From assembly GCF_012844455.2 (NCBI RefSeq), contig NZ_JABBCQ020000004.1, positions 124,001 through 188,000 of the forward strand: a stretch of 64,000 bases of DNA, given 5' to 3'. Shown piece after piece: positions 1-64,000 of this stretch. Source of the DNA: Comamonas suwonensis. GTDB lineage: Bacteria; Pseudomonadota; Gammaproteobacteria; Burkholderiales; Burkholderiaceae_C. The notes under the pieces were generated by a model. The model saw only the letters and a program-made list of their open reading frames with translations, had not been told where the DNA came from and did not search any database. The stretch's first letter is position 1. Every line of letters begins with the position of its first letter. A program made the translations under genes and the position numbers.

Positions 1-2
1 AG

Positions 3-455
3 AAACTGGCCAAAGAATCGGGGCTGGTCACGCCTGCACTGGATGAAATAAGCCTCGCCCAGATCGCCTTGCTCCCCCTGCCCGGCAATGTGCGCGAGCT
101 GGAAAATGTGCTGCACCGCGCGATTGCGCTGGGCGATGATGGCCCGCTGCGCATTCCGCCAAGCGGCCAGCCGCAGGGCAACGAAAACGCAGCCAGCGGG
201 GCATTGACTGCTGTGCCGCCCCCCCTTCAAGAAGCACCTGCAGAAAGCCCTGCGGGCCTGCCCGAAAATCTGCAAGGCTGGCTGGACGAGCAAGAACGCA
301 GCATTCTGGTCAGGGCACTGCAGGACAATGGTTTCAACCGCACCGCGACTGCGGCAAGACTCGGCATCAGCCTGCGCCAGATTCGCTACCGGATTGACCG
401 TCTGGGTATAGACCTGCCCGCCGAGGGCGGCAAGCACCAAACTGACAATGCCTGA
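3..455 (+). CDS. pilR: PilR-type sigma-54 response regulator, C-terminal part
   Basis: This is the 3' end of a gene cut by the window edge; 150 residues remain. The visible part starts in the end of the AAA+ domain (PGNVRELENVL near residue 29) and ends with a Fis-type helix-turn-helix (NRTATAARLGISLRQIRYRI) that would bind an enhancer. The middle is a Pro/Ala-rich linker of about 50 residues. The family activates sigma-54 promoters; PilR controls type IV pilin transcription. The pilR identity rests on the HTH type and on ampD following directly, a common betaproteobacterial order. Another NtrC-family regulator is possible because the receiver domain is outside the window. Confidence 0.75.
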   Translation, partial: KLAKESGLVTPALDEISLAQIALLPLPGNVRELENVLHRAIALGDDGPLRIPPSGQPQGNENAASGALTAVPPPLQEAPAESPAGLPENLQGWLDEQERSILVRALQDNGFNRTATAARLGISLRQIRYRIDRLGIDLPAEGGKHQTDNA

Positions 456-1086
456 TTCTGTGCCGCACGACGCATCCCCATTGCCAGAAAAATCGCCAAA
501 GAAGTCTTTGGACTGGTCTTCCGGCTGGTACCAGCCTGCCCGGCAACTTGCCTCTCCCAACTATGGTCCGCGCCCTGATGGCGCACTGATCGACCTTGTC
601 GTTGTTCACTCCATCAGCCTGCCGCCGGGTCAGTACGGAACGGGGGCCGTTCAGCAGCTTTTCAGCAATCAGCTGGACTGGGACGCCCACCCTTACTACC
701 AAGGCATTCGCGGACTGGAAGTGTCATCTCACTTCTTTATTACCCGCGATGGCGAGATCTGGCAATTTGTCAGCTGCGATGACCGTGCATGGCACGCCGG
801 CATCAGCCAGTGGCGAGGCCGTGACCGCTGCAACGACGACTCTATTGGCATTGAACTCGAAGGCCTTGAAGGCCTGAGCTTTGAAGCCCCTCAATATCAG
901 GCCTTGCAGCAGCTTTGCCAGTCCATTGCCGCGCAATACGCTATTCGCTACATCGCCGGCCACGAGCACATTGCACCGGGACGCAAGCAAGACCCCGGCC
1001 CTGGCTTTGACTGGGCGCAACTTCAGCAGCGGCTGAGCGCTGATAGCGGCACACAGGCCTGGGAATTCCCTTCGCGACCAGCCTGA
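448..1086 (+). CDS. ampD: 1,6-anhydro-N-acetylmuramyl-L-alanine amidase AmpD
   Basis: A 212-residue cytoplasmic zinc amidase that cuts the stem peptide from 1,6-anhydroMurNAc during peptidoglycan recycling. By lowering anhydro-muropeptide levels it keeps ampC-type beta-lactamases off in hosts with AmpR. Family motifs are visible: VVHSISLPPG (first zinc His), SSHFFITRDGEIWQFV, AWHAG, and GHEHIAPGRKQDPGPGFDW with the second His, the Lys and the Asp ligand. There is no signal peptide, as expected for AmpD rather than periplasmic AmiD. The start overlaps the end of the upstream pilR-like frame by 8 nt, so the two are probably co-translated. Confidence 0.95.
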   Translation: MPDSVPHDASPLPEKSPKKSLDWSSGWYQPARQLASPNYGPRPDGALIDLVVVHSISLPPGQYGTGAVQQLFSNQLDWDAHPYYQGIRGLEVSSHFFITRDGEIWQFVSCDDRAWHAGISQWRGRDRCNDDSIGIELEGLEGLSFEAPQYQALQQLCQSIAAQYAIRYIAGHEHIAPGRKQDPGPGFDWAQLQQRLSADSGTQAWEFPSRPA

Positions 1087-1440
1087 ACCTCAGAGACCGC
1101 ACATATATCAGGAGCATGTAGCGCCTGATTTTCAATGTTTTCAGATCTATACATGACTGAAGTGCCCTGTTGAATTGCGCAAGCTGCTCATCTTTTAAGA
1201 GTAACCACTTCGACTTCTGGGTTCACATTCAAGCCCTCACTGTCAATGGCGCGCACGCAACATCTGTCGCCTGTACCAAACACCTAAATTTTTTACAAAT
1301 TTACGGCACGTAATCTGCTGCACCGCAACCACGCCACAGCCCTTGATTCATGCGGTATGAAGGCTTTTTTCAAGCTGTCAAGCGGCTGCTCAAATGTCCA
1401 TTTCAGTAGTTTCATCAGGTCAGCAAGATTGAAGAGCGAT

Positions 1441-1456
1441 ACACTACCGGTAGTGT
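1441..1456. promoter_or_regulatory. NrdR box 1 (nrdAB operator)
   Basis: A perfect 16-bp palindrome ACACTACCGGTAGTGT. It matches the ACAC...GTGT ends of the NrdR consensus and lies upstream of a class Ia ribonucleotide reductase operon, the classic NrdR target. Confidence 0.75.
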
Positions 1457-1471
1457 TTGAGAGCGCCTTAG

Positions 1472-1487
1472 ACCCCACATCTAGTGT
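1472..1487. promoter_or_regulatory. NrdR box 2 (nrdAB operator)
   Basis: The degenerate half-conserved box ACCCCACATCTAGTGT. Its centre is 31 bp from that of box 1, i.e. about three helical turns, the spacing typical of NrdR box pairs. The right half TAGTGT is identical to box 1. Confidence 0.7.
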
Positions 1488-1608
1488 TTACAAGTTGTGC
1501 ACACCCTGTGCAAACCATGTGTAGACCTTGGCGCCAAATCTTGTTCTTGACGGCCTGCCCAGAGTGCAGGCCTTTGTCTGCTATCCACAAACTGATTCCG
1601 AGGAACTT

Positions 1609-4506
1609 ATGCAAGAAGCGTTGAACTCACTGCCTTCTGCCGCGCCTGTCAGCGCAGCTGATTCTTCCTCCCCCAACGACAACTACCAGATCATTCGCCG
1701 CAGCGGTGATGTGGTGGCGTTCGCCCCCCAGAAGATTGCCATCGCCCTGACCAAGGCCTTTCTGGCCGTGCGCGGCGCACAAGGCGCTGCTTCTGCCAGC
1801 GTTCGCGATACCGTCAACGAACTGACCGAAGGCGTGGTCCGCGCCCTGCTGCGTTCGCGCCCTGAAGGCGGCACCTTCCACATTGAAGACGTGCAAGACC
1901 AGGTTGAGCTGGGCCTGATGCGCGGTGGTCACCAGGATGTGGCTCGCGCCTATGTGCTGTACCGCGAGCGCCGCAACCAGGAGCGCGCCGAGCATAAGAA
2001 GGCCGCCGAGGTGGCCGCTGCCGCTGTCTCCGCCAAGCCCGTGCTGCATGTGACCGAAAACGGCCAGCGCGTGCCTATGAACCAGGAACTGCTGCAAGCA
2101 TTGATCCAGTCGTCTTGCCGCAACCTGAATGCCGACATTCAGGCCGCGCCCATCATGGCTGAGACCCTGCGCAACCTGTACGACGGCGTGCCACTGGCCG
2201 AGGTCTACAAGGCGTCCATTCTGGCTGCCCGCACGCTGATCGAAAAAGATCCCGACTACACCTACGTCACCGCCCGCCTGCTGCTGCACACCATCGTGCG
2301 CGAAGTCATGCTGCGCGATGTGCAGCCTGCCGACATGCAGACCGCCTACGCTGAGTACTTCCCAGGCTTCATCCAGAAGGGTGTGGACAACGAACTGCTC
2401 AACCCCGAGCTGCTGAACTACGACCTGCCCCGTCTGGCCAAGGCCCTGAAGGCCGAGCGCGACGAACAGTTCGACTACCTGGGTCTGCAGACTCTGTACG
2501 ACCGCTACTTCCTGCACGTCAAGAAGACCCGCATCGAGCTGCCCCAGTCCTTCTTCATGCGCGTGGCCATGGGCCTGGCGCTGCAAGAAGATGACCGCAA
2601 CGCGCGCGCCATCGAGTTCTACGAGCTGCTGTCGTCGTTCGACTTCATGTCGTCCACCCCCACGCTGTTCAACAGCGGCACACTGCGCTCGCAGCTGTCG
2701 TCCTGCTACCTGACCACCGTGCCCGACGATCTGGACGGCATCTACGAGTCCATCAAGGAAAACGCCCTGCTGTCCAAGTTTGCGGGCGGTCTGGGCAATG
2801 ACTGGACACGCGTGCGTGCTCTGGGTTCGCGCATCAAGGGCACGAACGGCGAGTCGCAAGGCGTTGTGCCTTTCCTCAAGGTCGTCAACGACACGGCTGT
2901 GGCCGTTAACCAAGGCGGCAAGCGCAAGGGCGCCGTCTGTACCTATCTGGAAACATGGCACCTGGACATCGAAGAGTTCCTGGAGCTGCGCAAGAACACC
3001 GGCGATGACCGCCGCCGCACCCACGATATGAACACGGCCAACTGGATTCCAGACCTGTTCATGAAGCGCGTGATGGAAAAGGGCAACTGGACTCTGTTCT
3101 CACCCTGCGATGTGCCCGATCTGCACGACCTGTTTGGTGCCGAGTTCGAAAAAGCTTATCTGGCTTACGAAGCCAAGGCTGCTGCCGGTGAACTCAAACT
3201 GCACAAGACACTGCCTGCCACCGACCTGTGGCGCAAGATGCTCTCGATGCTGTTCGAGACTGGCCACCCTTGGATCACCTTCAAGGATCCTTGCAACATC
3301 CGTTCGCCCCAGCAACACGTGGGCGTGGTGCACTCGTCCAACCTGTGCACCGAGATCACACTGAATACCAGCGACACCGAAACCGCAGTGTGCAACCTCG
3401 GCTCCGTGAACCTGGTTCAGCACATCAAGGACGGCAAGATAGACCACGACAAGCTGCGCAAGACGGTGACCACCGCCATGCGCATGCTGGACAACGTCAT
3501 CGACATCAACTACTACGCCGTGGCCAAGGCCAAGGAATCCAATCTGCGCCACCGCCCTGTGGGCATGGGCCTGATGGGCTTCCAGGATGCGCTGTATGAA
3601 ATGCGCACCGCCTACGCCAGCGAAGGTGCTGTCGAGTTTGCCGACCAGGCCATGGAAGCGATCTGCTACTACGCCTACTGGGCCTCGACCGAGCTGTCCA
3701 AGGAACGCGGCACTTACTCCACCTTCAAGGGCTCGCTGTGGGATCAGGGCATCCTGCCCCCAGACACCCTGAAGCTGCTGGAAAAGGCCCGTGGCGGCTA
3801 TGTGGAAGTGGACCGCTCCGCTCAGATGGACTGGGATGCTCTGCGCGCCAAGATTGCCAAGGACGGCATGCGCAACAGCAACTGCGTGGCCATTGCGCCT
3901 ACGGCCACCATTTCCAACATCGTGGGTGTGGATGCATCGATTGAACCTTCGTTCGGCAACCTGTCCGTGAAATCCAACCTGTCGGGCGAATTCACCGTCA
4001 TCAACCAGTACCTGGTGCGTGACCTCAAGCGCCTGGGCCTGTGGGATGACGTGATGGTCATGGACCTGAAGCACTTCGACGGCTCGCTGCGCGCCATTGA
4101 CCGTGTGCCAGAAGAGATCAAGAGCCTCTACGCCACCGCGTTTGAAGTCTCGCCCGAATGGCTGGTGGAAGCCGCCTCGCGTCGCCAGAAGTGGATCGAT
4201 CAGGCACAGAGCCTGAACATCTACATGGCCGGTGCATCGGGCAAGAAGCTGCACGACACCTACATGCTGGCATGGGTTCGTGGCCTCAAGACCACCTACT
4301 ACCTGCGCACCACCAGCGCGACCCAGATTGAAAAATCGACGGTCCAAAGCCGCACGCTGAATGCGGTGTCTTCCGCTGCTCCTGCGGCTGCCAAGCCTGC
4401 GATGAGCGCGCTGGAAGCTGCCGCTGCTGCTGCCCGTGCACAGGCTCCTGCAACGGATGTGAAGTTCTGCGCGATTGACGACCCAGGCTGCGAAGCCTGC
4501 CAGTAA
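1609..4506 (+). CDS. nrdA: Class Ia ribonucleoside-diphosphate reductase, large subunit
   Basis: A 965-residue catalytic alpha subunit that reduces ribonucleoside diphosphates with the NrdB radical. The length fits the Pseudomonas-type NrdA (about 960 aa) rather than the 761-aa E. coli form. The N-terminus seems to hold two ATP-cone regions, residues about 20-130 (IIRRSGDVVAFAPQKIA) and about 145-245 (LHVTENGQRVPMNQELL...DYTYVTARLL). Active-site blocks follow: SSCYLTTVPDDLD, the SNLCTEI finger loop, AVCNLGSVNL and PTATISNIVG. The tail CAIDDPGCEACQ carries the redox cysteine pair. I chose ATG 1609 because GAGGAAC precedes it; an upstream TTG (1528) in frame is less likely. NrdR-type boxes lie upstream, and nrdB follows after a repeat A element. 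Confidence 0.96.
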   Translation: MQEALNSLPSAAPVSAADSSSPNDNYQIIRRSGDVVAFAPQKIAIALTKAFLAVRGAQGAASASVRDTVNELTEGVVRALLRSRPEGGTFHIEDVQDQVELGLMRGGHQDVARAYVLYRERRNQERAEHKKAAEVAAAAVSAKPVLHVTENGQRVPMNQELLQALIQSSCRNLNADIQAAPIMAETLRNLYDGVPLAEVYKASILAARTLIEKDPDYTYVTARLLLHTIVREVMLRDVQPADMQTAYAEYFPGFIQKGVDNELLNPELLNYDLPRLAKALKAERDEQFDYLGLQTLYDRYFLHVKKTRIELPQSFFMRVAMGLALQEDDRNARAIEFYELLSSFDFMSSTPTLFNSGTLRSQLSSCYLTTVPDDLDGIYESIKENALLSKFAGGLGNDWTRVRALGSRIKGTNGESQGVVPFLKVVNDTAVAVNQGGKRKGAVCTYLETWHLDIEEFLELRKNTGDDRRRTHDMNTANWIPDLFMKRVMEKGNWTLFSPCDVPDLHDLFGAEFEKAYLAYEAKAAAGELKLHKTLPATDLWRKMLSMLFETGHPWITFKDPCNIRSPQQHVGVVHSSNLCTEITLNTSDTETAVCNLGSVNLVQHIKDGKIDHDKLRKTVTTAMRMLDNVIDINYYAVAKAKESNLRHRPVGMGLMGFQDALYEMRTAYASEGAVEFADQAMEAICYYAYWASTELSKERGTYSTFKGSLWDQGILPPDTLKLLEKARGGYVEVDRSAQMDWDALRAKIAKDGMRNSNCVAIAPTATISNIVGVDASIEPSFGNLSVKSNLSGEFTVINQYLVRDLKRLGLWDDVMVMDLKHFDGSLRAIDRVPEEIKSLYATAFEVSPEWLVEAASRRQKWIDQAQSLNIYMAGASGKKLHDTYMLAWVRGLKTTYYLRTTSATQIEKSTVQSRTLNAVSSAAPAAAKPAMSALEAAAAAARAQAPATDVKFCAIDDPGCEACQ

Positions 4507-4515
4507 TTAACGACA

Positions 4516-4616
4516 CCCCCTGAGGCGCTTTGCGCCTTCCCCCTCTCACTACGCGCTGCGCGCTATGGGAGGGGGATGACACCTTCGCCGCGAGGCGGCT
4601 CTTGCTTGGTGTCTCT
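4516..4616 (+). repeat. Stop-anchored repeat A, copy 1 (nrdA-nrdB)
   Basis: A GC-rich element beginning 9 nt after the nrdA stop. Its modules are CCCCCTGAGG, the hairpin GGCGCTTTGCGCC, a C-run/G-run stem, then CGCCGCGAGGCGGCTCTTGC. The same modules in the same order occur after six other stop codons in this window. It sits inside the nrdAB operon. Confidence 0.85.
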
Positions 4617-4723
4617 GGGGTGGATAGCGCCAGTTTTGAACTGACGCTTAAAAAACTAGATGAATCTAAAGGCTGGATGTCGATTGCATTGCACCCAGCT
4701 TTTTCCCATTAAGGAATACCTTC

Positions 4724-5812
4724 ATGCTGAGCTTTGACGACGACACCTTTGCCCCTTCCGCCGCTAGCGCAGAAGCCGAAGCACCGACCACCCACAAGCG
4801 TGTGAATGCCGCAGACAAGCGCATCATCAACGCTAAGACCGACGTGAACCAGCTGGTTCCCTTCAAGTACAAGTGGGCCTGGGAAAAGTATCTGGCCACC
4901 TGCGCCAACCACTGGATGCCGCAGGAAGTGAACATGACCCGCGACATCGCTTTGTGGAAGGACCCCAATGGTCTGACCGAAGACGAGCGCCGCATCATCA
5001 AGCGCAACCTCGGCTTCTTCGTGACTGCCGACTCGCTGGCCGCTAACAACATCGTGCTGGGCACCTACCGCCACATCACGGCCCCCGAGTGCCGCCAGTT
5101 CCTGCTGCGCCAAGCGTTTGAAGAAGCCATTCACACACACGCCTACCAGTACATCGTGGAGTCGCTGGGTCTGGATGAATCGGAAATTTTCAACGCCTAC
5201 AACGAAGTCAAATCCATCCGCGACAAGGATGAGTTCCTGATCCCCTTCATCGAAGCGATCATGGACCCCAACTTCAAGACTGGCACGCACGAAACCGACC
5301 AGACCTTGCTCAAGTCGCTGATCGTTTTTGCCTGCCTGATGGAAGGCCTGTTCTTCTACGTGGGCTTCACGCAAATTCTGGCACTGGGTCGTCAGAACAA
5401 GATGACCGGCGCAGCAGAGCAGTACCAGTACATCCTGCGTGATGAGTCCATGCACTGCAACTTCGGCATCGACTTGATCAACACGCTCAAGCTCGAGAAT
5501 CCACACCTGTGGACCGCTGAGTTCAAGCAAGAAATCGTCGGCCTGTTCCATCAAGCAGTGGAGCTGGAATATCAATACGCAGAAGACACCATGCCGCGCG
5601 GCGTGCTGGGCATGAATGCGTCGATGTTCAAGGGCTATCTGCGCTACATCGCCAACCGCCGAGCCACGCAAATTGGTCTGGAAGAGTTGTTCCCCGGCGA
5701 AGAAAATCCTTTCCCCTGGATGAGCGAGATGATCGATTTGAAGAAAGAACGTAACTTCTTTGAGACACGAGTGATCGAGTATCAAACCGGAGGCGCACTT
5801 TCTTGGGATTAA
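4724..5812 (+). CDS. nrdB: Class Ia ribonucleoside-diphosphate reductase, small subunit
   Basis: A 362-residue ferritin-like subunit that houses the di-iron centre and the stable tyrosyl radical used by NrdA. The metal and radical region is visible in [15 protein letters not shown], which supplies a Glu, a His and the candidate radical Tyr. The second ligand pair lies in [10 protein letters not shown]. An AAGGA ribosome site precedes the ATG. It lies 217 bp downstream of nrdA on the same strand, and the gap contains a repeat A element that could change the NrdA:NrdB ratio. No terminator is evident directly after the stop. Confidence 0.96.
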
Positions 5813-5986
5813 TTGCTTCTAAGCAGGCACAATGCGAGTCATGACTTGCTTCACTTCATTGCTATAAAAACTGAGGTTTTGGCGTGAAGCAAATTTGTGT
5901 TCCTAGCGATACGTAACTCCACATCGCTTTGAATCGTCCGGCCATGAAAAAAGCCGGGCGTCTTATGCAAATCAACGAAGGAGAAA

Positions 5987-6937
5987 ATGATGGCAACTGC
6001 GAAGAAGACGGCCGCCAAGGCCACACCCGAGAAAAAAATAACTGCCAAGAAGGCGGCCGCGCCCAAGGCTGAAGCTGCAAAGAAGACAACAGCAACCAAG
6101 ACCGCTGCTGCCCCCAAGGCTGCTGCTCCCGCCAAGAAGGCTGCAACTGCTGTCAAGGCCGCTGCTCCCAAGAAGGCTGCAACGACTGCTAAGGCTGCTG
6201 CTCCCGCCAAGAAGGCTGCAACGACTGCTAAGGCTGCTGCTCCCAAAAAGGCTGCAACTGCTGTCAAGGCTGCTGCTCCCAAAAAGGCTGCAACTGCTGT
6301 CAAGGCTGCTGCTCCCAAAAAGGCTGCAACTGCTGTCAAGGCCGCTGCTCCCAAGAAGGCGGCAACAGCTGTCAAGGCTGCTGCTCCCAAGAAGGCGGCA
6401 ACTGCTGTCAAGGCTGCTGCTCCCAAGAAGGCTGCAACTGCTGTCAAGGCCGCTGCTCCCAAGAAGGCTGCAACAACTGCCAAGGCCGCTGCTCCCAAGA
6501 AGGCTGCAACTGCTGTCAAGGCTGCTGCTCCCAAGAAGGCGGCAACTGCTGTCAAGGCTGCTGCTCCCAAGAAGGCTGCAACTGCTGTCAAGGCTGCTGC
6601 TCCCAAGAAGGCTGTAACTGCTGTCAAGGCTGCTGCTCCCAAGAAGGCTGCAACTGCTGTCAAGGCCGCTGCTCCCAAGAAGGCTGCAACTGCTGTCAAG
6701 GCTGCTGCTCCTAAGAAGGCTGCAACTGCTGTCAAGGCTGCTGCGCCCAAGAAGGCTGCAACCGTCGCCAAAGCTGCTCCCGCCAAGAAGGCTGCAGCTC
6801 CTAAAAAGACTGCCACCAAGAAGGCAACTGCCGCACCTGCTCCCGCAAATGCCGTGGCAGAAACCGCAGCACCCGTGGCTCAGACTCGCCTTGCACCTCA
6901 AGCGGCATGGCCCTTCCCCACAGGTAACAAGCCCTAA
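5987..6937 (+). CDS. Histone H1-like Ala/Lys/Pro-rich DNA-binding protein
   Basis: A 316-residue, strongly basic low-complexity protein. After about 45 residues it becomes a tandem array of some 18 near-identical 12-residue units (KAAAPKKAATAV). It ends with a non-repetitive tail QAAWPFPTGNKP. The composition matches bacterial eukaryotic-H1-like proteins (HctB, BpH1, AlgP/AlgR3), which bind DNA non-specifically and compact the nucleoid. An AAGGAGAAA site lies right before two adjacent ATG codons (5987 and 5990), so either could be the start. A strong terminator follows. Open frames on the opposite strand come from the repeat and are not genes. Confidence 0.88.
   Translation: MMATAKKTAAKATPEKKITAKKAAAPKAEAAKKTTATKTAAAPKAAAPAKKAATAVKAAAPKKAATTAKAAAPAKKAATTAKAAAPKKAATAVKAAAPKKAATAVKAAAPKKAATAVKAAAPKKAATAVKAAAPKKAATAVKAAAPKKAATAVKAAAPKKAATTAKAAAPKKAATAVKAAAPKKAATAVKAAAPKKAATAVKAAAPKKAVTAVKAAAPKKAATAVKAAAPKKAATAVKAAAPKKAATAVKAAAPKKAATVAKAAPAKKAAAPKKTATKKATAAPAPANAVAETAAPVAQTRLAPQAAWPFPTGNKP
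6115..6790 (+). repeat. 36-bp tandem repeat inside the histone-like gene
   Basis: About 18 head-to-tail copies of a 36-bp unit coding KAAAPKKAATAV. Variation is mostly synonymous (GCT/GCC, AAG/AAA), with a few unit changes such as TTA for TAV and one Val for Ala. High identity between neighbours suggests recent expansion by slippage or unequal exchange. Confidence 0.9.
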
Positions 6938-6961
6938 TCAGCTCCCTGACCTGCACGTAAT

Positions 6962-7000
6962 AAAAAAGCCCGATCTCGCTTACGAGAGTCGGGCTTTTTT
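6962..7000 (+). terminator. Intrinsic terminator after the histone-like gene
   Basis: The stem AAAAAAGCCCGA / TCGGGCTTTTTT is extended by TCTCG/CGAGA around a CTTA loop. A-runs and T-runs flank both sides, so it can also serve the convergent PfkB-family gene. Confidence 0.9.
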
Positions 7001-7041
7001 ACATGTCTGATGTCAGCACACTGAGTGCACTGACCACGGCA

Positions 7042-7941
7042 TCAAGGCTGAAAGTCCAGCTGATAGTTTTGCGGGCCACGGCTTGCAATCTTCAGCGCGC
7101 CCATGCGGTTGCCCAGTTCAGCACAGCGCACCAAATCCCAACTACGCTCCAGGCCAAACAGGAAGGCTCCGCGCCATGCATCGCCGCAACCGGTAGGGTC
7201 CACCACCGCAGCAGGCTTTATAGGGGGAACCAGTGTCTTCTCACCGTTCTGCCAGACTTCGCAGCCTTCAGCACCCAGAGTCACAACCAGGCCTCGCACT
7301 TGCTGCGAGATTTGCGCAAAATTCAGGCCGGTACGCTCGCTGAGCATCTTGCCTTCATAGTCGTTCACGGCCACCCAGTCGGCCTGCTCGATAAAGGCCT
7401 TGAGCTCGTCACCGTTGAACATGGGCAAGCCCTGACCGGGATCGAACACAAACGGAATGCCCGCCGCCTTGAACTGCGTCGCGTGATCAATCATGGCCTG
7501 GCGACCATCAGGAGCGACGATGCCGACCTTGACCTCCTCAGCCATATCGGCCGTGATCTGATTCTCGTGCGCCTGCATCATGGCGCCGGGGTGGAAGGCC
7601 GTGATCTGGTTGTTGTCACGGTCCGTCATGATCATGCACTGAGCCGTGTGCGTGCTCTGCAATTGGCCCACATGGCAGGTTTCAATGCCCAGCTCCTTGA
7701 AGCGCTGAACATAGTCAGCACCATCACTACCCACCATGGCCATGGGGCGTGCATCGCCGCCCAGCAGCCTCAGGCTGTAGGCAATATTGCCGGCGCAACC
7801 ACCAAAATCGCGGCGCAGCGTAGGCACCAGAAACGACACATTCAGAATGTGCAGCTGGTCAGGAAGAATCTGGTCCGCAAAACGACCTTCAAAGGTCATG
7901 ATGTTATCGAATGCCAGCGATCCACAGATCAAAGCAGCCAT
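7042..7941 (-). CDS. PfkB-family carbohydrate/nucleoside kinase
   Basis: A 299-residue ribokinase-fold kinase. Visible motifs are the N-terminal FGGCAGNIAYSLRLLGG substrate-binding stretch and the C-terminal signature DPTGCGDAWRGAFLFGL, which holds the anion hole and catalytic Asp. The family phosphorylates sugars or nucleosides using ATP. The N-terminal sequence is closer to adenosine-kinase-like members than to fructokinases, but the substrate cannot be fixed from sequence. It is the last gene of the minus-strand series after prmA and the zinc-ribbon protein, with 24 bp between it and the latter. It ends at a shared bidirectional terminator. Confidence 0.85.
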   Translation of the reverse strand: MAALICGSLAFDNIMTFEGRFADQILPDQLHILNVSFLVPTLRRDFGGCAGNIAYSLRLLGGDARPMAMVGSDGADYVQRFKELGIETCHVGQLQSTHTAQCMIMTDRDNNQITAFHPGAMMQAHENQITADMAEEVKVGIVAPDGRQAMIDHATQFKAAGIPFVFDPGQGLPMFNGDELKAFIEQADWVAVNDYEGKMLSERTGLNFAQISQQVRGLVVTLGAEGCEVWQNGEKTLVPPIKPAAVVDPTGCGDAWRGAFLFGLERSWDLVRCAELGNRMGALKIASRGPQNYQLDFQP

Positions 7942-7965
7942 GGCGCTTTCACTTTCAGAAATTGA

Positions 7966-9243
7966 TTAGGGGTAAAAAACCAGTGCACGGTAGCCGGCTA
8001 CGGGGGCGTCAAGCTCCTGCACTTGAACAGGTACGCTGACGCTCCACTCCTGGTGGGCCCATAACTGCTCTGGCGCACCAAGAGGCTTGAGATCTATCAC
8101 CCGGCGGAGCAGCGGTTTGTCCTGTGCATCGGTCAACGTCAGCTCTGCCATGGGCGTTGCCACGGCAAAATCGGAGCGGTTTTCCAGCGTCAAACTCCAC
8201 TGGTACTGCTGTGCGTCGGCCAGTTGCGTGAAGCCAGAGCCGCTGATCACCACATCGGCAATCTGGCGCCGCGCCTGCAGCTCGCAACCAGCCAGGCGGC
8301 ATGCATGGGTCAAAACAGGCGTCAGCGCCGGGTACTGCGCCGCCAGAGCATCGCGCTGCTGCCATGCATACTGGCCTGCAACGCCCGCCACAGCGGCCAG
8401 AGAACCCAGGACCAGCACAGCACGCATGCCAGTGGACTGCCAGAAGGCCTTGCGTCGCGCTTCGCGCACAAAGCCGGGCTCATCGCTTTCAGGCAAAGAT
8501 TTTTCATCCTCACCCTCATTTTTGTCATCGTCCTTGTTCGCATCTGCATCTGCATCCACAGGCTGAGACACCGCAGCAACGGACATTGACTCGTCCACAT
8601 GCGCAGACCTCAGAGCATTCGCCGATTCGACGTCTACCGCAGCTTCTAACTGAGCGTCGGGCTCTGATTCAGGGGCAAGCGGTGACTTGTCCTGTTCAGC
8701 CTGCACCGACTCAACCGGCGACTGATCCTCCGCGATCAGAGGCCGCGCCTGATCGACAAACGAAGGCTCTGCAGCCTCCTGCTCTTCTGCGCCTTCAGGC
8801 GGAGATTCGGACTCCGGTCCAGACACTGCTGGCGATTCAAGTGGGGATTGAGCCGCCTCCTGATCACCCATTTCCGCTGCCTGCTCCTGTGCAGCATCCA
8901 CTTTTGCAGACTCCACATCTTGCGCTTCTTCAGAAGCAAGATTTGAATCAGATGGGGCTACAGCCCTTTCTTCATAAGCGTTAGCAGCTTCTAAAAAAGG
9001 AGCATTCGATGTCTCAGCAATATCTTGCTTTTGCACTGATTCTTGCTGCGCAACAGGGGCCTGCACCGCTGGCTGCTGAGCTTTAGGCTCCAGCAATTCA
9101 TCGGGCACGGTCTGCAAGTCCTGAGATGCATCAAATACGCTTTGACACCTGCCGCAGCGCACCCAGCCTTGCGAGATGCGCAACTGGTCTGCAACTACTT
9201 TGAAGCAGGTTCCACAGGAGGGGCAACGAGTAACTTGGCTCAT
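7966..9243 (-). CDS. Zinc-ribbon plus DUF3426 membrane protein
   Basis: A 425-residue protein with three parts. Residues 1-40 form an MJ0042-type zinc ribbon (CPSCGTCFKVV ... VRCGRCQSVFDA). A long acidic Glu/Ala/Ser-rich low-complexity region follows. Then come one membrane segment (AVLVLGSLAAVAGVAG) and a C-terminal DUF3426 domain, probably periplasmic. I chose ATG 9243 because the zinc ribbon begins there, 11 codons inside the longest frame. The function is unknown; the gene usually accompanies prmA in this family of bacteria. Part of the acidic linker (8956-9000) appears to derive from dispersed repeat B. Confidence 0.85.
   Translation of the reverse strand: MSQVTRCPSCGTCFKVVADQLRISQGWVRCGRCQSVFDASQDLQTVPDELLEPKAQQPAVQAPVAQQESVQKQDIAETSNAPFLEAANAYEERAVAPSDSNLASEEAQDVESAKVDAAQEQAAEMGDQEAAQSPLESPAVSGPESESPPEGAEEQEAAEPSFVDQARPLIAEDQSPVESVQAEQDKSPLAPESEPDAQLEAAVDVESANALRSAHVDESMSVAAVSQPVDADADANKDDDKNEGEDEKSLPESDEPGFVREARRKAFWQSTGMRAVLVLGSLAAVAGVAGQYAWQQRDALAAQYPALTPVLTHACRLAGCELQARRQIADVVISGSGFTQLADAQQYQWSLTLENRSDFAVATPMAELTLTDAQDKPLLRRVIDLKPLGAPEQLWAHQEWSVSVPVQVQELDAPVAGYRALVFYP
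8956..9000. repeat. Probable in-frame copy of repeat B in the zinc-ribbon gene
   Basis: On the minus strand it reads AGAAGCTGCTAACGCTTATG followed by GGGCTGTAGCC. This resembles the intergenic repeat B core (AGCTGCTAGCGCTTAT ... GCTA). It encodes LEAANAYEERAVAPS in the low-complexity linker. Confidence 0.5.
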
Positions 9244-9304
9244 CGGATGGCAATGGTAGGCAGCAGCAAACCGCACCCAGCAAGGGTGCGGGCATGTATC
9301 GGAA

Positions 9305-10195
9305 TCAGGCGGCGCGCCGGGCGGTCATCAAGATCCAGCCATCCTGGGTGTCGGCCACCTCAAGCTTGAGATAGGGGGCATAGGCTTCTTTGAGTTCGTC
9401 AGCCTGACGCTCCAGAATACCGGCCAGCACCAAATTGCCACCCGCCTGCACTCGGCCACACAGCAGAGGGGCCAGCACCTTGAGCGGGGTCGCCAGAATA
9501 TTGGCCAGCACGGTCTGATATGCACCGCCAGCCGCATCAGGCAAACCGGCGGTGACCTGCACATGGTTGGCGCTGCTGTTGTAGTTGGTGGACTCCACCG
9601 CCGCTGGATCGATATCTACTGCGTCGATTTCGGTCGCGCCAAACTTGGCGGCACCAATGGCCAGAATGCCGGAGCCACAGCCATAGTCCAGCGTACGGCC
9701 CAGCGTCCCCTTGGGCTGGCGTGCAATCCAGCGCAGGCACATGCGGGTCGTGGGGTGGGTACCGGTACCAAAGGCCAGACCGGGGTCAAGGCGAATGCTG
9801 ACCTTGGCCTGCTCGGGCAATTCATGCCAGGTTGGCACAATCCAGAACTCGGGCGTGATATCCACGGGCTCGAACTGCGATTGCGTCAGGCGCACCCAAT
9901 CCTGCTCGGGTACAGACTTGACGGCCAGAATCTTGCAACCTTCAAAAAAGTCCTGCGGTTGCAGCAGCTCGCGCGCTTCCACGGCCGCCGCTTCGGTTGG
10001 AAACAATGCAATCACACGACTGCGCTGCCAGCCATCCTTGGGCGCAGGCATGCCGGGCTCACCAAACAGCGCCTGCTCGGCATCTGTTTGCGCATCCGCA
10101 TCTTCAACGGAGACGCTCAATGCATCCAGTGCATCCAGCGCGTCGCTCATAGTTTCAACCCGGTCCTCCGGGCACAACAGGCTTAGCTCGTACAT
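9305..10195 (-). CDS. prmA: Ribosomal protein L11 methyltransferase
   Basis: A 296-residue SAM-dependent methyltransferase that trimethylates ribosomal protein L11. Visible motifs are the SAM-binding LDYGCGSGILAIGAAKFGA, the acidic IDAVDIDP loop and the catalytic VLANILATPL block. The start ATG 10195 (MYELSLLCPEDRVE) matches the family N-terminus and has AAAGGA upstream; an in-frame ATG at 10210 is less likely. It lies downstream of accBC but is separated from accC by a probable terminator, so it may have its own promoter. The zinc-ribbon gene follows after 61 bp. Confidence 0.95.
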   Translation of the reverse strand: MYELSLLCPEDRVETMSDALDALDALSVSVEDADAQTDAEQALFGEPGMPAPKDGWQRSRVIALFPTEAAAVEARELLQPQDFFEGCKILAVKSVPEQDWVRLTQSQFEPVDITPEFWIVPTWHELPEQAKVSIRLDPGLAFGTGTHPTTRMCLRWIARQPKGTLGRTLDYGCGSGILAIGAAKFGATEIDAVDIDPAAVESTNYNSSANHVQVTAGLPDAAGGAYQTVLANILATPLKVLAPLLCGRVQAGGNLVLAGILERQADELKEAYAPYLKLEVADTQDGWILMTARRAA

Positions 10196-10273
10196 GGCCA
10201 ATCCTTTCATGGATCTACACAGAGCAAGATGCAAGGCCATGCCTCAATCTGTCTGGGTAAACCGTAGTTTCCT

Positions 10274-10314
10274 GAAAAACGAAAATGCTGGTCTCCGTCA
10301 CCAGAGGCCAGCAT
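10274..10314 (-). terminator. Probable intrinsic terminator after accC
   Basis: On the minus strand, ATGCTGG and CCAGCAT arms enclose a 16-nt loop and are followed by a T-rich tract (TTTTCGTTTTTC). It would end the accBC transcript before prmA. Confidence 0.65.
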
Positions 10315-10340
10315 GAGAGGTCAAAGCGGCAAATGCCCGC

Positions 10341-11699
10341 TCATCGCTTGGAAGGGTTGCGGCGTGTCAGCCACTCTTCCAGATAGTGGATGTTCGTGCC
10401 ACCCTCAATGAACTTCGCGTCCACCATCAAATCCTGGTGCAGCGGAATATTCGTGTTGATGCCTTCAACCACCGTCTCCAGCAGCGCGGTGCGCATGCGG
10501 GAAATAGCCTGCTCGCGGGTATCGCCATACGTGATGATCTTGCCGATCATCGAGTCGTAGTTAGGCGGCACGAAGTAGTTGTTGTACACATGCGAGTCCA
10601 CGCGCACGCCAGGGCCACCGGGGGCATGCCACATGGTGATGCGGCCAGGCGAGGGGGTGAACTTATAGGGATCTTCAGCGTTCACACGGCATTCAATGGC
10701 ATGGCCCTTGAATTCGATCTGGCGCTGGGTGAACGGCAGCTTTTCGCCAGCGGCCACCATGATCTGGGTGCGAACAATGTCCACGCCGGTGATCAGCTCG
10801 GAGATCGGGTGCTCCACCTGAATACGGGTGTTCATCTCGATAAAGTAGAACTCGCCGTTTTCGTACAGGAACTCGAACGTACCCGCACCGCGGTAACCGA
10901 TCTTCTTGCAGGCGGCCACGCAGCGCTCACCAATGCGCTCAATCAGCTTGCGGGGAATGCCTGGGGCCGGAGCCTCTTCGATCACCTTCTGGTGGCGGCG
11001 CTGCATGGAGCAGTCGCGCTCGCCCAGATAGACGGCGTTCTTGAAGGTATCGGCAATCACCTGAATTTCCACGTGACGTGGGTTTTGCAGGTACTTTTCC
11101 ATGTAAACCGCAGGATTGCCGAAAGCTGCAGCAGCTTCCGCCTTGGTCATTTGCACAGCGTTCACCAGAGCTGCCTCGGTATGCACCACGCGCATGCCGC
11201 GACCACCGCCACCACCGGAGGCTTTGATGATCACTGGGTAGCCCACAGCCTTGGCAATGCGCTTGATGAGTGCGGGATCGTCAGGCAGTTCGCCGTCCGA
11301 ACCGGGCACGCAAGGCACGCCAGCCTTGATCATGGCTTGCTTGGCAGAAACCTTGTCACCCATGATGCGGATGTTTTCAGGTGTCGGGCCAATAAAGGTG
11401 AAACCGCTTTTTTCAACGCGCTCGGCGAAGTCAGCGTTCTCGGCCAGGAAGCCGTAGCCAGGGTGAATCGCCTCGGCGTCCGTCACTTCGGCAGCCGAGA
11501 TGAGGGCCGGCATGTTGAGGTAGCTCAGTCCCGAGGGAGCTGGGCCAATACACACGGCTTCGTCGGCGAGCTTGACGTACTTGGCATCACGGTCGGCTTC
11601 GGAATAAACCATCACCGCCTTGATACCCAGCTCACGACAAGCGCGCTGGATGCGCAGGGCAATTTCGCCCCGATTGGCAACCAAAATTTTCTTAAACAT
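10341..11699 (-). CDS. accC: Acetyl-CoA carboxylase, biotin carboxylase subunit
   Basis: A 452-residue ATP-grasp enzyme that carboxylates biotin on AccB with bicarbonate and ATP, the first half-reaction of malonyl-CoA formation. The N-terminus [17 protein letters not shown] is typical. The glycine-rich ATP loop [12 protein letters not shown], the [11 protein letters not shown] segment and the catalytic [14 protein letters not shown] block are all present. The length is standard for the family. It follows accB in the same direction after 124 bp, which holds no other gene. A terminator-like hairpin lies just downstream. Confidence 0.97.
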
Positions 11700-11823
11700 G
11701 AAGTTCCTCGCAGCTTGTTGCCTGCATCTCAGCGCAGACCACTGCCAATGACCCAGTCGCGCAGCCAGTGGCTAGCGCACCTCGGCGCTGCAATGCGAGC
11801 TGCATGCAACGCCTCATGATCTA

Positions 11824-12282
11824 TTACTCGATCACGAACAGAGGCTGGCCGTATTCCACAGCCTGGCCGTTTTCACCCAGAACGCGAACAATGGTGCCGC
11901 TCTTGTCGGCTTCGATCTCGTTGAGGATCTTCATGGCTTCAACGATGCAGATCGTGTCGCCTTCCTTGACCTGGCTGCCCACATCCACAAAAGCCTTGGC
12001 ACCAGGGCTGGAAGCGCGGTAGAAAGTGCCAACCATGGGCGACTTGACGACATGACCTTCCACAGCGGCTGCGGCAGGTGCTGCGGCGACGGGCGCGGCA
12101 GCGGCTGCAACCGGGGCGGCCATGATGGGGGCTGCCTGCATGGGGGCGGCAACGTACTGTTGATGCACAACACCTTCGCTCTTGACGATACGGACCTTGC
12201 CCTCTGCTTCGGTGATCTCCAGTTCCGACACATTCGATTCGGACACCAGGTCAATGAGGGTCTTGAGTTTTCGCAAATCCAT
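11824..12282 (-). CDS. accB: Biotin carboxyl carrier protein of acetyl-CoA carboxylase
   Basis: A 152-residue carrier that holds the covalently bound biotin shuttled between the carboxylase and the transferase. It has an N-terminal segment ([23 protein letters not shown]), an Ala/Pro-rich flexible linker around residues 45-75, and a C-terminal biotinyl domain. The biotinylated lysine is in the EAMKILNE motif. The length is normal. It begins the accBC pair, 148 bp downstream of the tlpA-like gene on the same strand, and that gap could hold its promoter. Confidence 0.97.
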
Positions 12283-12430
12283 GGGAGCTCCAGCGACTTA
12301 ATTCTAAACAGGGCGCGAATTTACCTCAAATTCTGCCTTCTGCGCGCATTGGCGGATATTTTTCAATAACGTCACCAGGGAATTTTGCTCGCCTACACTT
12401 TTCTGACGGCAAGAGCAATGTTCATTCGCT

Positions 12431-12985
12431 CTATTTGCTCCAATTTGCCAGATCTTCGCTGGAAAGTTCGCCTATTTTACGCTGCCTGACTTGACCTTGG
12501 CTGTCGAAGAAAACCGTAAACGGCAGGCCGCCTTGCAAATTCCCCAGGGTTCGAGTAAGGCCTAACCCGCCTTGCATGGCAATACCAACGGGGAACTGCA
12601 CAGGTTGACGCTGCAAAAACCGCTGCACGGCTTCAGACTTATCAACAGCCAAACCCACGACCTGAATGCCCTTGGCGCCTTGCTTGGCCGCAAATTCGCT
12701 GAGCATGGGCAGCTCTTTCACGCAAGGCGGGCACCAGGTCGCCCAGAAGTTGAGCAGTACCGGGCGACCTTTGAAGTCGGCCATGGCAAACGGTTTTCCG
12801 TCTGGCGTTTCAAAAACCTGGCTCCACAACTGCGCTTCAGCGCTGGGGCCCATGGCCTGCGGCTGGCTGCGCAACCATGCAAAGCCCGCGCCCGCCGCCG
12901 CAGCCACGCCCGCGACAGAGGCCGTTAGCCAGAGGCGGCGCTTGCGACCTTTGCCTTGGGAATCAGGACTTGGCATCTCACTCAT
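12431..12985 (-). CDS. TlpA-family thiol:disulfide oxidoreductase
   Basis: A 184-residue thioredoxin-fold protein anchored by an N-terminal membrane segment (LWLTASVAGVAAAAGAGFAWL) with its redox domain in the periplasm. The active site is WATWCPPCVKELPM. Such proteins reduce disulfides, for example in cytochrome c maturation; the exact partner is unknown. I chose ATG 12985, which overlaps the upstream gene stop by 8 nt (ATGAGTGA) and implies coupled translation. The longer frame starting at 13030 would lie inside that upstream gene. Confidence 0.88.
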   Translation of the reverse strand: MSEMPSPDSQGKGRKRRLWLTASVAGVAAAAGAGFAWLRSQPQAMGPSAEAQLWSQVFETPDGKPFAMADFKGRPVLLNFWATWCPPCVKELPMLSEFAAKQGAKGIQVVGLAVDKSEAVQRFLQRQPVQFPVGIAMQGGLGLTRTLGNLQGGLPFTVFFDSQGQVRQRKIGELSSEDLANWSK

Positions 12986-13580
12986 CACGACTTTCCTCCA
13001 GTAGCTTGCGCAACGCCTTGGCATCGCCACGCGGGCTGCGTCCTCGGCTATCGGGCTTCATGGCGCCGCGCATATCGTCATGGTCATACACCATCAGATG
13101 CACGCCCACGGTTTCATTGATCGGTTTGCACAGGGAGTGGATGGAAAGTGCCTCAACCGGTTTTCCCTGAAAGCCAGTCACCGTGCTCGGTTCGTAGTTC
13201 ACCTGGTTGTTGATCAGGGCGATTTCTGCGGACTTGGAGTCATCGCAAAACAATTGCAGGTAAATATCAGACAAGCGTGTCGCCGTACCGCGCCAGACCG
13301 CACCGGCCAGATGCGGGCGAAACTCCTGCAGCCGGTCCATCCAGAGCAGCGCCAGCTCGCGCAGCGCCAGCAGCTCTTGTGGCTGGGTGTCGCCACAGAA
13401 CAGCTCGATATATTCACGCACCGCCTCTTCCAGCTGGTCGTTATCGGGCAGAGCCGTACGACTGGGCAGGGCCAGCTGGCGCACGGCGCGCTGCTTGGCC
13501 GGGCCCCACTCCAACCCTTCTTCGACCACGATGCGTGCCGCTGTCTGAGCGATTTCAGCTGTCAAATTATCCAAACTCAT
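12978..13580 (-). CDS. Conserved hypothetical protein, 200 aa
   Basis: I do not recognise a named family. The protein is 200 residues, soluble and mostly helical-looking at the N-terminus (MSLDNLTAEIAQTAARIVVEEGLEWGP). The middle stretch AVWRGTATRLSDIYLQLFCDD faintly resembles a nucleotidyltransferase core, but I would not assign it. The C-terminus is basic. I chose ATG 13580 (MSLDN), 12 codons inside the longest frame. It overlaps the tlpA-like gene by 8 nt, so both probably share a transcript, and it is divergent from mpl. Confidence 0.8.
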   Translation of the reverse strand: MSLDNLTAEIAQTAARIVVEEGLEWGPAKQRAVRQLALPSRTALPDNDQLEEAVREYIELFCGDTQPQELLALRELALLWMDRLQEFRPHLAGAVWRGTATRLSDIYLQLFCDDSKSAEIALINNQVNYEPSTVTGFQGKPVEALSIHSLCKPINETVGVHLMVYDHDDMRGAMKPDSRGRSPRGDAKALRKLLEESRDE

Positions 13581-13686
13581 AGCGCGCTCTTCCGTAGCTT
13601 CCGCAGCAGTGTGCAATGCAGGTCATTTGCAGACATTGTGGCCCATGAAAGCGCGGACACTTTGGCCTATTCCGCACAAGGCTGAT

Positions 13687-13812
13687 GTTTTGATAACTGG
13701 TAGCGCTTGATAGATCTCATCCTCAAGGTAAAAACACTTTCAAGCTAATATAAATAAAGCGCAACCAGCTATCAATTTGATAAGAAAGGTTACTGGCAGC
13801 GCTTGCGCAACC
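13687..13812. repeat. Repeat B copies in the mpl upstream region
   Basis: Up to three partial copies of a short dispersed repeat lie in the divergent gap before mpl. They are TTTTGATAACTGGTAGCGCTTG near 13688 (first 20 bases shown: TTTTGATAACTGGTAGCGCT), AAAGCGCAACCAGCTATCAA near 13756, and TTACTGGCAGCGCTTGCGC near 13800. Confidence 0.65.
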
Positions 13813-13858
13813 GATAGATCGCCCTCAGGGTCTACGCACAAACGTAGAATCCCCGGCC

Positions 13859-15277
13859 ATGCACATTCATATTCTGGGCATTTGCGGCACCTTCATGGGA
13901 GGTCTGGCCGCCTTGGCGCGTGAAGCCGGTCATAAAGTGACAGGCTGCGATGCGGGTGTCTACCCGCCAATGAGCGATCAGCTGCGCCAGCTGGGTATTG
14001 AGCTGATTGAGGGCTATGGCGCCGATCAGATTGCGCTCAAGCCCGATATGTATGTGATCGGCAATGTCGTCAGCCGCAAACACCTGCCCGACGGCTCGCC
14101 CAAATTCCCGCTGATGGAAGCCATTCTGGACACCGGTGCCGCGTACACCAGCGGCCCCCAGTGGTTAGCGGAACATGTGCTGCGCGGTCGCCATGTGCTG
14201 GCCGTCGCAGGTACGCACGGCAAGACCACCACCACATCCATGCTGGCATGGGTACTCGAATGCGCAGGTCTGCAACCGGGCTTTCTGGTGGGCGGTGTGC
14301 CGCTGGACTTTGGCGTCTCTGCCCGTCTGGGTGCGCCCAAGCGCCCCGCGACCGGCCCCGGCCCTATGGGCGACGAGCCCGTGTTTGTGATTGAAGCCGA
14401 TGAATACGACACGGCCTTCTTTGACAAGCGCAGCAAGTTTGTGCACTACCGCCCTCGTACGGCCGTGCTGAACAACCTAGAATTCGATCACGCAGACATC
14501 TTTGACGATCTGGCTGCGATTGAACGCCAGTTTCACCATCTGGTGCGCACCGTTCCCTCCACCGGGCGCGTGGTGACTAACGGACTGGAAGAAAGCCTGA
14601 CCCGCGTGTTGGGCCATGGTTGCTGGAGCGAAGTGCGCGCTTTCGGCACTGCTGTCAGCGATTTCAGCGCCGAAGGCGACCCCAGCGACTTTGCCGTGCT
14701 GCGCCATGGCAAGAAAGTGGGCCAGCTGACCTGGTCGCTGACTGGCGTGCACAACCAGCTCAACGCTCTGGCCGCCATTGCTGCCGCAGACCATCTGGGC
14801 GTCAGCGCCGAAGTCGCCTGCGAAGCCCTGTCACGCTTTCAGAGCGTCAAGCGCCGCATGGAACTGCGCGGCACGGTGAGCGGCATTGAAATCTACGACG
14901 ATTTTGCCCACCACCCCACAGCCATCCGCACCACTCTGGACGGCCTCCGTCGCAAGCTCGGCCCCGATGCACGCATCCTCGCCGTCTTCGAGCCCCGCAG
15001 CAACACCATGAAACTGGGCACCATGAAGAGCCAGCTGCCCTGGTCGCTGGAAAGCGCTGACCTCGTCTTCTGTCACACCGCCGGCCTGGACTGGGATGCC
15101 GCAGAAGCCATGGAATCCATGGGCGTAGGCCCCGGCAAACGTGCTCAAGTCGCTGGCGATATCAGCACCTTGATTGGCCAGATCACCGCAGCAGCCAAGC
15201 CCGGTGACCATATTGTCGGCATGAGCAACGGCGGCTTTGGCGGCATCCACGCCAAGCTGCTTGAAGCACTGAAGTAA
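13859..15277 (+). CDS. mpl: UDP-MurNAc:L-Ala-gamma-D-Glu-meso-DAP ligase
   Basis: A 472-residue cytoplasmic Mur-family ligase that joins recycled murein tripeptide to UDP-MurNAc. The family layout is clear. It starts with the Rossmann-like MHIHILGICGTFMGGLA, then the P-loop [12 protein letters not shown], the EADEYDTAFFDKRSKFVHY block, LNNLEFDHADIF, and the C-terminal IYDDFAHHPTAI signature that separates Mpl from MurC. It acts downstream of AmpD in peptidoglycan recycling. It is divergent from the 200-aa gene, and a clear terminator follows the stop. Confidence 0.96.
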   Translation: MHIHILGICGTFMGGLAALAREAGHKVTGCDAGVYPPMSDQLRQLGIELIEGYGADQIALKPDMYVIGNVVSRKHLPDGSPKFPLMEAILDTGAAYTSGPQWLAEHVLRGRHVLAVAGTHGKTTTTSMLAWVLECAGLQPGFLVGGVPLDFGVSARLGAPKRPATGPGPMGDEPVFVIEADEYDTAFFDKRSKFVHYRPRTAVLNNLEFDHADIFDDLAAIERQFHHLVRTVPSTGRVVTNGLEESLTRVLGHGCWSEVRAFGTAVSDFSAEGDPSDFAVLRHGKKVGQLTWSLTGVHNQLNALAAIAAADHLGVSAEVACEALSRFQSVKRRMELRGTVSGIEIYDDFAHHPTAIRTTLDGLRRKLGPDARILAVFEPRSNTMKLGTMKSQLPWSLESADLVFCHTAGLDWDAAEAMESMGVGPGKRAQVAGDISTLIGQITAAAKPGDHIVGMSNGGFGGIHAKLLEALK

Positions 15278-15286
15278 GCCAGAAAC

Positions 15287-15324
15287 AAAAATGCCCACTG
15301 AGAAATCAACGGGCATTTTGTTTT
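15287..15324 (+). terminator. Intrinsic terminator after mpl
   Basis: AAAATGCCC and GGGCATTTT arms around a 14-nt loop, followed by GTTTTC. It lies 10 nt after the mpl stop. Confidence 0.85.
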
Positions 15325-15365
15325 CAAGAGCACACTTTAAAACTGGCGCTACTCCATGCCAGAGA

Positions 15366-15431
15366 TGCCAAGCAAGAGCCGCCTCGCGGCGAAGGCACCC
15401 CTTTGGGGGAAGCCGCGCAGCGACTCAGGGG
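15366..15431 (-). repeat. Stop-anchored repeat A, copy 2
   Basis: On the minus strand the element begins 3 nt after the stop of the 105-aa gene (CCCCTGAGTCGC) and runs through GCCGCGAGGCGGCTCTTGC. The module order is the same as in copy 1. Confidence 0.85.
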
Positions 15432-15434
15432 ATG

Positions 15435-15752
15435 TCAATAACTAATCGACATTGCCGGCACATCCACCCGAATCAGCGGCTTGGACAGCACTGCCTGAGC
15501 GGCCACGGCATAAGTGTTACGCCAGTCTGCGCTCTCAAACAACTCGGGACGATTGCGCGCTTCACGCGCGACGACGACCAGCTTGTCGGCCAGCAGCACC
15601 TTGCCGGTGGCACGCAAAGGCTCGCACTCGAGGGAGATAAATTGCTGATCCAGCCAGCGACGACCTTCATCCGAACTCACAGTCGGCAGAGACTGGGTAT
15701 CGACCCGGTATTCCAGGTCATCACCCAAAACCACGATTACTTCACTACGCAT
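15435..15752 (-). CDS. Hypothetical protein, 105 aa
   Basis: A small soluble protein of unknown function. The start ATG 15752 (MRSEVIVVLGDDLEYRVD) is preceded by GAGGAGATAT, a good ribosome site, so I prefer it to the longer frame from 15803. No cysteine motif, membrane segment or repeat is seen. The gene stands alone between mpl and yqcC, with a repeat A element 3 nt after its stop. Confidence 0.7.
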   Translation of the reverse strand: MRSEVIVVLGDDLEYRVDTQSLPTVSSDEGRRWLDQQFISLECEPLRATGKVLLADKLVVVAREARNRPELFESADWRNTYAVAAQAVLSKPLIRVDVPAMSISY

Positions 15753-16133
15753 ATATCTCCTCTCACTTCTGGTGACTGTTGCACCATTCGTTGTTGTGGC
15801 CACAGCTTAATAGTGGCCGAGGGGCTGAAGACGCTGCAAGCTGACAGCTTGCAAACAGCTGTGGCAACCAGTGCAGGCCCTGGCAAGATCCATCGGGCAT
15901 CACAGCGGTTACAAAAACATGGTGTATGCAGCAGTGAAAAACCAATTAATTTGATAGCACCGAGCGCATACTTAGTATGAATATAAGGGCGAAAGTGTCT
16001 TTTTCAACCCCTGTTAAGAAACCGTAACTCTATTGTTATTGAGCCCCGTCACTGCAGGCTTGAAATTTCAACGAGAGCACTTACATACTTGGCAGCTTAT
16101 TTGTGAGTTGCACAGCAACGCCCCCAGGAGCCC
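15753..16133. other. Divergent intergenic region with palindromes
   Basis: A 381-bp gap between two divergent genes with no convincing coding frame. It holds a 19-bp palindrome (15835-15853), a 13-bp palindrome (15967-15979) and a partial repeat B (about 15950-15972). The right part is AT-rich and probably carries the yqcC promoter, but I could not fix -35 and -10 boxes. Confidence 0.55.
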
Positions 16134-16511
16134 ATGAACATGACCGCTGAAAACATCTATCAAGAATTACGCGAGAACCTGCAGCAACTGGAAGTTGAGT
16201 TGCAAGCCCAGAAACTCTGGTCAGCAGTGGCTCCTGACCCCAAGGCGCTGGAGTCCACAACGCCCTTTATGTATGACACCCTCAAGCTGCATGAATGGCT
16301 ACAGTGGGTCTACATTCCGCGCCTGCGCGCCCTGATGGATGCCAAGGGCACCCTGCCTCATCAAAGCCATGTCTACCCACTGGCCAGCCATGAGTGGGAG
16401 CAGCACACCCACTTCGACAAAGGCCAATTGCTGCGTCTCATCAACCGCATTGATTCAACCCTCAACGGCTGCGAAATGACCCCAGAATCCATTCCAGACG
16501 CCAAACACTAA
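16134..16511 (+). CDS. yqcC: YqcC family protein (DUF446)
   Basis: A 125-residue helical protein. The N-terminal half (ENLQQLEVELQAQKLW) and the conserved centre PFMYDTLKLHEWLQWVYIPRLRAL are characteristic of YqcC. In E. coli yqcC lies next to truC, but no pseudouridine synthase gene is adjacent here. An AGGAG site precedes ATG 16134, with another ATG two codons in. Two hairpins follow the gene, the second being a very strong bidirectional terminator shared with convergent aroG. The biochemical role is unknown. Confidence 0.85.
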   Translation: MNMTAENIYQELRENLQQLEVELQAQKLWSAVAPDPKALESTTPFMYDTLKLHEWLQWVYIPRLRALMDAKGTLPHQSHVYPLASHEWEQHTHFDKGQLLRLINRIDSTLNGCEMTPESIPDAKH

Positions 16512-16546
16512 GCCCTCACCTGATCTATATAGCCCTATAGATCAAC

Positions 16547-16584
16547 AAACAGGCCACAAGACGCAATTGTCTTGTGGCCTGTTT
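16547..16584. terminator. Bidirectional terminator between yqcC and aroG
   Basis: A perfect 16-bp inverted repeat (AAACAGGCCACAAGAC / GTCTTGTGGCCTGTTT) with a 6-nt loop. A separate 8-bp hairpin, GATCTATA / TATAGATC, lies just before it at 16522-16543. Confidence 0.9.
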
Positions 16585-16605
16585 CGTTCAAGCAAGGCGC
16601 GCTGA

Positions 16606-17766
16606 TCAGGCGGCCACTTCAGCTTCTTTCACGCTGGCCACAGCCGCCTGACGGCGCTGAAGCACGGCTTGCGACAGCTCTTCCATCGTGGCGACAGAGT
16701 CTTCCCAGTTCAGGCAGGCATCGGTAATGCTCTGGCCATAAGTCAGTTTGCTGACCTCGTCCTTGCCGGGGGTGAATTTCTGGGCTCCGCCGACCAGGTG
16801 GCCTTCAATCATCACACCGAACACTCTGTTCGAGCCACCAGCGATCTGAGCGGCAATGTCGCGTGCGACATCCTTCTGGCGCTCGTGCTGCTTGCTGCTG
16901 TTCGCGTGGCTGCAGTCCACCATCAAGGTCGGCATCAGGCCTGCTGCCTCCAGATCCTTGCAAGCAGCGGCCACATGATCCGCATCATAGTTAGGTGTCT
17001 TACCACCGCGCAAAATGACGTGGCAATCTTGATTGCCACCAGTGTGCACAATTGCGACCTGACCATTCTTGTGCACAGACAGGAAATGGTGACCACGGCT
17101 AGCGGACTGGATGGCATCGGTTGCGATGCGAATATTGCCATCCGTACCATTCTTGAAACCGATGGGTGCCGAGATGCCCGAAGCCAGTTCTCGGTGCACC
17201 TGGCTTTCCGTCGTACGGGCACCAATCGCACCCCAGCTGATCAGGTCGGCGATGTACTGGGGAGAGATCACGTCCAGGAACTCGCTGGCAGCAGGCACAC
17301 CCATGCGGTTGATGTCGATCAGCAGCTGACGTGCAATGCGCAGGCCTTCATCAATGCGGTAGCTCTGGTCTAGGTAGGGGTCGTTAATCAAGCCCTTCCA
17401 GCCCACCGTGGTACGGGGCTTCTCGAAATACACGCGCATCACTACTTCCAGCGTGTCCTTGTACTGCTCACGCACCACGGCCAGGCGGCGGGCGTATTCC
17501 AAAGCCGCAGCCGGATCGTGAATCGAGCAAGGGCCGACGATGACCAGCAGGCGATCATCCTCGGCACGCATGATGTTGTGGATGCTGCGACGGGTGTCGC
17601 TGATCAGCGTCTCCACGGCAGTGCCGCAGATGGGGAAGAAACGAATGAGGTGCTCTGGAGGGGGTAACACTGTGATGTCCTTGATACGTGCGTCATCGGT
17701 CTGGCCTGTCTTGGGAGAACCGGTGCGATACCAGGAGTCAGTGGCGGAAGTGTTCAGAGCAGTCAT
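16606..17766 (-). CDS. aroG: 3-deoxy-7-phosphoheptulonate (DAHP) synthase, class I
   Basis: A 386-residue enzyme that condenses PEP with erythrose 4-phosphate, the entry step of the shikimate pathway. Family motifs are visible: VIVGPCSIHDP near residue 75, YFEKPRTTVGWKGLINDP, SWGAIGARTTESQ, VDCSHANSSK and MIEGHLVGG. The type is the AroF/G/H family. Which aromatic amino acid feeds back on it cannot be read with confidence. Upstream on the same strand lie a leader peptide rich in Phe, Tyr and Trp and an intrinsic terminator, so transcription attenuation is likely. Confidence 0.96.
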   Translation of the reverse strand: MTALNTSATDSWYRTGSPKTGQTDDARIKDITVLPPPEHLIRFFPICGTAVETLISDTRRSIHNIMRAEDDRLLVIVGPCSIHDPAAALEYARRLAVVREQYKDTLEVVMRVYFEKPRTTVGWKGLINDPYLDQSYRIDEGLRIARQLLIDINRMGVPAASEFLDVISPQYIADLISWGAIGARTTESQVHRELASGISAPIGFKNGTDGNIRIATDAIQSASRGHHFLSVHKNGQVAIVHTGGNQDCHVILRGGKTPNYDADHVAAACKDLEAAGLMPTLMVDCSHANSSKQHERQKDVARDIAAQIAGGSNRVFGVMIEGHLVGGAQKFTPGKDEVSKLTYGQSITDACLNWEDSVATMEELSQAVLQRRQAAVASVKEAEVAA

Positions 17767-17824
17767 GGCAATCTTTCGTGAAGTCTTTGATCTTTGAAAA
17801 CCGGGGGAGCTGGAACGTGGGCAT

Positions 17825-17858
17825 AAAAAAACCGCCGGGCTTTGCAGCTTCGGCGGTT
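17825..17858 (-). terminator. Attenuator terminator in the aroG leader
   Basis: On the minus strand, AACCGCCG and CGGCGGTT arms surround a 13-nt loop and are followed directly by TTTTTTA. It lies between the leader peptide stop and the aroG start, so read-through is required for aroG expression. The sequence GGCGG at 17900-17904, inside the leader peptide codons, could pair with CCGCC of the first arm and act as antiterminator. Confidence 0.8.
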
Positions 17859-17888
17859 CTTTGGGAGGTGTTTGCGGGGTGCGCGCTA

Positions 17889-17951
17889 TTACCTCTCAGC
17901 CGCCTGGGGCGAGAGCCAAAAGTAAAAGAAATAAGCGCGTTGGGTTTGCAT
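17889..17951 (-). CDS. aroG leader peptide, 20 aa, aromatic-rich
   Basis: A short frame starting at ATG 17951 and ending at TAA 17889. Residues 7-12 are Tyr-Phe-Phe-Tyr-Phe-Trp, six aromatic residues in a row, so all three products of the pathway are sensed. The frame ends 30 nt before the attenuator stem and 122 nt before aroG. Ribosome stalling at these codons would leave GGCGG (17900-17904) free to disrupt the terminator. The ribosome site (GAAAGAC) is weak. The logic is that of trp/phe-type leaders; the assignment is my inference from sequence. Confidence 0.75.
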   Translation of the reverse strand: MQTQRAYFFYFWLSPQAAER

Positions 17952-18225
17952 GTCTTTCAATGTAGCACAGCTATTTTGCAATGCAACATCAGCGGCAGGC
18001 GCAAAAGTCTCGCCAAAAAAACACTTCCCCTCTGAAAAAAGGAATTCTTTTGATGATTTTTAAACGCAGTAATTTTGCGTTTTTCTTAATTTTTTAGAAT
18101 TTTATTGAATTGAAAACGGTTTCACCCATAATCAATGCAATTTTTCAGCGAAAATGCCGTATTTATCGCTTAGCCATCACCCCCCTGAAAAACCGATCTT
18201 TTCAACCCTTTTCAAGACCCAGAAA
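17952..18225. other. AT-rich region upstream of the aroG leader
   Basis: Unusually AT-rich for this window, with no coding frame. A possible aroG promoter on the minus strand is TTGCAT, 16 bp, TACATT, but it would place the start very near the leader ATG, so a promoter further upstream is also possible. A small hairpin AAACGCA / TGCGTTT lies near 18061-18080. Confidence 0.45.
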
Positions 18226-18260
18226 TAACAAAACCCCGGCCTGCCATGCAGAGCGGGGTT
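18226..18260 (-). terminator. Intrinsic terminator after tldD
   Basis: On the minus strand, AACCCCG / CGGGGTT arms are followed by TTGTTATTTC. It lies 38 nt after the tldD stop. Confidence 0.75.
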
Positions 18261-18297
18261 GAGCATTTCAGCGGGCAAGCCGCCGAAAAGTGCCGTA

Positions 18298-19758
18298 TCA
18301 GGCCGTTCCGCCGACCGTCAGGCCATCGATACGCAGCGTAGGCTGGCCCACACCCACAGGCACGCTCTGACCTTCCTTGCCGCAGGTGCCCACACCGGAG
18401 TCCAGGCGCATATCGTTGCCGATCATGCTGATGTGCTTGAGCGACTCTGGGCCGCTTCCGATGATGGTCGCACCCTTGACGGGGTACTGGATCTTGCCGT
18501 TTTCCACCCAATAGGCTTCGCTGGCCGAGAACACAAACTTGCCGCTGGTAATGTCCACCTGCCCACCGGCGAAGTTGCTGGCGTACAGGCCCTTTTTGAT
18601 GGAGCCGATGATTTCCTGCGGGTCCTTATCGCCACCCAGCATGTAAGTATTGGTCATGCGCGGCATAGGGATGTGCGCATAGCTTTCACGACGACCATTA
18701 CCCGTGGGCTTGACGCCCATGAGGCGGGCATTCATCGAATCCTGAATGTAGCCCTTCAAAATACCATCCTCAATCAGCACATTGCGCTGGCTGACATGGC
18801 CTTCATCATCCACATTGAGCGAACCACGGCGATCAGGGATCGTGCCATCGTCCAGCACGGTGACGCCCTTGGCAGCTACGCGCTGACCGATGCGACCACT
18901 GAAGGCGCTGGAGCCTTTGCGGTTGAAATCGCCTTCCAGACCATGACCGACGGCTTCATGGAACAGCACGCCGGGCCAGCCCGAGCCCAGCACCACCGTC
19001 ATCACGCCCGCAGGCGCGGGGCGTGATTCGAGGTTGACCAGTGCGGAGTGCACGGCTTCATCCACGTACTGGGTGATTTGCTCATCGCTGAAGTAAGCCA
19101 GACCGAAGCGTCCGCCGCCACCGGAAGAGCCCACCTCACGGCGGCCCTTTTGCTCAGCAATGACGGTCACCGACAGGCGCACCAGCGGTCGCACGTCAGC
19201 GGCCAGCGTGCCATCGGCACGGGCGACCATCACCACATCGTATTCGCTGGCCAGACCGGCCATGACTTGCACCACGCGAGGGTCCTTGGCACGCGCCAGC
19301 TTTTCCACCTTGCCCAGCAGTTCGACCTTGGCCGTGCTGTCCATCGTGCTGATGGGGTCCAGTTCAGGGTAGAGAGAGCGGCTTTGCGCAATCTTCTGGA
19401 CACCAACCTTGACACGGCGGGTCTGGGTTGCGCTGGAGATGGAGCGCACGGTGCGTGCGGCATCCAGCAAGGAGGCTTCGGAAATATCGTCGGAATAGGC
19501 AAATGCCGTCTTCTCGCCGCTGACAGCGCGAACGCCCACGCCTTGATCAATGGAGAAGGAGCCAGTCTTGACGATGCCCTCTTCCAAGCTCCAGCCTTCG
19601 GCGCGGGTGTACTGGAAATAGAGATCGGCGTCATCCACCTGGTGCGAGCGAATTTCGGCAAGCGCGCGCGCAAGATGGGTTTCGTCCAGGCCGAAAGGCT
19701 CAAGCAGCAACTGACGGGCCGTGGCCAAGCGTTCGATGGTGGGTTCGCGGGAAATCAT
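18298..19758 (-). CDS. tldD: Metalloprotease TldD
   Basis: A 486-residue cytoplasmic zinc protease subunit that pairs with TldE/PmbA. In other bacteria it processes peptides such as microcin B17 and degrades CcdA. The signature HEAVGHGLEGDFNRKG carries the HExxxH zinc site. The C-terminal GVGTCGKEGQSVPVGVGQPTLRI block is also typical. The length is normal and no pmbA partner lies in this window. A strong hairpin with a T-run sits about 50 bp upstream on the same strand, so tldD needs its own promoter or read-through. Confidence 0.95.
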   Translation of the reverse strand: MISREPTIERLATARQLLLEPFGLDETHLARALAEIRSHQVDDADLYFQYTRAEGWSLEEGIVKTGSFSIDQGVGVRAVSGEKTAFAYSDDISEASLLDAARTVRSISSATQTRRVKVGVQKIAQSRSLYPELDPISTMDSTAKVELLGKVEKLARAKDPRVVQVMAGLASEYDVVMVARADGTLAADVRPLVRLSVTVIAEQKGRREVGSSGGGGRFGLAYFSDEQITQYVDEAVHSALVNLESRPAPAGVMTVVLGSGWPGVLFHEAVGHGLEGDFNRKGSSAFSGRIGQRVAAKGVTVLDDGTIPDRRGSLNVDDEGHVSQRNVLIEDGILKGYIQDSMNARLMGVKPTGNGRRESYAHIPMPRMTNTYMLGGDKDPQEIIGSIKKGLYASNFAGGQVDITSGKFVFSASEAYWVENGKIQYPVKGATIIGSGPESLKHISMIGNDMRLDSGVGTCGKEGQSVPVGVGQPTLRIDGLTVGGTA

Positions 19759-19808
19759 GGATACATTGTAGAGATAGCTACAAGTCCTGACGCATTGGTG
19801 GATGCACC

Positions 19809-19858
19809 ATAAAAAAGAGCGGAATGTCCCCCCACCAGGCTGGACAACATTCCGCTCT
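19809..19858 (-). terminator. Strong intrinsic terminator upstream of tldD
   Basis: An 11-bp stem AGAGCGGAATG / CATTCCGCTCT, followed on the minus strand by TTTTTT. It could end rodA transcription or a small RNA encoded in this gap. Confidence 0.85.
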
Positions 19859-20061
19859 ATTCACTCGCGCAGGTTTCTGTGCTGCCCGCATTGCATCACA
19901 GAAGCCCCTTGGGCCTTTGCCGCTCCCGCATGATCGGTCTTCTGGCCCCTCCAGAGTCGTTTGTAAACGCTGTTCACACTCCAGGCAAGAGGTCAAAGGG
20001 AACTACTGGCTATTTTCAATGCTGTAAACGCCCCGCTGACTCATGAAATCAGAGTCAAATC

Positions 20062-20116
20062 ACGCGCTACCGCTTTATGAACAAGCGCTTGCAGCTTCTT
20101 TTTTGATAGCAGTTAG
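20062..20116. repeat. Repeat B, intergenic copy downstream of rodA
   Basis: It reads GCGCTACCGCTTTATGAACA, then AGCGCTTGCAGCTTC, then TTTGATAGCAGTTAG. These are the inverted GCGCT cores and the TTTGATAGC end shared with other repeat B copies. Confidence 0.65.
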
Positions 20117-20130
20117 TTGTCCCCGGATTT

Positions 20131-21312
20131 TTACCCATGGGGAATATGCCCATCACCGCCCGGCAACTGACGCTGCGCCCGCGAAACCGACATCAGCACG
20201 CCTAGCGCCAGCCCCAGCGTGACCATGGCGGTGCCGCCATAACTGATAAAGGGCAAAGGCACGCCTACCACGGGAAGAATGCCGCTGACCATGCCCATGT
20301 TCACAAAGGCATAGGTAAAGAAAATCATGGCCACGGCGGCAGCCATGAGACGGCCAAACAACGAGTTGGCATGCATGGCAATCGCCAGGCCGCGCCAGAC
20401 CAGCAGCAAGAAACCGACGATGATGAACAGATTACCCACCAGCCCGAACTCTTCGGAATAGGCGGCAAAAATGAAGTCGGTGGTGCGCTCGGGAATGAAT
20501 TCAAGGTGGGTCTGCGTGCCGGCCATGAAGCCCTTGCCCCAGATCCCGCCCGAGCCAATGGCGATCATGCCCTGAATAATGTGAAAGCCCTTGCCCAACG
20601 GGTCACGCGTGGGGTCCAGCAGCGTGCAGACTCTGGTGCGCTGGTAGTCATGCAGCAGATACCAGCTCACGCCGTCAGCGCAGAGCTGCGGCTCGAACCA
20701 GACGATGAGAAAGATGCCGACCACGGCCAGCACCACAGGCGGCACGATGAGTTTCCAGGGCAGGCCCGCAAAGAAGATGACAGACAGGCCCGCAGCCATC
20801 ACCAGCAGCGAAGTGCCCAAGTCAGGCTGCTTCATGATCAGCCCCACGGGAACCATGAGCAGCACAAAGGCAATCGCAAAGTCTGAAGCACGCAAATTAC
20901 CTTCGCGGCGCTGAAACCACCAGGCCAGCATCAGCGGCGTGGCAATTTTCAAAATCTCGGAGGGCTGAATCACCACGCCCACATTCACCCAGCGCGTAGC
21001 CCCCTTCTTGGTAATACCAAAAAGCACCACGGCCACCAGCAGCGCCACACCCACGGCATACAGCGGCACGGCCACCTTCATCAGCTGCTGCGGCGGTATC
21101 TGCGCCAGCAAAAACAGCAGGCCCGCCGCAATCAGCATGTTGCGCCCGTGATCCACAAAGCGCGTACCGTGATCGAAGCCCGCCGAGTACATGGCCAGCA
21201 ACCCGGCCCCCGCGAGCATGGCTATAAACAAAAGCAGCAGAAAGTCAAAGCCGCGAAACAGCGGAACAATGCGCTGCAACAGCGAGGGTTTATCGAATTC
21301 GATGGCGGACAT
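20131..21312 (-). CDS. rodA: Rod shape-determining SEDS glycosyltransferase RodA
   Basis: A 393-residue polytopic membrane protein with about ten hydrophobic segments. It polymerises lipid II glycan chains in side-wall elongation together with PBP2. The SEDS signatures LIMKQPDLGTSLLVMAAGL, PERTTDFIFAAYSEEFGL and GVPLPFISYGGTAM are present. I chose ATG 21312 (MSAIEFDKPSLL); the frame can be extended three codons to a TTG. The usual partners mreBCD and mrdA are not adjacent: upstream is a divergent esterase gene. Its paralogue ftsW lies at 36548-37819. Confidence 0.94.
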   Translation of the reverse strand: MSAIEFDKPSLLQRIVPLFRGFDFLLLLFIAMLAGAGLLAMYSAGFDHGTRFVDHGRNMLIAAGLLFLLAQIPPQQLMKVAVPLYAVGVALLVAVVLFGITKKGATRWVNVGVVIQPSEILKIATPLMLAWWFQRREGNLRASDFAIAFVLLMVPVGLIMKQPDLGTSLLVMAAGLSVIFFAGLPWKLIVPPVVLAVVGIFLIVWFEPQLCADGVSWYLLHDYQRTRVCTLLDPTRDPLGKGFHIIQGMIAIGSGGIWGKGFMAGTQTHLEFIPERTTDFIFAAYSEEFGLVGNLFIIVGFLLLVWRGLAIAMHANSLFGRLMAAAVAMIFFTYAFVNMGMVSGILPVVGVPLPFISYGGTAMVTLGLALGVLMSVSRAQRQLPGGDGHIPHG

Positions 21313-21496
21313 GGGCGGCAATTATCGGGGGAGCAGACCTCCGTGCGCATTGCAAGGTTGAGCTTTGCTGACGACTCAATACTGATGCACCCCATTCAGC
21401 CCGCTACAGGCCTTCCCCGCTGATAGGCTAAGGCCTAAACAGGCCACAATGATCGGTACTGAAAAGCTGCTTTATTAACGAGAGGAGATTGCCGCC

Positions 21497-22081
21497 ATGA
21501 CAACCACCCACCTGCTTTATCTGCACGGCTTTCGCTCCTCCCCTCAATCCAACAAGGCCCGCATCATGGCGGACTACGTCAGCGCCAAGCACCCCAAGGT
21601 TCGTTGGTGGTGCCCGCAACTGCCGCCGTCCCCGCGCGATGCCGCATCTTTGATTGTCGAAGGCATTGCCAGCTGGCCGCGCCAGAGCATGTCCGTCATG
21701 GGCTCATCGCTGGGCGGTTATTACGCCAGCTGGGTGGCGCAACTGGCCCGCTGCAAGAGCGTGCTGATCAACCCAGCCGTAAACCCGGCCCGTGATCTGG
21801 AGAAATACATTGGCGAGCAAGCCAGCTGGCATGACCCGGAAGAAAAATTCTTCTTTCGTCCTGAATACATCGATGAATTGCGCCTGCTCGACACCCGCAG
21901 CATGACGCCCGCAGCCCCGGAGATGGTTTTGATTGCCCAGGGTGACGAGGTGCTGGACTGGACCGAAATGAGCGCGCGCTACCCCCACGCCCTGCAACTG
22001 GTGCAGGAAGGTGGCGACCATGCCCTGTCTAATTTTGAGGAATACCTGGGCCGCGTGGAAGAATTTCTGACCCTGGCTTGA
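21497..22081 (+). CDS. YqiA-type alpha/beta-hydrolase esterase
   Basis: A 194-residue alpha/beta-hydrolase of the YqiA/UPF0227 kind. It starts with LLYLHGFRSSPQSNKA (oxyanion region). The nucleophile elbow GSSLGGYYA follows near residue 73. The acid is probably the Asp in AQGDEVLDW and the His the one in GGDHALSNFEEYL. Such proteins hydrolyse short esters; the physiological substrate is unknown. An AGAGGAGATT ribosome site precedes the ATG. It is divergent from rodA and about 57 bp ahead of the RNase II-type gene. Confidence 0.85.
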   Translation: MTTTHLLYLHGFRSSPQSNKARIMADYVSAKHPKVRWWCPQLPPSPRDAASLIVEGIASWPRQSMSVMGSSLGGYYASWVAQLARCKSVLINPAVNPARDLEKYIGEQASWHDPEEKFFFRPEYIDELRLLDTRSMTPAAPEMVLIAQGDEVLDWTEMSARYPHALQLVQEGGDHALSNFEEYLGRVEEFLTLA

Positions 22082-22138
22082 GCTCAACCAGGAATTCAGA
22101 CCACGCTAGGTCGTCCGCTCGTGGGAAAATACACGGCT

Positions 22139-24211
22139 ATGCACGCACTGTTTGAAGAAGCCGGCAAATTTCTGGCCGGACGCATCCTCTCTGAAGCCGA
22201 ATCCTCTGCCCAAGTCGAACTGGACTCGGGCAAACGGGTCAAGGTCAAGTCCGCCAATATCCTGCTCAAGTTCGAGAAACCGGCTCCCGCCGAGCTGATG
22301 GCCCAGGGCCAGGCACTGGCCAGCGAGATCGATCTGGATCTGGCCTGGGAATTTGCGCCCGATGAAGAGTTTGGCTTTGCCGACTTGGCGCGCGACTATT
22401 TTTCCGAGTCGGCCACGCTGGCACAGCAGGCCGGTGCGCTGTTCTGCCTGTTTGATGCACCGCACTACTTCCGCCGCGCAGGCAAGGGCCGCTTCAAGAA
22501 AGCGTCTGCTGAAATCCTGCAGCAGGCGCTGGCGGCCATTGAAAAGAAAAAGCTGATTCAGGCGCAGATTGACGGCTGGGCCGAAGAGCTGGGCCGCGGC
22601 GAATGCCCGCAGGCCATTCGCGAGCAGCTCTACAAAATTCTGTTCAAGCCTGACAAGAACGCCCCTGAATACAAGGCCGTAGTCGAGGCCAGCCGCGCCA
22701 CCCGCATGGCCCCACTGGACCTGCTACACCGCGCAGGCGCCATCGACTCGGCCTACCAGTTCCACTGGAAGCGCTTCCTGTTCGACAACTTTCCCAAAGG
22801 CACGGGCTTCCCGGCTCTGGAAGCACCCCAGCCACCTGCAGACCTGCCTCTGGCCGAGGTCAAGGCGTTCTCCATCGACGATTCGGCGACCACTGAAATC
22901 GATGATGCCCTGTCCGTCACCGGTCTGGGCACTGGCACGGTTACCGTGGGTATTCACATTGCCGCCCCCGGCCTGGCCATCACGCCCGGCAGCGAGCTGG
23001 ACAAGCTGGGCCGCAACCGCCTGTCCACGGTCTACATGCCCGGCTACAAGATCACCATGCTGCCTGATGAGGTGGTGCAGATTTACACACTGGATGAAGG
23101 CCGCGCCAACCCCGCCGTGTCGCTGTATGTGACCATCAACGAGGACACGCTGGAGACCACGGCCACCGAAACCCGTCTTGAGCGCGTGCCCGTGGATGTC
23201 AACTTCCGCTACGACAAGCTCGACCATATCGTGACCGAAGAGTGGCTGAGCGATACCTCGATTGAGGTCGAAAACACGCCAGAGTCCTTGCTGAACAAGC
23301 GCAAGGAGCTCACATTTTTGCAGCGCTGGTCCAAATTTCTCAAGGCCAACCGCGAAGTGGTGCGTGGCAAGCCCGAGAACTTCAGCCGCCCGGACTACAA
23401 CTTCCGGCTCGTCGGCAACGACGGTGCCGAACCCAATGGCAGCGAGCAGGTGCAGATCTCCGTGCGCAAGCGTGGCGCGCCGCTGGACCTGATCGTGGCC
23501 GAAGCTGCGATTGTGGCCAACAGCACCTGGGGTCTGATGCTGGCCGAGCACGGCGTGCCCGGCATCTACCGCAGCCAGGCCAGCCTGGCCCCTGGCATGA
23601 AGGTGCGCATGAGCACCAAGGCGCTGCCCCACGCCGGTATTGGCGTGAAGGCCTACTCCTGGGCCACCTCCCCGCTGCGCCGCTATGTGGACTTGGTCAA
23701 CCAGTGGCAGATCATTGCTTGCGCCCGCCACGGTAAGACTGCCGCCCTGGCTGCGCCCTTCAAGCCCAAGGATGCTGAGCTGTTCGGCATCATCAGCAGC
23801 TTTGATGGTGCTTACAGCGCCTACAACAGCTACCAGGCCGGTATGGAACGTTTCTGGACGCTCAAGTATCTGGAGCAGAACGGCATTACCGAGCTGACGG
23901 CCAGCGTATTCAAGGAAGGCCCCAATGGTTCTTTCCTGGTGCGCGCCGACAATCTGCCGCTGGTGCTGCCTGTGCTGGGCGCGCAAAACCTGCCGCGTGG
24001 TGCACATATCCGCATCAAGCTCGGCGAGATTGACGAAATCTCACTGGACATCACCGGTACGCTGATCGAGCGTCTGGATGCCAGCGCCGATGCGCAGGCC
24101 GAAGGTGACGACAGCGGCGAGGACGATGACGACACGGTGGCCGGTCCTATCGCCATTGCGGTGGACATGAACGACGCCGAAGCCCCTGCCGCCGACAAGC
24201 CACAGTCCTGA
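22139..24211 (+). CDS. RNase II/RNase R-family (RNB domain) exoribonuclease
   Basis: A 690-residue protein with the RNB catalytic core. The metal-binding motif DDSATTEIDDALSV near residue 245 carries the conserved Asp residues, and VAEAAIVANSTWG and ATSPLRRYVDLVNQWQ complete the active site. It degrades RNA 3' to 5'. The N-terminus lacks clear paired cold-shock domains, and the C-terminus ends in an acidic tail, so it is neither a standard RNase R nor E. coli RNase II. I chose ATG 22139 (MHALFEEAGKFLAGRI); a GTG lies six codons upstream. The tonB-like gene follows after 29 bp. Confidence 0.88.
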   Translation: MHALFEEAGKFLAGRILSEAESSAQVELDSGKRVKVKSANILLKFEKPAPAELMAQGQALASEIDLDLAWEFAPDEEFGFADLARDYFSESATLAQQAGALFCLFDAPHYFRRAGKGRFKKASAEILQQALAAIEKKKLIQAQIDGWAEELGRGECPQAIREQLYKILFKPDKNAPEYKAVVEASRATRMAPLDLLHRAGAIDSAYQFHWKRFLFDNFPKGTGFPALEAPQPPADLPLAEVKAFSIDDSATTEIDDALSVTGLGTGTVTVGIHIAAPGLAITPGSELDKLGRNRLSTVYMPGYKITMLPDEVVQIYTLDEGRANPAVSLYVTINEDTLETTATETRLERVPVDVNFRYDKLDHIVTEEWLSDTSIEVENTPESLLNKRKELTFLQRWSKFLKANREVVRGKPENFSRPDYNFRLVGNDGAEPNGSEQVQISVRKRGAPLDLIVAEAAIVANSTWGLMLAEHGVPGIYRSQASLAPGMKVRMSTKALPHAGIGVKAYSWATSPLRRYVDLVNQWQIIACARHGKTAALAAPFKPKDAELFGIISSFDGAYSAYNSYQAGMERFWTLKYLEQNGITELTASVFKEGPNGSFLVRADNLPLVLPVLGAQNLPRGAHIRIKLGEIDEISLDITGTLIERLDASADAQAEGDDSGEDDDDTVAGPIAIAVDMNDAEAPAADKPQS

Positions 24212-24240
24212 CCTCTACTCACCATCGCCCTGACGCCGCC

Positions 24241-25101
24241 GTGAAACTGCCCTCCTCTCTTCAACGACTGAGCACGCTGCAGCTGGCGCTGGGCGTATCG
24301 ATTGCCGTACATGCCGTATTGCTGACCATCCGGTTTGTAGACCCTGAGAGCTTCGAGCGCGTGTTTCAGGACACGCCTCTGGAAGTGATTCTGGTCAACG
24401 CCCGCGCCAACGAGACACCGGACAAGGCTGCGGCCATTGCCCAGACCTCGCTGGCCGGCGGCGGCGATGCGGAAAAGGGGCGGGCCACCAGCCCCATGCC
24501 CTACTCGGCCCTCACCGCTGTGGGCGATGATTTTGAGGAAAAGCAGCGCCAGCTCGACGCCATGCAGGAGCAGCAGCATCAGTTGCTGACCCAACTGCGC
24601 CAGCAAGTCGCCGCGCTGCCTCCCATGGACCCGCGCCTGAACGCCGAGAATCCGGCCAAGGAATCGCAGGAAGAAAAGCGGCTGCAGCTCATCAAGATGC
24701 TGGCCGAGATTGAAAAGCGCATCAACGCCGAGAACGCTCGCCCCAAAAAGCGCTACATCAGTCCCTCAACCAAGGAAGCCGTGTATGCCGTCTATTACGA
24801 CGCGCTGCGCCGCAAGGTGGAAGACAAGGGCACAGAGAACTTCCCCGAAAACAAGGGCCAGAAGCTCTACGGCGAGCTGGTCCTTGTGCTGACTGTGAAC
24901 CACGACGGCCACGTGCTGTCCACCGAAGTGGTGCAAGGCTCGGGCAACCGCATGCTGGATACCCGCGCCGAAGCCATTGCCCGCGCTGCCGGCCCCTACG
25001 GCCACTTTGGCCCGGCCATGCGCACCAAGGCCGATCAGATCGCCGTGGTCTCGCGCTTTCTCTTCACCCGCGACCAGACGCTGGAAACCAGCGTGCACTA
25101 A
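24241..25101 (+). CDS. TonB-family C-terminal domain protein
   Basis: A 286-residue inner-membrane protein. It has one N-terminal membrane segment (LALGVSIAVHAVLLTIRF), a long charged helical region with coiled-coil-like Gln/Glu repeats (residues about 95-175), and a C-terminal TonB-like domain (YGELVLVLTVNHDGHVLSTEVVQGSG). TonB proteins pass proton-motive energy to outer-membrane receptors. No exbBD or receptor gene is adjacent, so the role here is open. The start is GTG 24241, 29 bp after the RNase gene; aroE follows after 56 bp. Confidence 0.8.
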   Translation: MKLPSSLQRLSTLQLALGVSIAVHAVLLTIRFVDPESFERVFQDTPLEVILVNARANETPDKAAAIAQTSLAGGGDAEKGRATSPMPYSALTAVGDDFEEKQRQLDAMQEQQHQLLTQLRQQVAALPPMDPRLNAENPAKESQEEKRLQLIKMLAEIEKRINAENARPKKRYISPSTKEAVYAVYYDALRRKVEDKGTENFPENKGQKLYGELVLVLTVNHDGHVLSTEVVQGSGNRMLDTRAEAIARAAGPYGHFGPAMRTKADQIAVVSRFLFTRDQTLETSVH

Positions 25102-25157
25102 GCCCCGGCTGTGCCCCCACCGCATCACCAGCGGCTGCTGCAGCAGCCCCGACTTTC

Positions 25158-26024
25158 ATGACCGCCACCACCGACTCGTACTGCGTTGCAGGCAACCCCG
25201 TTGCCCATAGCCGCTCCCCCTGGATTCACGCCCGTTTTGCCGAACTGACAGGCCAGCCACTGAGCTATGAGCGCACATGGGTCCCGCTCGACGGCTTTGC
25301 GACCTTTGTGCAGGACTTCGCCGCCGCCGGTGGCAAGGGCTGCAACGTCACCGTGCCCTTCAAGCTGCAGGCGGCCGAGTTGGCTACCAGCGCCAGCGAG
25401 CGCGTGCGTCTGGCCGGTGCCGCCAACACCCTGGTCTTCAGCGCCAGCGGCATTCATGCGGACAATACCGATGGTCTGGGCATCGTGGCCGATATCACCC
25501 GCAACGCGGGCATCGCGATTGCCGGGTGTGATGTGCTGCTGCTGGGTGCGGGTGGCGCAGCGGCTGGCGCTTTAGGCTCATTGCTGGAGCAAAAGCCCCG
25601 CCGTATTGCCGTGGTGAACCGCACCCACGCCAGAGCCGAAGTACTGGTCGCCCAGCACGCCGCTATCGCCGCGCTACATAAAGTAGAGCTGATTGCGCTT
25701 GAAAGACAGGCGCTAGAGGCCGATTTGACGCAATGTTTCGACATCATCATCAACGCCACGGCCAGCAGTTTGTCCGGGGCTGATGTGCCCGCGCCCGCCA
25801 GCGTGCTGCACGCACGCAGTCTGGCCTACGACATGATGTATGGTCCCGCCGCCCAAAATTTCCTGGACTGGGCCAGCAGCCATGGCGCGCTAGCGCGTGA
25901 TGGCCTTGGCATGCTGGTGGAGCAAGCCGCTGAGTCCTTTGCCATGTGGCGCGGCGTGCGCCCGCCCTCGGCTCAAGTCCTGGCGGAATTACGCGAACTG
26001 CTGCAAACCGAAGCCGCGCGTTAA
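25158..26024 (+). CDS. aroE: Shikimate dehydrogenase
   Basis: A 288-residue NADPH enzyme that reduces 3-dehydroshikimate to shikimate. Visible are the substrate-binding VAGNPVAHSRSP, the catalytic Lys in GCNVTVPFK, the Asp in NTDGLGI, the nucleotide loop LLLGAGGAAAGALG and the C-terminal DGLGMLVEQAAESFAMWRG. The stretch around residues 171-190 (HKVELIALERQALEADL) is encoded by DNA that looks like dispersed repeat B, so the gene may have absorbed a repeat copy without losing function. It lies in a plus-strand series, with mtgA 15 bp downstream. Confidence 0.95.
   Translation: MTATTDSYCVAGNPVAHSRSPWIHARFAELTGQPLSYERTWVPLDGFATFVQDFAAAGGKGCNVTVPFKLQAAELATSASERVRLAGAANTLVFSASGIHADNTDGLGIVADITRNAGIAIAGCDVLLLGAGGAAAGALGSLLEQKPRRIAVVNRTHARAEVLVAQHAAIAALHKVELIALERQALEADLTQCFDIIINATASSLSGADVPAPASVLHARSLAYDMMYGPAAQNFLDWASSHGALARDGLGMLVEQAAESFAMWRGVRPPSAQVLAELRELLQTEAAR
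25671..25728 (+). repeat. Probable in-frame copy of repeat B inside aroE
   Basis: It contains AGAGCTGATTGCGCTTGAAA followed by GACAGGCGCTAGAGGCCGATTT. This matches the repeat B plan of AGCTGCTAGCGCTT and its inverted partner AAGCGCTAG seen between genes elsewhere in the window. Confidence 0.65.
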
Positions 26025-26039
26025 TACGGCCTGCTCGCC

Positions 26040-26756
26040 ATGAAAGCCTTTGCCCGTCTGCTCCTGCTGGTGCTTTGCGCAGCTTTGCTGCTGCAATTAT
26101 TTTTTGTAGCACGCATCGCAGTCATGGCTTGGCTTGACCCGGAATCCACGACCTATCAGCGCTCTGAAGCGTGGCAATTGGCCCATAGTGAAGACGGTCT
26201 GCGCTGGCGCCAGCAATGGGTGGACTACGGAAAAATCTCCAGCAATTTGACACGTGCGGTGATTGCGTCTGAGGATGCTGGCTTTATGGATCACCACGGC
26301 GTGCAGTGGGATGCCATCCAGAAAGCCTGGCAACGCAACGCAAAGGCCGAAGCCAAAGCTGAGCAAAGCGATAGCGGAAAACCGGCCAAGGTCTATGGCG
26401 GCTCCACCATCACACAGCAGCTGGCCAAGAACCTGCTGCTCTCTGGCGAGCGCAATTTTCTGCGCAAGGGGCAAGAGCTGCTCCTCGCCCAGTTGCTGGA
26501 GTTGATGTTGAGCAAGCAGCGCATTCTGGAGATTTATCTCAACAACGTGGAATGGGGCCATGGCGTATTTGGTGCCGAAGCTGCTGCCCAGCACTACTTT
26601 CGCAAAAGCGCAGCCCAGCTCAGCGCCAGCGATGCAGCCCGGCTTGCCGCCATGCTGCCTGCACCCAAGCGCTTTGAAAAAATGCCACAGTCGCGCTATC
26701 TGGCTCAGCGCACGCGCACTATTGCAAGATACATACCGATGGTGACCGCCCCTTGA
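26040..26756 (+). CDS. mtgA: Monofunctional biosynthetic peptidoglycan transglycosylase
   Basis: A 238-residue GT51 enzyme anchored by an N-terminal membrane segment ([22 protein letters not shown]). It polymerises lipid II into glycan strands without a transpeptidase domain. The catalytic Glu is in [19 protein letters not shown], and [22 protein letters not shown] is the donor-site motif. A short Lys/Ala/Glu-rich insertion ([17 protein letters not shown]) separates the two motifs and looks longer than usual. It sits 15 bp after aroE and 19 bp before ruvC. Confidence 0.94.
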
Positions 26757-26775
26757 GAAGCGCTACAGTCAAACC

Positions 26776-27324
26776 ATGCGAATTCTAGGAATCGACCCCG
26801 GCCTGCAGACCACGGGCTTTGGCGTTATCGACATGGCAGGCCAGCGCCTGAGCTATGTGGCCAGCGGCACCATACGCACCAACAAAATGGAGCTGGGTGA
26901 TTTGCCGGGTCGCCTCAAAGTGCTGTTTGACGGTATCTCGGAAGTCGCTTCACGCTACAGCCCTGATTGCTCTGCTGTAGAAATCGTCTTCGTCAACGTC
27001 AACCCCCAGTCCACCTTGCTGCTGGGACAAGCACGCGGCGCAGCGCTGACAGCACTGGTCAACGCCAACCTTCCTGTGTCTGAGTACACCGCCTTGCAGA
27101 TGAAAAAAGCCGTGACCGGCCATGGCCGTGCGGCCAAAAATCAGATTCAGGAAATGGTCAAACGCCTGCTGCAGCTGCCCGGCCTGCCCGGCACCGATGC
27201 CGCCGATGCACTGGGGCTGGCCATTACCCATGCCCACGCCCACGCGGCCATGAGCTTGATGGCCAAATCCACCGATCTGCAGCGCAAGCAGCACGCCATG
27301 TTCAAGGGCGGAAGAGTCTATTAA
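26776..27324 (+). CDS. ruvC: Holliday junction resolvase RuvC
   Basis: A 182-residue endonuclease that nicks Holliday junctions as part of RuvABC. The acidic active site is visible: Asp in [15 protein letters not shown], Glu in [13 protein letters not shown], and the Asp pair in [17 protein letters not shown]. The length is normal. ruvAB are not in this window. The stop codon is followed immediately (0 nt) by a repeat A element, and 114 nt later by a strong terminator. Confidence 0.96.
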
Positions 27325-27399
27325 CCCCCTGTGCCGCTTTGCGGCTTCCCCCAGGAGACGGCGCGGTCGCCGCGAGGCGGCTTTTGCTGGGCGCCTCTG
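27325..27399 (+). repeat. Stop-anchored repeat A, copy 3 (after ruvC)
   Basis: It begins at the base after the ruvC stop. It runs CCCCCTGTGCCGC, the hairpin GCCGCTTTGCGGC, CCCCCAGGAG, then CGCCGCGAGGCGGCTTTTGC and GGGCGCCTCTG. Confidence 0.88.
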
Positions 27400-27437
27400 A
27401 TCTGGCTCATGCTCATTGCCGCTGCGCGTCCAGACGC

Positions 27438-27469
27438 AAAAAAGCCGTGGCACGCCACGGCTTTCTTTT
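27438..27469. terminator. Bidirectional terminator after ruvC
   Basis: AAAGCCGTGG / CCACGGCTTT arms with a 4-nt loop and A/T-runs on both sides. It separates ruvC from the convergent RcnB-like gene. Confidence 0.88.
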
Positions 27470-27610
27470 GGGTTCGCTCAGGTTCTTAGCGCCGTTAACA
27501 CAACCCAGTAAACCAAAGATTTACGGTTGAGACGAAGCGCGAGGCCGAAGGCAGTACAACAGGTACAACTAGGCGAAGCAACGACGTATCAAGGGCTGTG
27601 TGGGCGGCTC

Positions 27611-28048
27611 TTAATAGCCGCCCAGCACCATATTGGCGATCACGCCCGTGGCAATGCCGATCAACAAATAGTCAGCACCGTTCTGCACCCATTGATAGCC
27701 ACGCGGAGGAGCCGATAAGTGGTGGCCGCGCCAGTCGTTGACGACATAGTGGTGCGAGCGGTACTGGGGCGGCACGCGGTAGCCGCGCTGCCAGTTGTGG
27801 TCTGGGCCGGCACCACGGCGATCATCGCGGCGGTCATAGCGGTTATCAGCCCGGCGCTCGTCAAAACGGCGATCGTCACGGCGCTGGTTGTCGTGGCTGC
27901 GACCACGGTCATCATGGCGGCCGCCATGGCGCATGTCTTGCGAACCATGGCCGGGAGGCGGGCCGGGCTGGGCCTGGACGGCCAGACTCCCCAAACCCAG
28001 ACAGGCAGCGACGGAGGCGGAAAGAATGCGAGAGGTCAGACGGGACAT
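27611..28048 (-). CDS. RcnB-family periplasmic protein
   Basis: A 145-residue protein with a signal peptide (ILSASVAACLGLGSLAVQAQ). A His/Arg/Asp-rich low-complexity region (HGGRHDDRGRSHDNQRRDDRR) follows. The C-terminus is RcnB-like (RGYRVPPQYRSHHYVVNDW, LSAPPRGYQWVQNGADYLLI). RcnB in E. coli modulates nickel/cobalt homeostasis, but most family members are uncharacterised, so metal handling is only a possibility. GAAAGGAAAAACT precedes ATG 28048, which I prefer to the longer frame from 28102. It stands alone. Confidence 0.8.
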   Translation of the reverse strand: MSRLTSRILSASVAACLGLGSLAVQAQPGPPPGHGSQDMRHGGRHDDRGRSHDNQRRDDRRFDERRADNRYDRRDDRRGAGPDHNWQRGYRVPPQYRSHHYVVNDWRGHHLSAPPRGYQWVQNGADYLLIGIATGVIANMVLGGY

Positions 28049-28177
28049 AGTTTTTCCTTTCTGAAGCAAGGCACGTAACAGATTGCGAGGCCATGCATGC
28101 ATCTTCGCCCAATCACGCCCAGCGGCAAGCTGAACCTAGGTCTTTTACCGCTTTTTTGCCTGTGCTTTACAAAGCAA

Positions 28178-28218
28178 ATACAGCTGTAGCGCTTGTGTAT
28201 CAAGCTCTGACAGCTATG
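28178..28218. repeat. Repeat B, intergenic copy
   Basis: It reads ATACAGCTGTAGCGCTTGTG, then TATCAAGCTCTGACAGCTATG. The two AGCT cores are inverted. It lies between the RcnB-like gene and the small gene after lpxC. Confidence 0.6.
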
Positions 28219-28255
28219 CATTTCAAATGCATCAACATCAACATGGCGACAATGC

Positions 28256-28432
28256 CTAGATAACGCGCCCCACCAACATCACGGCAAAAAAGGCCAATCC
28301 CGCAATCACCGTCCACTTGAACAACAAAAAGCCCAGGCGCTTGTACGACTGCTTGCCAGTCCCGAGATAGAAGGCAAAGCTCAATGCCGAAGCCAGAATC
28401 AGCAGCGTGGCCAGCCAGCGAAAGATCAGCAT
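28256..28432 (-). CDS. Small two-segment membrane protein, 58 aa
   Basis: An unrecognised 58-residue protein with two hydrophobic segments (LIFRWLATLLILASALSFAF and WTVIAGLAFFAVMLVGRVI) joined by a basic loop. It starts 10 nt after the lpxC stop on the same strand with GAGG before ATG 28432, so it is probably co-transcribed with lpxC. Coding is supported by position, ribosome site and membrane pattern rather than homology. Confidence 0.65.
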   Translation of the reverse strand: MLIFRWLATLLILASALSFAFYLGTGKQSYKRLGFLLFKWTVIAGLAFFAVMLVGRVI

Positions 28433-28442
28433 GCTGCCTCGC

Positions 28443-29366
28443 TTACCAGGCCTGCGCCGGCAGCGCAAAACCTTGAGGTGCCTGGCGCTCGTTCTCGAAG
28501 GTCACAATTTCCCAGGTCTCGGGCTGAGCCAGCATGGCACGCAATAGCTTGTTGTTCAGGCCGTGACCCGAGCGAAAGGCGCTATAGGCACCGAGGATGG
28601 GTTTGCCGATCAGGTACAAGTCGCCGATGGCATCCAGAATCTTGTGCTTGGCGAACTCGTCGTCATAGCGCAAGCCATCGCTATTGAGCACCTTGTAGTC
28701 ATCCATGACGATGGCGTTATCCAGCCCACCGCCCAGCGCCAGACCGTTGTTGCGCAGCATTTCCACATCCTTGGTAAAGCCAAAGGTGCGGGCTCGCGCG
28801 ATGTCGCGGGTGTAGTTGTCGACCCCCATATCAAACTCCACACACTGCCCCGTGGAATCCACTGCCGGGTGGGCAAAGTCGATCTCAAAGCGCAGCTTGA
28901 AGCCGTGATAGGGGTCAAAACGTGCCCACTTCAGGCTCTGGCCCTCGCCTTCTCGCACTTCAACCGGGCTCTTGATGCGGATAAAGCGCTTGGGCGCTTT
29001 TTGCAGCTCAATGCCTGCGCTTTGCAGCAAAAACACGAAGGACGAAGACGAGCCATCCAGAATCGGCACTTCTTCAGCCGTAGTGTCCACATAGATGTTG
29101 TCGATGCCCAGACCGGCGATGGCCGACATCAGGTGCTCCACCGTATGCACCTTGGCACCACCGGTGCCGATGGTAGACGCCATGCGCGTATCGGTCACGG
29201 CCTCGGCAGAAATAGGAATATCCACAGGCTCAGGCAAATCCACGCGACGAAATACGATGCCGGTATCAGGCTGGGCAGGGCGCAGTGTCAACTCGACACG
29301 CTGGCCGCTGTGCAGGCCCACGCCTACGGCACGGGAAATAGTCTTGATGGTGCGTTGCTGAAGCAT
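28443..29366 (-). CDS. lpxC: UDP-3-O-acyl-N-acetylglucosamine deacetylase
   Basis: A 307-residue zinc enzyme that performs the committed step of lipid A synthesis. The zinc ligands are in [17 protein letters not shown] and in the [14 protein letters not shown] block, with a further catalytic His in FRSGHGLNN. It is the last member of the dcw-linked series, 253 bp after ftsZ. A repeat A element and a long-loop hairpin (29384-29421) lie in that gap and may affect its expression. The C-terminus shows no unusual extension. Confidence 0.97.
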
Positions 29367-29383
29367 GTCGTTATTTTAAATGC

Positions 29384-29421
29384 GACAACCCCGAGAAGGC
29401 ATATACCAACTCAGGGTTGTC
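29384..29421 (-). other. Hairpin in the lpxC 5' region
   Basis: Arms GACAACCC (29384-29391) and GGGTTGTC (29414-29421) enclose a 22-nt loop, about 18 nt upstream of the lpxC start. On the minus strand the tail is GCATTTAAAATAA, too weak for a confident terminator. It may be the end of the ftsZ transcript or a leader structure of lpxC. Confidence 0.45.
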
Positions 29422-29522
29422 TTAATCGCTGCGATACAGCGAACTGATGGGCCTCAACTCTTAACGAACCAAAGCTGCTAACGGCTGACGCAAACCGCTT
29501 GAATAGGCACGCCCCATCAAAG

Positions 29523-29611
29523 AGACAGCAAGCAAGGGACGCCCCGCAGCGATGCTGTCGTCCCCCTCCCGCAAGGCGAGAGAGGGGGAAAGCGCAAAGC
29601 GCCTCAGGGGG
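29523..29611 (-). repeat. Stop-anchored repeat A, copy 4 (after ftsZ)
   Basis: On the minus strand it begins 8 nt after the ftsZ stop with CCCCCTGAGGCGCTTTGCGC. It then has CCCCCTCTC / GAGGGGG arms and a more diverged CTGCGGGGCG module. It lies between ftsZ and lpxC. Confidence 0.85.
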
Positions 29612-29619
29612 TGTTTCCC

Positions 29620-30813
29620 TCAATCAGCCTGCTTGCGCAGGAATGCGGGGATTTCCACATCATCCATGCCACCAGACGCCAGTGCGCTCACACGCTCCGA
29701 AGCCTGGGTGCGGTTGGTGCGCCAGACGCTGGGCACATTGGTATTGGCCGTGCCGTAATCCAGACCGCCAATGGGAGGCAGACCCACTGCGACGTTGTCA
29801 GTACCAGTGCGCAAACCGCCCTGCACCACCTGAATGTTCTGGCGGCGCACGTTGGGGCGCGACAGGCCGGTAGCGACCACGGTCACGCGGATTTCATCAC
29901 CCAGCGAGTCGTCGTAGGCAGCGCCGTAGATCACGTGTGCATCAGGCGAAGCGTAGGCATTGATGGTGGACATGGCCAGACGCGACTCGGACAGCTTCAG
30001 GCTGCCCTTCGCCGCAGTCACCAGCACCAGCACACCCTTGGCACCAGACAGATCAATGCCTTCGAGCAATGGGCAAGCCACCGCTTGCTCGGCAGCGATG
30101 CGGGCACGGTCAGGGCCTGCGGCCTTGGCCGTGCCCATCATGGCCTTGCCTGGCTCGCCCATCACGGTGCGCACGTCTTCAAAGTCGACGTTCACATGGC
30201 CGTACTCGTTGATGATTTCGGCAATACCGCCCACGGCGTTCTTCAGAACATCGTTGGCATGGGCAAACGCCTCATCCTGGGAGATATCGTCACCCAGCAC
30301 ATCGAGCAGCTTTTCATTGAGCACCACGATCAGCGAGTCCACATTCGCTTCCAGCTCGGCCAGGCCGTTGTCAGCGTTTTGCATGCGGCGGCCACCTTCC
30401 CAGTCGAAAGGCTTGGTCACCACACCCACCGTCAGAATGCCCATTTCCTTGGCCACTCGTGCGATCACAGGCGATGCACCGGTACCAGTACCACCACCCA
30501 TGCCCGCCGTAATGAAGAGCATGTGAGCGCCTTCAATCGCAGCGCGAATATCGTCCACCGCCAGCTCCGCAGACTCACGCCCCTTTTCAGGCTTGCTGCC
30601 TGCGCCCAGGCCGCTGCCCCCCAGATGGATGGTGCGGTGGGCGCGGCTGCGCAGCAGAGCTTGAGCATCGGTATTGGCCGTGATGAATTCAACGCCTTGC
30701 ACGCTGCGTTCAATCATGTGGTCAACGGCATTACCGCCGCCGCCGCCGACGCCGATCACCTTGATCTGCGTGCCTTGGTTGAATTCTTCAGTTTCAATCA
30801 TGTCGATAGGCAT
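29620..30813 (-). CDS. ftsZ: Cell division protein FtsZ
   Basis: A 397-residue tubulin-like GTPase that forms the Z ring. The GTP-binding GMGGGTGTGASPVIA, the T7-type synergy region near NNEAF-like QDEAFAHANDVL, and a flexible linker are present. The C-terminal peptide DVEIPAFLRKQAD is the docking site for FtsA and other partners. The start MPIDMIETEEFNQG fits betaproteobacterial FtsZ. It lies 146 bp after ftsA. The gap holds a small hairpin, and its own promoter is likely. Confidence 0.98.
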   Translation of the reverse strand: MPIDMIETEEFNQGTQIKVIGVGGGGGNAVDHMIERSVQGVEFITANTDAQALLRSRAHRTIHLGGSGLGAGSKPEKGRESAELAVDDIRAAIEGAHMLFITAGMGGGTGTGASPVIARVAKEMGILTVGVVTKPFDWEGGRRMQNADNGLAELEANVDSLIVVLNEKLLDVLGDDISQDEAFAHANDVLKNAVGGIAEIINEYGHVNVDFEDVRTVMGEPGKAMMGTAKAAGPDRARIAAEQAVACPLLEGIDLSGAKGVLVLVTAAKGSLKLSESRLAMSTINAYASPDAHVIYGAAYDDSLGDEIRVTVVATGLSRPNVRRQNIQVVQGGLRTGTDNVAVGLPPIGGLDYGTANTNVPSVWRTNRTQASERVSALASGGMDDVEIPAFLRKQAD

Positions 30814-30895
30814 GGTGATGCTCCTGTTCTCTAGTGGTGGTTTGTCGCTGCAGTGGAAAAGAAATCGTCGAAACGTGAGGCGTTTGCTGTCGTCG

Positions 30896-30925
30896 CCTTC
30901 GATACCGAAAAAAGTCCATCGAAGG
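30896..30925. other. Hairpin between ftsA and ftsZ
   Basis: Arms CCTTCGAT and ATCGAAGG (8 bp, perfect) enclose a 14-nt loop holding an A-run. It is not followed by a T-run in either direction, so it is not a standard terminator. It could be an mRNA processing site or operator ahead of ftsZ. Confidence 0.45.
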
Positions 30926-30959
30926 GGGGCCGGTAATGAACATGCGATGAGGGTTCATG

Positions 30960-32189
30960 TCAGAAGTTCCCCACGATAAAGTCTTTGAACCGGCCAAAAG
31001 CGGTCTTCATGGAACCGCTTTTCTGGGCCACCTTGTAGCCGCGCATGCGTGCCAGGCGTGCTTCATCAAGCAAGCCCATCACGGTGGCAGCACGGGGCTG
31101 GGCAACCATGTCGGCCAGCGCACCCGAATATTTAGGAAGACCACGGCGCACGGGCTTGAGGAAGATGTCCTCGCCCAGCTCGATCATTCCGGGCATGACG
31201 GCACTGCCGCCGGTAAGCACGATGCCCGAAGACAGAACTTCTTCGTACCCAGACTCGCGGATGACTTGCTGCACCAACGAGAAAATTTCTTCGACACGCG
31301 GCTCAATCACACCCGCCAGCGCCTGCTTGCTGATCATGCGGGGGCTGCGGTCACCAAGGCCCGGCACTTCGACTTGCGCGTCGGGGTCGGCCAGCAACTG
31401 CTTGGCGTAGCCGCTTTCAACCTTGATATCTTCCGCATCCTTGGTGGGCGTGCGCAGCGCCATGGCGATGTCGCTGGTGATCAGGTCACCGGCAATCGGA
31501 ATCACGGCTGTGTGACGAATAGCGCCACCCGTGAAGATAGCCACATCGGTCGCACCCGCACCGATATCGACCACCGCCACGCCCAGCTCGCGCTCGTCGT
31601 CGGTCAGCACGGCTTGCGCGGATGCCAGTGGGTTGAGCAGCAACTGCTCCACTTCCAGGCCGCAGCGACGCACGCACTTGATGATGTTCTCGGCAGCACT
31701 TTGCGCACCGGTCACGATGTGAATCTTGGCTTCGAGGCGAATGCCGCTCATGCCGATGGGCTCGCGCACTTCGTGACCGTCAATGACGAACTCCTGCGCT
31801 TCCACCAACAGCAGTCGCTGATCGGACGAAATATTGATGGCCTTGGCGGTTTCCATCACGCGGGCCATGTCGGTGGACGAGACTTCCTTGTCCTTGATGG
31901 CCACCATGCCGCTGGAATTGAGGCCACGGATATGACTGCCCGTGATGCCGGTACAGACCCGCTGAATTTTGCAGTCGGCCATCAACTCGGCCTCTTTCAG
32001 GGCCTGCTGAATGCTCTGCACGGTAGCGTCGATATTGACAACCACGCCGCGCTTGAGGCCGTTGCTGGGCGCTACACCCAGACCCGCCAGCTTGAGCTCT
32101 CCATTGGACAGAACCTCAGCCACCACAGCCATGACTTTGGCTGTGCCGATATCCAGCCCAACGATCACATCCTTGTATTCTCTTGCCAT
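30960..32189 (-). CDS. ftsA: Cell division protein FtsA
   Basis: A 409-residue actin-like ATPase that tethers FtsZ to the membrane. The phosphate-binding loop VGLDIGTAKVMAVV lies at the N-terminus, VVDIGAGATDVAIF is the second one, and GIVLTGGSAVMPGM is the adenosine motif. The C-terminal amphipathic membrane helix is seen as GRFKDFIVGNF. It follows ftsQ after 72 bp. Confidence 0.97.
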   Translation of the reverse strand: MAREYKDVIVGLDIGTAKVMAVVAEVLSNGELKLAGLGVAPSNGLKRGVVVNIDATVQSIQQALKEAELMADCKIQRVCTGITGSHIRGLNSSGMVAIKDKEVSSTDMARVMETAKAINISSDQRLLLVEAQEFVIDGHEVREPIGMSGIRLEAKIHIVTGAQSAAENIIKCVRRCGLEVEQLLLNPLASAQAVLTDDERELGVAVVDIGAGATDVAIFTGGAIRHTAVIPIAGDLITSDIAMALRTPTKDAEDIKVESGYAKQLLADPDAQVEVPGLGDRSPRMISKQALAGVIEPRVEEIFSLVQQVIRESGYEEVLSSGIVLTGGSAVMPGMIELGEDIFLKPVRRGLPKYSGALADMVAQPRAATVMGLLDEARLARMRGYKVAQKSGSMKTAFGRFKDFIVGNF

Positions 32190-32261
32190 ATCAGCATCCG
32201 CCCTCGGTAAGTTCCGTCTTGTCTTTATGTGCGCCTTGCATACCTGCGTTCCTGCTCCGGT

Positions 32262-33068
32262 TCATCGTCTGGGCCTGGCAGATGCCGGCGCGGAGGATCC
32301 AGTTGTTACGCCCTTGAGTCGCAAGGCATAGCCGTCTTCGTAGCGCAAATCAGCGGATGCAAGATCCGCAGCCGAGCGCTGGTATTGAGAAGTAATCTGA
32401 GGCAATGTGCGCACCAGGCGCTGCACGCGTTGCAGCACGTCTTCCGTCGTGCCGCCACCCAGTTCAATCTGAGCATCGTTGTCCAGCACAGCATCCCAGC
32501 TGCCACGGGCATTCAGCGTCAGACTGTCCAGCCCCACATGCAGTGGCTTCAGTGCTGGAGCCAGCGAGTGGTACATCTGCAGCACGCGCGGGGCCGAACC
32601 CTCAGGCCCTTGCAGCCGCGGCAGACCTTCGCGGTCGAGCTCACCCAGGTTAGCTTCAAACACTTCACCGGCCTTGTTCACCAGACCGGTGCTGGTCTCC
32701 GGACCCCAGAAGGCCTCCGCCACATGCTCCTTCAAAGACACGCGCAGGCCATTCGGGTATTCGCGGCGCACCTGCGCCTCCCGAACCCAGGGCACTTGCT
32801 CAAAGGCATGCTGAGCCGCCTTCAGGTCCACGGTAAAGAAGTTGCCTTTGAGCACGGGCGCCACATTGGCGCGCAGCGTCACGGCGTTGTTGTGCACCAA
32901 CTCACCTTCCACCACGATGCGGCCAATATTGAAGGCCGGAGTTCGCATCAACCACCACCCCACAGTCATCACGCACGCGGCCAAGCACCCCATGAACATG
33001 ACCGTGGCGGTGATGTTCATGAGCTTGACGTCGAACGGGACGACAGATGTGGGCTGGCTGCGGTTCAT
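32262..33068 (-). CDS. ftsQ: Cell division protein FtsQ
   Basis: A 268-residue bitopic membrane protein that links early and late divisome parts. The N-terminal cytoplasmic stretch is followed by one membrane segment ([23 protein letters not shown]). A POTRA domain starts at [16 protein letters not shown], and a beta domain follows. ATG 33068 overlaps the ddl stop by 4 nt (ATGA); the longer frame would lie inside ddl. The C-terminus is short and basic. Confidence 0.95.
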
Positions 33069-34036
33069 GGCTTCTCCGCGTCTCCATCCAGTGCGCTCAT
33101 GGCCAGAATGCCCAAGCACAGGTTTTCATAACTCACACCGGAGGCTCTCGCAGCCATGGGAACGAGAGAATGCCCTGTCATGCCCGGCGACGTATTGATT
33201 TCCAGCAAGAAAGGCTTGCGATCGCTGGCGCGAATCATGATGTCGGCACGTGCCCAGCCCCGGCAGCCCAGCGTGCGGAAGGCTTTTTCCACAATGCGCT
33301 GGATCTCGGTCTCTTCATCTGCCGGCAGACCGCTGGGGCAGTGGTACTGCGTGGTGTCGGTGAAGTACTTGTTCTGATAGTCGTAGTTGCCTTCGGGCGC
33401 CACGATGCGAATCACGGGCAGCGCGCCCGCCTTGGCACCGGTGCCCAGCACGGGGCAGGTCGTTTCATCACCGGTGATGAATTCCTCGCACAGCACTTCT
33501 GCGTCGTACTGTGCGGCCAGCGCATAGGCCTTGGCACATTCCTCGGCATTCATCACCTTGGTCAGACCGATGCTGGAGCCATCACGTGCGGGCTTGACGA
33601 TCATGGGCGCACCCAGCGCTTCAAACGCCGCGCGGGTTTCATCGGCCGAAGCCACCATGCGCCAGTCCGGTGTGGGCAGGCCTTCAAAGCGCCAGATGCG
33701 CTTGGTCATGACCTTGTCCATGGCAATGCTCGAGGCCATCACGCCCGAACCGGTGTAAGGAATGCCCAGCAACTCCAGCGCGCCCTGCACCGTGCCGTCT
33801 TCACCGAAGCGGCCGTGCAGCGCGATAAAGCAGCGGTCGAAGCCTTGGACCTTGAGCTGGTCCAGGCCCTGCTCTGCCGGGTCAAACTGGTGGGCATCCA
33901 CACCCTTGGACTGCAGCGCGGCCAGCACGCCCGACCCCGACATCAGCGAGACTTCACGCTCGGACGAGCGGCCACCCATCAGCACGGCAACCTTGCCCAG
34001 TGCCTTCACATCAATATTTGTGCCAAATGTGCTCAT
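33065..34036 (-). CDS. ddl: D-alanine--D-alanine ligase
   Basis: A 323-residue ATP-grasp ligase that makes the D-Ala-D-Ala terminus of the stem peptide. Typical segments are [53 protein letters not shown] (start and end parts of a conserved block), [17 protein letters not shown] and the metal-binding [17 protein letters not shown]. It is DdlB-like by position. It overlaps murC and ftsQ by 4 nt each. Confidence 0.97.
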
Positions 34037-35469
34037 TGCTCGCTCCCAGCGGGCGCAGCCAGCTCTTGTTTTTGAAGCATTTCAACCAGTTTCCCAGGCA
34101 CGGCACCGATAGAGCCAGCACCCATGCACAGCAACACATCGCCGCCTTGCGCGTTGGCCGCAATGGCCGTCGGCATATCGGCAATGTCTTCCACAAAAAT
34201 AGGCTCCACCTTGCCAGCCACGCGCAGCGCGCGGGCCAGAGAGCGACCATCCGCCGCCACGATGGGCGCCTCGCCAGCGGCATAGACCTCGGCCAGCAGC
34301 ACGGAATCCGCGCTGCCGATGACCTTCACAAAGTCCTCAAAGCAGTCGCGCGTGCGGCTGTAGCGGTGGGGCTGGAAGGCCAACACCAGCCGCTGACCGG
34401 GGAAGGCTCCGCGCGCAGCAGCCAACGTGGCCGCCATTTCAACCGGGTGGTGACCATAGTCGTCGATGACAGTGAACACGCCGCCATTGCTCGCAGGCAG
34501 ATCACCGTAACGCTGGAAGCGGCGGCCCACGCCCTTGAAGCCTTCGAGTGCACGCAGCAGTGCCTCGTCGGAAATTTCCAGCTCCATGGCCACGACCACG
34601 GCAGACAGCGCATTCAAAACGTTGTGCTCGCCAGGCAGGCTCAGCACCACATCCAGATCCGGGTAGGTTTGCTCGCCCAGGCAGCGCTTGACCGTGAAGC
34701 ACATGCGGCCGGCTTCGGCTCGCACATTGATGGCGCGCACCTGAGCGTCTTCGGCAAAGCCGTAAGTCGTCACCGGACGGGCCAGCTTGGGCAGAATTTC
34801 GCGCACCGCAGGGCTATCCAGACACAGGATGGCGCGGCCATAGAACGGCATGCGGTGCAGAAAATCAACAAACGCCTGCTTCAGACGGCCAAAGTCGTGG
34901 CCGTAGGTTTCCATATGGTCGGCGTCGATATTGGTGACGACAGCCATCACGGGCAGCAGGTTCAGAAAGGAGGCATCGGACTCGTCCGCCTCGACCACGA
35001 TGTAGTCGCCATGGCCTAGCTTGGCATTGGCGCCAGCGCTATTGAGCTTGCCGCCGATCACAAAGGTTGGGTCCAGACCCGCTTCGGCCAGCACGCTGGT
35101 TACCAGGCTGGTGGTCGTGGTCTTGCCATGCGCACCAGCAATGGCGATACCTTGCTTGAAGCGCATCAGCTCAGCCAGCATCAGCGCGCGAGGCACGACG
35201 GGGATTTTTTTCTCGCGAGCGGCCACGACCTCGGGGTTGTCCCCTTGCACGGCGGTCGATGTGACCACGGCATCAGCGCCCGAAATATTCTCGGCCGCAT
35301 GACCCACAAAAGTCTTGATGCCAAGACCCGACAGGCGGCGCAGCGTGGCGCTATCAGCCAGGTCGGAGCCCGAAATAACGTAACCCAGGTTATGCAGAAC
35401 CTCTGCAATACCGCTCATGCCGGAGCCACCAATACCGACAAAGTGAATGTGTTGAATGGCGTGTTTCAT
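34033..35469 (-). CDS. murC: UDP-N-acetylmuramate--L-alanine ligase
   Basis: A 478-residue cytoplasmic ligase that adds the first residue, L-Ala, to UDP-MurNAc. Family blocks are [21 protein letters not shown], the P-loop [36 protein letters not shown] and the C-terminal [12 protein letters not shown]. It overlaps murG and ddl by 4 nt each (ATGA), so translation of this block is probably coupled. The related recycling ligase mpl is at 13859-15277. Confidence 0.97.
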
Positions 35470-36551
35470 GCGGCCAGTTCCTCACAAGCGGCAACCACCT
35501 TCTCGGTGGCATCAATCTTTTGCATTTTCTTCGCGAGTTCAGCGCGCTCCAACAGCGTAGCGCGCTGCATATTTTGTAGCATTTCAGCCAACCCGTGGGG
35601 GCTCAGAGTACTTTGTGGCATCAACCACCCCGCTCCGGCATCGACCAGAAAACGGGCATTGCTTGTCTGGTGGTCATCCACCGCTGCCGGGAAGGGCACA
35701 TAAACCGCTGCGGCGCCCACGGCAGCAATCTCGGTCACGGTGCTGGCACCGGCGCGGCAGACGATGACATCCGCCTCGGCAAAGGCCTTGGCCGTGTCAT
35801 CAATAAACGGGATCAGCTCGGCCTGCACACCAGCCGCCTGATAGTTAGCACGCAGTGCATCGATTTGCGCAGCACCGCTCTGATGCGTCACCTGAGGGCG
35901 TTGATCGGCAGAAATCAAGGCCAGCGCCTTGGGTACGATCTCGTTGAGCGCCTTCGCGCCCAGACTGCCACCCACAATCAACAGCTTGAGCGCGCCAGTG
36001 CGGCCTGCAAAGCGCTGGGCAGGTGCGCCCTGCTCCAGAAACGGCTGACGCAACGGGTTGCCCACCCACTCGCCCTTGGCAAACACCTTGGGGAAAGCCG
36101 TGAACACGCGCTTGGCAACCTTGGCCACCACCTTGTTGGCCATGCCGGCGACAGAGTTCTGCTCATGCAACACCACCGGCACACCAGACATCGCGGCCAT
36201 CAGGCCACCGGGCACCGTGAGATAGCCACCCAGACCGATAACCACATCGGGCTGCACGCGCTTGATCACGCCACGCGCCTGAGAGAAAGCCTTGAGCAGC
36301 TTGAAGGGCAGTTGCAGCAGGGTCTTGATGCCCTTGCCGCGCACGCCGCCAAACTCGATCAGCTCCAGTGCAAAGCCTTGCGGCGGCACGATGCGCGACT
36401 CCATGGAGCCGGGCGTGCCCAGCCAGTGCACATTCCAGCCGCGCGCACGCAACTCTTGCGCCACCGCCAGACCAGGGAAGATATGACCACCGGTACCGCC
36501 AGCCATGACCAGCGCGGTGCGTTGCTTGTTTCTAGAAACCGGGAGACTCAT
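35466..36551 (-). CDS. murG: UDP-GlcNAc--lipid I transferase MurG
   Basis: A 361-residue peripheral membrane GT-B glycosyltransferase that converts lipid I to lipid II. The N-terminal loop [20 protein letters not shown], the second loop [13 protein letters not shown], and the donor-site region [18 protein letters not shown] followed by [15 protein letters not shown] are all clear. It overlaps ftsW and murC by 4 nt each. Confidence 0.97.
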
Positions 36552-37819
36552 GCGTGGCCTCCCTTCATCAGCAGCTTGTTTTCGTAATCAACTCTGAGCA
36601 CCACAGCTATCGCAATCAAATTCATCAAAATGGCCGAACCGCCAAAACTCATTAACGGAAGAGTCAGGCCTTTGGTTGGCAGCGCGCCCAAATTCACACC
36701 CATATTGATAAAGGCCTGAAAGCCCATCCAGATCGCCACACCCTCCGCCACTAGCCCTGCAAACACCCGGTCAAGGGCAATGGCCTGGCGACCGATCAGC
36801 ATGATGCGGCGGGTCAGCCAGAAGAAGACGGCGGCAATCACCAGCAGACCAATCAGGCCGAACTCTTCGCCAATCACGGCCAACAAGAAGTCGGTATGTG
36901 CTTCGGGCAGCCAGTGCAGTTTTTCCACGCTGCGGCCCAGACCCACGCCGAATATTTCGCCCCGGCCAATAGCAATCAGCGCGTGCGAGAGCTGGTAGCC
37001 CTTGCCCAGTGCGTGCTTTTCATCCCAGGGATCGAGGTAGGCAAAAATACGTTCGCGACGCCATTCCGAGGTCGCAATAATCATCGCAAACGCGGCCACC
37101 ACCAGCAGCGCGATGATGAAGAACATGCGTGCGTTCACGCCGCCCAGAAACAGAATACCCATGGAGATCACGACGATCACCATGAAAGCGCCCATGTCAG
37201 GCTCGGCCAGCAGCAGCACGCCGACCACCACCACGGCCAACCCCATGGGCAGCACGGCGCGGAAGAAGCGCTCTTTGACTTCCATCTTGCGCACCATGTA
37301 GTCAGCGGCATAGATCAAGATGGAGAACTTGGCCAGCTCGGACGGCTGGAAGTTCATGATGCCCAGCGACAGCCAGCGCCGCGCGCCGTTGACCACCGTG
37401 CCTACGTGCGGAATCAGCACCGCGACCAGCAGCAAGATGGAGACCACGAACAGCTTGCGTGCCACCTTCTCCCAGACATTCATGGGAACCTGGAAGGCCA
37501 GCAACGCCCCTACAAACGCCATGCCGATGGACATGGTGTGGCGCAGCAGGAAGTGATAGGGCTGAATTTTGCCGAAACGCGGGTTATCCGGCATCGCAAT
37601 CGACGCCGAATACACCATGACCAGACTCCAGGCCAGCAAGGCGATGACGACCCAGATCAATGCCTGATCAAGGCCCAGCACGCTGGCTGGCGTGCGGGTG
37701 GGACGGTCATACAAAGGCCCGCCCACGCGCACGGGAAGTACATCAATGGGCTTGTCCTCAGCGCTGCGAAACCAAGAGCGCATGCGGCCGGAGAGGCTGG
37801 TCAGGAAGGCGGCAGTCAT
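36548..37819 (-). CDS. ftsW: Septal SEDS glycosyltransferase FtsW
   Basis: A 423-residue polytopic membrane protein that polymerises septal glycan together with FtsI. It has about ten hydrophobic segments. SEDS motifs include [21 protein letters not shown]-type sequence ([13 protein letters not shown]), [21 protein letters not shown] and [14 protein letters not shown]. It has a cytoplasmic N-terminal stretch of about 55 residues. It is encoded between murD and murG with 4-nt overlaps on both sides. Confidence 0.97.
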
Positions 37820-39738
37820 GCACCATCCTCCAGTTGCTGGCCGGTATCCAGCGCCAGCTCACGTACCGCTTCCACAAACTGGTGGGCGCGGTCTGCGTAG
37901 TCTTTGAACATGTCCATGCTTGCGCAGGCGGGCGAGAGCAGCACGGCATCGTTGGCATGGGCCAGGCGGGCGGCATGCTGCACGGCATCCTGCATGGTGG
38001 TCGCATCCACCAGTGTCACGCCACAATCGGCCAGGGCTTCACGGATGAGAGGCGCATCCTGACCAATCAGCACCGCAGCGCGCACATAGCGCGACACCGG
38101 TGCAGCCAGCGGCGCAAAATCCTGACCCTTGCCCAGACCACCCAGGATCACCACGATACGGTGATCAGGACCCAAACCCATGAGAGCCGCCACAGTGGCG
38201 CCCACATTCGTGCCCTTGCTGTCGTCAAAATATTCGACATCGCTCACGCGGCCAATGGGCTGCACACGATGCGGCTCGCCGCGATATTCACGCAGACCAT
38301 AGAGCAGCGGTGCCAGATTACAGCCCGCGCCGGTTGCCAGCGCCAGTGCTGACAAGGCATTGATGGCGTTGTGACGACCACGAATTCGCAGTGCATCCGC
38401 TGGCATCAGGCGGGTAATGTGCAGGTCGTCGGCGTGCTTGCCCTTGCTGGTTTCATCGGCCTCATGAGCGCGTACCAGCCAGGTCATGCCGTTGACGGTT
38501 TCCAGACCAAAGTCGCCGGGACGGCGCGGCATGTCGCCCCCAAAGGTGACATACGCACGCTGGAAAGTCTTGCCACGCTTACCGGGAACCGGCACTGCGG
38601 CGGGCAGCATGGCCATGACCACGGGATCTTCACGGTTCAGCACCATCAGGCCCTGCTCGCCAAAGACCTGGGCCTTGGCTGCCGCATAGGCAGGCATACC
38701 GCCATGCCAGTCCAGATGGTCTTGCGTGATATTGAGCACGGTGGCGGCCGTGGGCTCGAACCCATGGCAATCATCAAGCTGGAAGCTGGACAGCTCCAGT
38801 ACCCAGGCCTGCGGCAGCGTTTCGGCGTCAATGCGCTGGGACAACGTATCGAGCAGAGTCGGGCCGATATTGCCAGCCACGCCCACAGACAAGCCAGCGT
38901 TTTCCAGCAATTGCCCGGTCAGCGAGGTGACCGTGGTCTTGCCATTGGTGCCGGTGATACCCAGCACCTTGGGCGCGTAACCGTGAGCTTCGCGCAGTCC
39001 CTTGAGGGCAAAGGCAAACAGATCCAGCTCACCGCCCGTGGGCAGACCGATGCTGCGCGCGGCATTGAAGACTGGTGCCACGCTGACAGGGCTCAGGCCC
39101 GGCGAGCGGTAGACAGAGCTCAGGCTCCGGCCATCGACCAGAGCGGCCGTGAATTCACCGGCGACAAAACGCACGCCGGGCAACTCGGCCTGCAGAGCAG
39201 ACAGGAAGGGCGGCGTCTCGCGGGTATCCGCCACGATGACCTCGGCACCAGCGCGCGCGCACCAGCGCGCCATGGCGATGCCCGAAATGCCCAGCCCCAG
39301 AATCAGCACGCGCTGGCCCTGCAGATGCTGGGCTGCGCCCTGAGGCCACAGAGCAGGCACGGGCGGCAGCTCCACCACTTCAGCTTCAGCCTCTTCAGGC
39401 TCTTCCTGGGCTTGCGTGACCTCGCCGTCGGCTGCATCCGAGATGCTGGGGTCGGCAAAAATTTGTGCCACAAAGGCGGCCGCATCTCTGGCGGCCGTCA
39501 AGGTGGAGATATCAGGAACCGGCTCGGCATCCAGAGCCGGGGCCAGACCTTCGGCGACGGCTGTAGCCGTTTGTACTGCTTCAACTTCAGTAGCAGCTAC
39601 CGCTTCAGATTCATGTGCTTCAGCAGCAGTTAGTTCTGAAGTCACCTGCAGATGAGCGTCAGTCGCTTGCATTTGCATAGCGTCTTCCGACTCCTGCATC
39701 AGAGCCTGATCACCGTGCTTGAGGTCTTCGTCCTGCAT
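37816..39738 (-). CDS. murD: UDP-MurNAc-L-Ala--D-Glu ligase with long acidic N-terminal extension
   Basis: A 640-residue protein, far longer than the roughly 440-570 aa usual for MurD. The catalytic part begins near residue 139 ([20 protein letters not shown]). It holds the P-loop [36 protein letters not shown] and [13 protein letters not shown]. Residues 1-138 form an Ala/Glu-rich acidic low-complexity extension with no Cys. The start ATG 39738 lies 6 nt after the mraY stop, so the extension is almost certainly translated. Part of it (39590-39650) resembles repeat B DNA. It overlaps ftsW by 4 nt. Confidence 0.94.
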
Positions 39739-39743
39739 GGCGA

Positions 39744-40922
39744 TTACCTCAGCTTCAGGGTCGACAGACCCAGCAGGCACAGCAGCATGGTGATGATCCA
39801 GAAGCGGGTCACAACCTGCGTTTCCTTCCAGCCGCTCTTTTCAAAGTGGTGGTGCAAAGGAGCCATCTTCAAGAGCCGGCGGCCTTCGCCATAGCGCTTC
39901 TTGGTGTATTTGAAGTACATCACCTGCAGCATCACCGAGACGGCTTCAGCCACAAAGATGCCGCCCATGATGGCCAGCACGATTTCCTGGCGCACGATCA
40001 CGGCAATGGTGCCTAAGGCAGCGCCCAGTGCCAAAGCACCCACGTCACCCATGAAAACCTGAGCGGGGTGGGCGTTGAACCAAAGGAAGGCCAGACCGGC
40101 CCCTGCCATGGCACCACAGAACACCATCAGCTCTCCCGTGCCGGGAATGCTGGGGAACAGCAGGTACTTGGCATAGGTGGCGTTACCCGTCACATAGGCA
40201 AAAATGCCCAGCGCCGTGCCCACCATGATGACCGGCATGATGGCCAGGCCATCCAAACCGTCCGTCAGATTGACCGCATTGCTGGCACCCACGATGACCA
40301 GATAGGTCATGACGATAAAGCCCAGCACCCCCAGCGGGTAGCTGACTTCCTTGAAGAACGGCACCATGAGGCCCGCCTTGGGGGGCAAGTCCATAGAGAA
40401 GCCGGACTGCACCCAGGAGATGAACAGGCCGAAGACTTCCGCGTTGCTGTTCTCGGAAATGCAGAACACCAGATACAGCGCAGCCAGCAGACCGATGACG
40501 GACTGCCAAAAGTACTTTTCACCCGAGCGCATGCCCTCGGGGTCCTTGTTCACGACCTTGCGCCAGTCATCCACCCAGCCAATCGCGCCAAAGCCCAGTG
40601 TGACCAGCAGCACAATCCAGACAAAGCGGTTGGACAGGTCAAACCACAACAGGGTAGACACAGCGATAGAGAACAAAATCAGCACGCCCCCCATGGTGGG
40701 AGTGCCGCTTTTGACCAGATGGGTCTCCATGCCGTAGCCACGCACGGGCTGACCGATCTTGAGCGAGGTCAGCATGCGAATCGCCTTGGGGCCGACGATC
40801 AGACCAATCAGCAAGGCCGTGACAGCGGCCAGCACGGCGCGCAGCGTCAGGTACTGGAAGACGCGCAGGAATCCGAATTCGGGCGAGATGCCCTGCAACC
40901 ATTGAGCGAGCATCAGCAGCAT
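39744..40922 (-). CDS. mraY: Phospho-MurNAc-pentapeptide translocase
   Basis: A 392-residue polytopic membrane enzyme that transfers phospho-MurNAc-pentapeptide to undecaprenyl phosphate, forming lipid I. Signatures are [13 protein letters not shown], the metal-binding [13 protein letters not shown], and the cytoplasmic HHHFEKSGW loop. I chose ATG 40922 ([16 protein letters not shown]), overlapping murF by 10 nt. An ATG three codons later overlaps the murF stop by TGATG and is possible. A 41051 start would be deep inside murF. Confidence 0.96.
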
Positions 40923-42343
40923 GCAGTTTTCTCCCCGCAGTTGCCCTGCTCCTTGTCTGCACAGGCTTGCACAGCCTGCACTACTTGCTCCATCTTCATG
41001 AACCGTGAACCTTTGACCAACACACTGCCCAGACTGGGCAAGACCTCGCATGCCGCCTTTTGCAAGGCAGCCATGCTCTCAAAATGCTGAGCGCCGCTGC
41101 CAAAGGCAGTAGCTGCAAACGGGCTTTGTGCGCCCAGCGTGTACAAATATTCAATGCCCGCCTGCTTGGCCAGCACACCCGCTTCGGTGTGGAACTGCGG
41201 GCCGTTGTCACCCACTTCGCCCATGTCACCCAGCGCCAGCAGGCGCGGCGCAGGCAGCTCAGCCAGCACGGCAATCGCTGCCGCCACAGAGTCGGGGTTG
41301 GCGTTATAGGTGTCGTCCACCACGGTCACGCTCTGGCCATTGATCTGCACAGCCAGCGCACGCGAGCGACCCGTCACCGGCTCAAAGCCAGAGAGCCCCT
41401 GAGCAATAGCAGCCAGCGGTACACCGGCGGCATGGGCGCAAGCGGCTGAGGCCAGCGCATTGCCCACGTTGTGGCGACCGGCAATGTGCAGCTGCACTGC
41501 GGCGCTGCCTTGCGGGGTGTTCAGCACAAAGCTCCAGGCACCGTTTTCCCATGCCACATCCGTGGCAAAAACCTGTGCACCATCGGCGGCGTCGCCAAAA
41601 AGCAGGCAGGGGCGGCCTGCTGCCAGTTCAGTCCAGAGCGGCGTGTATTCATCGCCTGCGGGGAAGATGGCCACGCCATCTTGGGGCAGAAAGCTCAGCA
41701 CCGAGCCGTTTTCACGCGCCACGGCTTCCACCGTGTGCATGAACTCCTGGTGCTCACGCTGGGCGTTATTGACCAGTGCCACCGTGGGCTGGCCAATGGC
41801 TGCCAGCTCGGCGATTTCGCCGGGATGGTTCATGCCCATCTCCAGCACGGCAATGCGGTGCTCGCCCGACATGCGCAGCAGATTCAGCGGCATGCCGATG
41901 GAATTGTTGAAGTTGCCACGCGTGGCCAGCGCGGAGTCCCCCGACCCACCCACATGCGTGCGCAGAATGGAGGCAATCATCTGCGTGACGGTGGTCTTGC
42001 CATTGCTGCCGGTCACGGCAATCAGCGGCAGATCAAACTGCGCGCGCCATGCGCGAGCCAGGGCGCCCAGCGCCAGCAAGGTGTCGGGTACTTCAATACC
42101 GGACAGACCCGCTTGCGCCAGACCCTGACTGGCCAGCGCTGCCACAGCACCCGAGCCTTTAGCCTGCGGCAGAAAATCATGGGCGTCAAAACGCTCGCCC
42201 TTCAGGGCTACGAACAAATCCCCGTCTTGCAGCGTGCGCGTATCGGTGTGCACGCGCGCCAGCACAGTGTTGCCGTCGCCGATCAGGCGGGCTTGGGGGA
42301 TATGCGTCTGGATCAGCTCCAGCGCTTTTACCAGGGTCATCAT
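40913..42343 (-). CDS. murF: UDP-MurNAc-tripeptide--D-Ala-D-Ala ligase
   Basis: A 476-residue ligase that adds D-Ala-D-Ala to the UDP-MurNAc tripeptide. The P-loop [15 protein letters not shown]-type region reads [16 protein letters not shown], followed by [25 protein letters not shown] and the C-terminal [13 protein letters not shown]. The tail [16 protein letters not shown] is unusually Cys-rich, with three Cys in its last eight residues. It overlaps murE by 4 nt and mraY by 10 nt. Confidence 0.96.
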
Positions 42344-43845
42344 GACCGTATCTTTCCTTCGCGGACTGTCAGCGCTTTTTGCGCTTCAGCCATATCGGAG
42401 AACGGCTGGCGAACGCCCTTCGTCTCCTGGTAATCTTCATGTCCCTTGCCTGCAATCAGCACCACGTCGCGCGCGTCGGCCTGGGCAATGGCATGCGCAA
42501 TGGCTACCGCACGGTCGGCCTGAACATGCAATGTCTCGCCCTGCTGCATGCCGGCCAGAATCTGATCGATGATGGTTTCAGGCCGCTCGCTGCGCGGGTT
42601 ATCGCTGGTGACGAGCACGCAGTCGGCATTCGCCTGCGCAGCCTGGCCCATCAAGGGGCGCTTGCTGTTATCACGGTCACCGCCACAGCCAAACACGCAC
42701 CAGAGCTTGCCTCCGCGCTGCTGGGCCGCTGGCTGCAGAGCACGCAAGGCTTTTTCAAGAGCGTCGGGAGTGTGGGCGTAATCCACGGCAATCAGCGGCA
42801 GCTCAGGCTTGGCAATTTGTTGCATGCGACCGGGCACAGGCTCCAGATCGGCGCACGCGGCCACCGCCTCTTCCAGCGACAGACCCAGACTGCGCAAGGT
42901 CGCCAGCACGCCCAGCAGATTGGAGACGTTGTATTGGCCAACCAGACGCGTATTCATGCGCAGGCTGTGACCCGCTTCCATCACGGTGAAATTCAGACCC
43001 TCATCGCCCAGACCAATGTCCTTGGCCTGCAGACGGGCCGGACCTTGAATGGAGACACTCCACACATCCAGCGGCCGGGCCTGCAACTTGGCCCACAGCT
43101 TGGCTCCATGGGCATCATCAATATTGACCACCGCGGCCTGCAGACCCGGCCATTCAAACAACTGGGCCTTGGCTTGCCAGTAGGCTTGCATGCTGCCGTG
43201 GTAGTCCAGATGGTCTTGCGTGAAGTTGGTGAACAGCGCCACGCGAACTTGGCTGCCGTCCAGGCGGTGCTCGACGATGCCAATGGACGAGGCTTCAATC
43301 GCGCAGGCAGCCAGGCCTTGATCGGCACAGCTGCGGAAGACGCGCTGCAGCAGCACCGGGTCGGGCGTGGTCATGCCAGTCGATTCGAGTGCAGGCGGCA
43401 CGCCAACACCCAAAGTGCCTACCAGCGCACAGCCAGTGCGCGCATTCAGCTTCACTTTTGATAGTGCATGAGCCAGCCACCAGGCCGAGGTAGTCTTGCC
43501 ATTGGTGCCGGTCACAGCCAGTACGTCGAATTCGCGGCTAGGGTGCGCAAACCATTCGTCGGCGATCAGGCCGGTGGCGGCCTTCAAGCCCTTGAGTGCG
43601 GCAATCTTGTCGCTGTTCAGCGCAAAGGCGTCAAGGCCATCGGCTTCTACCAGTACGGCAGCCGCGCCCAGCTCCAGCGCCTTCGCCACATAGGCTCGGC
43701 CATCGGCGGCAGCGCCCGGCCAGGCGATAAAGGCATCACCCGCCTTGACCTTGCGGCTATCTGTCTGCAGGTCGCCCTGCACGCGGGTACGCAACCAGGC
43801 CACGGCCTCGGCTGCGTTGTTCAGTGTTTGAATCAGAGTGCTCAT
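42340..43845 (-). CDS. murE: UDP-MurNAc-tripeptide synthetase (meso-DAP adding)
   Basis: A 501-residue ligase that adds the third residue. The P-loop [26 protein letters not shown] and VDYAHTPDALEKALR blocks are present. The DAP-recognition motif appears as SDNPRSERPE (DNPR), so meso-diaminopimelate rather than lysine is expected, which agrees with dapF in this window. It overlaps ftsI and murF by 4 nt each. Confidence 0.96.
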   Translation of the reverse strand: MSTLIQTLNNAAEAVAWLRTRVQGDLQTDSRKVKAGDAFIAWPGAAADGRAYVAKALELGAAAVLVEADGLDAFALNSDKIAALKGLKAATGLIADEWFAHPSREFDVLAVTGTNGKTTSAWWLAHALSKVKLNARTGCALVGTLGVGVPPALESTGMTTPDPVLLQRVFRSCADQGLAACAIEASSIGIVEHRLDGSQVRVALFTNFTQDHLDYHGSMQAYWQAKAQLFEWPGLQAAVVNIDDAHGAKLWAKLQARPLDVWSVSIQGPARLQAKDIGLGDEGLNFTVMEAGHSLRMNTRLVGQYNVSNLLGVLATLRSLGLSLEEAVAACADLEPVPGRMQQIAKPELPLIAVDYAHTPDALEKALRALQPAAQQRGGKLWCVFGCGGDRDNSKRPLMGQAAQANADCVLVTSDNPRSERPETIIDQILAGMQQGETLHVQADRAVAIAHAIAQADARDVVLIAGKGHEDYQETKGVRQPFSDMAEAQKALTVREGKIRS

Positions 43846-45590
43846 AGCACAGGCTCCTCAGGCGGCGCAGCCACGATCAGAGGCTTGACTTCCTTGTCGG
43901 GCTGAACGCCCATAAAGCGCAGCGTCTGCTGCACCACATCGGCAAAAACGGGGCCGGCCACGGTACCGCCGTAGTAAGAGCCAGCGGTGGGCTCATCCAC
44001 CATCACGGCCACGATGATGCGAGGCTTGTCGATAGGGGCGATGCCGGTGAACCAGGCGCGGTACTTGCCGGCTGCATAGTTTTTACCGACCTGCTTGCGG
44101 GCCGTACCGGACTTGCCACCAATGGTGTAGCCCTCGGCCTGAGCCTTCTGGCCTGTACCGCCGGGGCCTGCAGCCATGCGCAGCATGTGCAGCACGGCGG
44201 CCGCATTTTCTTTAGAGATCACGCGCACGCCCACGGGCGGTTCGGTCGTTTTCAGAATCGTGGATGGAATGACGTTGCCGTCATTGGAAAACACGGTGTA
44301 CGAGCGTGCCATCTGGAACAGCGAGGCCGACAAGCCATAGCCGTAAGACATGGTGGCTTGCTCAATCGGCTTCCAGGTCTTCCAGGCACGCAGGCGGCCA
44401 GAGACCGCACCGGGAAACTGAATTTGTGGCTTCTGACCAAAGCCAAGAGCGCTGAAGTACTCCCACATTTCCTGCGGCGAAAGCTTTTGAGCGACCTTGG
44501 TCGCGCCCACGTTACTGGACTTCTGGATCACACCCTCCACCGTCAGCGCGCCATAGTTGTGCGTATCGGTGATGGTCGAGCCCGTCACCGTATAGCGGCC
44601 GGGTGCCGTATCAATAATGGTGGAAGGCTTGACCCGCTTAAGCTCCAGCGCTGCCGCAACGGTAATGGGCTTCATGGTCGAGCCGGGCTCAAACGTATCG
44701 GTCAGCGCGCGGTTGCGCAACTGCTCGCCCGTCAGATTCTTGCGGTGGCCGGGGTCATAGCTGGGGTAGTTGGCCAGTGCCAGCAATTCGCCGGTGTGGG
44801 CATCCATCACCACCACGCTGCCAGCCTTGGCCTTGCTCAACTCGACCTGCTGTTTGAGCTTCTGGTAGGCGTAGTACTGAACCTTGCTGTCGATGGACAG
44901 CTGAATGTCCTGACCGTCCTGCGGCGGTACTTCATCGCCCACGCCTTCGACCACCCGGCCCAGACGATCCTTGATGACGCGGCGCGAGCCGGGCTTGCCG
45001 GCCAAATCCTTGTCAAAGGCCAGCTCCATGCCTTCCTGACCATGATCTTCCACATTGGTGAAGCCGACGATGTGCGCAGCCGACTCCCCTTCGGGGTACT
45101 GGCGCTTGTATTCCTTGCGGTTGTAGATGCCCTTGATATTGAGCGCCACAATCTTCTGGCCCACATCCCAGTCCAGCTGCCGCTTGACCCAGACAAAGGA
45201 CTTGTCCTCAACGTCGAGCTTCTCCATCAAAGCCTTCAAGGGCATGTCCATGAGCTTGGCCACATCCTTGAGCTTATTCTGAACTTCGGGATCCTTCAGA
45301 TCCACGTCTTCAGGAATGGCCCAGATGCTGGCCGCAGGCACGCTGGACGCCAGAATCAGGCCATTGCGATCAAGCAGGCGGCCACGGTTGGCCGGCAATT
45401 CCAGCGTGCGTGCAAAACGCACCAGGCCCTGGCGCTTGAAGAAATCGTTGGCATACACCTGCACATAGGCCGCGCGCGCGCCCAGACCCACAAAGCCCAG
45501 CGCCAGCGCAGCCACAATGAACTTGCTACGCCACAGCGGGGTCTTGGATGCCAGCAAAGGGCTGGTGGTGTAGAGAACACTGCGCGTCAT
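43842..45590 (-). CDS. ftsI: Septal transpeptidase FtsI (PBP3)
   Basis: A 582-residue class B penicillin-binding protein that cross-links septal peptidoglycan. A single N-terminal membrane segment (FIVAALALGFVGLGARAAYV) leads into the pedestal domain. The catalytic motifs are the serine in EPGSTMKPITVAAA, SSN in IQKSSNVGATKVA and KSGTARK. It starts inside the ftsL stop (4-nt overlap) and ends overlapping murE. Confidence 0.97.
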   Translation of the reverse strand: MTRSVLYTTSPLLASKTPLWRSKFIVAALALGFVGLGARAAYVQVYANDFFKRQGLVRFARTLELPANRGRLLDRNGLILASSVPAASIWAIPEDVDLKDPEVQNKLKDVAKLMDMPLKALMEKLDVEDKSFVWVKRQLDWDVGQKIVALNIKGIYNRKEYKRQYPEGESAAHIVGFTNVEDHGQEGMELAFDKDLAGKPGSRRVIKDRLGRVVEGVGDEVPPQDGQDIQLSIDSKVQYYAYQKLKQQVELSKAKAGSVVVMDAHTGELLALANYPSYDPGHRKNLTGEQLRNRALTDTFEPGSTMKPITVAAALELKRVKPSTIIDTAPGRYTVTGSTITDTHNYGALTVEGVIQKSSNVGATKVAQKLSPQEMWEYFSALGFGQKPQIQFPGAVSGRLRAWKTWKPIEQATMSYGYGLSASLFQMARSYTVFSNDGNVIPSTILKTTEPPVGVRVISKENAAAVLHMLRMAAGPGGTGQKAQAEGYTIGGKSGTARKQVGKNYAAGKYRAWFTGIAPIDKPRIIVAVMVDEPTAGSYYGGTVAGPVFADVVQQTLRFMGVQPDKEVKPLIVAAPPEEPVL

Positions 45591-45874
45591 TGCACTGCGG
45601 CTCCGGTTGCGGAACCTTCCTGCACGTACTGGGTAATAGCTGGCGAAGCCTGCTTCATCTGCAGCTTGTCACGCGCCAGCGTCTCGATACGCTGAGGCGT
45701 GGCCTGCGCACGTTTTTCCACCTGCAGTCGCAGCTGATCCGTTGCCAGACGACGCGATTCAGTCTCGGCGCGATCCAGCTCGGTAAACAGCCGACGCGAC
45801 TCATACTGGGTATGCACCAGAAAAATGGCACTCATCATCACCGCCAGCAGCAGCAGCAGGTTTATGCGCAGCAT
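45587..45874 (-). CDS. ftsL: Cell division protein FtsL
   Basis: A 95-residue bitopic protein. The N-terminal membrane segment (MLRINLLLLLAVMMSAIFLV) is followed by a periplasmic leucine-zipper-like coiled coil (YESRRLFTELDRAETESRRL) that pairs with FtsB and binds FtsQ. I chose ATG 45874; the longer frame would add a hydrophilic stretch before the membrane segment. It lies 43 bp after rsmH and overlaps ftsI by 4 nt. Confidence 0.93.
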   Translation of the reverse strand: MLRINLLLLLAVMMSAIFLVHTQYESRRLFTELDRAETESRRLATDQLRLQVEKRAQATPQRIETLARDKLQMKQASPAITQYVQEGSATGAAVQ

Positions 45875-45917
45875 GGCAGCCCTCCCGCAGCCATGCACTG
45901 AGCGGCATGGCGGTGCA

Positions 45918-46847
45918 TCATGCAGGCACCTCGGTGCGCTCGGCCACACGCATCACGGCAGAGCGTGAACGCGGGTTGCCGTCGACTTCAGCAGCGCTGG
46001 GCTTGATGCGGTCCAGCGCCTTCAAGCGCATGGGCGTTGGCAGTGCAAACGGAGCACGGCGGTCATAGACCTCCTTGGAGTGCTTGGCGATGAACTGCTT
46101 GACGATGCGATCTTCCAGCGAGTGGAAGCTGATCACGGCCAGACGCCCGCCGGGCGCCAGCACGCGCAGGCTTGCTTCTAGCGCCTGTTCAAGCTCCTGA
46201 AGTTCGGCATTGATGAAAATCCGAAGAGCCTGGAAGGTCCGTGTAGCCGGATTCTGCCCAGCTTCGCGGGTCCTGACTTGACCAGCCACGAGCTGGGCAA
46301 GCTCACCGGTGGTGCGCAATGGGCCCTGGCTTTCGCGCCTCGCAACAATCGCCTTTGCAATGGGGCCAGCAAACCGTTCTTCGCCGTAATCACGTATCAC
46401 CTCCGCAATCTGCTGCACTTCCGCATCTTCCAGCCACTCGGCCACACTCTGCCCACGGGTGGTATCCATGCGCATATCGAGAGGGCCATCAAAGCGGAAG
46501 CTGAAGCCCCGGTCTGGGTTGTCAATCTGGGGCGAGCTCACGCCCAGATCCATCAACACCCCTTGCACGCTGCCTTCGGGCAGTTCATTGAGATGACTGA
46601 ATCCTTCGTGCCGAATCGAAAAACGCGCATCGGTGATGCGCGCCGCTTCAGCGATTGCGTCCGGATCTTTGTCGAACGCAACCAATCGGCCATCTGGCCC
46701 TAATCGCTGCAATATGAGCCGGGAATGACCTCCCCGACCGAACGTTGCATCCACCCATTGGCCCGCAGGCGGCTGGGCAGCACCACCTAATAAGGCGTCC
46801 ACGGCCTCGTCAAGCAAGACGGTGATATGTTGCAACGGCTGATTCAC
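45918..46847 (-). CDS. rsmH: 16S rRNA (cytosine-1402-N4) methyltransferase
   Basis: A 309-residue SAM methyltransferase (MraW) that modifies C1402 in the ribosomal P site. Family segments are [14 protein letters not shown], the SAM motif [30 protein letters not shown] and [15 protein letters not shown]. The start is a GTG at 46847 with AGGAAGAGCT upstream. It begins 9 nt after mraZ. Confidence 0.96.
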
Positions 46848-46856
46848 AAGCTCTTC

Positions 46857-47285
46857 CTACAAAACAAAATCCTGGAAAGCCGCCGGCATCGGTTGCTGGC
46901 GCGCTTCCGCTTCGCGCATTTCATACGTGGTCTTATCCCAGACCTCGAAATGCGCCCCCATGCCCAGCATCAAGACCTCTTTGGTCAGACCTGTAGCCTC
47001 ACGTAACTCAGGCGAGATCAGCAGTCGGCCGGTCGCATCCATGTCCACATCCATCGCGTTGCCCAGAAAAATGCGCTTCCACCACTGAGCGGTAATCGGC
47101 AGTTGTGCGACACGTTCGCGAAACTGCAACCACTCCGGCCGCGGAAAGAGCAACAGACAACCATCGGGATGCTTGGTGAAGGTGACCTGACCTTCAGCCA
47201 TCGATAAAAGGGCGTCACGATGCCGGGTCGGCACAGACAGCCGCCCTTTTCCATCGAGATTTAGCGAGGACGCCCCTTGAAACAC
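46857..47285 (-). CDS. mraZ: Transcriptional regulator MraZ
   Basis: A 142-residue AbrB-like double-swapped-hairpin protein that heads the dcw cluster and represses it. The N-terminal [25 protein letters not shown] contains the conserved DxKGR DNA-binding turn, and a second copy [17 protein letters not shown] follows. The start is a GTG at 47285. Three direct repeats spaced by exactly 10 bp lie upstream and fit the known MraZ target layout, so autoregulation is likely. Confidence 0.95.
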
Positions 47286-47350
47286 GGCTAATTGCTCCGG
47301 TCATCTGGAGCCACTCGTTCCTTCAAAAAGCAGGCACGAGGGCAACTTTC

Positions 47351-47375
47351 ACCACTTAATTGCACTTTTTTGCAC
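47351..47375 (-). promoter_or_regulatory. MraZ-box triplet at the dcw promoter
   Basis: On the minus strand three 5-mers, GTGCA (47371-47375), GTGCA (47361-47365) and GTGGT (47351-47355), are separated by exactly 5 nt each. MraZ is known to bind arrays of GTG-type 5-mers with 5-nt spacers upstream of mraZ. A possible overlapping promoter is TTGCTG with TGCAAT 16 bp downstream. Confidence 0.72.
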
Positions 47376-47589
47376 TGTATCAGCAATTTCAGGGTATTCC
47401 AAACGCAAAGGAACAATTATTTGCAATGAAATCAAGCACTTAGAGCAAAAAACAAAAGGCCCACTTTGAAAATACCTTTCCTTTACAAGCACTTAGCAAA
47501 CTCAATGCATGTGGACTCTCATTCGGTCCATCAATTGCAACCAAGCAATTCAATGGAAAGAACTGATTTAACTCTGGCCCTTCTCCTAC

Positions 47590-47618
47590 AAATGCAAACT
47601 GCCCGCACAGGCGGGCAG
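47590..47618 (-). terminator. Terminator after hslU
   Basis: CTGCCCGC / GCGGGCAG arms with a 4-nt loop, followed on the minus strand by TTTGCATTTG. The T-tract is interrupted, so it is moderate. Confidence 0.65.
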
Positions 47619-47640
47619 CTCGAATCAAGCGCTCAGAACT

Positions 47641-48963
47641 TCAAAGAATGAAGCGCGACAGGTCTTCATCCTGACTCAGCATTTGCAGGCGTTGGTCCAC
47701 ATAGGCCGCGTCAATGATCACGGTCTGACCCGAAAGTTTGACCGCATCGAAACTGACTTCATCCAGCAGACGCTCCATCACCGTGGACAGACGGCGCGCA
47801 CCAATATTCTCAGTGCGCTCATTGACATCAAAGGCAATCGTGGCCAGGCGGGTGATACCGTCAGGTTTGAACTCCAGCGTCACACCCTCAGTCGCCAGAA
47901 GCGCCTGATACTGCTTGACCAGCGAGGCGTGAGTCTGCATGAGAATCGCCTCGAAGTCCTGAACCGACAGCGATTCCAACTCCACGCGAATGGGGAAACG
48001 CCCCTGCAGCTCAGGAATCAGATCACTGGGCTTGGACAGATGAAACGCACCCGAGGCAATAAACAAGATGTGATCGGTCTTGACCACGCCGTATTTGGTA
48101 GACACCGAGGTGCCCTCCACCAACGGCAGCAGATCACGCTGCACGCCTTGGCGTGACACGTCAGAGCCACTGGTTTCCTGGCGCGTCGCGACTTTGTCGA
48201 TTTCGTCGATGAAGACAATGCCGTTCTGCTCCATATTGGCGATGGCGCGTGTCTTGGCATCTTCCTCGTTCACCATCTTCGCGGCTTCTTCGTCGGTCAG
48301 CAGCTTCAGCGCCTCTTTTATAGGTAGCTTACGGGTCTTGCGCTTTTCCTGGCCCATATGGCTAAACATGCCGCGCAACTGCTCGGCCATTTCCTCCATA
48401 CCCGGCTGCTGACCCATGATCTGCACCTGAGGCAGCTGCTCCGCGATGTCGATTTCGATTTCCTTGTCATCGAGCTGGCCTTCACGCAGCTTTTTGCGGA
48501 AAACCTGGCGTGCCGTGTTATCGGCCGTCACCTCTCCGGTGCGTGCCTGCGGCACCAGCACATCGAGAATGCGGTCTTCAGCCGCATCTTCGGCACGGGC
48601 ACGCATCTTCTTCATGTCTGACTCGCGGGTCTGCTTGACAGCGACCTCGGCCAGATCGCGAATAATGGCGTCCACATCCTTGCCGACATAACCCACTTCA
48701 GTGAACTTGGTGGCCTCGACCTTGATGAAAGGCGCATCGGCTAATTTTGCAAGGCGACGCGCAATCTCGGTCTTGCCCACGCCAGTGGGGCCGATCATCA
48801 GAATGTTCTTGGGCGTGATTTCCTGGCGCAGGCCATCAGGCACTTGCTGACGGCGCCAGCGGTTACGCAGCGCAATCGACACGGCACGCTTGGCACCGTG
48901 CTGGCCGACGATGTGCTTGTCCAGCTCGGAGACGATCTCCTGGGGAGTCATGGCAGAAGACAT
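47641..48963 (-). CDS. hslU: ATP-dependent protease ATPase subunit HslU
   Basis: A 440-residue AAA+ unfoldase that feeds substrates to HslV. Visible are the N-terminal [16 protein letters not shown], the pore motif GYVGKD, Walker [13 protein letters not shown], Walker [11 protein letters not shown] and the sensor-2 region [17 protein letters not shown]. The C-terminal EDLSRFIL tail inserts into HslV. A second ATG lies four codons in. It follows hslV after 77 bp, which contain a repeat B copy. Confidence 0.97.
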
Positions 48964-48979
48964 GGGGTTTTCTCAGTCA

Positions 48980-49028
48980 AATGGCCGCTAGCGCTTATCA
49001 ATCAAGCGCAAGCAGCTATCAAATTAGA
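48980..49028. repeat. Repeat B, intergenic copy between hslV and hslU
   Basis: The clearest copy: GGCCGCTAGCGCTTATCAAT followed by CAAGCGCAAGCAGCTATCAA. The GCGCTT / AAGCGC cores face each other around a short loop, so the transcript would form a hairpin inside the hslVU message. Confidence 0.75.
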
Positions 49029-49040
49029 TCAGTGAAGCGC

Positions 49041-49586
49041 TTACAGCGTCTCAATCGTGTGATTCATGTTCGTGTAAATGCACAGCTCACCGGCAATCGC
49101 CAGCGATTTGCGCACAATGTCTTCGGCCGACAGCTCGGTGTTATTGAGCAGCGCCTTGGCAGCGGAATGTGCATAGGCACCGCCTGAGCCGATGGAGACA
49201 ATGCCCTGCTCGGGCTCAAGCACATCGCCATTGCCGGTAATGATGAGGGAGGTGGTGGCATCGGCCACGGCCAGCATGGCTTCGAGCTTGCGCAGCACGC
49301 GGTCGGTACGCCATTCCTTGGTCAGCTCAATGGCCGCGCGCGTCAGATTGCCCTGGTGCTTTTCCAGCTTGGCTTCAAAGCGCTCAAATAGCGTGAAAGC
49401 GTCTGCGGTCGCACCCGCAAAACCCGCCAGCACCTTGCCGTGATAGAGCTTGCGCACCTTGCGCGCCGTGCCCTTGATGACGATGTGACCCAATGTGACC
49501 TGACCATCACCACCGATGGCGACTTGTACGCCCTCGGGAGTCTGGCGGCGCACGCTAATGATGGTGGTGCCGTGAAACTGTTCCAT
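49041..49586 (-). CDS. hslV: ATP-dependent protease peptidase subunit HslV
   Basis: A 181-residue proteasome-type peptidase. The catalytic N-terminal Thr is exposed when MEQFHG is removed from [14 protein letters not shown]; the Gly-Asp-Gly stretch [11 protein letters not shown] and [20 protein letters not shown] are typical. I chose ATG 49586 because it gives the standard propeptide; the frame extends six codons upstream. It forms one unit with hslU. Confidence 0.96.
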
Positions 49587-49685
49587 CTGCTGCAGATGGG
49601 GCAAGCTACAGCGACCTCAAGAGCCCGAAAAAATTAAATTTGAAGAAATACCATCCAGAAACCGGCGCAGCGCAGCACTAGAAGC

Positions 49686-49758
49686 GATGGCAAGAGCGGC
49701 CGCGCGGCGATGGCGTCACCCCCTCCACAAAGGGGAAGGCGCAAAGCGCCCCAGGAGG
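49686..49758 (-). repeat. Stop-anchored repeat A, copy 5
   Basis: On the minus strand it begins 2 nt after the stop of the STAS-like gene. It reads CCTCCTGGGGCGCTTTGCGC, then CCCCTTTG / GAGGGGG, then CATCGCCGCGCGGCCGCTC. It lies between that gene and hslV. Confidence 0.85.
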
Positions 49759-49760
49759 TA

Positions 49761-51470
49761 TCAGTCTTTTCGAGGAATTACCTGAGCGTGCTCTTGAATG
49801 CCCACGACATTGAAGAACACGGCCAGCAACTGGTGCAACTGGCTGAACTGCAGCACATGACCCAGTTCCTGCATTTGCGCCGCCCAGTTCAGCACCGATC
49901 CCGCTGCCGCAAAGTCCATGCGCACCAGCCTTGTGCAGTCAATGGCAAGGGCTTCGCCCAGCTTGGCCTTGCCCTGCACTTCGCTGAGCCATGGCAGCGC
50001 ATCGCCGTCAATCACACCCTGCAGCGCAAAGCGTGGCTTGTGCTCCTTCCAGAGCATGCTCGGCTGAATCGTTTCAGGACCCGTCAACAGGCTGTCCTGA
50101 TAGGCACGCTTTTGATCCTGACCTTCGTTCGCATAGCCGCAGACAGGGTCAACCCAGGATGGCGGCGACAGCTCATAGGTCACGCAGTAATCCAGTGCTG
50201 TCAATTCAAAATCATCTTGCAGATGCATCAGGCGCTGCATGGCCAGTCGCAAATACCACCAGTTCTGATCAACCTCGCGGTCACCCGAAGGCGCATGTTT
50301 GCTGAGCACCGAAAGCAGTCGCTCATGCCCGGCAAACACCAGTTGCCCTTTTTGAGCCGACCATTGCTCGGCGGCTTCCAGCATTGGAGCCATTACGTTC
50401 GGGTCAATCACCTCAAGGGCGCTCCAGTCCATGACCCACGGACCAGGACTGCGCGCCTTGCTGACCTGCAAAGCCCTGAGGCTGGATTCGCCCAATTGCA
50501 CAGACGCAGACCAGTGAAAGCCTGCCTGAGGCGTTTCTGGCGTTGTTTCACTGAGCTTGCCGGCCTGCTGCGGCATGGCAAACCATTGCGGCGCGGAACG
50601 TCCAAAGCGCGCCACAAAGTCCATGGCAGCGTCTTCAAACTGTGCCTGCATGCCCGCCGCTCGGTACATGTCCAGCAACGCCAGCCATACCGGCAGCTGC
50701 GAAGGCGTGCTCTGGGTCCGCTGGGCAATCAGGGCCTTGAGACAGGCCTCGGCCCCTTCGTTATCGCCACTGGCAAAAACAATGGCCGCATCTTCCAGCT
50801 CCGCATCGTGCTCAAAACGCACAAAAGAAGGCGGAACCATGCCGACTTCAACCGGAGCGGAAACCTCGGTCGATGCAAAGCCAGGGGAAAAATCTGTGTA
50901 GCCCTGCAAGGGCTTGATGTCTGCACCGGGCTGAGGCAGCGTGAACCCGCTGGGCAAGGCATCACTGAGCATGGGCAGTGCGCTTTCCGGCACGGGAGGC
51001 TGTGTTCTGAAGACCGAAGGCATGGTGTTGCCACCCTCAGGCAGCTGCAGCGGCATAGTGGCCGCGTCTGCGACCTGTTTGCCGCGCCACCATTGCTGAG
51101 CCATCTGCGCTTCGATTTCATCGATTTTCTTGATGGTGTCTGCACGCTCTCCAAGAATGGAGTTCTGCGCAGTCTGCAAGAAAGCCGATGCGGCTAATGG
51201 GGTAGGCGTCTCCAGCGGAGCTCTGACAGTGACCGAGGCTTTGACCAGCTGCGCCTGACGCATCTTGCGCAGCTGCTCAAATTCGCGCTTGCGCACAAAG
51301 TCATTTTGGCGCTTGCGCTCCAGCATTTCCTTGAGCGCTTGCTTGCTGTACTGGCTCTCGTCGCTGTCCTGGTCCAGATTCTCCAATTCGGACCAATTGA
51401 CGGTCGGATGACGCACAAAGCGCGCCACCTTGGACAGCAATCCGCCCGATTTGTTTTCTTCTTTAGCCAT
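49761..51470 (-). CDS. STAS-domain-like protein of unknown function, 569 aa
   Basis: I do not recognise a named family. The N-terminal 100 residues are basic and helical with Lys/Arg-rich coiled-coil character (KQALKEMLERKRQNDFVRKREFEQ cut at residues about 43-66). The middle (residues about 225-300) looks like a TPR-type region (EACLKALIAQRT...WLALLDMYRAAGMQ). The C-terminal third holds one or two STAS-like segments (WVMDWSALEVIDPNVM and AIDCTRLVRMDFAAAGSVLNW), suggesting partner-switch or scaffold function. There is no membrane segment. It lies between dksA and hslV on the same strand. Confidence 0.75.
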   Translation of the reverse strand: MAKEENKSGGLLSKVARFVRHPTVNWSELENLDQDSDESQYSKQALKEMLERKRQNDFVRKREFEQLRKMRQAQLVKASVTVRAPLETPTPLAASAFLQTAQNSILGERADTIKKIDEIEAQMAQQWWRGKQVADAATMPLQLPEGGNTMPSVFRTQPPVPESALPMLSDALPSGFTLPQPGADIKPLQGYTDFSPGFASTEVSAPVEVGMVPPSFVRFEHDAELEDAAIVFASGDNEGAEACLKALIAQRTQSTPSQLPVWLALLDMYRAAGMQAQFEDAAMDFVARFGRSAPQWFAMPQQAGKLSETTPETPQAGFHWSASVQLGESSLRALQVSKARSPGPWVMDWSALEVIDPNVMAPMLEAAEQWSAQKGQLVFAGHERLLSVLSKHAPSGDREVDQNWWYLRLAMQRLMHLQDDFELTALDYCVTYELSPPSWVDPVCGYANEGQDQKRAYQDSLLTGPETIQPSMLWKEHKPRFALQGVIDGDALPWLSEVQGKAKLGEALAIDCTRLVRMDFAAAGSVLNWAAQMQELGHVLQFSQLHQLLAVFFNVVGIQEHAQVIPRKD

Positions 51471-51516
51471 GGTCCTCTACTTTGATGCCTGCAACCCCAT
51501 TAACATTTGATGCAAA

Positions 51517-52260
51517 TCAATCGCCGTACATCTTCTGCTTGAGTTCACGGCGTTGCTGGGCTTCCAGCGACAGTGTAGCTGTGGGGCGCGCCAGCAGACG
51601 GCCTACACCGATAGGCTCACCCGTTTCATCGCAGTATCCGTAATCGCCTGCATCGATGCGGGCGATGGACTGATCGATCTTCTTGAGCAGCTTGCGCTCG
51701 CGGTCGCGGGTACGCAGTTCCAGAGCATGCTCTTCTTCGATCGTGGCACGGTCTGCTGGGTCAGGGACCACCACGGTGTCTTCACGCAGGTTTTCTGCGG
51801 TTTCACCCGCATTCACATGCATGTCATTCTTGAGCGTGACCAGCTTACGGCGGAAGTAAGCCAGCTGGGCATCGTTCATGTAGTCGTCGTCAGACATGGC
51901 CAGCACCTCAGCATCGGTCAATTCCTCCACCGACTTGGTTTTCCAGGCATTGGCCAGCTTGGGATCCTTCTTGATCGCGGCTTGCTTTGTGTTGGTCATA
52001 GCTTTCTTATCACTTTGGGTTACCGCTGCCTCGGCGCTGATGGGAGCCAGGGGCGGAGCATCTGTTTCAGGCTGCCGCGCAGGAAGCGTTGCAGATCGTT
52101 TGGGTTTGGGTGCGCTGGAAGAGATCCCCTGTACCCCGGGTGCCAGCTGCGCTTTGTCCGCAGCCATACCCACCAAAGAGGACCCGGCACCACCAGAGTG
52201 CAAAGCCATGGCTGCGGCTTTGGCCGCTGCCTTGGTTTGCTTGGTTTTCACAGTGTTCAT
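51517..52260 (-). CDS. dksA: RNA polymerase-binding factor DksA, single-Cys type, N-terminally extended
   Basis: A 247-residue DksA that works with ppGpp in the RNA polymerase secondary channel. The coiled-coil tip acids are in LAMSDDDYMNDAQLAYF. The zinc-finger region reads YCDETGEPIGVGRLLARPTATLSLEAQ with only one cysteine in the protein, so the usual four-Cys site is absent, as in zinc-independent DksA forms. Residues 1-87 are an Ala/Ser/Pro-rich extension; an internal Met at 88 would give a 160-aa product near normal size. AGGAGACAGG precedes ATG 52260, supporting the long form. Confidence 0.92.
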   Translation of the reverse strand: MNTVKTKQTKAAAKAAAMALHSGGAGSSLVGMAADKAQLAPGVQGISSSAPKPKRSATLPARQPETDAPPLAPISAEAAVTQSDKKAMTNTKQAAIKKDPKLANAWKTKSVEELTDAEVLAMSDDDYMNDAQLAYFRRKLVTLKNDMHVNAGETAENLREDTVVVPDPADRATIEEEHALELRTRDRERKLLKKIDQSIARIDAGDYGYCDETGEPIGVGRLLARPTATLSLEAQQRRELKQKMYGD

Positions 52261-52431
52261 GTCCTGTCTCCTCACAGTCCAGTGTCCTTGCAGAGCAAGA
52301 TTGCACTAACACCCTCTTTAGGGGCGGCATTGTAGCCACGACCGCCGACTCATCCTCCAACCGTTGCACATACCCCACAATTTCAAAAACTGACGTCGCC
52401 TATATCCAGAGCAGTTTGCGAGAAATTTCAA

Positions 52432-52460
52432 ACAAAAAAACGGCCTGCAATGCAGGCCGT
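52432..52460 (-). terminator. Intrinsic terminator after the COG0523 gene
   Basis: ACGGCCTGCA / TGCAGGCCGT palindrome, followed on the minus strand by TTTTTTTG. It separates the COG0523 gene from dksA. Confidence 0.85.
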
Positions 52461-52511
52461 CAGTCATTGTCAGCAATGCCGGACCGCTGGTCCCGCCTCG
52501 CTCTCAAGCAG

Positions 52512-53654
52512 TTACACCAGGCACTGATCCAGGCCTTGGCGCAGGATGTCCTGAGGCAAGTCGATGCCGATGAAGACCATCTTGCTGACATGCTTCTCGC
52601 CCTCTTCCCACTCGGGACCCAGATCGCTTCCCATGAGCTGATGCACGCCCTGGAAGATCACCTTGCGGCTGGTGCCCTTCATGTCCAGAACGCCCTTGTA
52701 GCGCAGCATCTTGGGACCATAAATATTGACAATGGCACCCAGGAAGTCTTCCAGCTTGGCGGGGTCAAACGGGCGCTCAGCGCGGTAGACAAAGCTCTTC
52801 ACATCATCGTCATAGTGGTGGTGATGCGGGTGGTTGCAGTGCTCGCCATGCTCATGATCATGGTGGTCGTGTCCGCAATGCTCATCATGCACATGTTCAT
52901 GCTTGTGCTCATGGGCGTGATCGTCATGCTCGCATTGGCCATGGTCGTGATCGCAGGCGCTGTGGTCACCGTGGTCATGTCCATGTTCATGCTCGTCTTC
53001 CTTGAGGAAGTCGGGGTCGATGTCCAGCTTGGCATTCAGATTGAAGCCGCGCAGGTCGAACACTTCGCTCAGGGGCACATCGCCAAAGTGCACGGCGCGA
53101 ATCGGCGCGCGGGGGTTCATGTGCTTGAGGCGGTGGGTCAGCGCGTCTTTTTCCGCTTCTGTCACCAGATCGGTCTTGGACATGAACATCTGGTCCGCAA
53201 AACCCACCTGACGGCGTGCTTCCTGGCGCGTGTCCAGTTGCTGATTGGCGTGCTTGGCATCGACCAGCGTGATGATGGAGTCGATCAGATAGGTCTCGGC
53301 AATCTCATCATCCATGAAGAACGTCTGAGCCACGGGGCCGGGATCAGCCAGACCGGTGGTCTCAATGACGATGCGGTCAAAGTCCACCAGGCCCTTGCGG
53401 CGCTTGGCGGCCAGCAGTTGCAGGGCTTCGCGCAGGTCTTCGCGGATGGTGCAGCAAATGCAGCCATTGCTCATCTGCAGAATCTGTTCTTTGGACTCGG
53501 TCTTGAGAATGTCGGTGTCGATGTTCTCCTCGCCGAACTCGTTCTCGATCACGGCAATCTTCATGCCGTGCGACTCGTGCAGCACGCGCTTGAGCAGCGT
53601 GGTTTTGCCAGAGCCCAGAAAGCCCGTGAGGATAGTGACTGGAATGAGAGCCAT
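52512..53654 (-). CDS. COG0523 metal-chaperone GTPase with His-rich loop
   Basis: A 380-residue G3E-family GTPase of the YjiA/ZNG type. The P-loop GFLGSGKTTLLKR, the CxCC metal site GCICCTI (Cys 65, 67, 68) and the Walker B ETTGLADP are clear. A very His/Asp/Glu-rich segment (residues about 220-285) precedes the C-terminal CobW domain and is a likely metal store. The family inserts or delivers zinc or other metals. I chose ATG 53654 (MALIPVTILTGFLG) over the longer frame. No clear Zur operator was found upstream. Confidence 0.9.
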   Translation of the reverse strand: MALIPVTILTGFLGSGKTTLLKRVLHESHGMKIAVIENEFGEENIDTDILKTESKEQILQMSNGCICCTIREDLREALQLLAAKRRKGLVDFDRIVIETTGLADPGPVAQTFFMDDEIAETYLIDSIITLVDAKHANQQLDTRQEARRQVGFADQMFMSKTDLVTEAEKDALTHRLKHMNPRAPIRAVHFGDVPLSEVFDLRGFNLNAKLDIDPDFLKEDEHEHGHDHGDHSACDHDHGQCEHDDHAHEHKHEHVHDEHCGHDHHDHEHGEHCNHPHHHHYDDDVKSFVYRAERPFDPAKLEDFLGAIVNIYGPKMLRYKGVLDMKGTSRKVIFQGVHQLMGSDLGPEWEEGEKHVSKMVFIGIDLPQDILRQGLDQCLV

Positions 53655-53814
53655 GCGTTGAAACCTCTTGCTGAGGCAGCTGCTACATGCCGCTGCCCAA
53701 AAAACACGCGGACGCAGCTCGAACAGCGCGCCCCGGTGATAAACAGCTGGGGAGTGTAGCGGCGCTTTCAAGCGCTCACGGTCAGCAGGGTCGGGCAAAA
53801 ATACAAAGAAAATA

Positions 53815-53860
53815 GGCCTCTTGCGCTTATTCCAATTGTGTTACCAGCTATCAAATCAGG
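53815..53860. repeat. Repeat B, intergenic copy next to xerC
   Basis: It reads CCTCTTGCGCTTATTCCAAT, then TGTGTTACCAGCTATCAAAT. It shares the GCGCTTAT core and the AGCTATCAAA end with the hslVU copy. It ends just before the xerC stop. Confidence 0.65.
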
Positions 53861-53865
53861 ACTAA

Positions 53866-54924
53866 TTAATCCTCAGCCTCATCGCCGCTAGCATTTGGCA
53901 TCTTGCGCCGTGACTTGGGCTTTTCATCCTCACTCTGGCGCTGCGCACGCGGGTGGGCATTTTCGTAAGCCTGAGCCAGATGCTGAAAATCCAGTCGCGT
54001 ATAGATTTGCGTGGTGGCAATGCTGGAGTGGCCCAGCAGCTCCTGCACGGCCCGCAGATCACCACTGGACTGCAGCATATGGCTGGCAAAAGAGTGGCGC
54101 AGCACATGCGGATGCACGCCCGACACCAGCCCGGCCTGCTGCCCACGCTGCTTGAGCCGCGCCCAGACAGACTGGGTACTGAGCCGCTCGCCCCGGCGGC
54201 CGATGAACAAAGCGGCTTCGGTGTGCGCCTTGGCCTGCGCAGCCCCTGACAGAGCGCTGCTGCGCAGCGCCAGCCACTTTTGCAGCGCCTGCAGCGCCAT
54301 ACGCCCCACGGGCACGCTGCGGCGCTTGCCGCCCTTGCCCTGCACATAGGCGTCGCCCGCGTCCAGATTGATCCAGCCCCGGCCTTGCTGCTGCGTGGTC
54401 TGATCGGGCCTGACATCCAGCCCCACCAGCTCGCCCACGCGCAGGCCGCAGCTGTAAAGCAGCTCGGTCATCGCGGCGTCACGCGCTTCAATCCACGGAT
54501 CTGCTTCGGGGTTTTGAAAGCTGGCCAGTTGCACGGCGTCATCCACAGCCAAGGCCTTGGGCAAGGGTTTGGGTGCCTTGGGGCCGCGCACGCCTTCCAC
54601 GGGGTTGAAGGGCACCAGATCCTGCTGAGCCGCCCAGCGATAAAAGCTGCGCCAGCCCGAAAGAATCAGCGCAATACCGCGTGCGCTGCGGCCTGCGCTA
54701 TGCATTTGCGCAGCAAAACGGCGGATATGCATGGGCTGCAGCGCCAGCAGCTCTTGGTTGACCACCTGCGCAAAGTCTTGCAGCTTGATTAAATCCAGCG
54801 CGTAAAGCGTGTGCGTGCGGTGCGCCAGGCGCTTTTGCACCCGCACATGCTCAAGGTAGCTGTGGACAAGGTCCGGCAGCTGCGCGTATTGCTCCTCAAA
54901 AGAGAGCTTCTCGCGCTCTTGCAT
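53866..54924 (-). CDS. xerC: Tyrosine recombinase XerC
   Basis: A 352-residue site-specific recombinase that, with XerD, resolves chromosome dimers at dif. The N-terminal SAM-like core-binding domain is followed by the catalytic residues: Arg in SCGLRVGELVGLD, HxxR in HPHVLRHSFASHML, His in LGHSSIATTQ and the nucleophile Tyr in IYTRLD. It is about 50 residues longer than E. coli XerC; the excess is mainly a basic C-terminal tail and small insertions. ATG 54924 is used since the first codon of the longer frame is TTG. Confidence 0.94.
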   Translation of the reverse strand: MQEREKLSFEEQYAQLPDLVHSYLEHVRVQKRLAHRTHTLYALDLIKLQDFAQVVNQELLALQPMHIRRFAAQMHSAGRSARGIALILSGWRSFYRWAAQQDLVPFNPVEGVRGPKAPKPLPKALAVDDAVQLASFQNPEADPWIEARDAAMTELLYSCGLRVGELVGLDVRPDQTTQQQGRGWINLDAGDAYVQGKGGKRRSVPVGRMALQALQKWLALRSSALSGAAQAKAHTEAALFIGRRGERLSTQSVWARLKQRGQQAGLVSGVHPHVLRHSFASHMLQSSGDLRAVQELLGHSSIATTQIYTRLDFQHLAQAYENAHPRAQRQSEDEKPKSRRKMPNASGDEAED

Positions 54925-54951
54925 CAAGGGTTACGGCTCGTTTCGCCGGAG

Positions 54952-55665
54952 TTAGCCGTGAGCCAGCGTCAACGCAGGCAGGCGCATGCGCGAAAGCGAT
55001 GCACTGGTCAGCTCGGAAATCCGCGCGAGGAATTCAAGACCCATGGTCGCGTCAAAACGCAGCGGATCGGGCGAGCCCAGCACCAGCATGCCAAAAGCGT
55101 TGGAGGTGCTGTCCATCGCACCATCGTGCAAGGTCAGCAGTGCCACGGACTGCACAGCATTGGGGTTGGGCAGCCAGTTCACTGGCTCAAAGCCCATATT
55201 GGGGCCGCAGAACGGCATGGTCAGCGATGCGGCAAAGGCCTTGGCATCATCGCTGACGCCCATGGTGTAGACCGTACCGCCGTGCGCGCCCGCCACATTC
55301 CACAGGCGCAGCGCCACCTGGGGTATCTCAAAAATATGCTGCAGGCTGGCGGTGAGCGCATGGGGCAGCTCGCGCAGGTCCTGCACCTTGACCAGGGCAT
55401 GCGTCCACTGATGAATCTTGTTGGCGATGCTCGCGTTCTCGCTGCCGTGGCGCACCATGTCCATGATGCGGTGCTCCAGCCCCTTGATCTTTTCGCGCAG
55501 CATCTCCGCCTGGCGCTCTTGCAGGCTCACGGCACGCGGGCCATGGCCGCTGATCAAGCGTACGCCCGTCAGCATTTCGGCATGGCGCTCGAAGAATTCG
55601 GGGTTCTGCTGAAGATAGTCGGTAATGGACTCTTCGGTCACTGCAATGTCGGTCAAGCTGTTCAT
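54952..55665 (-). CDS. DUF484 family GAF-like protein
   Basis: A 237-residue protein of the DUF484 family. The family start is clear ([24 protein letters not shown]), followed by a coiled-coil-prone stretch ([20 protein letters not shown]) and a GAF-like domain to the C-terminus. Its role is unknown. It is commonly found between dapF and xerC, as here. It overlaps the dapF stop by 4 nt and is followed by xerC after 27 bp. Confidence 0.9.
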
Positions 55666-56540
55666 AACGTATCGGGTATGTCGATCTGGCCTTCAAAAAC
55701 AAACTCGGCGGGGCCGGTCATGCGCACACGGTCCTGCGCCCCACCCACCCACTCAATGGTCAGCAGACCACCACGGGTATGCACATCCACGCGGCTGTCC
55801 AGCAGCCCCCAGCCAATGCCTGCCACGACGGCCGCACAGGCACCGGTGCCGCAGGCCAGCGTCTCGCCTGAGCCGCGCTCATAGACGCGCAGATTGACGG
55901 CACTGCGGTTGATGATCTGCATGAAGCCCGCATTCACACGCTGCGGAAAACGGGCGTGGCGCTCGATCAGCGGCCCATGCACCTCGACCAGCGCGGTGTT
56001 CACATCGTCGACCCGTTGCACGGCGTGGGGGTTACCCATGGAGACCGGCGCTATCCAAACAGTAGCTGCTTGACCATTCACATCAAGCGCCAGAGGCCAT
56101 TTTTGTACAGAACCCAGTACCTCGGACTGCAGGCCTTCGGTCGTGAAAGGCACCTTGGCGGGGTCGAGCTGCGGCGCGCCCATATCCACGGTCACGCGGC
56201 CGTTGCTGTGAATTTCGGGAGCGATGATGCCCGACAACGTCTGCACACGAATCACGCTTTTATCGGTCAGCCCCTTGTCATGTACATAGCGGGCAAAGCA
56301 GCGCGCGCCATTACCGCACTGCTCCACCTCGCCGCCGTCGGCGTTGTGAATGACGTATTCAAAATCCACGCCCTCTGCCGGGGCGGGGCGGACGGTCAGA
56401 ATCTGGTCGGCACCCACGCCAAAGTGGCGATTAGCCAGATAACGGTATTGGGCTGCGTTCAGGCCCAGGCGAGCCTGGGTTTCGTCGAGCACGACAAAGT
56501 CGTTGCCCGCGCCTTGCATCTTGGTGAAGCGAATCTGCAT
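55662..56540 (-). CDS. dapF: Diaminopimelate epimerase
   Basis: A 292-residue PLP-independent epimerase that makes meso-diaminopimelate, used both for lysine and by MurE. The catalytic cysteines are in [13 protein letters not shown] and [11 protein letters not shown], and the N-terminal [15 protein letters not shown] is typical. ATG 56540 ([12 protein letters not shown]) matches the family start. Residues about 144-160 ([16 protein letters not shown]) are encoded by DNA that resembles repeat B. It overlaps the DUF484 gene by 4 nt. Confidence 0.96.
56061..56107. repeat. Probable in-frame copy of repeat B inside dapF
   Basis: It reads AGTAGCTGCTTGACCATTCA, then CATCAAGCGCCAGAGGCCAT. The TAGCTGCTTG and AAGCGCCAGAGGCC parts match the aroE copy (AGCTG...GCGCTAGAGGCC) and the general repeat B plan. 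Confidence 0.6.
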
Positions 56541-56590
56541 GATGCTGGGCATTATCGCGCCGGGCACGCGGTCTGCGCCATCGGACAACC

Positions 56591-57166
56591 TCAGCGGTAC
56601 AGCTTTTGCAACAGCTCTCTGAGCTGCGCCTGCTCCATTTCGCTCAAATGAGCGATGGATTGCGCCTCGCGGCTCTTAAGTTCTGGCTCGGCGGCATCGA
56701 CCAGCTCACGCCCCGCAGCGCTCAGATACAGGCCCGTGGCACGGCCGTCGCGCGGGTGTGGGCGACGCTCCAGAAAACCGCGTTTACCCAGAGCGTCAAT
56801 CATGCCCACCATATTGGGCGGCAGCACCGCCAGTTGCTGACAAAGCTGGCGCGAAGTGATGCCCGCGTTGCTGCCGATCAGCGACAGCACGGAGAACTCC
56901 ACAATCTTGAGATCAAAGCGCTCCATGCTCTCAACAAAGACGCCTACCAGCGACAGCGATGCACGGCGCGCGTTGTAGCCCAGCAGTGACTCGAGAAAGC
57001 TGGCGTCCACCCTATCCACCGCAAACACTTCGACCGCCTCACTGCCCCCCTGCTCCGGGCTTGCAGCACCAGAGTCCTCAGCCTTGCTGAGAGCGCTACG
57101 CACAGCGCGAGCAGGCTTTGAGGCAGTTTTTTTAACAGGGGTTTCGGCAGTCTTGTGAGCGAGCAT
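56591..57166 (-). CDS. MarR-family transcriptional regulator
   Basis: A 191-residue winged-helix repressor. After a Lys/Ala-rich N-terminal stretch of about 50 residues, the MarR core appears: [19 protein letters not shown], recognition helix [20 protein letters not shown], and wing [18 protein letters not shown] chose ATG 57166; the upstream codon at 57190 is TTG. It lies 117 bp downstream of the acyl-CoA dehydrogenase gene on the same strand, at the distal end of the hydroxycinnamate-type operon. MarR proteins often control such operons, so it is a candidate regulator. Confidence 0.85.
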
Positions 57167-57283
57167 TGGACGAGTCAAATTCTGTAGCAAGAGAGCAAGC
57201 AGTCAAGGACCTAGCAGCCCAAGGAATGCGATGAAAAGTCCATAATTTTGCCGGTTTTAGGGACATCTTGCAGGCATATTTAG

Positions 57284-59047
57284 TCAATTGGCCGCGGCAT
57301 ACAGCTGGTTGCCGTGCACCACAGAAGCCTGCGCCCACTGCGATTTCATCAGACTCATGCGCCAGTCCATTTCAGGCAGGATTCGCTGCTGCACCTGCAT
57401 GAGCGGACCTTGCCAGCGCTCACCGTCGGTACCTTCCGTCGCGGCAATACGTGCCCAGGCCCAGCCCAGCAACAGCACGGCCACGCAGCGCAGGTAGTCA
57501 TCGGCCACGCGCCAAGCCAGGGTGTCGTCTTCCTTGCAGGCCTGCGCCAGCACGGTGGTGAAGTAGCGCAACTGCGCCAAGCCGCGCAAAACCTCGGCAT
57601 CCAGCGGGCGACCGGCATCCAGCGACTTGCGTAAAAACAAAAGCCACTGACCCATGGCCTGCCCACCATCAGGCAGCACCTTGCGCACCAGCAGGTCAAT
57701 CGCCTGAATCTCGTTCGTGCCCTCATAAATCATGGCCACGCGAGAGTCGCGCACGATCTGTTCAATGCCCCATTCACGGATATAGCCGTGGCCGCCAAAA
57801 ACCTGCAGACAGGCGCTTGCACCTTCGAACGCCTGCTGCGTCCACGCAGCCTTGAGCACAGGCGTCATCAGACTGCACCACTGCTGGGCCTGCTCGCGCT
57901 CCTTGGCGCTTTCGGCATGGCGTGCGACATCGAGGTAGACGCCGGTCTGATAGGCCAGCACGCGCCCGCCGTCCACCCATGCGCGCTGCACATCCAGCGT
58001 TCGGGCAATGGTCGGGTGCTCAATGATCAAATCCGCCGCATCACCCGCGCCGCGCGAGGCCGGCACCGTGCCGGGCGCGCGCATCTGGCGGCGCTCCAGC
58101 GCATAGGCATGGGCTTTTTGCCATGCCGCATCCAGCAGACCCATGCCTTGCAGCGCCACATGCAGGCGGGCGGCATTCATCATCACAAACATGGCGTTCA
58201 GGCCTGCGCCAGGCTGACCAATCCGCCAACCGGTGGCAGCGTCAAAGCGCATCACACAGGTGGGGCTGCCGTGCAAGCCCATCTTTTCTTCAATACGCTC
58301 GCAGACCACGGCGTTGCGCTCACCATCAGGCAGCACCTTGGGCACCAGAAACAGCGACAGCCCTTTGGGGCCCGCAGGCGCACCGGGCAAGCGTGCCAGC
58401 ACCAGATGAACAATGTTGTCGGTCAGGTCATGCTCGCCGCCCGAAATAAAAATCTTGCCACCGCTGATGGTGAAACGCTCACCCAGCGACGAATCACCGG
58501 CAAGTACAGCCTGCGTGCGCGCCAGCCCCAGATCGCTACCGGCATGCGCTTCCGTCAGGCACATGGTGGCCAGCCATTCACCGCTGGCGATTTTTGACAG
58601 ATAAGCCGCTTTCAACGCATCGCTGCCATGGTGCTTGAGGCATTCATATGCCCCATGCAGCAGACCCGGTGCCATGGTCCAGCCGTGATTGGCAGCGCTC
58701 AGCCATTCATAAAGCACGCCCTCCAGCACCCATGGCAGACCCTGCCCACCATCTTCTTGCGCACAGGCCAGCGCAGGCCAGCCGGCCTGCCAGAAGTCCT
58801 GATACGCACTGGCAAAGCCCGGCGGCGTGGTCACACGACCCGCCTCAAACTGCGCACCGGCTTCATCACCACTGCGCGACAAGGGGGCCACCACATCGCC
58901 CACCCATTTGCCAGCCTCATCCAGCACCTGCTGCATCAAAGCCTGATCCGTACCCGCATGGGCCGGCAGGCGCTGCAACTGCTCATCAGCCTTGAGCACA
59001 TCAAAAAGAAGAAACGCGTTATCAGCGCTGGCGGGCAAATAAGACAT
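57284..59047 (-). CDS. Acyl-CoA dehydrogenase, long form
   Basis: A 587-residue flavoprotein of the long acyl-CoA dehydrogenase kind with an extra C-terminal domain, as in DmdC-like enzymes. Visible motifs are MCLTEAHAGSDLG (FAD/substrate), GHGYIREWGIEQIVRDSRVA and IYEGTNEIQAIDLL. In this operon it could desaturate a phenylpropanoyl-CoA or another side-chain intermediate; the substrate is inferred from context only. I chose ATG 59047 (MSYLPASADNAF); longer frames run back through repeat A DNA. It is the gene before the MarR regulator. Confidence 0.88.
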   Translation of the reverse strand: MSYLPASADNAFLLFDVLKADEQLQRLPAHAGTDQALMQQVLDEAGKWVGDVVAPLSRSGDEAGAQFEAGRVTTPPGFASAYQDFWQAGWPALACAQEDGGQGLPWVLEGVLYEWLSAANHGWTMAPGLLHGAYECLKHHGSDALKAAYLSKIASGEWLATMCLTEAHAGSDLGLARTQAVLAGDSSLGERFTISGGKIFISGGEHDLTDNIVHLVLARLPGAPAGPKGLSLFLVPKVLPDGERNAVVCERIEEKMGLHGSPTCVMRFDAATGWRIGQPGAGLNAMFVMMNAARLHVALQGMGLLDAAWQKAHAYALERRQMRAPGTVPASRGAGDAADLIIEHPTIARTLDVQRAWVDGGRVLAYQTGVYLDVARHAESAKEREQAQQWCSLMTPVLKAAWTQQAFEGASACLQVFGGHGYIREWGIEQIVRDSRVAMIYEGTNEIQAIDLLVRKVLPDGGQAMGQWLLFLRKSLDAGRPLDAEVLRGLAQLRYFTTVLAQACKEDDTLAWRVADDYLRCVAVLLLGWAWARIAATEGTDGERWQGPLMQVQQRILPEMDWRMSLMKSQWAQASVVHGNQLYAAAN

Positions 59048-59120
59048 AAAAAACCAGCTGCAAAGCAGCAAAAACTGAACAGAAAACGGACTCCGCAAGA
59101 AGTGCAGTCCCGAAAACCAG

Positions 59121-59196
59121 AGGCGCCCAGCAAGAGCCGCCTCGCGGCGATGGCGCCGTCCCCCTTTGGGGGGAAGCGGCGCAGCCGCGCAGGGGG
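59121..59196 (-). repeat. Stop-anchored repeat A, copy 6
   Basis: On the minus strand it begins 2 nt after the stop of the Bug-type gene. It reads CTCCCCCTGCGCGGCTGCGC, then CCCCCAAAGGGGG, then CATCGCCGCGAGGCGGCTCT and GGGCGCCTCTGG. It lies between two operon genes. Confidence 0.88.
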
Positions 59197-59198
59197 AG

Positions 59199-60206
59199 TT
59201 AAGAATCCGCCGTGAAGCCGATCTGCTTGACCAGCGGCCCCCAGCGATCAAACTCAGCCTGCTGCGAGCGGGCCATTTCCTCAGGCGTAGAGCTGGTCGC
59301 AATCAGCCCCACCACGCCCACGCTGTCCTTGAGTGCATCGCTCTTGAGTGCCGCCGTGATGGCGGCATGCGCACGCTGGCGCACATCGGCAGGCGTCTTG
59401 GCATTCGCATAGAAGCCAAACCACTCTTCGGCGATCAGGTCGCTAAAGCCCTGCTCTGCAAACGTAGGCACATTGGGCAGATAGGGGTTGCGCTGCTGAC
59501 CGCTGGTGGCCAGCACGCGCAGCTTTCCAGCCTTGTAATAGCTCAAGAAATCGCCACTGGGGCCCATGACGGCCGCAATCTGGCCACCCGCCAGGTCGGA
59601 CACCGCAGGGGCCGTTCCGCGATAAGGCACATGGCTGAGCTTGACGCCGGAGCGCAGGCTGAGCAACGCGCCAATCAGGTGGGGTTGAGTGCCGGCACCG
59701 GGGCTACCAAAACTGGCCTTGTCGGGGTTGTTCTTGCTCCACGCCAGAAAGTCTTTCAGCGTCTTGACCTCGGCAGGCACTGCCGGGCCGACGGCCAGAC
59801 CGTGGTGCATGATGGCGCCAATCGAAATCGGCTCGAAGTCCTTTGCCTGATAGGGGAGCTTGCTATAAATATGGGGGTAGATGGAAAAGGCTGAGACCTG
59901 CGAGAGCACGATCACCGAACCATCGCCCACGGAGCCGCGCAGGCTTTCCAGCGCGATACGGCCACCTGCGCCGGGCTTGTTTTCCACCACGCCCATATTC
60001 TTTGAATAGCTGGTGCCACCAATCTTCTCCGCCACGCGGCGTGCCACCGAGTCACCGGCGCTGCCCGCCGGGAAGCCGTAAAGAATGCGAACTTGCTCCA
60101 GCGGGCCACCGCCCTGTGCATAAGCACTGCGACTGGCGATACCGCCGAACGCGGCCAGCGCAGCGCCAGCACTCAGACTTTTGACGAAATTGCGACGATC
60201 TTGCAT
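59199..60206 (-). CDS. Bug-family tripartite tricarboxylate transporter substrate-binding protein
   Basis: A 335-residue periplasmic solute-binding protein. It has a twin-arginine-like signal (MQDRRNFVKSLSAGAALAAF, cleavage after SAYA). Bug motifs follow: RILYGFPAGSAGDSVAR, VVENKPGAGGRIALE, SFGSPGAGTQPHL and HVPYRGTAPAVSDLAGGQI. Family members bind carboxylates; in this operon a hydroxycinnamate or related aromatic acid is plausible. No TctA/TctB membrane genes are adjacent. The start ATG 60206 begins the signal peptide. Confidence 0.9.
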   Translation of the reverse strand: MQDRRNFVKSLSAGAALAAFGGIASRSAYAQGGGPLEQVRILYGFPAGSAGDSVARRVAEKIGGTSYSKNMGVVENKPGAGGRIALESLRGSVGDGSVIVLSQVSAFSIYPHIYSKLPYQAKDFEPISIGAIMHHGLAVGPAVPAEVKTLKDFLAWSKNNPDKASFGSPGAGTQPHLIGALLSLRSGVKLSHVPYRGTAPAVSDLAGGQIAAVMGPSGDFLSYYKAGKLRVLATSGQQRNPYLPNVPTFAEQGFSDLIAEEWFGFYANAKTPADVRQRAHAAITAALKSDALKDSVGVVGLIATSSTPEEMARSQQAEFDRWGPLVKQIGFTADS

Positions 60207-60300
60207 AGTTTGTCTCCTATTAGAAATAAACGGAATCTTCGTTCCTGTGAAATCGATATCGGGCACCGCGCTGGCTCTCATGAGGCACCAAGCCAGAACA

Positions 60301-60354
60301 GTGCTCAGCAATGGTGTCATCCTTTTGAGGGAAAGCGCGCAGCGCTTCGGGGGA
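60301..60354 (-). repeat. Stop-anchored repeat A, copy 7 (degenerate)
   Basis: On the minus strand it begins 4 nt after the SDR stop: CCCCCGAAGCGCTGCGCGCT, then CCCTCAAAAGGATGACACCA and TTGCTGAGCACTG. The first hairpin (AAGCGCTGCGCGCTT) is kept, but the second half is eroded. Confidence 0.6.
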
Positions 60355-60358
60355 TTCG

Positions 60359-61126
60359 TTACCTCGGTGCCATGCGCAGCGCACCATCGAGGCGAATCAC
60401 CTCACCGTTGAGATGATCGTTGTGCACGATGTGCACGGCCAAATCCGCGAACTCCGCAGGCTTGCCAAGGCGCGACGGGAAGGGAATGGATGCCGCCAGC
60501 GACTGCTGCACCGCCTCGGGCAATTCCTGCATCAGCGGCGTGGCAAACAAACCGGGGGCCACGGTGCAGACGCGAATGCCATGCTGAGCCAGATCACGTG
60601 CCATGGGCAGCGTCATGCCGACCAGTCCGCCCTTGGATGCGCTGTACGCCTGCTGGCCTACCTGCCCATCAAAGGCCGCGACGGATGCGGTGTAGAGAAT
60701 CACGCCGCGCGCACCGTCGTCCAGTGCGGCCAGCTTGGCGCAGCGCGCAGCAAACAGGCGCGTCATGTTGTAGCTGCCAATCAGGTTGACGCGAATGACG
60801 CGCTCAAAGTCCTCCAGCGGCGCTGGCTCTCCATCACGACCAATCACACGCTTGGCCGTGCCAATGCCCGCGACGTTCATCAAAATTCGGGCATCTGCAC
60901 CCCAATGCGCCTTGATCTGATCAAGCGCCGCCATCACGCTGGCCGTATCGCAGATATCGCACTCCAGTGCCAAGCCGCCAATCTCGGCCGCCACGGCCTT
61001 GGCTTTGTCCAGCTGGCGGTCCAGCACTGCGACTTTGGCCCCGGCCGCAGCCAGAGCCCGGGCGGTGGCTTCCCCAAGCCCCGAGGCTGCGCCAGTGACG
61101 ATGGCAATCTGATCTTGAACTTGCAT
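60359..61126 (-). CDS. SDR-family 3-hydroxyacyl-CoA dehydrogenase
   Basis: A 255-residue short-chain dehydrogenase, type II 3-hydroxyacyl-CoA dehydrogenase-like. The Rossmann motif VTGAASGLGEATARAL, NVAG near residue 85 and the catalytic Ser-Tyr-Lys set (YTASVAAF, QQAYSASKGG) are visible. The C-terminal APGLFATPLMQELPE is typical of the group. In this operon it would oxidise a 3-hydroxyacyl-CoA formed by hydration of a cinnamoyl-CoA. AAAGGATAGTGAA precedes ATG 61126. Confidence 0.9.
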   Translation of the reverse strand: MQVQDQIAIVTGAASGLGEATARALAAAGAKVAVLDRQLDKAKAVAAEIGGLALECDICDTASVMAALDQIKAHWGADARILMNVAGIGTAKRVIGRDGEPAPLEDFERVIRVNLIGSYNMTRLFAARCAKLAALDDGARGVILYTASVAAFDGQVGQQAYSASKGGLVGMTLPMARDLAQHGIRVCTVAPGLFATPLMQELPEAVQQSLAASIPFPSRLGKPAEFADLAVHIVHNDHLNGEVIRLDGALRMAPR

Positions 61127-61186
61127 TTCACTATCCTTTTAAAAGCTTCTCGCGCTTTCTGCTATTGGGTTTAAGCCTGATTTGGC

Positions 61187-63103
61187 TTAAATATTCGGCT
61201 TCAAGATCAGGGCCAGAGTCTCGTCATACAAACCCGCCACCACATCGGCACGGTGCTGGAGCACGGCGCGCTGGTTGATGGAGCCTTTGTCTGTGACTTC
61301 ACCCAGGTCCAGCGATGGCGCACGCGTAGCGGCCACGGCACGCGCAATGCGGCTGGCACTGCCGGTCGCGGTTTGCGCCAGCTGGTTGAGCACGGTCTGC
61401 AGGTGCTGCTGCACGGGTGCGCTGTGCATGATTTGCTCTTGCGTGGCACCGGCCTCCAGTCCGCTCAGTGCGGCACAGGCCGGGGTGCCGAAGATGATGG
61501 CGCCCACCTCTTTGCGGTCAAGCCCGGTCACCACCACATCCTGGATATAGGGCGCGCCAGCATGAATGACCTTGGCTCGCAGCGGACCCACATTCACAAA
61601 GGTGCCAGTAGCCAGCTTGAAGTCCTCGGCAATGCGGCCATCAAAGCGCAGGCCCTGATGGTGGTCTTGCGGGTCGCGCCACTGCACGGCGTCACCGGTG
61701 CGGAAGAACCCTTCTTCATCAAATGCCTCGGCTGTAGCCTCTGGCGCACGCCAGTAGCCGGGCGTGACATTGGGGCCGCGGTAGCGCACCTCCAGCTTGC
61801 CCGCCGCAGGAGCCAGCTTGAGCTCCAGCCCCGGCACGGGCACGCCCAGATCGCCGGAACGCACATCGGCCCGGTTCACAAACAGTGCCGACGGCGATGA
61901 TTCCGTCATGCCCAGCCCCGTGCCCATGACCACGCGGTGGCCCAGTTCTTTTTCCTGCGTGCGGTACAGGCTGTCCCACACGGGCTGTGCCAGCGACGCA
62001 CCGGCGTAATAAAACATGCTCAAGCGCTTGAGCAGGCTGCGACGCAGCACGGCATCGTCCTCCATCGCACCGGCAATGTATTCAAAACCGGTGGGCACAT
62101 TGAAGTAAGCCGTGGGCGATATCTCGCGCAGATTGCGCAGCGTCTCACCAATGCCTGCCGCCGTGGGCTTGCCTTCGTCGATATAGAGCGTGCCGCCGTG
62201 GTAGAGCGTCATGCCCATGTTTTTGTTGCCGCCAAACGTGTGATTCCACGGCAACCAGTCCACCAGCACGGGAGGACCCTTGACCATATCGGGCATGGTC
62301 TGGGCAATTTGCTGCTGGTTGGCGCACCACATGCCGTGGGTATTGATGACCGCCTTGGGCAGCTTGGTCGAGCCCGAGGTGAACAGGAATTTGGTGATCG
62401 TTTCTGGCCCTGTTGCCTGCATGGCAGCTTCAACAGCAGGGGTTGCCTGCGTCGCCACCAGCTCGGCAAACAAGGTGTGCGGCTGGGCATCCACAGCAGG
62501 CTTGCCATAGACCACTTCACAGCCCTCGGGCAGCACAGCCTTCACGGCCTTGTCATAACGCAGGGCATCACTGGCAAAGATCAGGCCAGGGGTGAGCGTG
62601 TTCACCACATGGCGGAGCTTGGCGTAATCGGTGCTGACCAGCGAGTACGCGGTGGAAGCCGAGCAGTACGGCACGCCCGCATACAAGCAGCCCATGGCCA
62701 GCATGGCATGGTCCAGATCGTTTTCGCTGAGGATGATGACCGGGCGTTCTGCCGACAGCTTTCGATCCATCAGCGCCTGCGCAATGCTGCGCGCAGCGGC
62801 CAGCGTCTGCGCATAGCTAATGTGTTTCCAGTCACCCGTACCGCCATCGGCCAGGCGCTCACGCTGGGCGATAAAAGTGTGATCGGGGGTGGCCTGTGCC
62901 CAGTGCACCAACCGGTCCGTCATGCGTTTGGCATACGGGGCCAGTTCCTGATCGGCCCGGGCATAGCTCGTGCCGTCACTTCTCTCATCGACTTTGAGGC
63001 TGCACACGCCAAACTCCAGCGCACGGTACTTGGGGCTTTGACCCTCTTTCTGCACCTCTTGTCTGCGGCTGTTGGCCTGCATGGCTGTACTTGTCTCTTG
63101 CAT
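61187..63103 (-). CDS. fcs: Feruloyl-CoA synthase-like acyl-CoA ligase
   Basis: A 638-residue AMP-forming ligase of the feruloyl-CoA synthase type that activates hydroxycinnamates with CoA and ATP. The P-loop FLFTSGSTKLPKAVINTHGM, the GTGLGMTESSPSALF block, GFFRTGDAVQW and the FDGRIAEDFKLATGTFVNVG signature are present. GGTGGAGACAAAAACC precedes ATG 63103; an in-frame ATG at 63121 lacks a ribosome site. It lies between the crotonase (40 bp upstream) and the SDR gene. Substrate range (ferulate, coumarate, caffeate) is inferred from family. Confidence 0.88.
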   Translation of the reverse strand: MQETSTAMQANSRRQEVQKEGQSPKYRALEFGVCSLKVDERSDGTSYARADQELAPYAKRMTDRLVHWAQATPDHTFIAQRERLADGGTGDWKHISYAQTLAAARSIAQALMDRKLSAERPVIILSENDLDHAMLAMGCLYAGVPYCSASTAYSLVSTDYAKLRHVVNTLTPGLIFASDALRYDKAVKAVLPEGCEVVYGKPAVDAQPHTLFAELVATQATPAVEAAMQATGPETITKFLFTSGSTKLPKAVINTHGMWCANQQQIAQTMPDMVKGPPVLVDWLPWNHTFGGNKNMGMTLYHGGTLYIDEGKPTAAGIGETLRNLREISPTAYFNVPTGFEYIAGAMEDDAVLRRSLLKRLSMFYYAGASLAQPVWDSLYRTQEKELGHRVVMGTGLGMTESSPSALFVNRADVRSGDLGVPVPGLELKLAPAAGKLEVRYRGPNVTPGYWRAPEATAEAFDEEGFFRTGDAVQWRDPQDHHQGLRFDGRIAEDFKLATGTFVNVGPLRAKVIHAGAPYIQDVVVTGLDRKEVGAIIFGTPACAALSGLEAGATQEQIMHSAPVQQHLQTVLNQLAQTATGSASRIARAVAATRAPSLDLGEVTDKGSINQRAVLQHRADVVAGLYDETLALILKPNI

Positions 63104-63143
63104 GGTTTTTGTCTCCACCATTTGATTGTGATGCGCCAGGTTT

Positions 63144-63926
63144 TCAGTCTGTGCTGACCTTGGCGGCTCGCCCGGACAGGAATTCCTGCAAGCGGAATTT
63201 GGCTTCAGGTGCGCTTTGTGCCACGGCGGCCATCAGCGCTTCGGTCATCAGGCCTTGGTCTGACGGCTGCTCGGCAATGCGGGGCAGCGCATGCACCAGC
63301 GCGTAATTGGTCATGGGGGCGTTTTCGGCAATGCGCAACGCCAGCTCCACCGCCTTATCCAGCGCCTGACCTTCAGGCACCAGGTATTGCGACAGGCCAA
63401 TGCGCTCGCCCTCCTCAGCCTTGTAAACGCGGCCGGTAAACATCATGTCTGCCATACGCGCCGCGCCAATCAGCCGCGGAATGCGCACCGAGCCGCCACC
63501 GCCGACAAAGATGCCGCGCGAGCCCTCAGGCAATGCATAAAACGTGCTGCTGTCTGCCACGCGAATATGGCAGGCACTGGCCAGCTCCAGCCCTCCGCCC
63601 ACCACCGCACCATGCAAGGCCGCCACAACGGGCACGGCGCCAAACTGCACCTGGCGCAGGGCTTCATGCCACATACGCGAATGCAGAACGCCCTGCGAGG
63701 CATCACGCTCGCCCAGCTCGCTCAGGTCCAGCCCCGCGCAAAAGTGCGGGCCGTCACCATCCACCACCGCTGCGCGTACGCTGGCGGGCAGGTTCATGAA
63801 GATATCGCGCAACCCCAGCACCAGCCCATCCGACAAAGCATTGCGCTTGGCGGAGCGCATCAGGCGAATGACCGCCACCTGCTGCGCTTCACCCCGAAAT
63901 TCCACTGCAATTTCTTTATGAGTCAT
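63144..63926 (-). CDS. Crotonase-family enoyl-CoA hydratase
   Basis: A 260-residue crotonase-fold protein. The oxyanion-hole segments are HFCAGLDLSELGE and ALHGAVVGGGLELASACHI, and the later FYALPEGSRGIFVGGGGS and RIPRLIGAARMADMMFTGR are typical. It is not closely similar to the classical feruloyl-CoA hydratase/lyase (Ech) that yields vanillin, as I recall that sequence, so it may be a plain hydratase. AAAGGA lies 6 nt before ATG 63926, which I prefer to the ATG two codons upstream. It is the first gene of the operon. Confidence 0.87.
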   Translation of the reverse strand: MTHKEIAVEFRGEAQQVAVIRLMRSAKRNALSDGLVLGLRDIFMNLPASVRAAVVDGDGPHFCAGLDLSELGERDASQGVLHSRMWHEALRQVQFGAVPVVAALHGAVVGGGLELASACHIRVADSSTFYALPEGSRGIFVGGGGSVRIPRLIGAARMADMMFTGRVYKAEEGERIGLSQYLVPEGQALDKAVELALRIAENAPMTNYALVHALPRIAEQPSDQGLMTEALMAAVAQSAPEAKFRLQEFLSGRAAKVSTD

Positions 63927-63943
63927 AACCATTCCTTTGATTC

Positions 63944-63964
63944 ATTATTGTTATTTACAATAAT
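63944..63964. promoter_or_regulatory. Operator-like palindrome before the catabolic operon
   Basis: A perfect inverted repeat with arms ATTATTGT and ACAATAAT and a 5-nt spacer (TATTT). It ends 17 bp upstream of the crotonase start and is very AT-rich for this genome. Size and symmetry fit a MarR- or TetR-type operator. Confidence 0.65.
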
Positions 63965-64000
63965 CAAATGCAAGCAACTGAACACGGTTTGCTCTCAGTG

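Follow-up and report, generated by a model that had tools for sequence, protein, structure and literature searches.

The DAHP synthase gene aroG in the window, by which we mean the whole 64-kb stretch of DNA that was analysed, is preceded by what appears to be a ribosome-mediated transcription attenuator, a reading to which we give a probability of about 0.9. The evidence consists of the parts themselves, their conservation, a codon constraint on a run of aromatic codons, an RNA constraint on the word GGCGG, and mutually exclusive pairings with limited covariation. The gene product is a type I DAHP synthase by profile match. The elements of the locus, in window numbering, are as follows.

17981-17986, minus strand: weak -35-like hexamer TTGCAT (3/6 consensus), separated from the -10 by 16 nt; Comamonas and Delftia relatives have a similar one
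17959-17964, minus strand: TACATT as -10 hexamer, 7 nt from the leader ATG, with TGTGC ahead of it (extended -10)
17951-17889, minus strand: leader peptide open reading frame (ORF) of 20 codons, MQTQRAYFFYFWLSPQAAER-stop, from the sequence and its relatives
17934-17939, minus strand: region 1, GC-rich, before the aromatic codons; in the centroid fold its partner in the 1:2 stem is 17882-17887
17933-17916, minus strand: proposed sensing codons, six consecutive, Tyr-Phe-Phe-Tyr-Phe-Trp, from the sequence, codon statistics and a run-length simulation
17891-17904, minus strand: region 2, upstream strand of the antiterminator (GGCGG 17904-17900, GAGAGGU 17897-17891), overlapping the end of the leader ORF
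17852-17869, minus strand: region 3, downstream strand of the antiterminator (ACCUCCC 17869-17863, CCGCC 17856-17852)
17858-17825, minus strand: intrinsic terminator (3:4), with stem AACCGCCG/CGGCGGTT (arms 17858-17851 and 17837-17830) and a T tract to 17825
16606-17766, minus strand: aroG, DAHP synthase, the proposed regulated gene, starting at 17766 (TIGR00034 and PF00793 matches)

When we re-read the sequence, every coordinate that an earlier sequence-only reading had given for the ORF, the aromatic run, GGCGG, the terminator and the order relative to aroG proved correct.

The arrangement resembles the enterobacterial trp and pheA leaders (trpL and pheL), the class in which a short ORF rich in codons for the end product, alternative pairings and an intrinsic terminator stand before the gene. 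It differs from them in preceding the gene for the first enzyme of the pathway, DAHP synthase, in coding for two or three end products, and in having no visible Shine-Dalgarno (SD) sequence and probably no 5' UTR. Leaders that sense several amino acids at once are known at ilvGMEDA (Leu, Val, Ile) and thrABC (Thr, Ile); these share the multivalence, and differ in their genes and in having branched-chain or threonine codons where the aroG leader has aromatic ones. What defines an attenuator is present here: an ORF with codons for the products of the pathway, an intrinsic terminator, and an antiterminator that uses one strand of the terminator and begins within reach of a ribosome stalled on the run. 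The shared strand is CCGCC (17856-17852), which belongs to both the antiterminator and the 5' arm of the terminator and is complementary to GGCGG. GGCGG mostly lies 8-17 nt past the aromatic run, roughly the place of the leading edge of a ribosome stalled there.

The start of transcription, the stalling of the ribosome and the response to amino acids are predicted steps, which we picture as follows. RNA polymerase would start at or next to the leader AUG, and a ribosome would load on this leaderless AUG and follow. With ample charged Phe-, Tyr- and Trp-tRNA, the ribosome would pass the aromatic codons and cover region 2; CCGCC would then pair with the later GGCGG, the terminator would form, and transcription would end near 17825. 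If any of these tRNAs were uncharged, the ribosome would stall on the aromatic codons and leave region 2 free to pair with region 3, so that no terminator would form and aroG would be transcribed. If the leader is not translated, region 2 may be sequestered by the 1:2 stem, which would make termination the default.

The occurrence of an aromatic leader ORF and a terminator before aroG is not due to chance. All six frames of the window together contain a single run of six or more aromatic codons, and 60 first-order Markov replicates of it contain no such run. The 132 nt from 17951 to 17820 fold with a z score of -2.3, and 3 of 200 shuffles fold equally well. Scans with the NCBIfam and Pfam profiles returned no match for the 20-residue leader peptide. 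A consensus scan of the window detected neither the terminator, probably because of the scan's loop limit of 8, nor the leader promoter, whose -35 matches at only 3/6 positions.

We chose relatives by AroG protein similarity alone, keeping 80 loci of the 280 relatives found, and scored a leader as a short ORF with at least five aromatic residues within seven codons. Such an ORF lies upstream of aroG in 79 of the 80 loci; in the sole exception, L046, the contig begins 31 nt before aroG. The window and these 79 loci form the family set of 80 sequences used for sequence counts, which contains 55 distinct leader peptides. The terminator 3' arm and T tract are present in 80/80, and GGYGG is present in all 80 (five Delftia-type sequences were judged by eye). 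A DNA search at genus level found the leader in 52 of 53 genomes, the window's genome counted. Across 13 near relatives, identity to the window averages 93% in the aromatic run and 99% in the terminator, compared with 59-63% upstream of the promoter and 73% in the spacer to aroG. The sequence-only reading had predicted this pattern, with aromatic codons, terminator and GGCGG:CCGCC kept while the flanks drift, and had named a lack of conserved aromatic codons in close relatives as the outcome that would speak against it; the comparison bore the prediction out.

We then asked how far the leader extends over the order. A covariance model, R1, built from 60 family leaders (alignment A1) and applied at E values up to 0.01, matched 99 of 399 genomes of the order, a few of them in the terminator part only. 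We read 90 of the 95 full-length matches (left out were G104, G112, G380, G351:C119 and G148:C10), and aroG came next after the leader match in 89 of them. A clear leader ORF, with at least five aromatic residues in eight codons, was seen in 85 of the 90, from 14 families (designated here by f-numbers) and 50 genera. The remainder are L200, with no aroG in the stretch read, and L177, L192, L201 and L202, which scored below 5. AroG itself was found in at least 294 of the 399 genomes. As a second view, we hand-picked 60 aroG upstream regions without an R1 match across families, from among the matches listed, three of them second copies. Six of these have a leader and terminator and 54 have no leader; counted among the 54 is L214, which has five aromatic residues in eight codons but is without the CCGCC/GGCGG terminator. 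The trait is thus close to all-or-none, and families f4, f8, f10, f11, f20, f30 and f32 contain both leader-bearing and leader-less aroG. With a further model, R2, built from 64 leaders (alignment A2), we searched 321 genomes of the class. Outside the order it matched at full length four times, always before aroG; six further genomes gave partial matches only, with no aroG in the locus read. R1 and R2 contain GGCGG and CCGCC, and the order-wide set is therefore not independent of these elements; the 80 protein-selected sequences are. The named set and the order set share some genomes (L117 is the window; L113 and L003 are the same contig).

We somewhat favour the view that the leader is an old control point, in which one aromatic attenuator would set entry into the shikimate pathway across many betaproteobacteria and a small number of further gammaproteobacterial lineages. 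In the majority of these families it would be leaderless, and its codon mix (a Phe core, Tyr, and optional Trp) would have been retuned by lineage. Two observations come from f32. Genomes of about 2 Mb in genus g40 (L203-L205) have an AroG 73-74% identical to the window's and no leader, and in G208 (L253, L173) the copy of 62% identity has a leader and the one of 76% has none. Presence of the leader is therefore not simply tied to the AroG copy most similar to the window's.

GGCGG or GGUGG was found in 159 of the 165 leaders examined; the six that fail GGYGG or the terminator pattern are L149, L170, L197, L195, L191 and L182. The gap between it and the last aromatic codon is 8-17 nt in 158 of the 159 and 45 nt in one, L194, which has an odd ORF and was retained in the count. 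Relative to the leader ORF, GGYGG falls in frames 0, 1 and 2 in 73, 7 and 79 of the 159 leaders. Since it occurs in all three frames, we conclude that it is kept as RNA: one RNA word, read as different residues. The alternative pairing GGCGG:CCGCC proposed in the sequence-only reading is thereby supported, by the three frames, by the complementarity to the terminator arm and by one flanking base that varies with both arms.

Covariation is limited to that flank. Both terminator arms are present in all 60 aligned A1 leaders, where seven stem pairs are invariant, and the stem is partly covarying in A2. At the base adjoining CCGCC, the 64 sequences of A2 form A-U (33) or G-C (25) with the terminator arm, six being unpaired, and U-A (23), C-G (20) or U-G (two) with region 2, nineteen being unpaired. 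Cells with changes on both sides are more numerous than in any of 500 shuffles and drop when the partners are slid, a measure inflated by related sequences. Counted by pairs, two-sided changes do not outnumber those of the shuffles (184 and 438 of 500 reach the count). The GGCGG:CCGCC clamp is nearly invariant, so that a single position carries the covariation.

The antiterminator may extend beyond these 5 bp, an extension that is weakly supported in several families. When regions 2 and 3 of 86 leaders were folded, the clamp formed in 86/86, largely as a consequence of how the leaders were selected. With the clamp fixed and the interior shuffled, the mean z score was -1.0 and 31 of 159 leaders reached the 5% level; no leader did so in f3, f4, f8, f11, f30, f32 or f44. 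The bases beside GGCGG can pair with region 3 at -1 in 115/159 leaders and at -2 in 81/159. We also compared own-species with swapped duplexes, a comparison in which shared genome composition may add to the advantage of own pairs. For the inner 2:3 pairing, 0 of 2000 permutations reached the observed value in the order set, with p = 0.0015 within f1 and 0.0145 with one leader per family; the corresponding values for the 1:2 stem were 0/2000, 0/2000 (f1) and 0.0295. The simple covering model fits less well for 33 of the 159 leaders, which end 28-39 nt after the start of GGCGG.

The -10 element of the 80 family sequences is TACATT in 73, TAAAGT in five, and TATATT and TACAGT in one each. It lies 6-8 nt before the leader ATG in 76/80, and the other four have the same spacing to an in-frame ATG 6 nt upstream. 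The 73 leaders outside the family have TAnnnT at 5-8 nt in 31 instances, or 7.75 per position, versus 0.75 per position at 12-39 nt. It stands 4-9 nt before the ATG in at least one leader of 9 of the 14 families; f3, f8, f11, f20 and f32 have no leader with TAnnnT beside the ATG. SD-like motifs precede 0 of 80 family and 1 of 73 other leader ATGs, versus 28 of 51 aroG starts, a count restricted to loci whose match begins at ATG. A leaderless leader mRNA, starting at or within a few nucleotides of the AUG, is likely in the window's family and several others because the -10 lies 6-8 nt before the ATG and no SD is seen. The sequence-only reading had also conceded that a transcription start downstream of the terminator would undo it; the predicted start is upstream, as the promoter-like element precedes the leader. 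A palindrome, TTGCATTGCAA, covers the -35 (17986-17976), is partly kept in Comamonas and Delftia, and could be an operator as well.

We weighed four other accounts of these features. A U-rich untranslated leader with a terminator, in which the ORF is incidental, would suit the U-rich run and the absence of a visible SD, and in 144 distinct leader ORFs Phe does exceed Leu among TTN codons in frame 1 as well (384 to 65; frame 2 gives 283 to 273). The bias in the leader's own frame is far stronger, at 643 Phe to 17 Leu, and Tyr codons number 268 in frame versus 4 and 23 in the other frames; the start codon and its spacing to the promoter are also conserved. We regard this account as having almost no chance of being right. 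The in-frame TTN count of Phe over Leu indicates that selection acts on the codons of the leader. Another account is a TnaC-like arrest peptide, in which the nascent aromatic chain together with free amino acid, and not uncharged tRNA, stalls the ribosome. The nascent chain is rich in aromatics, and close relatives have Phe and Tyr in a fairly regular order along the run. Across families, however, the order and number of Phe, Tyr and Trp differ widely, and past the run the RNA is conserved but the residues vary in sequence and even in reading frame. In the leaders compared, no conserved residues of the TnaC type were found in the nascent chain near the stall site, and we consider an arrest peptide very improbable.

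A less remote alternative, doubtful but deserving some weight, is that Phe, or Phe and Tyr, is the true signal and the Trp codon incidental, which would in effect make the aroG leader phe-type. All 73 leaders outside the window's family have Phe, 67 have Tyr and 32 have Trp, and Trp is missing from 7/7 leaders of f20 and 7/8 of f4. The window's AroG also has Ser, where its paralog has Gly, at a position that decides between inhibition by Phe and by Tyr. Against this stands a strong bias towards Trp, so rare a residue: it is kept in 11/11 leaders of f23, and Phe, Tyr and Trp occur together in 77 of the 80 family sequences. The claim of the sequence-only reading that a single leader covers all three aromatics thus describes the window's family well and carries over to only 29 of the 73 leaders elsewhere. 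In the 85 leaders of the order set, Phe occurs in 85, Tyr in 79 and Trp in 44. By their codons, Phe and Tyr are the core of the leader and Trp is optional outside the window's family. No association of Trp in the leader with the copy number of DAHP synthase was supported (15 of 37 single-copy versus 25 of 42 multi-copy genomes; Fisher p = 0.12; G140, whose leader scored under 5, omitted). Finally, the terminated leader RNA or its peptide might act in trans, with or without attenuation of aroG, with which such action would be compatible. A short, terminated and probably leaderless transcript is what one would expect for such a role, and the rnTrpL transcript of Sinorhizobium meliloti likewise begins at the ATG of its leader ORF, according to PMC7298713. 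That system (rnTrpL/peTrpL), compared here by description, differs in being a trp attenuator before trpE(G). Attenuation in cis alone explains the alternative pairing with the terminator, and the length and tail of the peptide are variable; we judge a trans role unlikely.

Attenuators of this kind are already known, and it is the target and the set of amino acids sensed that look new for the predicted aroG attenuator. Rfam models at the gathering score gave no match in the window or in 12 other leader loci, and a permissive scan of the region gave matches at chance level only. Attenuators before DAHP synthase genes have been proposed elsewhere: in the accessible parts of these sources, a tyrosine attenuator of aroF in E. 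coli and Shewanella is given in Table 3 of PMC2659441, citing Camakaris 1980, and Table 7 of PMC1173090 lists predicted attenuators before Vibrio aroAI-alpha_Y > tyrA. These belong to another lineage and operon and to a Tyr-type enzyme, with tyrA in Vibrio, and the same parts of both papers describe no leader peptide of the aroG kind. A genome-wide survey of attenuators (PMC2965389) leaves aroG unnamed in its main text, as does the accessible part of PMC6321483; that of PMC5343134 treats the TyrR and TrpR regulons in gammaproteobacteria. The accessible part of PMC5688073 reports 82 short 5' UTRs in Burkholderia cenocepacia, and that list might possibly include an unrecognised sighting of the aroG leader. 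In the literature searched, which lay largely outside subscription journals and was partly accessible, neither an aroG leader peptide nor RNA-level control of the first step of aromatic synthesis in betaproteobacteria was described.

A leader for several end products at the shared entry enzyme would logically mirror multivalent feedback. The shifts in its Phe, Tyr and Trp content over 14 families offer a natural series for studying attenuator tuning. GGCGG, which occurs in three frames, is a clear example of constraints on RNA and on codons converging within a few bases. As a small gene, the leader would readily escape annotation; it may also help strains built for the production of aromatics.

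We also recorded the DAHP synthases that accompany the leader, in a search covering AroFGH-type and type II enzymes. Among 80 leader-bearing genomes (one of them, G140, scoring 4), the AroFGH-type gene is single, over the cut-off, in 38, and a type II enzyme is present in one. Five genomes of f23 (G202:C1:2562495-2564623, G300, G074, G359 and G388) have two aroG genes in a small tandem operon after the leader. The second DAHP synthase of the window's genome, the copy with Gly for Ser (L002 1414-2553, G000:C55), is 56% identical to AroG and closely follows another gene, with no leader seen upstream of it. Upstream of trpE in the same genome (L278, about 1193-1276, G000:C55), a short ORF contains Trp-Pro-Trp and has TACACT before its ATG; with its two Trp codons, it is a possible, if weak, candidate for a trp leader.
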